From a virus, in IMG/VR virus record IMGVR_UViG_3300032086_002368, positions 1 through 22,547 of that record: 22,547 nt of DNA, one strand, 5' to 3'. The notes under the pieces were generated by a model that worked only from the letters and a program-made list of their open reading frames with translations, was not told where the DNA came from and did not search any database. Shown here piece by piece: positions 1 to 22,547 of the stretch; position 1 is the first letter of the stretch, and every line of letters starts with the position of its first letter. The translations under genes were made by a program, and so were the position numbers.

Positions 1-1449
1 GTTACCTCTCCTATCTTTGCCCATGTACTTGTAATGTAGTATGCCTTTCTTCTCATCATAAGTTGCTTGGTCGGACGTGCCGAGTTTTGCCAAGGTATAG
101 GTATCGGATATTTGCTTTAGGCTCAAACCTGCCGCAACTGGTTGCTTTGCTACATACTCAAGCTTCTGCTCAGGAGTGGCATCCCTTGGTGTACCTGCTA
201 TTGTATCTAGGCGTTGGAGGTAGTAATCTTTTGCAGTGTCCTTATCAATCCACCCCATCTCTAGTGCCAGTCCCATATCTCTCTCAAACTCTGTTGTAGT
301 CTTGTCCTTGGCAGAGTTCAGCAACTTCTCTTGATACCTGGTCATTGCTTGTGTGTAATTAATGGAGGCTTGCTTCCCTTGTGTGGTCAACTTCCGAAGT
401 TTACGCTCATCGTTAAGCTTCTCTGCCTCATACATTACTCGTTGCCTATACTCAGGCGTAGCACCTGCTAGGTCGCCTGTAGCTTTAGGTACACCATTGC
501 CATCGAATTTCACCATGTAGACATCATTGTCTATATTCCTTTTGAGTGTTGCTGCATCAAGGCGATCAAGTGCCCCTGCATTCATTAACCTAATTTGATT
601 AGCCTCAAGTTCTCTACGCTTTCTTTCTTGCTCTTGATCCTTTGCTCGTAGTGTTGCCTGTCCTGTAGTACCACCCTGCATCTCACGGAGTTTTTGTGCT
701 ATTTCCAACTCCGCTTTGCCTTCTTCCATTTTACCCCTCTCGTAATCAATAGTTAAAGGAGTTAGTTCCGTAGCTCGTTTTGCTTCCAGTTCAGCTTGCG
801 TTGCTCCAGCTTCAGCAGTCTTAAGTCTTGGCTCAAACAGTTTTCCACTTTGTTCTATACTTTGCTTTAAGCTTTCCGTTTGCTGTTTAAGTTGCTCAAG
901 TTGAGCACTGGACATTTCCTTTTCTCCAAGAACCCTCTCTTCTTGTGGCCAGATTCTTTGTGAAATTTCGTTTAGCTTTTGCCTAAGCTTTTCATCCTCA
1001 ATATTTAATGAAGAGATTTCATTCGCAAACTCCTTACCCTTGTTGGCAAGATCTATTCCTTTTTTCCTAGCTTCTTGTGTAGCCTTAAAGAACTCGTTCT
1101 GCTGCCTTAATGATTCTTGTCGTAGCTTAATACTCTCCGCCTGTTGCTCACGCTGCATTGCACTATTGACTGACTGCATAAACTCAGCACCCCTTGCCCG
1201 TCCAGACTTGGAGGTAGCTTTCCATGCAACTTCTGCCGTCTCAGCATCCATCCCTTGCTTGATAGCTTGCTGTATGAACTGAGGTTTCATCTCCTGTTCA
1301 ATCTTATCAAGCTTATGCTTCTCAATAGCCTTGGATACATTCTCTCCTATATCTTTAATGCCTTCCTGAAGCATCTGTGCCCCAGCCAAGGTGGAGGTTG
1401 GGTCGAATCGACGCATACTGCGTCCGTAATTTCCTGTAAGTAATGCCAT
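1..1449 (-). CDS. Internal virion (ejection)-type protein, 3' end cut by window edge
   Basis: An open minus-strand frame of 483 codons starts with ATG at 1449 and runs off the left edge without a stop. It reads MALLTGNYGRSMRRFDPTST and continues as a long, charged protein rich in Gln, Glu, Lys and Ala. Helical, coiled-coil-like stretches are clear around residues 100-290, with heptad-like E/K/Q/L runs. I see no enzyme motif and no signal peptide. It starts 6 bases after the stop of the 455-aa gene and has no good Shine-Dalgarno sequence, so it is probably translated by coupling. Long coiled-coil proteins at the downstream end of a podovirus structural operon are usually internal-core or DNA-ejection proteins. 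That role is inferred from position and composition only. Confidence 0.75.
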   Translation of the reverse strand, partial: MALLTGNYGRSMRRFDPTSTLAGAQMLQEGIKDIGENVSKAIEKHKLDKIEQEMKPQFIQQAIKQGMDAETAEVAWKATSKSGRARGAEFMQSVNSAMQREQQAESIKLRQESLRQQNEFFKATQEARKKGIDLANKGKEFANEISSLNIEDEKLRQKLNEISQRIWPQEERVLGEKEMSSAQLEQLKQQTESLKQSIEQSGKLFEPRLKTAEAGATQAELEAKRATELTPLTIDYERGKMEEGKAELEIAQKLREMQGGTTGQATLRAKDQEQERKRRELEANQIRLMNAGALDRLDAATLKRNIDNDVYMVKFDGNGVPKATGDLAGATPEYRQRVMYEAEKLNDERKLRKLTTQGKQASINYTQAMTRYQEKLLNSAKDKTTTEFERDMGLALEMGWIDKDTAKDYYLQRLDTIAGTPRDATPEQKLEYVAKQPVAAGLSLKQISDTYTLAKLGTSDQATYDEKKGILHYKYMGKDRRGN

Positions 1450-1455
1450 TTTGAT

Positions 1456-2823
1456 CTACTGTGATAAATATGAAGAAAGCACATCCGAGACACTACTCAA
1501 TACTGATGTACCCATTGCAATGTCCTGTGCTTTGTCTGCACGTTTCGCTGCATCAATATCCATTGCTCGATTGTATGTGAAATCTATTCCAGCAGTTGGA
1601 TCAAACACAGTTGGCACTTGTGTAGTTTCTGTTCCTGTTGAGATAGTGCCTGTCTTTCCTACACTTGGTGCAGTAGTAAACATGGTTGGTGCTGCTGCTG
1701 TTCCTTTTTCTGCTTCCAATCCAGCCAAGGTTTGTTGCTGCAACCCTCCAGATAAATTCATATCCAGCCCCATGAGATTTGCTGCTGCCTGTAGATTCCG
1801 TAAGTATCGTGCATCATCCTCCTCCATAATTCTTTGCACCTCACGAACACTTCCACCAAAGTCTCTAAGACTCCCCCTGGACTGTTCTGCACTTCTAGCT
1901 AACTCCGTTGCTTTCCTAAGTTGGTCTGCTGACATAGCACGCATCAAAAGGTCTGGCACTTGCTCCCTAATGCCTTGCTGGTATGCTGCTGTTGCTGTGC
2001 CTGTATCTTCAATGCCAGTTGCCACTTGACTGAGAAGTGGGTCAATACGACCCTGTTCACGCATAAGATCCGTGTACTCACCAGTGTATCTTTTGGCTAG
2101 ATCTACGTCAGCAATCGCTTGTTGCTCCTCACGAGTCGCTTGTTCTTGTGCAGCAATATCAGACTCGCCTAAGCGATTACCTTGTGCATCATAACCTGCA
2201 CGATTATAAGTAATCTCTTTTGTTTCTGGGTCAATGGTCTTAGCCTTACTTGGCCCCATTACATCAACCATACCCTTAGAGATTTGCACCTCTTCGCCTG
2301 GTTGATACCCTGTCTGGTAAACAGGTTTCCTGAGTTCTGCTGGAGATTTGGAAATGTCTTCCAGTGCAGTAAGAACACTTGCTGAAGGGATTTGAGCACC
2401 TGGAGTTTCAGTCTGAGGATTAGGGTTGTTTGCGTTATCTTTTACCCATTGAAGAATATTACTTATTCCTTGTGCTTGCCCTGACTTTGCGACTGTTTTT
2501 CCGCCTGGGTCGTAAAGATACCACTTGCCCCCCACTTGCTTTAATGAAAACCCTTGCAGTGCCGCAGGATCAGGAGACTCGTATTCATAGCCCATGAATA
2601 CACGCCCTTGGTCATCTGCTTTCTGGGAAGTGCCAAATAACTTTTCCTCAGTAAGCTCAATGTCTGCCTTTTGATAAGCTGAACGTAATTCCCTCTCAAG
2701 GGGTGCAAGGTCAATTGCTGATCCAGTCTCTGAATAAGCTCCTGTCCCTGTGAGGTATTGAGTTTGGGATAATAAAGTATCTGCTCCTGCTTCTCCCTGT
2801 GTTGGTAGTGGTGGTGCTGCCAT
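1456..2823 (-). CDS. Probable internal virion / ejection protein (455 aa)
   Basis: The ATG at 2823 is preceded by a good Shine-Dalgarno AGGAG (complement of 2831-2835, 7-nt spacer), so the start is well supported. The protein is soluble, with a Pro/Gly-rich N-terminus. The middle (about residues 220-350) is strongly helical and Gln/Ala/Arg-rich, including a stretch with RYLRNLQAAANLMGLDMNLS near residues 340-360. A Thr/Gly-rich low-complexity linker follows (about 375-405), and the last 30 residues are Ala/Ser-rich and could form an amphipathic or weakly hydrophobic helix. It is the first gene after a terminator and lies just upstream of another long helical protein. A pair of this kind fits the internal virion proteins of podoviruses. 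No catalytic motif was found. The role is inferred; the reading frame itself is secure. Confidence 0.75.
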   Translation of the reverse strand: MAAPPLPTQGEAGADTLLSQTQYLTGTGAYSETGSAIDLAPLERELRSAYQKADIELTEEKLFGTSQKADDQGRVFMGYEYESPDPAALQGFSLKQVGGKWYLYDPGGKTVAKSGQAQGISNILQWVKDNANNPNPQTETPGAQIPSASVLTALEDISKSPAELRKPVYQTGYQPGEEVQISKGMVDVMGPSKAKTIDPETKEITYNRAGYDAQGNRLGESDIAAQEQATREEQQAIADVDLAKRYTGEYTDLMREQGRIDPLLSQVATGIEDTGTATAAYQQGIREQVPDLLMRAMSADQLRKATELARSAEQSRGSLRDFGGSVREVQRIMEEDDARYLRNLQAAANLMGLDMNLSGGLQQQTLAGLEAEKGTAAAPTMFTTAPSVGKTGTISTGTETTQVPTVFDPTAGIDFTYNRAMDIDAAKRADKAQDIAMGTSVLSSVSDVLSSYLSQ

Positions 2824-2835
2824 AATAAATCTCCT

Positions 2836-2874
2836 AAAATAAAAAAGCCAATCCCCGATACTCAGTGATTAGCC
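2836..2874 (-). terminator. Rho-independent terminator, minus strand
   Basis: On the minus strand the arm 2874-2866 (AGGCTAATC) pairs with 2853-2845 (GATTGGCTT) in a 9-bp stem with two G-U pairs and a 12-base loop. A run of T follows (TTTTTTATTTT, complement of 2836-2846). It lies between the stop of the 262-aa virion gene and the Shine-Dalgarno of the 455-aa gene. It would end the tail transcript or reduce transcription of the ejection-type genes. Confidence 0.6.
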
Positions 2875-2947
2875 TATACAGTTTAATGCCCTGCGGCAGT
2901 GAAAGTTATCGGCATACTTACATGGCTAACGTATTTGTGCAAGTTAT

Positions 2948-3736
2948 TTATGCGTCAGGGTCTGCGATCAACTTCCCTGAGAATCTGCCCCGTACTGATG
3001 TGTTGTTGGCGGTAGTCGTACTCTCAATCCACATAATGCTTTTTTCGCTAACAATAAATGGCTCTGCTGGCTTTAATTGCTTGTTCGTCTCGACTTGTAG
3101 ATCAATGTTATCTCGGTACATTTCAAATGTAGAATCTACTACAGCCGAATAAACAAACATCTTAAACCCAACATCTGGGTTGCCCCCACCTCCAGAGTTT
3201 TTGATAGCATTAATGTAAAGCCAAGTGGCTAAGAACTGGTAATTCTGTGGCACGTAGAATATACACTGCTGCGTTGTGCCTTCACCCGCTGGCATCTCTG
3301 CCATTGTATTTCCGCTAGTAGTAGCTGTTACAGTAATTGTGCCTACATTACTATCTGCTGTGCCACTTGTAAAAATAGTCATACGGTTTACACCAAGGAA
3401 ACTACTAGTAGTGGTCACTGTGGAAGTCCCATTCATGTTTACAACTTCAGTAACCAAGTCCCAATTACTATCTACACCAGTTACAACTACCTGTCGAACT
3501 CCAGTGCCTGAGGAATTGGTGTCATTCGTAGATGACGAAACAACATCCAGCGTCTCTCCTGAAGCTAACTTCTGGTTGAACGCACCACCAAAAGATGCAA
3601 TGACTTCAGCACTTCCTGTATCTACGTCTTCATTGTATCCAAATTTATTCCATGTAGTTGCTCCCTGCCACTTGCCTAATGCTACCTCAGTTGTATAATC
3701 CGTACCACGTACGCTATTAAATACATTGCCGCTCAT
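2948..3736 (-). CDS. Beta-rich virion structural protein, common marine-phage type (262 aa)
   Basis: The protein is rich in Thr, Ser, Val, Gly and Asn and has no charged helical blocks, signal peptide or TM segment. Early motifs include KFGYNEDVDTGSAEVIASFGG (about residues 31-51) and, at about 66-86, VVSSSTNDTNSSGTGVRQVVV. It continues with regular beta-strand and turn patterns. This pattern (an FGYN-DVD segment, a Gly-Gly turn, then an SSS-ND-GTG-R-V-V-GVD block) is one I associate with a widespread virion protein of pelagiphages and cyanophages of unknown exact location. The ATG at 3736 lies 2 bases after the preceding stop, so the gene is coupled to the 104-aa gene. A terminator follows it. 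It is probably a tail or capsid surface protein; the exact role is unknown. Confidence 0.7.
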   Translation of the reverse strand: MSGNVFNSVRGTDYTTEVALGKWQGATTWNKFGYNEDVDTGSAEVIASFGGAFNQKLASGETLDVVSSSTNDTNSSGTGVRQVVVTGVDSNWDLVTEVVNMNGTSTVTTTSSFLGVNRMTIFTSGTADSNVGTITVTATTSGNTMAEMPAGEGTTQQCIFYVPQNYQFLATWLYINAIKNSGGGGNPDVGFKMFVYSAVVDSTFEMYRDNIDLQVETNKQLKPAEPFIVSEKSIMWIESTTTANNTSVRGRFSGKLIADPDA

Positions 3737-3738
3737 GA

Positions 3739-4053
3739 CTAAAACCTAAATGCTGTTTGTGCCTGATCCCATATCAAGCAGTACACATCTCCTGCTGGCA
3801 TAGTTACTGGCGATGTGAAGGTTGTCCCTTGTAGGATGATACTGAAATCCAAGAAGGCATCACCTGTGCTGATATTCGCTACCACCAACTCGTAGTTATC
3901 CCGCTGGTTCTTTACCGAAAGTGTATTGCCAGATGCAGTGATCTCAATTCGTGGACAACGGGATATATCTACAGTCTCCGTAGTGGAACTGCTGATCTGC
4001 TGCCTGCCCCATGCGTTGGGGTCTAGTGCCTGTCCTGGACTTACAATACTCAT
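3739..4053 (-). CDS. Small beta-rich structural protein, unassigned (104 aa)
   Basis: The ATG at 4053 shares a base with the TAA of the nozzle-like gene (TAATG overlap), so the two are translationally coupled. The protein is Ser/Thr/Val/Ile-rich with alternating hydrophobic residues. A likely beta-sandwich core spans about residues 25-104 and ends in WDQAQTAFRF. There is no TM segment, signal peptide or catalytic motif. Its position between the nozzle-like protein and the 262-aa virion protein suggests a small tail or decoration component. I do not recognise a family. Confidence 0.65.
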   Translation of the reverse strand: MSIVSPGQALDPNAWGRQQISSSTTETVDISRCPRIEITASGNTLSVKNQRDNYELVVANISTGDAFLDFSIILQGTTFTSPVTMPAGDVYCLIWDQAQTAFRF

Positions 4054-6014
4054 TAGTCTAAACTTCTACCGCCAAAGAGGTCATGCCTTGTTCCACTTAC
4101 ACGGATGTATCTAAAGTCTGGTGATCCTGCGGTTACTCTGACTTTCACATAGGCATTATGTCCACGCAGCCTAGTAGGCAGTCTTCGCACCACATCGTTA
4201 TTAGATCCTGAGTGCGTATAAGTACCAAGTGAATCAGTGTTATCCGGATCAGTAGTAGTGATAGTAGTGGAGAACGCATCTGCGTTTATAACATCAGCAG
4301 CAACTTGTACCTCATGAAAGTCCTTAATGTCGTCAGTGCCGAAGGTGTAGGAACGTGTAAGAAAGTTTCCATCAATTTGAGTAGTGTCTGATTCAGCAGA
4401 ACTACCAATAGTGCGGTTGGTGTCATCCGAAGAATCTTGCCCAAGATCATCAAATAAATACCAACCTTTAGGAGTGCATGCTACCAACGAAAGGTTGCCT
4501 GCACTATTCTGTACCTGTACAAATTGACGTATCATCATGTTTGGATACTGATCTATACTGACCCACGCTTCATTCAATATGTCATAAACATAAACAAAAG
4601 TAAATCCATCAGGATACGTTTCATTACCCCTTGATAAAATCTCTGTTGCCAAATAGTATTTATTGTCGTGGATGATAGCACATGCCTTTTCTGGATCTCT
4701 CCCATTGTCTAGTAAATTCTGAATGGTATTAGAGATTGGAACAACTGCACCCTGAAGTTTACTTACTGCCGCTCCTGCCTGTGTCACTGCATCAAGGGCA
4801 GGGTTAAGCTGCATTACACCTTCATCACTCAGGAAGAACGTGAAGCCTCCAGCCTGTGCAATAGTCCTCTTAGCAACACATCCGTAACGTGTGGTCAGTT
4901 GATACCGAGTACTAATACTGGTCTGCTGCACGTTTGTCGCTACTGTAAGACTACGACGATTGAAGATGACCATATTGTTTTCTTGGTATGGCATAAAGCC
5001 CACCACGTAGTCAGCAGCACCTTGATTTACATACCACTCGGAATCTGAAGGAGTGTAGTTATTTGGCTCAAGTAGGTCAGAAAGGATAACAGTAGAAGAG
5101 TCAGTAATTCCACCGATTGATGTATCAGCTCCAGTAGGTGTAGCAATCTCCCTTGGTTGCACACCAATCAATCTATTGGCAATGTAGGCGGTAATGTTTG
5201 TGTCAGGGAAAGGATCTCCTGTTGCAGTACCTCCTCCTCGTAAAGTTGCAGAACTACTAAGAGACTCAAACTCACTATTAACCACATCTCCCGTTGCGGT
5301 AGTAACTCCATCCCACACAAGAGGTCTACCCTTGTACCGCATGATATATACCTCGTTAAACGCCTGACGGATTTCTGGCTCGTGTGTGGAATCTACAATG
5401 GATTGAATCGTGTGATTGCCTGAACCTGTGGAAGTAATATTAATTTCTGTTGCCGCTAACGCATTCTCGTAAGTTGTTGCAAGTGCTACTCCGTTAGCTC
5501 CCTCATCAATACAGTAGTAAGTTGTGTCAGCAGACAATCCACCAGGTAATGTGCCAGTTGTAGAAATCTGAACAGCATCACCTGTGTTATACTTGTGTGC
5601 GGTGATATTGAAGAAGTCTTCAACAGCATTGGTCAGTGCTGCGGTAAATGTCTCACTGTAGTAATTCACATAGTACGTATCTGTGCCATCCCAAATTAAC
5701 GCAGCCTGTTTCGTTGCAGATACCAGCCAATCTTTTTTATCGTCGTCAGGGTCACTATACAACCCTGAACCAAAAACCTCTTCATCATTCTCTGAATAGG
5801 TATAGGTTGGAGATACACCTGACATGCCTGCCTTAAAATTCACGCCATTACGAAGACTGATCTTACGCCCATCGCAACGCATATTAGTGCTTTGCTGCAA
5901 ATAACCAGGAGGTAATCTGTCAGGATCAATATAAGAATTAAACCCAAGAATCTCCCGATCGCCATCCGTTACAAGAGGATCGTCTAACTCACCGTATCTT
6001 CTAAATCCTGCCAC
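4053..6014 (-). CDS. Putative tail nozzle / DNA-stabilisation-type tail protein (653 aa)
   Basis: This large, beta-rich protein starts with GTG at 6014. In frame upstream there are only four codons and then a TAG, so no ATG start is available. The N-terminus contains LPPGYLQQSTNMRCDGRKIS (about residues 34-53), followed by LRNGV. This resembles the start of P22 gp10-like and T7 nozzle-type proteins, in which a similar segment precedes a beta-propeller. Repeated strand-turn units with aromatic residues and NNMVIFNRRSLTVAT (about 340-355) fit a propeller. There is no peptidase or glycosidase motif. It sits downstream of the adaptor and receptor-type genes and upstream of other virion proteins, as expected for a tail-tip or nozzle protein. 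The structural role is inferred; a cell-wall or receptor function cannot be excluded. Confidence 0.65.
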   Translation of the reverse strand: MAGFRRYGELDDPLVTDGDREILGFNSYIDPDRLPPGYLQQSTNMRCDGRKISLRNGVNFKAGMSGVSPTYTYSENDEEVFGSGLYSDPDDDKKDWLVSATKQAALIWDGTDTYYVNYYSETFTAALTNAVEDFFNITAHKYNTGDAVQISTTGTLPGGLSADTTYYCIDEGANGVALATTYENALAATEINITSTGSGNHTIQSIVDSTHEPEIRQAFNEVYIMRYKGRPLVWDGVTTATGDVVNSEFESLSSSATLRGGGTATGDPFPDTNITAYIANRLIGVQPREIATPTGADTSIGGITDSSTVILSDLLEPNNYTPSDSEWYVNQGAADYVVGFMPYQENNMVIFNRRSLTVATNVQQTSISTRYQLTTRYGCVAKRTIAQAGGFTFFLSDEGVMQLNPALDAVTQAGAAVSKLQGAVVPISNTIQNLLDNGRDPEKACAIIHDNKYYLATEILSRGNETYPDGFTFVYVYDILNEAWVSIDQYPNMMIRQFVQVQNSAGNLSLVACTPKGWYLFDDLGQDSSDDTNRTIGSSAESDTTQIDGNFLTRSYTFGTDDIKDFHEVQVAADVINADAFSTTITTTDPDNTDSLGTYTHSGSNNDVVRRLPTRLRGHNAYVKVRVTAGSPDFRYIRVSGTRHDLFGGRSLD

Positions 6015-6026
6015 AATAGGCAGAAC

Positions 6027-6125
6027 CTATAAGTTTTCTATAAGAATAGTCAATACATGAATCACTAGCACCCCAATTATTCCAAAGCCTAACATGGCGA
6101 GGAAGGGGGCGATCCATCTACGCAT
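6027..6125 (-). CDS. 32-aa single-pass transmembrane peptide
   Basis: This ORF starts at ATG 6125 and its A is also the last base of the TGA that ends the upstream lipoprotein gene (TGATG overlap), which strongly suggests coupled translation. The peptide starts MRRWIAPFLAML and has a continuous hydrophobic stretch from about residue 5 to 28 (FGIIGVLVIHVLTILI), with two Arg at the N-terminus and a short polar end. It stops at TAG, 6029-6027. It would be a membrane peptide, possibly holin-like or a lysis accessory given its neighbours. The stop is in frame with the GTG start of the nozzle-like gene, four codons further on. The function is unknown. Confidence 0.6.
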   Translation of the reverse strand: MRRWIAPFLAMLGFGIIGVLVIHVLTILIENL

Positions 6126-6421
6126 CAATTACCTGTGCCAGATGTAGCACCCACTGCTACTGGACGCTTTAAGTCTTTGAATGAGACGGAGATGTTACCA
6201 ACAAATCTATTGGTGTGTGAGATATTCAGATCATCAATTACGTGCTGGCCATTCTCAACCCTAGCACCAGAAGCAGTGATACTGCCTGAAGATGCGTTTC
6301 CAGCACGGTTGTACGAAAACTCACTGAACTCATGTTGCGGGATGTTGTTCACTGCCTTGTCAATGGTGTCAGTTACGCAGCCTGAGAGCAGGAAAAAGGA
6401 GAGTAGAATTAGTTTCTTCAT
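6125..6421 (-). CDS. Small lipoprotein, possible outer-membrane spanin-type protein (98 aa)
   Basis: I chose the ATG at 6421 because it begins a textbook lipoprotein signal, MKKLILLSFFLLSGCVTD. It has a Lys-Lys n-region, a hydrophobic core and the lipobox LLSGC, with the lipidated Cys near residue 15. The longer frame would need a GTG at 6451 and would place ten residues ahead of the signal. The mature part is about 84 residues, polar and Ser/Asn/Gly-rich, and ends TSGTGN. Small lipoproteins near lysis genes are often outer-membrane spanins, but I see no Pro-rich linker or paired inner-membrane spanin motif, so that role is only a suggestion. The Shine-Dalgarno is weak. Its stop overlaps the start of the 32-aa TM peptide. 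Confidence 0.7.
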   Translation of the reverse strand: MKKLILLSFFLLSGCVTDTIDKAVNNIPQHEFSEFSYNRAGNASSGSITASGARVENGQHVIDDLNISHTNRFVGNISVSFKDLKRPVAVGATSGTGN

Positions 6422-6459
6422 AGGTATTTGGGTCACAGACCAGAACGCCACGCATTATT

Positions 6460-6744
6460 TTACCACTTAACCTTGTCGGCCCAATAAGCTGCTGACATTT
6501 TTCCTTTCTCAATATTTTTAGCGTGTCTTGCTTTGAACGATTTACGTCTTGCTTTTTCAGATGCTGTTGTAGGGCTTTTACCAGCTCCTGATACGCCTTG
6601 TTGACCAAAGCGAATGGTTTTAATTTTGTCACCTTCTTTAGCAACAACTACGTGAGATTTAGTTGGGTGACTAGGCGTTCTTTTAGGTTTGTTATAACCT
6701 GATACTTTAGCTCTTTCTAGTCTTGAGTCTTTTTTTGCTGACAT
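6460..6744 (-). CDS. Small basic conserved phage protein (DUF6321-like, 94 aa)
   Basis: This very basic protein is rich in Lys, Arg, Ser and Gly. It contains VSGYNKPKRTPSHPTKSHVV (about residues 14-33), IRFGQQGVSGAGKSPTTASE (about 44-63) and a C-terminal KARHAKNIEKGKMSAAYWAD segment. I recognise this pattern as a small family frequent in marine phages and some bacteria, which I believe is DUF6321. The family is usually described as of unknown function. A clear Shine-Dalgarno (AGGAAAC) lies 5-6 nt before the ATG at 6744. The high positive charge suggests nucleic-acid binding or a small virion component, but that is inference. The 17-aa ORF ends two bases upstream of its start. Confidence 0.75.
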   Translation of the reverse strand: MSAKKDSRLERAKVSGYNKPKRTPSHPTKSHVVVAKEGDKIKTIRFGQQGVSGAGKSPTTASEKARRKSFKARHAKNIEKGKMSAAYWADKVKW

Positions 6745-6746
6745 AA

Positions 6747-6800
6747 TTAGTTTCCTGTTGGGGTTATTGCACTTACGGCACTGCGTTTCAGCTTTTTCAT
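6747..6800 (-). CDS. 17-aa basic micro-ORF coupling DUF1353 and DUF6321-like genes
   Basis: The ATG at 6800 overlaps the TGA that ends the DUF1353 gene (ATGA). The TAA at 6749-6747 is two bases from the ATG of the next gene. The product would be MKKLKRSAVSAITPTGN. Its tight fit at both ends is typical of translated genes in this operon. It also carries the Shine-Dalgarno of the next gene within its last codons, so it could equally be a coupling device that keeps ribosomes on the message. There is no protein-level evidence beyond the frame. Confidence 0.4.
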   Translation of the reverse strand: MKKLKRSAVSAITPTGN

Positions 6801-7363
6801 TTCACGTACACCCTATTCAAATTGTCATCGAAATCAAGATTGTTCACAGAGATGTTGAATCGTTGCGACCACTCCCCTATGGCTAGTTCCTTTACCCTAG
6901 CTGGAACGATGGTCTTGTAGCCTGTCTTCGACCCGATCAATACACCAAGCCAAATCAGGAATGCACGTCGATTGGCTTTCTTTAGGTAACGCTCGTACTC
7001 TACCGCATCAATTTCCTCTTCTTTACCAAGAAAGTAATTTGCTTTTGCTTCAGCTACCACTGCCTCACGGAGTAGTGCATCTGCCGTCCATCTGGTGTAC
7101 TGAGTCTTACTAACACCACCTGCTTGTGTTCGCAGGTTACGTAGACAGGCTAAGTCGTGCCAATAGCCTGAGCGTGGGAATGTCCGTGGCTTAATAAGCA
7201 ACCGCAGGATGTATGGGTTCACACTAGGCCCATCATTCACGAATCCCTTTGGCACTGTGCCGTGAGAAGTGTGCATGTCATCCAGCATTAACTGGAAGTC
7301 AGTACCTCCCAACTCTACTAGGGCAGGGTTGTTCTTAAATTGGAATGTCGGGTTCTTAATCAT
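6797..7363 (-). CDS. DUF1353 family protein (188 aa)
   Basis: The DUF1353 signature is clear: VPKGFVNDGPSV (about residues 37-48), then SGYWHDLACL (about 65-74) with the conserved His-Asp pair, then an ADALLREAV-type helix (about 94-102). DUF1353 proteins are small phage proteins of unknown biochemical function that are commonly found near lysis or tail genes. Here the gene follows an XhlA-like protein with an ATGA overlap, which supports a role in the lysis/membrane cassette. The C-terminal third (about residues 123-188) is longer than the core domain, with a moderately hydrophobic helix (AFLIWLGVLIGS, about 134-145) that might touch a membrane. The family assignment is fairly secure; the function is open. 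Confidence 0.8.
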   Translation of the reverse strand: MIKNPTFQFKNNPALVELGGTDFQLMLDDMHTSHGTVPKGFVNDGPSVNPYILRLLIKPRTFPRSGYWHDLACLRNLRTQAGGVSKTQYTRWTADALLREAVVAEAKANYFLGKEEEIDAVEYERYLKKANRRAFLIWLGVLIGSKTGYKTIVPARVKELAIGEWSQRFNISVNNLDFDDNLNRVYVK

Positions 7364-7557
7364 ACCTTGCCAAAGAATGGTGCGATAAAGTTTACGGCAA
7401 CTGCCAAACCGAAACCGATGTAGATCATTTTGGACTGGTGCTTATTCTCTACCTCTAACTCTTTTATCTGGTCATCCTGCCTTGCATTTGTCTTTTCCAA
7501 GTTGCGGCACTTCTCAAGCAGGACAGGGCAGCAGCATGTTTCGTCCTCTTTATTCAT
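7360..7557 (-). CDS. XhlA-like haemolysin/holin-associated small membrane protein (65 aa)
   Basis: The layout is typical of the XhlA (PF10779-like) group: a short N-terminal segment, a coiled coil of about residues 14-42 (LEKCRNLEKTNARQDDQIKE), and a C-terminal membrane helix of about residues 43-62 (YIGFGLAVAVNFIAPFFG). The N-terminus has an unusual run of three Cys (8-10) plus Cys17. XhlA-type proteins associate with the inner membrane and help holins in some phage systems. ATGA overlaps at both ends tie it to the TM protein before it and the DUF1353 protein after it. The lysis role is inferred from family resemblance and position. Confidence 0.65.
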   Translation of the reverse strand: MNKEDETCCCPVLLEKCRNLEKTNARQDDQIKELEVENKHQSKMIYIGFGLAVAVNFIAPFFGKV

Positions 7558-7910
7558 TTTTCAATTTTCATTTCTAATGCAACAAGCCTTAGTCCGTGAC
7601 TTTCAACAGTATCTCGCATCCACTTGGGAGGATATTGAGCCTCAATAGTTGCCATGATTTCACGTCTTTGCTTTTCCATTGCTAGTTCTGCCTCCGCTTT
7701 AGTATAGACATCCTTATTAGCAATATGCTCCAGACTTTGTGAGACAAGCTGGATATTGGTATTTACCTTATTGAGCGACTGCACCACCCAGACATTGAAG
7801 CCAATAATGAATGGCAAGCCTATTGCAAACGTGCCGATACACGCCCGAAATAAGATCGACCATTTTCCGTCGAGGTTTCCGATGTGTGTATCTATTTCTT
7901 CGTCACTCAT
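7554..7910 (-). CDS. Single-TM coiled-coil protein, lysis-cassette candidate (118 aa)
   Basis: I prefer the ATG at 7910 (MSDEEIDTHIG), 2 bases past the upstream stop and with a GGA about 10 nt ahead. An alternative start at 7940 would overlap the previous gene by 28 bases and add MVRRSERNLE. After about 17 residues comes a hydrophobic segment, LFRACIGTFAIGLPFIIGFN (about residues 20-39). A long polar helical part with coiled-coil character follows, ending in LRLVALEMKIEK. One membrane helix plus a soluble coil could be a holin, an inner-membrane spanin or a structural anchor. It lies directly before the XhlA-like gene (ATGA). I cannot assign a family. Confidence 0.65.
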   Translation of the reverse strand: MSDEEIDTHIGNLDGKWSILFRACIGTFAIGLPFIIGFNVWVVQSLNKVNTNIQLVSQSLEHIANKDVYTKAEAELAMEKQRREIMATIEAQYPPKWMRDTVESHGLRLVALEMKIEK

Positions 7911-7912
7911 TT

Positions 7913-8176
7913 CTAAATTCCGTTCGGATCTACGTACCACGAATCGTCTGGATCTTCCATACGTGCCTTAACCTCATCGCCTGTCAGTACCGTAGTTCCG
8001 TACAATGCGTAAGGCTTGCTCCCGCAATACTCCACAATGTAGTTGCCGTCTGGCATAGGTGTCGGACTGATAATCACATCGTAATCAAAGGTATCTTGAA
8101 TTTGCTGGATCTTACTAGCGTCCAGTGTGTCAACCTTTGCCTGGTCACAGATTGCGTATTTATGTTCTACACTCAT
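7913..8176 (-). CDS. Unassigned small protein (87 aa)
   Basis: The ATG at 8176 overlaps the TGA of the LamG-like gene (ATGA), so coupling is likely. The protein is acidic and mixed alpha/beta, with DTLDASKIQQIQDTFDYDV (about residues 16-34), a PMPDGNYIVEYCG strand-turn-strand (about 40-52) and a DDSWYVDPNGI tail. There is no TM segment, signal peptide or recognisable motif. It sits between a lectin-like protein and the membrane cassette, so it may be a small fibre accessory or chaperone. I do not recognise it. Confidence 0.6.
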   Translation of the reverse strand: MSVEHKYAICDQAKVDTLDASKIQQIQDTFDYDVIISPTPMPDGNYIVEYCGSKPYALYGTTVLTGDEVKARMEDPDDSWYVDPNGI

Positions 8177-8925
8177 GATGGTACGCTTGTTGAAAATGTT
8201 GGGCCATTTGTAAGAGTGCCATTATTACTACCACTGCCTTGGTCCGTGATAGTTGTACCTGTGCCACCATTATTGTCGCCCATCCTCCACCAATTCAAGG
8301 GAGAGTAACTTGATATATCAGTAGGCATACCACCGTTGTAAATTGCGGTTGCGTCTGATGCAGATAAAGCAATGGTGTGTGTGCTTACTTCATCAACTAA
8401 ACCTTTGTAGTAAGCACCTTCACGTTGTCCAACCGAAACATTATCTCCACAAGACGCTGAAGTTGTTGATGGGGCTACTCCTGTGTCATTCGCTCGTTGG
8501 ACACCATTAAGATAGACATAGCGATCTCCATTGTCAAAGACAACGAGAACATGATTCCATTGGCCAGATGGAGCATAAGTGGACATACTATTAACCTGAA
8601 GTGAACCAGCAGCAGAACCAGACCGAACAACAAAGTAGAAAATATCTAGGTCATAATTAGGAGCAAGGCCGATATTATTATTAGCTACTGCTCCCCATGC
8701 ACCAAACATATTCCCTGTTGAGTTGTCTACAGAACCATTAAACCACATACTTATGGAAAACTCAGATAATGAATTTAATCCCGATATTGCCCCCGCAGCC
8801 ATGTGGTCATTTACACCATCAAAATTGACTGAGTAAGTATTTATCAATGCCTGTGATGAAGACGCAGCCTCAATGTCAGCAGCGGCTGTAGTAGCTTTTG
8901 CAGTACCTGTAAAACGTAACGGCAT
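8173..8925 (-). CDS. LamG/concanavalin-like lectin-domain virion protein (250 aa)
   Basis: The pattern of a LamG-like (laminin G 3) jelly-roll is visible from about residue 30 to the end: SVNFDGVNDHM (32-42), FSISMWFNG (56-64), QWNHVLVVFDNGDRYVYLNG (122-141), GLVDEVSTHTIALSASDATA (175-194), then a NWWRMGDNN motif (211-219). Such domains bind glycans or act as adhesion modules, and in phages they occur in fibres, head decorations or receptor-binding proteins. The first 30 residues are Ala/Thr-rich and could attach the lectin to the virion. It overlaps the 159-aa gene upstream (TAATG) and the 87-aa gene downstream (ATGA). A receptor-binding role is inferred. Confidence 0.78.
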   Translation of the reverse strand: MPLRFTGTAKATTAAADIEAASSSQALINTYSVNFDGVNDHMAAGAISGLNSLSEFSISMWFNGSVDNSTGNMFGAWGAVANNNIGLAPNYDLDIFYFVVRSGSAAGSLQVNSMSTYAPSGQWNHVLVVFDNGDRYVYLNGVQRANDTGVAPSTTSASCGDNVSVGQREGAYYKGLVDEVSTHTIALSASDATAIYNGGMPTDISSYSPLNWWRMGDNNGGTGTTITDQGSGSNNGTLTNGPTFSTSVPS

Positions 8926-9404
8926 TATGCACCCTCAATAGTGAGGTGTAAGCGGATTGTGATACCACTGGCGGTATGTGTGGGCGTTGCTGCACCTCGT
9001 AGTACACCACCAATGTAAATGCTTCCTGCCTCCACATTAAATGGAATTGGAGTAAATGCAGCAGGCTTGATCACCTGACTACCAACTAGATCCTCATAAG
9101 TATCTCCAGTATCTACATAACTCAGGATGGTTGCTGCATCTGCGTCACTGATAGTTACCGCACTATTGACTGTGCCTAAGCTTGCAGTAGAACTATCACT
9201 CACGTAGACTGTGATCTGGTTGCCGTTATCATCTTTATCAAGAAGACTGAATCCATTGATTGTTCCCTTTACTTGATCTCCCTGTCCTAGTGCTACCTCC
9301 GTGAAGTTAAACAGCACATCGTTTTGTGCATAGGCGTTGGTATCAAGTGTTGGCGTAACGTCTACTACTAGACTTTTGAAATTACTGAGTGTCTGTGCTC
9401 CCAT
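8925..9404 (-). CDS. Beta-rich virion/fibre-associated protein (159 aa)
   Basis: The start at 9404 is supported by the best Shine-Dalgarno of the block, AAGGAG (complement of 9412-9417), which overlaps the stop of the adaptor gene. The protein is almost all beta-strand in character. It has VDVTPTLDTNAYAQNDVLFN (about residues 14-33), INGFSLLDKDDNGNQITVYV (about 49-68), an acidic loop (about 80-105), and a strand-rich end that includes VEAGSIYIGGVLRGAATPTH and IRLHLTIEGA. The Asp/Asn-rich turn LDKDDNGNQ resembles the loops in the two decoration-like proteins upstream, but I cannot show homology. It is probably a capsid or tail surface protein. The adjacent LamG-like protein overlaps its stop. 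Confidence 0.65.
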   Translation of the reverse strand: MGAQTLSNFKSLVVDVTPTLDTNAYAQNDVLFNFTEVALGQGDQVKGTINGFSLLDKDDNGNQITVYVSDSSTASLGTVNSAVTISDADAATILSYVDTGDTYEDLVGSQVIKPAAFTPIPFNVEAGSIYIGGVLRGAATPTHTASGITIRLHLTIEGA

Positions 9405-9411
9405 TGTCGTT

Positions 9412-9417
9412 CTCCTT
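9412..9417 (-). promoter_or_regulatory. Strong Shine-Dalgarno (AAGGAG) of the 159-aa gene
   Basis: AAGGAG on the minus strand lies 7 nt before ATG 9404 and overlaps the TAA of the adaptor gene. Most genes in this block lack such a site, so it suggests strong independent initiation here. Confidence 0.6.
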
Positions 9418-10321
9418 AGTTCCAGGGTACTGTTGTATGATGTGTCGTGTATTGAGTGAAAGTGGTCTGGCCTTGCTGTCGTTCCAGCCTATCGAGTTCA
9501 TTAATAATAATTTCCTCTGCCCTACGCTCTGCGGCTTGAGCTTTTTCTGTCTGGCGTGTCGCATGTAACCAGTCTGCATAAGCACCTTGTATAGCATATT
9601 CACTCCAGACGTAAAGAAAATCTGTATCACCCGATGCGTAAATTGCTTTCGGGAATCCATAAGTAATCCACACTGGAGCAGTAGATGTGCGGTTCATTAA
9701 TAATGCCTCACCAAGTTCTGCGGCATCTACATTATCATAAACCAACTTAAATGGAATCTCTGTAGCTCCGTAGTTACCAGAACAAGGATCGTCTTCCGTT
9801 ACCCTGAATAACTCGTATATGGTATCAGTGCTGTCGCCATCTGTGCCAAAGTCAATATACGCATTGAGGCTTGCCGTAGCTTCTGCACCACTACCTGCAC
9901 CACCAGCAAAAGATACAGCAGGCACACTAGCGTAACCACTACCTTCATTGGTAACTGCAATGCCATTAACTTCACCATCTGCATTGATCGTTGCAGTGCC
10001 TGTTGCTTGTGTGCCTCCACCTCCTGGTGCTGCAATCGTTACTGTAGGTGCTGACGTATATCCACTGCCGCCATTATTGACTGCTACGGATCTCACACGT
10101 ACATCGGGGATAACTTGCTTAACTCGTGTAGCTTCTGGCCACCTAGCACGTTCCCTTGCCCACCTAGCATACTTATTGATCGACTCCAGTGCAGCGTTGG
10201 CTTCATCCTCATTGAGTTGAGTAAGACCGCATTTGTGCCTGAACTTGTCAATGAGTGTACCAGCAGTGAAGCTTGTGGTGGGGCCACCTGATGTGATTGT
10301 ACCTACGCTTACTGTTCTCAT
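9416..10321 (-). CDS. Probable head-tail adaptor (connector) with inserted Gly-rich repeats (301 aa)
   Basis: The N-terminal part is helical, with [20 protein letters not shown] (about residues 23-42) and a helix with [20 protein letters not shown] (about 48-67). The C-terminal part (about 195-295) is also helical and ends in [20 protein letters not shown]. This layout fits the adaptor proteins (T7 gp11, P22 gp4 type) that sit under the portal. Between the halves, at about residues 77-154, are two tandem Gly-rich beta repeats: [20 protein letters not shown], then [20 protein letters not shown]. They look like a surface insertion. The start overlaps the stop of the 112-aa gene (ATGA). The adaptor role is inferred from position, size and helix pattern. 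Confidence 0.65.
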
Positions 10322-10656
10322 GACTGTGCTTTGTGGCTAGGGTTGTCCCTATACCAGTCCTTTACGAAGGTTTTATCACTCCAGCAGTCTTCACCATAGT
10401 GCTGCATTGCTCTGAAAAAGTGACGGGCAGGGATGCATCCCTTTAGTTTTCCCAACCCGTCTACTGTGTGGTTGCCAGTTTCTCTTGCTTCCCGTCTTGC
10501 TACGGCATCATAAGTAGCAACCTTGTGTCTTTCAAGGTCTACCTCATGACGCAAGTAGCGATCCATGTTTCTCATCCATTGTGAACCATTACCTAAATGC
10601 CCCCATTCAGGCAGGTACACTTGTGGTGCGTTTGCTGTTCCTTTTAATTCTGCCAT
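10318..10656 (-). CDS. Conserved-looking 112-aa protein of the head-tail region
   Basis: This small, basic, helical protein is rich in Trp, Arg and His. It has [20 protein letters not shown] (about residues 13-32), a basic helix ([20 protein letters not shown], about 36-55) and a C-terminal [20 protein letters not shown] (about 74-93). The ATG at 10656 lies 2 bases after the stop of the 179-aa gene, and its own stop overlaps the adaptor start. It has no TM segment or signal peptide. The conserved-looking Trp and Gly residues suggest a compact fold. The position could fit a head-completion or small tail protein. I do not recognise the family. Confidence 0.6.
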
Positions 10657-10658
10657 AA

Positions 10659-11198
10659 TTACAGAAGGTTGCCAAAGATAGCGTCTACTATGATACGAAG
10701 TCTACCTGCGGTTGCTGAACTTAGCTTACCGCCTACCACTGATAATAATACTTCCAAATAAACCGTACTAGACGTTTCATCGTAAGAGTAGATTTTTGCG
10801 GTTTTAGAACCACCAAGAGTCACTGTAACATCATCTGTTTCACCATTGGAACTGGTTGTGTCCGTAGTATTGGTGTAAGCACCATCTGCTTCATGTGCTC
10901 TTGATGTTTCAGAAAAACCCTGTAGGTTTTTAGAGGTCATAAAACCATCCGAGTCATTAGCATCTCCGATAGCAAAGGCAGCATTAGGTGCTCCTGCAAA
11001 ATCTTCCTCAATAATCGCATACACGCCCTTTACAATAGTGCCTGTACGTAATGGAAATAATTGATAGGTCTGCTGGTCATTGATTGCCTCGTCACTCGGT
11101 GCGTTGTCCACCAATTGCTTCCAGTCGATGACGTAACTCAACGCTGGTTCGTTTTCTGATGGAGCACCTAGCCCCACGTTTATGTCTGTATTAGCCAT
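10659..11198 (-). CDS. Decoration-like virion protein, paralogue of the 161-aa protein (179 aa)
   Basis: A beta-rich, acidic protein. Residues of about 23-95 follow the same pattern as the 161-aa protein encoded just upstream: a VIDWKQLV start, a TYQLFPLRTGTIVKG strand pair, a DF segment, then the loop AIGDANDSDGFMTSKNLQGF. The 161-aa protein has VITWEDFL, TYTLAIPAGSVVTD and VGDGDDDNGYLTDFQL at the same places. I take the two as paralogues. A capsid decoration or cement role is inferred from the place right after the major capsid gene. The start is unusual: a terminator hairpin ends 11 nt before the ATG at 11198, and no Shine-Dalgarno is visible. Confidence 0.68.
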   Translation of the reverse strand: MANTDINVGLGAPSENEPALSYVIDWKQLVDNAPSDEAINDQQTYQLFPLRTGTIVKGVYAIIEEDFAGAPNAAFAIGDANDSDGFMTSKNLQGFSETSRAHEADGAYTNTTDTTSSNGETDDVTVTLGGSKTAKIYSYDETSSTVYLEVLLSVVGGKLSSATAGRLRIIVDAIFGNLL

Positions 11199-11205
11199 GA
11201 TAAAG

Positions 11206-11258
11206 AAAAGGGGGTACTCAGGAATAAAGAAACATGGAAAAAAGACCTGAGTACCCCC
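11206..11258 (-). terminator. Rho-independent terminator after the capsid/decoration genes
   Basis: Perfect 13-bp inverted repeat: GGGGGTACTCAGG (11210-11222) and CCTGAGTACCCCC (11246-11258), with a 23-nt loop. On the minus strand a TTTTC tract follows immediately, then the ATG of the next gene. The loop also carries a T-run on the minus strand. The stem is very strong, so only part of the transcription should pass into the adaptor and tail genes. Confidence 0.82.
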
Positions 11259-11280
11259 GTGGGATAGAAGTGAATATTAA

Positions 11281-11766
11281 TTAAGCGGTAATCATCCGCC
11301 AGCGGAACTTGATCTCTCCTGCCGTCAGTTCGTTGACACTATAAGCAGTGCCTGTGCTTTGGTCAGGAGTAAACTTCAAGTCAATGGTGTCAGCAGCTGC
11401 ATAAGCTTTGCTTGCGGTTGCGATCAACGCCCCCGTATTGACTTGCTTTACTGTTACTGGTGTACCACTTGCATGAAGTTGGAAGTCGGTAAGGTATCCG
11501 TTATCATCGTCTCCATCCCCCACAATGAGATTTAACTCATCACCAGATCCAGAGTCCGTAAAGTCAGTTACCAATTCTGCTGAGAAGTCCGTAACCACAC
11601 TCCCTGCTGGAATAGCAAGTGTATAAGTGTGGGCGGTACTATCAGCAATAGTACCAATCTTACTAGAGAGGAAATCCTCCCAAGTAATAACTGCTTCGTG
11701 AGTCCAGCCTTGAGCCGCCTCATTGTTAGAGGTGGTGGTTGGTTTTGCGTATGCTGTTGTAGCCAT
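11281..11766 (-). CDS. Putative capsid decoration protein (161 aa)
   Basis: A beta-rich acidic protein encoded directly after the major capsid gene. The Shine-Dalgarno AAGGAG (complement of 11777-11782) lies 10 nt before ATG 11766. Features are VITWEDFLSSKIG (about residues 28-40), HTYTLAIPAGSVVTDFSAEL (about 46-65), an Asp-rich loop VGDGDDDNGYLTDFQLHASG (about 81-100) that could bind a metal ion, and a C-terminal IKFRWRMITA strand. There are no TM or signal features. It resembles the 179-aa protein encoded just downstream. It and the capsid gene share an identical 15-nt start context, and a terminator follows it, so high-level synthesis is likely. The cement or decoration role is inferred from position. 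Confidence 0.68.
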   Translation of the reverse strand: MATTAYAKPTTTSNNEAAQGWTHEAVITWEDFLSSKIGTIADSTAHTYTLAIPAGSVVTDFSAELVTDFTDSGSGDELNLIVGDGDDDNGYLTDFQLHASGTPVTVKQVNTGALIATASKAYAAADTIDLKFTPDQSTGTAYSVNELTAGEIKFRWRMITA

Positions 11767-11776
11767 TGTACTAAAT

Positions 11777-11782
11777 CTCCTT
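11777..11782 (-). promoter_or_regulatory. Shine-Dalgarno (AAGGAG) of the decoration-like gene
   Basis: AAGGAG on the minus strand, 10 nt before ATG 11766, lies in the short gap after the capsid gene. It gives this gene its own translation start. Confidence 0.55.
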
Positions 11783-11791
11783 GGTTAGTGA

Positions 11792-12784
11792 TTAGGAGTA
11801 AAGAACACCATGAGCCTTTGGAGAATCAACTCCAAGTGCAGCGATTACTTCGCAGAAACCTCTACGACCTCCGCCTTGATCCTCAAGCTCACTACGAGAC
11901 TCAGCTTTCAAGGTAAATAAGGAATAACTTCCAGTATCGAGAAGCAGAGCACGATCAGTAGGTACTGTTGCAGAATCACTGGTGCGATCCAAGAACAGTG
12001 ACGCAGGAACGATGTTTACCATCCCGAAGTCACCATCGTACTGACGCACGTTAAGAGTGATCTTCTTTGCGTCTGCTGGCTGCGTTACACTCAGGGTGCT
12101 ATCATTGCTGGTAGTGTCTGCACGAGAGAACAACGAAATCTCATGTCGAGTATTTGGTGAAGCCACGCACATCAAAGTGCCATTTGGCATACCATTCTCG
12201 GCATACATATTCTGCATGAGATTATTGAACTCTACCTCAGTAAGACCAGCCCCGAAATCAATGTAGTTGGTGTACTGCTGTGACGCAGGAACATCAGAAG
12301 GATAGTCACCTCCAGCAGTGCCGTTGAATCCTAACCAGCGGAAAATACCACGAGTTTTATATGGAGTCCCTGCACCTGCTTGTTGTTGACGATCCTGAGA
12401 GGAACAAACTGCTGCCTCTACATCACGTTTGATTTCACGAGTGGCAAGTGCCTGTGCTCGTGCGAATTCAGAAGGAACACCTGCGGTATCCACGAGTTCC
12501 TGAATATCAGAGACTTGGAAAGTTCTACGCCACTTCTGGATATAGTTGCCGAGTTTTGCACGATTGACTGCTTTGTTTTCAAAGCTATCTACGTCCTTGC
12601 CTTCGTCGACTCCACCAAAAGATGGTTCCTGTAGTGCGTCCACCTGCCATTCTGGGAATGTTGCGGATGCCTTTTTCTTGGGAGCAGCAGAAGTAACTGG
12701 TGTCATTTCTGGCTCCGACAGTGTGAGAATATCGGTAATTTGTTCCCGATTTCCTGCTGCATTTAAAGTTGTTGCTTTAGCCAT
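11792..12784 (-). CDS. Major capsid protein, SU10/DUF5309 type (330 aa)
   Basis: The family pattern is clear. After an N-terminal arm (NREQITDILTLSEPEMTPVT, about residues 12-31) comes WQVDALQ (46-52), then TFQVSDIQELVDTAG (88-102), SEFARAQALATREIKRDVEA (105-124) and IFRWLGFNG in the following loop. The later part has MPNGTLMCVASPNTRHEISL, a VRQYDGDFGMVNIVPASLFL strand and a C-terminal SRSELEDQGGGRRGFCEVIA. This is the HK97-fold major capsid protein family of phage SU10 (DUF5309), and the length fits. The gene follows the scaffold-like gene by 4 bases (TAG then ATG) and has almost no Shine-Dalgarno, so coupling is likely. It would be the most abundant virion protein, forming the icosahedral shell. 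Confidence 0.9.
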   Translation of the reverse strand: MAKATTLNAAGNREQITDILTLSEPEMTPVTSAAPKKKASATFPEWQVDALQEPSFGGVDEGKDVDSFENKAVNRAKLGNYIQKWRRTFQVSDIQELVDTAGVPSEFARAQALATREIKRDVEAAVCSSQDRQQQAGAGTPYKTRGIFRWLGFNGTAGGDYPSDVPASQQYTNYIDFGAGLTEVEFNNLMQNMYAENGMPNGTLMCVASPNTRHEISLFSRADTTSNDSTLSVTQPADAKKITLNVRQYDGDFGMVNIVPASLFLDRTSDSATVPTDRALLLDTGSYSLFTLKAESRSELEDQGGGRRGFCEVIAALGVDSPKAHGVLYS

Positions 12785-12788
12785 TGTA

Positions 12789-13883
12789 CTAAGAGTTTTT
12801 AAGTTTCAGGTAATTTGCGTATGCGTCTGGACTGCCTGATTTCTCATATGCTTTGTAAGCGGCTGCGATTGCCTTCTGTTTATTCGTAGTAGACTTGGTT
12901 TTAGATACTGCTGCTCCTGCTGGTGCTGGAGGTGCTTTAGGCTTTTTCGGTGCGGCTGCCTTACTTTTTCCCTTTGGGGTTTGCGGTTGCCTTGCCTGTA
13001 TTGCCTTGATCCCTTCGATGGCTACACCCATTAAGAAGCTTGCGTTCGGCATTGTAAGAACTGGTGCGTAGGCAGGATCTGCCATAGCTTGCTCATACAA
13101 CTGGAACTCCTGGGACTCTGGATCGCTATACCAATCAAACAGTTGTCCTGCCTGCTGGTCTGCGGTTGCCTTGTCCTCAATCCACTTCCTTCGTTGGGGT
13201 ATTCCCTTTTTGATGGTCTGTTCGGTATTACGCTTAATCAGCTTCAATTGCTTCTTATCGTACTGTTCCTTACCGATCTTGATGAACTTATTGCCATCTT
13301 CATCGTACTGAACATTATCACCTTCAAACTCATCCCAATCGTCAAGCGTCTCAGAAACCCAATCGAGTGTCTGGTTTAATGTCTCCGCCTCCTTGTCAAG
13401 TGCTTCAATAGTTGTTGCACTCTCAAGTCCTGATGGAGCTTCCTCTTGTCGGGGATTGCCTTTTGAATCTGCCAACTCGTCTTCCAGTGCCTTGTTTTTA
13501 GCAGTCAACTTATTGACCCGCTTATACATGGAACCTCCAAGAAGTTTATTCAACTCCTTCTTCTCGTCGTCAGAGAGGGATTCTAAATCCAAATTATACT
13601 TTGAAAGAACATCAAGCTGCTCGATAGCCTCTTCCTCGTCATCCGAGTCATCAGGTTGTTCGTCAGCGTCCTCAGTTTCCTCTTCAGTTTCGGCATCGAC
13701 ATCAGTATTGTCGTCAGTGTCTAATGCTTCTTCTTCGGTGGATTCTGTGGTTTCTTCGTCGGACGCTCCTTCATCAGATTGCGGCAAGAACCGCTGTGTT
13801 AAATCTTCAAGAGAGAGATTGCCCGAACCTTCGTCCGTTACCTCGTTTGGGGCGGTATCCGTGACCCCGTCTTGTGTATTCAT
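12789..13883 (-). CDS. Scaffolding protein-like, acidic N-terminus (364 aa)
   Basis: The first 90 residues are extremely acidic (Asp/Glu/Ser/Thr), then come helical segments (DLESLSDDEKKELNKLLGGS, about 99-118; coiled-coil-like KRVNKLTAKNKALEDELADS, about 121-140). A Lys/Pro/Ala-rich stretch follows (GKSKAAAPKKPKAPPAPAGA, about 303-322), then a short C-terminal helix ending in YANYLKLKNS. This is the usual composition of phage scaffolding proteins, with a basic helical end that could bind the capsid protein, and it lies immediately before the capsid gene. It would act inside the procapsid as a transient core. It is the first gene after a terminator and a promoter-like motif. I see no protease motif. 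Confidence 0.8.
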   Translation of the reverse strand: MNTQDGVTDTAPNEVTDEGSGNLSLEDLTQRFLPQSDEGASDEETTESTEEEALDTDDNTDVDAETEEETEDADEQPDDSDDEEEAIEQLDVLSKYNLDLESLSDDEKKELNKLLGGSMYKRVNKLTAKNKALEDELADSKGNPRQEEAPSGLESATTIEALDKEAETLNQTLDWVSETLDDWDEFEGDNVQYDEDGNKFIKIGKEQYDKKQLKLIKRNTEQTIKKGIPQRRKWIEDKATADQQAGQLFDWYSDPESQEFQLYEQAMADPAYAPVLTMPNASFLMGVAIEGIKAIQARQPQTPKGKSKAAAPKKPKAPPAPAGAAVSKTKSTTNKQKAIAAAYKAYEKSGSPDAYANYLKLKNS

Positions 13884-13912
13884 TATCCAGCGTACTTAGT
13901 CGCAGTTGTCCT

Positions 13913-13942
13913 GCTTTATTATCCGCTAGAAAAATAAGTCAA
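13913..13942 (-). promoter_or_regulatory. Promoter-like motif upstream of the scaffold-capsid unit
   Basis: On the minus strand TTGACT (complement of 13937-13942) is followed by a T-rich stretch and then a GGATAATAAAGC segment ending 30 nt before ATG 13883. It lies just downstream of a terminator. A closely similar 30-nt sequence lies at 17008-17037 before the first late gene. The -10 spacing for the host sigma factor is not ideal, so a phage-specific promoter is also possible. Confidence 0.55.
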
Positions 13943-13969
13943 GTGCAATTATTGGATGGGGGTGGACAT

Positions 13970-14015
13970 AAAAAAGCCCCGCAGAAGGAAAGATATGAAA
14001 AAACTTCTGCGGGGC
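13970..14015 (-). terminator. Rho-independent terminator between the portal unit and the scaffold gene
   Basis: A perfect 12-bp GC-rich inverted repeat GCCCCGCAGAAG (13976-13987) and CTTCTGCGGGGC (14004-14015), with a 16-nt loop. On the minus strand TTTTTT follows directly. As in the terminator at 11206-11258, the loop itself starts with a T-run on this strand. Confidence 0.87.
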
Positions 14016-14071
14016 ACACTATGCCACTATATAGACTATGTATTAACCAATAAGAAAGTGAATCTGTTATT

Positions 14072-14341
14072 CTACAACTCTTCTTCTGTGTCAAGTCCTT
14101 CCAGAAAGAAATCTACAGGATTGTCTATCTTCTTCAGTAAATCTCGGTAGCATCGCATGATACCAGTATTTATTAAATGCTCACTGGTATTCATGCCGCC
14201 ACCATTGGATAATACTGGATTGGCTACATACTCAGCAGATTCCTCATTGGAGTCCTTGAGTAACTGCCAGAATATCTGGAAGTGATGGTTTAGTTTGAGG
14301 TCGTTAATAGCGACCACCAATTCTTTAGGTGTGTATTCCAT
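14072..14341 (-). CDS. Unassigned 89-aa protein downstream of portal
   Basis: A small, acidic helical protein encoded 14 nt after the portal stop. It starts MEYTPKELVVAINDLKLNHH and contains FQIFWQLLKDSNEESAEYVA (about residues 22-41), then a Gly-rich turn (NGGGM), a helix with MRCYRDLLKKIDN, and an acidic end (DTEEEL). There is no TM segment. It is the last gene before a strong terminator, so it belongs to the portal transcript. It may be a head-assembly accessory. I do not recognise the family. Confidence 0.65.
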   Translation of the reverse strand: MEYTPKELVVAINDLKLNHHFQIFWQLLKDSNEESAEYVANPVLSNGGGMNTSEHLINTGIMRCYRDLLKKIDNPVDFFLEGLDTEEEL

Positions 14342-14355
14342 GTTTCATATTACAG

Positions 14356-16437
14356 TTAAGCACCTTGTTGTGTTGTGCCAAATTGTGTTGGTTGCGTACC
14401 TGTCCTGCCAATCACTGCATTCTGCTTCTGCTGCATCTGGAACTCCAACTGCTTGTAGTGCGTTTCCACACGTTGCTTAAATGGTTCCTCCTGCTGCATA
14501 CGTTGCTGAATATCAGGTTGCTGCATCCACTCAACCAAAACCTGCATCTTGGTTTGGTGTGCATCATTAGGTCTGACGTTTGGTAATATACCACTTGAAA
14601 GCTCTGCAATAGTATTACGCTCCTCGGCAACCGCTTTCTCGGCAGCTTGCTCAACAGGTTGTAATACTTGGTTGGCAGCACCAGGGAATAGTTGCGTAAT
14701 TGCCCACTGGAGAAGTTGCTGCGTATCCAATGTGCCTTGCTTATCCAATGCACCTCCAAGATCTGCTGCGGCTTTCACTCGTTCAATTACTTTGGAAGGA
14801 TCAAGAGTAAACACATCAAAATTTACCCAGAAATCGTAACGCTCGCCTGGTTTACCCTTCTCGTACTGTTGCACGTTATTCTCACCAATCACACGGAAGT
14901 ACTCCTGATCTGGCCCGAATTGTTGATACAAGCTAAAGACCTGATCCATTACGAGAGTGTGGTGACGTAACCACTTATTAATAAGTCTCTGCCTCTTAGC
15001 ATCTGCCTCTACTGGATCTGTTTCTGGCCCAGCTCTACCAAGTTGTGCGTTGATGCTGGATTTTAAATATTCACGAATTTCCCTTGAGCCTCCATCATAA
15101 CGGGGAGTGTCTGCATATTTATATTGGTCTGGACGCAATACAGGAACTTTAGTACCTGGCCCCCAACGTGTGGGAGGCTTACCAATTGGGTGCATCAATG
15201 GGGGAAGAGTGGTAATTGACTGGCGATCAATAAAGGAATCTGTCTCCGCCTTTAGTGCCTGCTGTCTGCTGGCAACCTTTTCTGTGGTACTTCTTGAAGA
15301 GTATAGTCTTTTGCTGGTGCGTTCCAATGGAGTAACTATAAATGGATACTTGCCGTGGCGATAGTCAAGTAATTGATGCTTGCCGTACTTATCTTCAACT
15401 CCATAGCAGAATACGGTGCAGTATATACCTGGCACTCCATCCTCATCAATGAGCCTTTGGTAACAATAGATTACACGAATGGTATCATCATTGGTATCTT
15501 CAGAAAAGAAAGTGGAGTCACGATGGCGTAGGTATATATCATCTCCAGTGTTTTGTATCCCACTTTGCTCAATCGCAGACTCCACAAATTCTGAATCCCA
15601 CTCTTCGTTCTTCTCTTTATCCTTCAGTTGCTCAGGGGTCATGTGAACCACATGGAAACAGTAAGGCACTTCCTGAAAGTCAATAGTCCATGCTGGTGCA
15701 AAGAAGTCTTCGTCTGGAGCAAGAGTCCTGACGGCAGGTTGATTAGTAATCGCTTCAGCGTAGTGGATAGTAGTGGAGCCTTTGGTGCGTAATTCACGAA
15801 TCATTGCACCCGCCTTCTTCTCGGAGACATTAAGACCCTGCACCATTGTTGCGGTCAACTGCTCATCCATCTCGCCAGACATAAACTGATCCATAGATGG
15901 GCCGAGTTGCTGGGCAAGTTCATCAAGATTAATCTCTTTCTGGCGTAAGTCCTCTTTGTAGTTCCAGTACACATACTGTACGCATAGCCCCTTCTCTTCA
16001 AGATGGTTGGCAGCAAGTTCTGCTTCGCTATAATACTCCTTCATCTTGGCATTGATAAGCCACCGCATAAAGTTGGAGTTGACTCCAGCTTGCCCCACAT
16101 CATTCATCTCGGTAGGTACTGCTACGATGTTGGCTCGCTCAAGTGCTGCCATATACATATCTACTCGTGCCTCAATAGCTTCATCAGCTTCTGGAACTTC
16201 CTGGTCACTTGCACCATCCCAAGGGAATACTTGCCCTGTCTCGGAGTCTCGGTTGTGTTTGCGGAAGTCATCAGACTTACCCTGCCAGATGCAGTTACGT
16301 GTGTCGTAATCATGCTGCCTGCGATCCATCCACTCCGCAAGGTCTGATTGCGTAGTGCGATACAGTTGTTGCAGGTAACTTACGTCTGGTTCGCCCGAAG
16401 GGGCATAGATCAATTCCTCATCCGACAGTTGCTCCAT
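14356..16437 (-). CDS. Portal protein, P22/SU10-type (693 aa)
   Basis: The size (693 aa) and layout fit the large portal proteins of P22- and SU10-like podoviruses. An N-terminal helical part (QLYRTTQSDLAEWMDRRQHD, about residues 25-44) is followed by FPWDGASDQEVPEADEAIEA (about 71-90), where a polar loop precedes a long helix, a pattern typical of this group. The stem and crown region carries helices such as EAELAANHLEEKG. Later come TLPPLMHPIGKPP (clip/wing region) and a long Gln-rich C-terminus from about residue 600, with MQQQ-type repeats that may form the barrel or be disordered. It would form the dodecameric vertex ring for DNA entry, beneath which the adaptor binds. The ATG 16437 has an AGG about 7 nt ahead. 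The assignment is by overall pattern, not one decisive motif. Confidence 0.78.
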   Translation of the reverse strand: MEQLSDEELIYAPSGEPDVSYLQQLYRTTQSDLAEWMDRRQHDYDTRNCIWQGKSDDFRKHNRDSETGQVFPWDGASDQEVPEADEAIEARVDMYMAALERANIVAVPTEMNDVGQAGVNSNFMRWLINAKMKEYYSEAELAANHLEEKGLCVQYVYWNYKEDLRQKEINLDELAQQLGPSMDQFMSGEMDEQLTATMVQGLNVSEKKAGAMIRELRTKGSTTIHYAEAITNQPAVRTLAPDEDFFAPAWTIDFQEVPYCFHVVHMTPEQLKDKEKNEEWDSEFVESAIEQSGIQNTGDDIYLRHRDSTFFSEDTNDDTIRVIYCYQRLIDEDGVPGIYCTVFCYGVEDKYGKHQLLDYRHGKYPFIVTPLERTSKRLYSSRSTTEKVASRQQALKAETDSFIDRQSITTLPPLMHPIGKPPTRWGPGTKVPVLRPDQYKYADTPRYDGGSREIREYLKSSINAQLGRAGPETDPVEADAKRQRLINKWLRHHTLVMDQVFSLYQQFGPDQEYFRVIGENNVQQYEKGKPGERYDFWVNFDVFTLDPSKVIERVKAAADLGGALDKQGTLDTQQLLQWAITQLFPGAANQVLQPVEQAAEKAVAEERNTIAELSSGILPNVRPNDAHQTKMQVLVEWMQQPDIQQRMQQEEPFKQRVETHYKQLEFQMQQKQNAVIGRTGTQPTQFGTTQQGA

Positions 16438-16472
16438 AATGTGCCTTTTACTATAAACTTATAGGTATAGCG

Positions 16473-16988
16473 TCAAGATTCATCTTTGACCTCTTGAACT
16501 ACTATAGGTGCTGGATGCTTCTTCTGGTAGTCTTCACGGGCATACTCCATCATCTCTGCACGTATCTGTGCTACATCCTTACCACCGATGCGTAGTTCCT
16601 GCTTCTGTGAGATAGAAGATGGTCTACCCTTCAGGGTGAGTGAAAGGTTGGTAAGTGCCACAAGTGCTTTGGGTAGTTCCTTGATTGGGATCTCCTCTAT
16701 ATTGTTAGCAACCCTGTCCGTCATCTTGTCCACTACATAGTCCATCTTATTGCCGAGTCTACGAAAGAACTCATCGGCAGGATACCCGCACAGTTCTTGT
16801 AGCATCATACGTGCTTCGGTTTGAGAAAGCTTGCTGTTCTTAGCTAACTTGTCTGCTTCCTTATCAAGTGTACTGGTCTTTTCAATCAGTGCCATTACCT
16901 GACGCTGAAGTGATAACCCTTGGGACTTTCCTACGAGTGCGGTTGTGAACTCATTCTGATCTGCGGGCTTATGCTCCCTCCGTTCCAT
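16473..16988 (-). CDS. First late gene, possible small terminase subunit (171 aa)
   Basis: A helical protein with no TM segment. It starts MERREHKPADQNEF; an ATG at 17000 would add MENL. I prefer 16988 because GGAAAA lies about 6 nt upstream of it, and because the promoter-like motif ends at 17008, which would leave the outer ATG almost leaderless. Helical segments include RQVMALIEKTSTLDKEADKL (from about residue 29), LSQTEARMMLQELCGYPADE (from about 53) and LPKALVALTNLSLTLKGRPS (from about 104). Small terminases are helical, of this size, and often adjacent to the portal. I see no clear HTH, so this is a guess based on position. The gene ends 35 bases before the portal start. Confidence 0.6.
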   Translation of the reverse strand: MERREHKPADQNEFTTALVGKSQGLSLQRQVMALIEKTSTLDKEADKLAKNSKLSQTEARMMLQELCGYPADEFFRRLGNKMDYVVDKMTDRVANNIEEIPIKELPKALVALTNLSLTLKGRPSSISQKQELRIGGKDVAQIRAEMMEYAREDYQKKHPAPIVVQEVKDES

Positions 16989-17007
16989 AAGGTTTTCCAT
17001 AGGTTGC

Positions 17008-17037
17008 GGCTATTTGTTCCGTTGTAAAAAAAGTCAA
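17008..17037 (-). promoter_or_regulatory. Promoter-like motif upstream of the portal transcription unit
   Basis: On the minus strand TTGACT (complement of 17032-17037) is followed by a T-rich run and then an ACGGAACAAATAGCC segment ending just before the first late gene. Aligned with the motif at 13913-13942, about two thirds or more of positions agree, with the TTGACTT core and T-run the same. It is probably the start of the late transcription unit. Confidence 0.5.
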
Positions 17038-17050
17038 TTCTATTATTGAC
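17033..17050. promoter_or_regulatory. Inverted repeat in the divergent promoter region
   Basis: GTCAAT and ATTGAC form a 6-bp inverted repeat separated by 6 bases. Each arm is also part of a TTGAC -35-like box, one for each strand. It lies between the two divergently transcribed blocks, so it may be an operator or simply back-to-back -35 elements. It has no clear -10 on the plus strand. Confidence 0.35.
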
Positions 17051-17080
17051 AGGAGTAGGGAATTATGGACGTTTGCGGAT

Positions 17081-17263
17081 ATGGCATATCTACTTCTAGC
17101 TCCAATCACAATATTAATTGTATCCGCCATCATATATATTGCCGGACAAATAACATTGGAAGAAGGTAAAATCATTATAATTAGTATACTAATTGCACTA
17201 TCCACATTTGCTGGATTAGTTTTATTAGACAAGCATGAAGAAACTAACATTACAAGAGATTGA
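17081..17263 (+). CDS. Small two-helix membrane protein (60 aa)
   Basis: The first plus-strand gene. Two hydrophobic segments, about residues 3-21 (YLLLAPITILIVSAIIYIA) and about 32-49 (IIIISILIALSTFAGLVL), are separated by a short charged loop (QITLEEGK). A polar tail with HEETNITRD follows. It would be a small inner-membrane protein with unknown function. The ATG at 17081 has no proper Shine-Dalgarno. A better one (AGGAG) sits before an overlapping short frame at 17065, which may serve as a leader. The stop overlaps the start region of the next gene by 29 bases. Hydrophobicity makes the frame credible; expression is less certain. Confidence 0.55.
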   Translation: MAYLLLAPITILIVSAIIYIAGQITLEEGKIIIISILIALSTFAGLVLLDKHEETNITRD

Positions 17264-17444
17264 CCGAGGGGAATGGTATAACGCATCTGCCGAGCGACCT
17301 AGCACAAACCTACATGTAATTGTGACTAATAGTGCCTACGACAGATTTAACCCTGCTTGGTATGAAGCCGCTGAAGACAACTTCTTGGATGAGATAGGTT
17401 TTGATATTGGTATCACGCACTGGATGTTACCAAAAGAAGTATGA
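17235..17444 (+). CDS. DUF551-like small phage protein (69 aa)
   Basis: The pattern of the DUF551 type is visible: an EWYNASAERPSTNLHVIVTN stretch (about residues 13-32), a central AWYEAAE, and a C-terminal ITHWMLPKEV (about 60-69). In DUF551 proteins a WxxxxxxxP start and a THWMPLP-type end flank a short beta-meander. They are small phage accessory proteins of unknown function. The frame is compact. Its TGA overlaps the ATG of the next gene (ATGA). There is no obvious Shine-Dalgarno. The family call is tentative because the N-terminal motif is degenerate. Confidence 0.6.
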   Translation: MKKLTLQEIDRGEWYNASAERPSTNLHVIVTNSAYDRFNPAWYEAAEDNFLDEIGFDIGITHWMLPKEV

Positions 17445-17650
17445 GTGATCCGCAACCACTAGACACAAAGGGAGTGATTAATTATTGTAATCGCACGGGA
17501 TACTTTGATAGTGACGGCAAGAAATACCACTCCCTCCATGACCTAACCTCTGCTGGCTATGATTACTTCTGGAGTAAACCTTGGCGGATAAAGGATAAAC
17601 CAGTATCTGTGCCAAAAACATTTGTATTAACTATGGATAGAAAACTATGA
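17441..17650 (+). CDS. Unassigned 69-aa protein
   Basis: Linked on both sides by ATGA overlaps. The protein is polar and aromatic-rich: residues of about 11-32 contain GVINYCNRTGYFDSDGKKYH, followed by DLTSAGYDYFWSKPWRIKDK and a short strand FVLTMDRKL. It has no TM segment or signal peptide. It may be a small phage accessory protein. I do not recognise it. Confidence 0.55.
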   Translation: MSDPQPLDTKGVINYCNRTGYFDSDGKKYHSLHDLTSAGYDYFWSKPWRIKDKPVSVPKTFVLTMDRKL

Positions 17651-17901
17651 AGAAAGAAGAACAAATACAGAAACTGAAACACGCATTTACAGAAACAATC
17701 TGGATGGCGATGCGTTATGCTAATGGACGTGCAACCTATGCACCTAGCATGGTGCGTGACGCAATAAAGGAGTTTCAAGAGGTATTTCCATACTGGAAAC
17801 CAAGAGCAGATCCGACATTAAAGAGCGACAGGGAGTGTGGATATAAAGCACCTGCCGGACTCGACTCTGATTGGCTGGATGATTTAGTAGAAGGTGAATG
17901 A
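17647..17901 (+). CDS. Unassigned 84-aa phage protein
   Basis: The ATG overlaps the previous stop (ATGA). The protein starts with a charged helix (MKKEEQIQKLKHAFTETIWM), then MRYANGRATYAPSMVRDAIK (about residues 22-41), a pattern (R-Y-A-x-G-R-x-T-Y, then V-x-x-A-I) that I associate with a group of small phage proteins of unknown function. It continues with EFQEVFPYWKPR and an acidic end (DSDWLDDLVEGE). The stop is followed 22 bases later by the HTH/OB gene. The role is unknown. Confidence 0.6.
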   Translation: MKKEEQIQKLKHAFTETIWMAMRYANGRATYAPSMVRDAIKEFQEVFPYWKPRADPTLKSDRECGYKAPAGLDSDWLDDLVEGE

Positions 17902-17923
17902 ACTATTTCCAAAAAGGAAACAC

Positions 17924-18364
17924 ATGAATTTCAAAGAAACATTTAAAAACAGTCGCTGGTCTGTAAAACAACTGGCAGAAGAGTCAGGATTAAAGCCTGC
18001 AACTATACATGGGTACATCTCCCGCAATAAACCAAGTCAGGGATTACTTGCTGCATTTGACAGGCTGGAAGAAAGAGCAAAGCAAAAGCAAGCACCTACA
18101 CTTTCCACACACCCCTCACAGGTCTCATCACGCAAGGAGGAGGCGATCAAGCCCAAGGTCGCCCCTCCAATGCGTAAGCTTGAGGAAGATCAAGTAAGTG
18201 GTACAATCGTAGCACTACCTATTAACCAGTACCTTCGCAGGGTAGAGCTGGATAGTGGTGAAGTCATTACTGCTGAATGCAAGAAAGGTAAGTGGCGTGG
18301 TAATCGCCAGCGGGTAGTGCTTAAGAAGGTTGGGGATCGGTACTACGTCAGGGGTCTATTATGA
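17924..18364 (+). CDS. HTH protein fused to an IF1-like OB (S1) domain (146 aa)
   Basis: I chose ATG 17924 because AAAAAGGAAA lies about 4-5 nt ahead. The alternative GTG 17894 overlaps the previous gene and adds ten residues. Residues of about 10-38 form a Cro/XRE-like helix-turn-helix (RWSVKQLAEESGLKPATIHG, then YISRNKP). A polar linker of about residues 50-85 follows. Residues of about 91-140 resemble translation initiation factor IF1: SGTIVALPINQYLRRVELDS, then GEVITAECKKGKWRGNRQRV, matching IF1 GT-LP-RVEL-G-V-TA-KMR in order. The protein would be both a DNA-binding and an RNA-binding candidate, possibly a regulator. The IF1 resemblance is by eye. Its stop overlaps the 20-aa TM peptide. 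Confidence 0.7.
   Translation: MNFKETFKNSRWSVKQLAEESGLKPATIHGYISRNKPSQGLLAAFDRLEERAKQKQAPTLSTHPSQVSSRKEEAIKPKVAPPMRKLEEDQVSGTIVALPINQYLRRVELDSGEVITAECKKGKWRGNRQRVVLKKVGDRYYVRGLL
18136..18168 (+). other. Stable hairpin in the linker of the HTH/OB gene
   Basis: GGAGGAGGCGA (18136-18146) pairs with TCGCCCCTCC (18159-18168): 10 bp with one bulged A and a 12-nt loop. The left arm contains an AAGGAGG ribosome-binding-like site. The right arm ends one base before an in-frame ATG at 18170. Confidence 0.45.
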
Positions 18365-18423
18365 CCGAGGTATTGATTTTCGGATTGATTGCTACACTTA
18401 TAGTCTGCTGGTTGCTACGATGA
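18361..18423 (+). CDS. 20-aa transmembrane micro-protein
   Basis: This tiny frame overlaps its neighbours by ATGA at both ends: its ATG overlaps the TGA of the HTH/OB gene, and its TGA overlaps the ATG of the RusA-like gene. The product, MTEVLIFGLIATLIVCWLLR, is a single hydrophobic helix with one acidic residue near the N-terminus and Arg at the end. The double overlap is strong evidence for translation. The function is unknown; it could be a small membrane modulator or a coupling element. Confidence 0.6.
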   Translation: MTEVLIFGLIATLIVCWLLR

Positions 18424-18839
18424 AGTTCTTTATTCAATGCACTCCACCCAAGAGTACACACCAAGGTTCCATGCGTATCATGAAACGTAAGGACGGAACT
18501 CAGTTTGTGGGGAAGTTTGCCAGTAGTAAGGGTAGGAAAGCACAGGATGAATTGACTGCCCTGTTTATGCCGCACAAACCATCTAAACCAATGGAAGGGC
18601 CATTGATGTTAAATGTGGCTTGGTGCTACCCTTGGCGTAAGGCTGAGAAGAAGTCCAACAAAGAAAAGCAATGGATGTGGTGCGATACCCGTCCTGATTG
18701 CTCCAATCTAATAAAGATACCAGAAGACATTCTTACGAGGCTTGGGTTTGTCCATGATGACAGTCAGTTCGCCAAGATTGTATTCAGTAAGTTTTGGGGA
18801 GACCACCCTGGTATTGCAGTAGAGATTACACCACTATGA
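18420..18839 (+). CDS. rusA: RusA-like Holliday junction resolvase with altered acidic motif (139 aa)
   Basis: RusA-type endonucleases cut four-way DNA junctions in recombination or before packaging. The start at 18420 is set by the ATGA overlap with the TM micro-protein. Residues of about 63-72 form the strand LNVAWCYPWR. The key segment is TRPDCSNLIKIPEDILTRLG (about 90-109), followed by FVHDDSQFAKIVFSK (about 110-124). In E. coli RusA the conserved form is PDxDN, with both Asp needed. Here the second Asp is Ser (D93, then S95). The later Asp pair (113-114) is present. Length fits the family (about 120-140 aa). The fold call is good; full catalytic activity is doubtful. Confidence 0.8.
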   Translation: MKFFIQCTPPKSTHQGSMRIMKRKDGTQFVGKFASSKGRKAQDELTALFMPHKPSKPMEGPLMLNVAWCYPWRKAEKKSNKEKQWMWCDTRPDCSNLIKIPEDILTRLGFVHDDSQFAKIVFSKFWGDHPGIAVEITPL

Positions 18840-19144
18840 ATAGTTTTAGACAAGATCGCAGATGGTGGGAAAGGTTGCAAGATGGAGATATAACTATGAC
18901 AACTCTATCTAAACTAAGTTCTAATGCACCACCAATAGAATCCATCCGAAAAGGCGGCACTTGGTCTATAATGGTTGCTGGCTACATGACCTGCACACGA
19001 CAGATGCACAAGGGCTTTCGTAGGAAAAAAAAGCTTATCAAGCGACTACGGAATGAACTTAAAGAAAAACAGGCTACGATTGATATGTTGGAATTAGCGA
19101 ACCACGCTTTAAAAACTGGAAAGAAATTAGGTGATGGGAGATAA
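18836..19144 (+). CDS. Unassigned 102-aa protein with basic coiled coil
   Basis: The start at 18836 is set by the ATGA overlap with the RusA-like gene. An inner ATG at 18896 (MTTLSKLSS) is an alternative. The N-terminus is rich in Arg and Trp (MNSFRQDRRWWERLQDGD). The middle is mildly hydrophobic (GGTWSIMVAGYMTC). The C-terminal half is a highly basic helix with coiled-coil heptads: KKKLIKRLRNELKEKQATID, then MLELANHALKTGKK. There is no TM helix long enough to be sure. It could bind nucleic acid. I do not recognise it. Confidence 0.6.
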   Translation: MNSFRQDRRWWERLQDGDITMTTLSKLSSNAPPIESIRKGGTWSIMVAGYMTCTRQMHKGFRRKKKLIKRLRNELKEKQATIDMLELANHALKTGKKLGDGR

Positions 19145-19358
19145 AGCTTACTACAAAGTAATTGTAGCCGACTCCCCGAAGACATGTACGCATGATCAAT
19201 GGTGGGAGGCAGAAGAACGTGTTAATGGGGTGACGCTTCTTAAGACCTATCAAGATGCCAAGAAGTTTGCTCAACACGTAGCTAATGCTACAGGCCACCC
19301 ATTAACTGTCATAGATCGTTACGGGGAGTGGGAAGAAGATTACGTTAAAGAGATCTGA
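19134..19358 (+). CDS. Unassigned 74-aa protein
   Basis: The start is ATG 19134, overlapping the end of the previous gene by 11 bases; a GTG lies one codon earlier. The product begins MGDKAYYKVIVADSPKTC and continues with a helix (HDQWWEAEERVNG), then LLKTYQDAKKFAQHVANATG, LTVIDRYGEWEEDYVKEI. This strand-helix-helix-strand pattern with a terminal acidic tail looks like a compact alpha/beta fold. No catalytic motif is visible. A short AGG precedes it. It may be a small early accessory protein. Confidence 0.55.
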   Translation: MGDKAYYKVIVADSPKTCTHDQWWEAEERVNGVTLLKTYQDAKKFAQHVANATGHPLTVIDRYGEWEEDYVKEI

Positions 19359-19361
19359 TGT

Positions 19362-19535
19362 ATGGGACTAGATAAAGCAATCCAACACGGCAAGGAACAC
19401 CGCAAGCCATACCGTAAGTCAAAGCGATTTGATAAGTCATGTCGTAATCATGGCCATTGCGGTTATTGCCAATCCAACAGAACACACAAACACAGGAAGC
19501 AGGAGGTGAAGCAATGGGATACAGACACCAAGTAA
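19362..19535 (+). CDS. 57-aa basic Cys/His mini-protein
   Basis: This short ORF starts 3 bases after the previous stop. It begins MGLDKAIQHGKEHRKPYRKS and has CRNHGHCGYC (Cys27, Cys33, Cys36, with His30 and His32), a small Cys/His cluster that could hold zinc. It ends in THKHRKQEVKQWDTDTK. The pattern (MGLDKAI-HGKEHRKPYR-SKRFD-SCRNHG-C--C--NR) matches a small protein I have seen in many bacterial phages, of unknown function. High basic charge suggests nucleic-acid binding. It overlaps the next gene by 22 bases; its end contains that gene's AGGAGGT site. Confidence 0.7.
   Translation: MGLDKAIQHGKEHRKPYRKSKRFDKSCRNHGHCGYCQSNRTHKHRKQEVKQWDTDTK
19501..19507 (+). promoter_or_regulatory. Strong Shine-Dalgarno AGGAGGT for the 115-aa gene
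   Basis: AGGAGGT lies 6 nt before ATG 19514, inside the end of the 57-aa gene. It decides the start of the next gene, which in the longer frame would otherwise begin at 19457. Confidence 0.7.
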
Positions 19536-19861
19536 TTAGCAACATAAACCCGTTCTTTGATCATGAACTTCCTCAATGGTTCATCGAGAAGTATAAGGGT
19601 TACATTGAGTTAAATGGAGCGTATTGGCACTCACATTCAGAATATAAAAAATATGGGCCTTGGAGGGATCTTGACACTGATATTCAAAAAGCACTACAAG
19701 AAACACAAGACCCTGATAAATTCCAGTTAGAGGTGCAGCTTGTCTACTTTGCCGATGAGGGTGAAGTAGAAGACCCAGACATCCAGCATGTGACAATAAC
19801 TGCAAAGAAAATCACAGTGAGAATGGCATCAGGTTGGGTAGAGCAAAGGTATGTAGAATGA
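19514..19861 (+). CDS. Unassigned 115-aa protein upstream of terminase
   Basis: The start is the ATG at 19514, with a strong AGGAGGT site 6 nt upstream; a longer frame from 19457 lacks one. The N-terminus begins MGYRHQVISNINPFFDHELP. The protein is acidic and aromatic, with IEKYKGYIELNGAYWHSHSE (about residues 24-43) and a C-terminal ITVRMASGWVEQRYVE strand. It has no TM segment. Its position before the large terminase suggests a packaging or regulatory function, but this is only a guess. Its TGA overlaps the ATG of a short 16-aa frame. I do not recognise the family. Confidence 0.6.
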   Translation: MGYRHQVISNINPFFDHELPQWFIEKYKGYIELNGAYWHSHSEYKKYGPWRDLDTDIQKALQETQDPDKFQLEVQLVYFADEGEVEDPDIQHVTITAKKITVRMASGWVEQRYVE

Positions 19862-19908
19862 GTAGAGGCACAAATACTATAAAGAGAGCTAATATATGGG
19901 GAAGATAA
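19858..19908 (+). CDS. 16-aa micro-ORF overlapping the terminase start
   Basis: The ATG at 19858 overlaps the TGA of the 115-aa gene (ATGA). The frame ends at 19908, 12 bases into the terminase gene. The product would be MSRGTNTIKRANIWGR. As a coding gene it is doubtful. It is better seen as a coupling leader that brings ribosomes to the terminase ATG at 19896. Confidence 0.3.
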   Translation: MSRGTNTIKRANIWGR

Positions 19909-21569
19909 CATACACCGATGAGATTGACCCGTATTTCGGGATACCATTTGACTACGACAGGTTCCGTATAGATAGGGGTGAACTTAAGCTTAACCTCCCT
20001 CCTGAGCGTATTGCCAGTATGTCTGACGCTGAGTTACAGACAGTCTACGATATACTCGAGAAGCAACCAGAAGCAGCAATCCAAGATCCAGTTTCTGCTG
20101 GATGGACTCTACCTTCATGGAATCGAGTCATGGAATCATGGGGAGATACCAAGATAATAGTCATTTGGGCTGGAAATCGGGCCGGAAAATCGTTTTACGC
20201 TCATCGTGCATCTGTCCATGCGGCTCGGACTATACCTGATGCCAAAATCTACATGTGGCACGTCAATGAAGAACGCAGTGTGGTTGATACTCAACGTGGT
20301 ATATGGGACAGTCTGCCAATGGCGTATAAGCAGCAAAACAAAAAGAAGGGACAGAACTTTTCCCTGAACTACTCACAGAAGAACGGGTTTAGTGGTAGCA
20401 CCTGCATATTACCAAGTAGTGACCCTGATGTAGTAGAAGGTAGCAGTATCTTCTTTAAGTACTATACACAGTACCTTGCAGACTCACAGGTAGCTGAAGG
20501 ATGGAACGCCCACTTGATTCACTTGGATGAGGAGGCTCCTCTGAAGCTGTTTGAAACAATGATACCACGTCTCACTGACTTTCACGGCAGGTTGATCCTA
20601 ACCTTTACCACATTGAAGGGATGGACACCACTTATCAATGAGCTACTACGTGGAGCTGAGACAACCAAGACCCGCTACTCAGAACTCCTGAACATGGATC
20701 TACCTGTTGAGCAAACATGCAAAACATGGGATAGTTGCAAAATCTTCTACTGGTGGACAGAAGATAACCCCTTCATTGACTCTCATGAGTTGGTGAAGAT
20801 GTATAAGAACCGACCACTGGAGGATAAGCTTGCCAGACTCTATGGTGTACCTACCAACTCGCAGTATGGAAGGTTCCCTGGCTTCAAACGAAACGTCAAT
20901 GTCATTGCACATGACGACCTGCCCTTCATTAAAGACCCAACAATTAAAACGACCCGCTACTTTGTGACCGACCCTGGTGGAACCAAGCCTTGGGTTGCCG
21001 CTTGGTTTGCAGTAACTCAGGAAGGCCTTGTGTATGTATATAGGGAAACACCCACTGACGAGTGGGCAATACCTCACACCAACGCATCAGGTAGACCTAT
21101 CGGCAAGCCAGGTAGAGGACAGAAACCCAACGGTTGGGGATTTGACCAATGGGTAAAACACTTCACTGAGTTAGAAGGCGACGAAGAGATAGAGATCCGT
21201 GTATGTGACCCTGGCTTCGGAACCCAGAAGATTACCATCGGTGACGGACAAACCGACATCTTCTCTGAAATGTCAGAACGTGGCTTTGATATGATCCCCT
21301 GCTATCGTGGGGAGGTAGAGCCAGGAGTTGCCAAGATTAATGACCTCCTCGCTTGGGACGATACACAACCACTATCCTACCACAACCGACCAAAGTTCTA
21401 TATCAGTGACCAATGTGAAAACATGATTACTGCCATGCAGGAGTTCAGCCACTGTGGTAAGGATGAGCACTTTAAGGACTTTATTGATTTAATTAGGTAC
21501 TTCCTAGAGACTGGTGCAATGTATGTTGATGAGAAAGACTGGGAAGCAACAGAATCTGGAGGATACTAA
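19896..21569 (+). CDS. terL: Terminase large subunit, ATPase plus nuclease (557 aa)
   Basis: The ATPase domain has Walker A GNRAGKS (about residues 93-99), Walker B LIHLDEEAP (about 207-215) and a coupling motif LTFTTLKGW (about 235-243). The nuclease (RNase H-like) domain has the expected acidic residues: D359 in YFVTDPGGTK, D438 in VCDPGFG, and an Asp in FKDFIDLIRYF (D528 or D531). The length (557 aa) is typical of terminase large subunits. It would bind the portal and drive DNA packaging. The start ATG 19896 overlaps a short coupling frame, with GAGAG 8-12 nt upstream. It is on the opposite strand from the portal and about 3 kb away from it. The next gene begins right after its stop. Confidence 0.93.
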   Translation: MGKITYTDEIDPYFGIPFDYDRFRIDRGELKLNLPPERIASMSDAELQTVYDILEKQPEAAIQDPVSAGWTLPSWNRVMESWGDTKIIVIWAGNRAGKSFYAHRASVHAARTIPDAKIYMWHVNEERSVVDTQRGIWDSLPMAYKQQNKKKGQNFSLNYSQKNGFSGSTCILPSSDPDVVEGSSIFFKYYTQYLADSQVAEGWNAHLIHLDEEAPLKLFETMIPRLTDFHGRLILTFTTLKGWTPLINELLRGAETTKTRYSELLNMDLPVEQTCKTWDSCKIFYWWTEDNPFIDSHELVKMYKNRPLEDKLARLYGVPTNSQYGRFPGFKRNVNVIAHDDLPFIKDPTIKTTRYFVTDPGGTKPWVAAWFAVTQEGLVYVYRETPTDEWAIPHTNASGRPIGKPGRGQKPNGWGFDQWVKHFTELEGDEEIEIRVCDPGFGTQKITIGDGQTDIFSEMSERGFDMIPCYRGEVEPGVAKINDLLAWDDTQPLSYHNRPKFYISDQCENMITAMQEFSHCGKDEHFKDFIDLIRYFLETGAMYVDEKDWEATESGGY

Positions 21570-21701
21570 ATGAAAGTAACCCAACAAGACGGCAAGTGGA
21601 TACTCCTACTCAATAACGAAGTACTTGCCATCTTCATCAACCGAGACACCGCAAGAAGATTCTTATTATGGAAAGGTCAGAAACATGAGAAAACCAACTA
21701 A
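21570..21701 (+). CDS. 43-aa small protein after terminase
   Basis: ATG 21570 directly follows the terminase TAA. The product begins MKVTQQDGKWILLLNNEVLA and continues IFINRDTARRFLLWKG. It is beta-strand-like at first with a helix behind, a shape fitting a small beta-hairpin/helix fold. There is no membrane segment. It overlaps the next gene by 17 bases. I do not recognise it, but the zero-gap start supports translation. Confidence 0.5.
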   Translation: MKVTQQDGKWILLLNNEVLAIFINRDTARRFLLWKGQKHEKTN

Positions 21702-21951
21702 AGAAACACTAGATAACTTTGAACACTACTGGGAATACGGTGGCAGCAAACTCACAGGAACCACTAAAGAAGTCGCCCGTAACGCATACATCAATGGACG
21801 TGCCCACGCTTTTGATGAAGGTTACAAAAAGAGATACTGGTATGAGCGTGAACTAGAGAACAAAGCAAAAGCGGCAATAGAAGAGAAGCATCGCATTGAG
21901 CAGCAGGAAAGAATCAAGAAGATGGAAAACAGTAATAACTACTCGTGCTAA
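21685..21951 (+). CDS. Unassigned 88-aa helical protein
   Basis: I chose ATG 21685 because it lies after AAAGGTCAGAAAC, in the same context (AGAAACATG) as the next two genes. A longer frame from 21625 would run deep into the 43-aa gene. The product has an N-terminal MRKPTKETLDNFEHYWEYGG and VARNAYINGRAHAFDEGYKK (about residues 30-49), then a long charged coiled-coil-like helix (YERELENKAKAAIEEKHRIE) up to a polar end. No motif is recognised. Confidence 0.55.
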   Translation: MRKPTKETLDNFEHYWEYGGSKLTGTTKEVARNAYINGRAHAFDEGYKKRYWYERELENKAKAAIEEKHRIEQQERIKKMENSNNYSC

Positions 21952-21978
21952 CTGCTTTATTACTTCAGGACTAGAAAC

Positions 21979-22191
21979 ATGAGCAAAGCAAAAGAACTAT
22001 GGCATAGGCAATACTTACCCAATAGCCTAGAACACAACAAAAACTACAACCTGCATATATGGGTTCCAGTACTTACTAAAACCGGAGAGGTGGAAATGGA
22101 TCGCTTCATAACCTCGGAAGAAGAACTAGAGGAACGTGATGAACTTGCCGATGGATGGAAGTGGCAAAGATTCCACCTAATTGCAGACTGA
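21979..22191 (+). CDS. Unassigned 70-aa protein
   Basis: The start ATG 21979 stands in the AGAAACATG context. The product is beta/alpha: NYNLHIWVPVLTKTGEVEMD (about residues 22-41), followed by an acidic helix (EEELEERDELADGWKWQ) and FHLIAD at the end. It has no TM segment. The DRFITSEEELEERDELADGW region may be a small binding helix. I do not recognise the family. Confidence 0.5.
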   Translation: MSKAKELWHRQYLPNSLEHNKNYNLHIWVPVLTKTGEVEMDRFITSEEELEERDELADGWKWQRFHLIAD

Positions 22192-22207
22192 TTAACTACA
22201 CAGAAAC

Positions 22208-22393
22208 ATGAATAATACTGAACTACAACTAGCCGCAACTATCCTCAAAGGCTGCATAAAGGTACGCCAGGACAAACTTAAGAAAATGGAAGACACAGGC
22301 GACTGCTACACACATATGAAACTAAGCACTCTCAAAGGCGAGATCGACGACCTGACCATTGCCATCGCTCACATTGAAGACCTGGTGCTGTGA
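22208..22393 (+). CDS. Unassigned 61-aa helical protein
   Basis: The last gene of the plus block; ATG 22208 is in the AGAAACATG context. The product is almost wholly helical, with two amphipathic helices (LQLAATILKGCIKVRQDKLK, about residues 6-25; MKLSTLKGEIDDLTIAIAHI, about 37-56) separated by a short loop. It may form a helical hairpin or coiled-coil dimer. The function is unknown. Confidence 0.5.
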   Translation: MNNTELQLAATILKGCIKVRQDKLKKMEDTGDCYTHMKLSTLKGEIDDLTIAIAHIEDLVL

Positions 22394-22547
22394 AGAGACT
22401 CAATTATACCACTATTTTTACGAGGGGGTAGTCAGGCTTATAATAAAAACAGGCGAGCGACCCCGTACGCCCCCCTCCCCCTGCGTAACTAGGCTGCGTG
22501 GGTGATGCGTAACTTAATGGCGTGCGGTCAGTAAGTTGCCTGCGTGC
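22394..22547. other. Noncoding region after the plus-strand block
   Basis: No supported gene in these 154 bases. The stretch holds a short AT-rich part (22405-22450), a strongly C-rich part (22460-22482, runs of C with few T) and, at the end, three iteron-like repeats. No hairpin with a T-run following the last gene is clear. It could be a regulatory, packaging or origin region that continues past the window. Confidence 0.6.
22485..22546 (+). repeat. Three iteron-like imperfect repeats (GTAA[CG]T N4 [TG]GCGTG)
   Basis: The unit occurs at 22485-22500, 22509-22524 and 22531-22546, with repeat periods of 24 and 22 nt. The 6-nt start is GTAACT, GTAACT, GTAAGT and the last 6 are TGCGTG, GGCGTG, TGCGTG, with four variable bases between. 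All copies point the same way. The repeats reach the window edge, so there may be more. Confidence 0.65.

Follow-up and report, generated by a model that had tools for sequence, protein, structure and literature searches.

The HTH-OB gene and its surroundings

The window analyzed here comprises the whole 22,547-nt stretch of the virus record IMGVR_UViG_3300032086_002368 from IMG/VR. Toward its right end, it encodes a protein of 146 aa that combines an N-terminal helix-turn-helix (HTH) domain with a C-terminal OB-like domain and is therefore called the HTH-OB protein in the following. The gene, its parts and the neighbouring features are:

16473..17000, minus strand: divergent 175-aa protein, probably helical, possible small terminase; a neighbour in most relatives
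17033..17050, plus strand: GTCAAT-N6-ATTGAC dyad, candidate operator or back-to-back promoter elements; sole copy in the window, 0.03 expected
17914..17919, plus strand: AAGGAA, read from the sequence, probably the ribosome-binding site, 4 nt ahead of the start codon
17924..18364, plus strand: HTH-OB protein gene (146 aa), ATG at 17924, stop codon included; the coding part extends to 18361
17930..18085, plus strand: XRE/Cro-like HTH of four helices (residues 3-54), from the PHROG 4779 match and the model helices
18086..18190, plus strand: linker (residues 55-89), little conserved and loose in the model
18191..18358, plus strand: OB-like domain of five strands (residues 90-145), with IF1/eIF1A as the nearest fold of known structure
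18420..18839, plus strand: RusA-like Holliday junction resolvase, the next recognisable gene downstream (phrog_140, E 2.8e-28; PF05866, E 1.8e-21)
19896..21569, plus strand: terminase large subunit, TerL (phrog_2, E 1.2e-13)

The original prediction of an open reading frame with an HTH and an IF1-like C-terminal half was borne out. The frame has an ATG, a stop codon and the AAGGAA motif, and its start methionine is common to the window protein and the relatives in three other loci (L002, L003 and L007). Small ORFs lie between the divergent promoter region and the HTH-OB gene, and the portal-to-tail block is located on the minus strand, behind the divergent gene for the 175-aa protein, for which no Pfam or PHROG match was found. 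A tRNA scan was empty. The divergent intergenic region of the window also contains a 60-aa membrane-like ORF (17081-17263) that is absent from L002 and L007; the difference is probably due to an insertion of about 150 bp in the window or to a loss in L002/L007.

The N-terminal half resembles a regulator-type HTH

The PHROG 4779 model ("transcriptional regulator") matched residues 3-80 of the window protein with an E-value of 1.2e-5 and recognized 31 of the 32 members of the family that is described below. A full-length AlphaFold2 model, which was calculated from the single sequence and has a mean pLDDT of 72, contains helices at residues 3-9, 14-21, 25-33 and 39-54. Both results support the Cro/XRE HTH that had been proposed for residues 10-38. 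The best PDB sequence matches of a small family profile were to HipB. The likeness to XRE/Cro-type regulators, PHROG 4779 and HipB is confined to the four-helix N-terminal HTH, residues 3-54. In contrast to these regulators, the window protein stayed below the cut-off of Pfam HTH_3 (17.3 bits versus 23), and the matched models extend up to residue 80 and do not include the C-terminal domain. The linker that follows the HTH contains the residues with a pLDDT below 50 in the single-sequence model (73-85), and it is 28 residues longer in the relative from L007.

The C-terminal half is predicted to be IF1-like in fold

In the single-sequence model, strands were predicted at residues 90-101, 104-109, 114-118, 130-136 and 139-145, in the order of an OB fold. 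The same five strands were obtained when the OB domain was modelled together with one relative (pLDDT 81). Foldseek searches of the PDB retrieved IF1 first, both with the full-length model (9fco_I, E 5.5e-4), for which eIF1A followed and uS12 and proteasomal OB domains ranked lower, and with the OB domain alone (E 4.5e-3, TM 0.70-0.73). Other OB proteins, i.e., uS12, proteasomal OB domains, eIF5A and RsgA/YjeQ, were close behind IF1 in the fold search. For the region that had been suspected to resemble IF1, modelling and structural search predict an OB fold with IF1/eIF1A as its nearest matches of known structure.

The sequence comparisons did not yield uniform results. With phmmer against the PDB, IF-1 was found at E-values of 0.06-0.15, ranked below one chance match, a cytidylyltransferase that was rejected. 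The Pfam model eIF-1a (PF01176), which was detected in 13 of 14 control genomes, did not match the record at E <= 10, and hmmscan of the isolated OB domain did not detect it either. None of the library families searched matched the OB half at a meaningful score. In hhalign comparisons with an IF1 profile, the OB half scored 27.2 with four members and 20-23 with 32 members, and these scores exceeded all values obtained with column-shuffled IF1 profiles (maxima of 14.2 in 60 shuffles and 17.0 in 100 shuffles); the profile consisted of seven IF1/aIF1A sequences, four of which agree with PDB chains. In the alignment of the 32 members with IF1, strands 1-4 are in structural register.

Some of the individual letters that had been matched to IF1 are due to chance. 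The GT and TA positions are not conserved in the relatives. The K-R match (GKWRGNR / GKMRKN) is out of structural register, since the stretch forms a loop ahead of strand 4 in the models but a helix in IF1. The domain had also been thought to be short at its C-terminus. The C-terminal strand is present, however. Compared with IF1, both models (resting on one and two sequences, respectively) lack the helix that connects strand 3 to strand 4, and their loop between strands 4 and 5 is shorter.

The domain shares with IF1 / eIF1A (PF01176) the order of the five-stranded OB barrel, the G-x-V ... P ... R-x-V/I-E-L/F-x-D/N-G region and the top Foldseek rank. It differs from them in the fusion to an HTH, the lack of the strand 3-4 helix, the lack of a significant family-model match and a gene context without translation genes. 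By sequence alone, the link to IF1 is only suggestive. Because of the phmmer E-value of about 0.06, the missing Pfam eIF-1a match and the chance nature of some letters, we call the modelled domain IF1-like in fold, and not an IF1. Its descent from IF1 is not shown by sequences that yield no Pfam eIF-1a match and with other OB proteins close behind. Proteins such as uS12, the proteasomal nucleotidase OB domain, RsgA/YjeQ and the cold-shock proteins are of the same fold class. Of these, uS12 scored near IF1 against the four-member profile, but the likeness was gone with the 32-member profile, and cold-shock proteins scored below IF1; neither is a better candidate for the parent of the OB half than IF1.

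The original prediction had inferred from the IF1 likeness that one protein might bind DNA as well as RNA and, for example, couple transcription with translation, which would mean contacts to the ribosome or mRNA. IF1 is indeed the nearest solved fold, and genuine IF1 genes occur in huge phages (PMC7162821). However, Pfam does not place the OB half as IF1, the strand 3-4 helix is missing in both models, and the gene is surrounded by genes for packaging, nucleases and methyltransferases, none of them a translation gene. The proposal found no support beyond the fold, the neighbourhood points to gene control or packaging, and we regard a coupling function as very improbable.

A family in uncultured phages

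Relatives were gathered by alignment scans with the portal protein and TerL, resulting in 165 loci; the TerL scan yielded more than 500 relatives of the window terminase. With hmmsearch, both halves were found in one ORF in 43 ORFs, which represent 32 distinct proteins. All members of this 32-member family belong to uncultured phages, and one of them comes from a contig assigned to an Opitutia MAG (L185). When TerL loci had 3.8 kb or more of upstream sequence, 23 of 25 encode an HTH-OB protein, 1.1-4.1 kb before TerL. Among the loci of this uncultured phage clade that are complete enough, almost all thus retain the gene. Among the genome contigs, the three closest TerL relatives include two from Verrucomicrobiota MAGs (L185 and L186), which hints weakly at the host.

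Scans of IMG/VR with the single protein yielded only identical or 77%-identical copies; two further hits (L008 and L009) were chance matches within a 1157-aa structural protein. A scan of genome contigs with the OB pair did not reveal any relative. In BFVD, three uncharacterised proteins from uncultured Caudovirales (A0A6J5NAX6, A0A6J5R0W4 and A0A6J7X6S0) were aligned over 145-163 columns, with E-values of 2.7e-5 to 6.6e-4. The alignments are long enough for both halves, and the low TM-scores indicate that the domain orientation differs from that in the HTH-OB model. These three predicted structures may share the HTH-OB architecture.

The pairing of an HTH with an IF1-like OB domain had no match among the library models searched, and the literature, which was covered in part, did not contain a phage family of this kind. 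Judged from the sequences, the HTH-OB proteins form a real family that is apparently undescribed. As huge phages carry true IF1 (PMC7162821), IF1 in phages is not in itself new, and HTH regulators are already known; the provisional novelty is the pairing of an HTH and an IF1-like OB domain in one phage protein.

A sister clade, the portal of which is about 37% identical, contains a conserved gene for a protein of about 124 aa between TerL and portal (65 ORFs):

L037: 9411-9785
L045: 9420-9794
L048: 6883-7260
L033: 4495-4875
L017 (C75C1): 25689-26066
and about 60 more

The encoded protein has an HTH/wing-like N-terminus, a probable beta C-terminus and the motif G-x-V...PN, and it had no PDB match and no meaningful Pfam or PHROG match. 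Because the profile comparison was not significant and a PDB match was lacking, it was kept apart from the HTH-OB family, of which it is possibly a remote counterpart.

Selection and exchange of the two modules

Between pairs of relatives, dN/dS ranged from 0.08 to 0.39 in the HTH and from 0.03 to 0.14 in the OB half. The linker had ratios of about 0.76-1.1 in three of the four pairs tested, whereas the remaining pair gave 0.23. The values stem from a counting method applied to short stretches, and some dS values were saturated. According to these ratios, both domains are under purifying selection and the linker mostly is not. Positions P, N, R, G and K of the OB half are invariant or near-invariant. 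The median net charge is +4 for each half, and the OB half contains conserved basic residues.

One family member (L135, 1388-1849) has an HTH that is 93% identical to that of L170 and an OB half that is 84% identical to that of L138. It also has the upstream dyad of L170, ATTGACAGGTCAAT. From these identities, it is a natural chimera in which halves have been swapped between subgroups, showing that HTH and OB half are separable modules. The joint transfer of HTH and dyad could be explained by linkage alone, since the upstream region adjoins the HTH end.

Separable halves would also be expected in an ordinary phage repressor whose OB-like part only mediates dimerisation or acts as an effector domain, devoid of a role in nucleic-acid binding, and many XRE regulators have an unrelated C-terminal domain. 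Nevertheless, the near-invariant P, N, R, G and K residues and the positive charge fit nucleic-acid binding better than a dimer interface, and this explanation appears rather unlikely to us.

Gene order and a possible role in packaging

In the relatives, HTH-OB is usually the first rightward gene and is separated by about 60 bp from a divergent gene for a protein of 172-190 aa; this spacing was found in L119, L170, L138, L145, L133, L131 and others. Many loci have a C5 cytosine methyltransferase gene downstream of it, and then come small genes, TerL and portal. The portal and structural genes are on the strand opposite to TerL in the window (14356-17000) but share its strand in L119, L145 and L162; judging from the gene order, the structural block has been inverted or otherwise rearranged.

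Because the TerL neighbourhood is constant, the main rival to gene control is a function in packaging. The protein would then be the small terminase itself or a partner that recognizes DNA for TerL; its HTH would bind the packaging site, whereas its OB domain would contact DNA or TerL. The co-occurrence of the gene with TerL and portal is in line with such a role, as are a weak match of the Terminase_5 HTH to the window protein (E 0.0073) and the locus L023, in which the gene is directly between TerL and portal and not next to a divergent promoter. However, L023 is the only case of adjacency to TerL; usually 1.1-4.1 kb with the methyltransferase and small genes lie between them (23 loci). Furthermore, the divergent 172-190 aa protein is better placed as a candidate for the small terminase, and a transcriptional regulator model matches the HTH of nearly all members. 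A packaging function is thus unlikely, although it deserves to be kept in mind.

A candidate operator and the proposed function in gene control

The dyad in the divergent intergenic region of the window has a similar counterpart in L007, with a spacer of 5 nt instead of 6, and many relatives contain short TTGAC-centred dyads 35-40 nt before the start. Region by region, the dyads of the relatives were not above dinucleotide shuffles, and therefore, the operator stays a proposal. No sigma-70-type promoters above chance were found at the divergent promoter region.

The divergent position near the operon start fits an autoregulating DNA-binding protein. We give slightly better than even chances to the reading that the HTH-OB protein is a two-module gene-control protein acting on divergent operons of the packaging region, with an OB domain that would contact RNA, ssDNA or RNA polymerase. 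The HTH would bind the short intergenic region between the divergent operons and thereby control both of them, including its own gene. In a second step, about which we are less certain, the basic face of the OB domain might bind nascent RNA, melted DNA or RNA polymerase. It could then modulate transcription as a co-repressor, an activator or an antiterminator-like factor, and not via the ribosome. Several observations speak against this reading: the shuffle results for the dyads, the changed spacer in L007, the small ORFs between promoter region and gene in the window, the gene position in L023 and the lack of sigma-70-type promoters above chance. In addition, OB domains often bind proteins or mediate oligomerisation, which counts against a nucleic-acid role of this domain. 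In E. coli, the OB protein IF1 functions as an RNA chaperone and in transcription antitermination (PMC3017892). Together with the conserved P, N, R, G and K residues of the basic OB domain, this activity makes a role directed at RNA or RNA polymerase plausible.

A more specific version, in which the HTH tethers the IF1-like OB domain at promoters so that the latter serves as an antiterminator or RNA chaperone for the emerging transcript, is quite improbable. If it were true, an IF1-type fold from translation would have been put to use in the site-specific control of transcription, and an OB half binding RNA at a promoter would represent a dedicated, DNA-targeted phage counterpart of IF1 antitermination. 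Even as an ordinary regulator, the HTH-OB protein would offer a handle on the control of packaging-region genes in phages that have no close cultured representative.

In addition, the TerL genes of the loci differ at one site. In L007 (6234-8339) and L023 (2856-4946), the P-loop of TerL contains an insert that resembles a mini-intein, GNR^C...HN^SGK/SSK, and this insert is absent from the window TerL (19896-21569).
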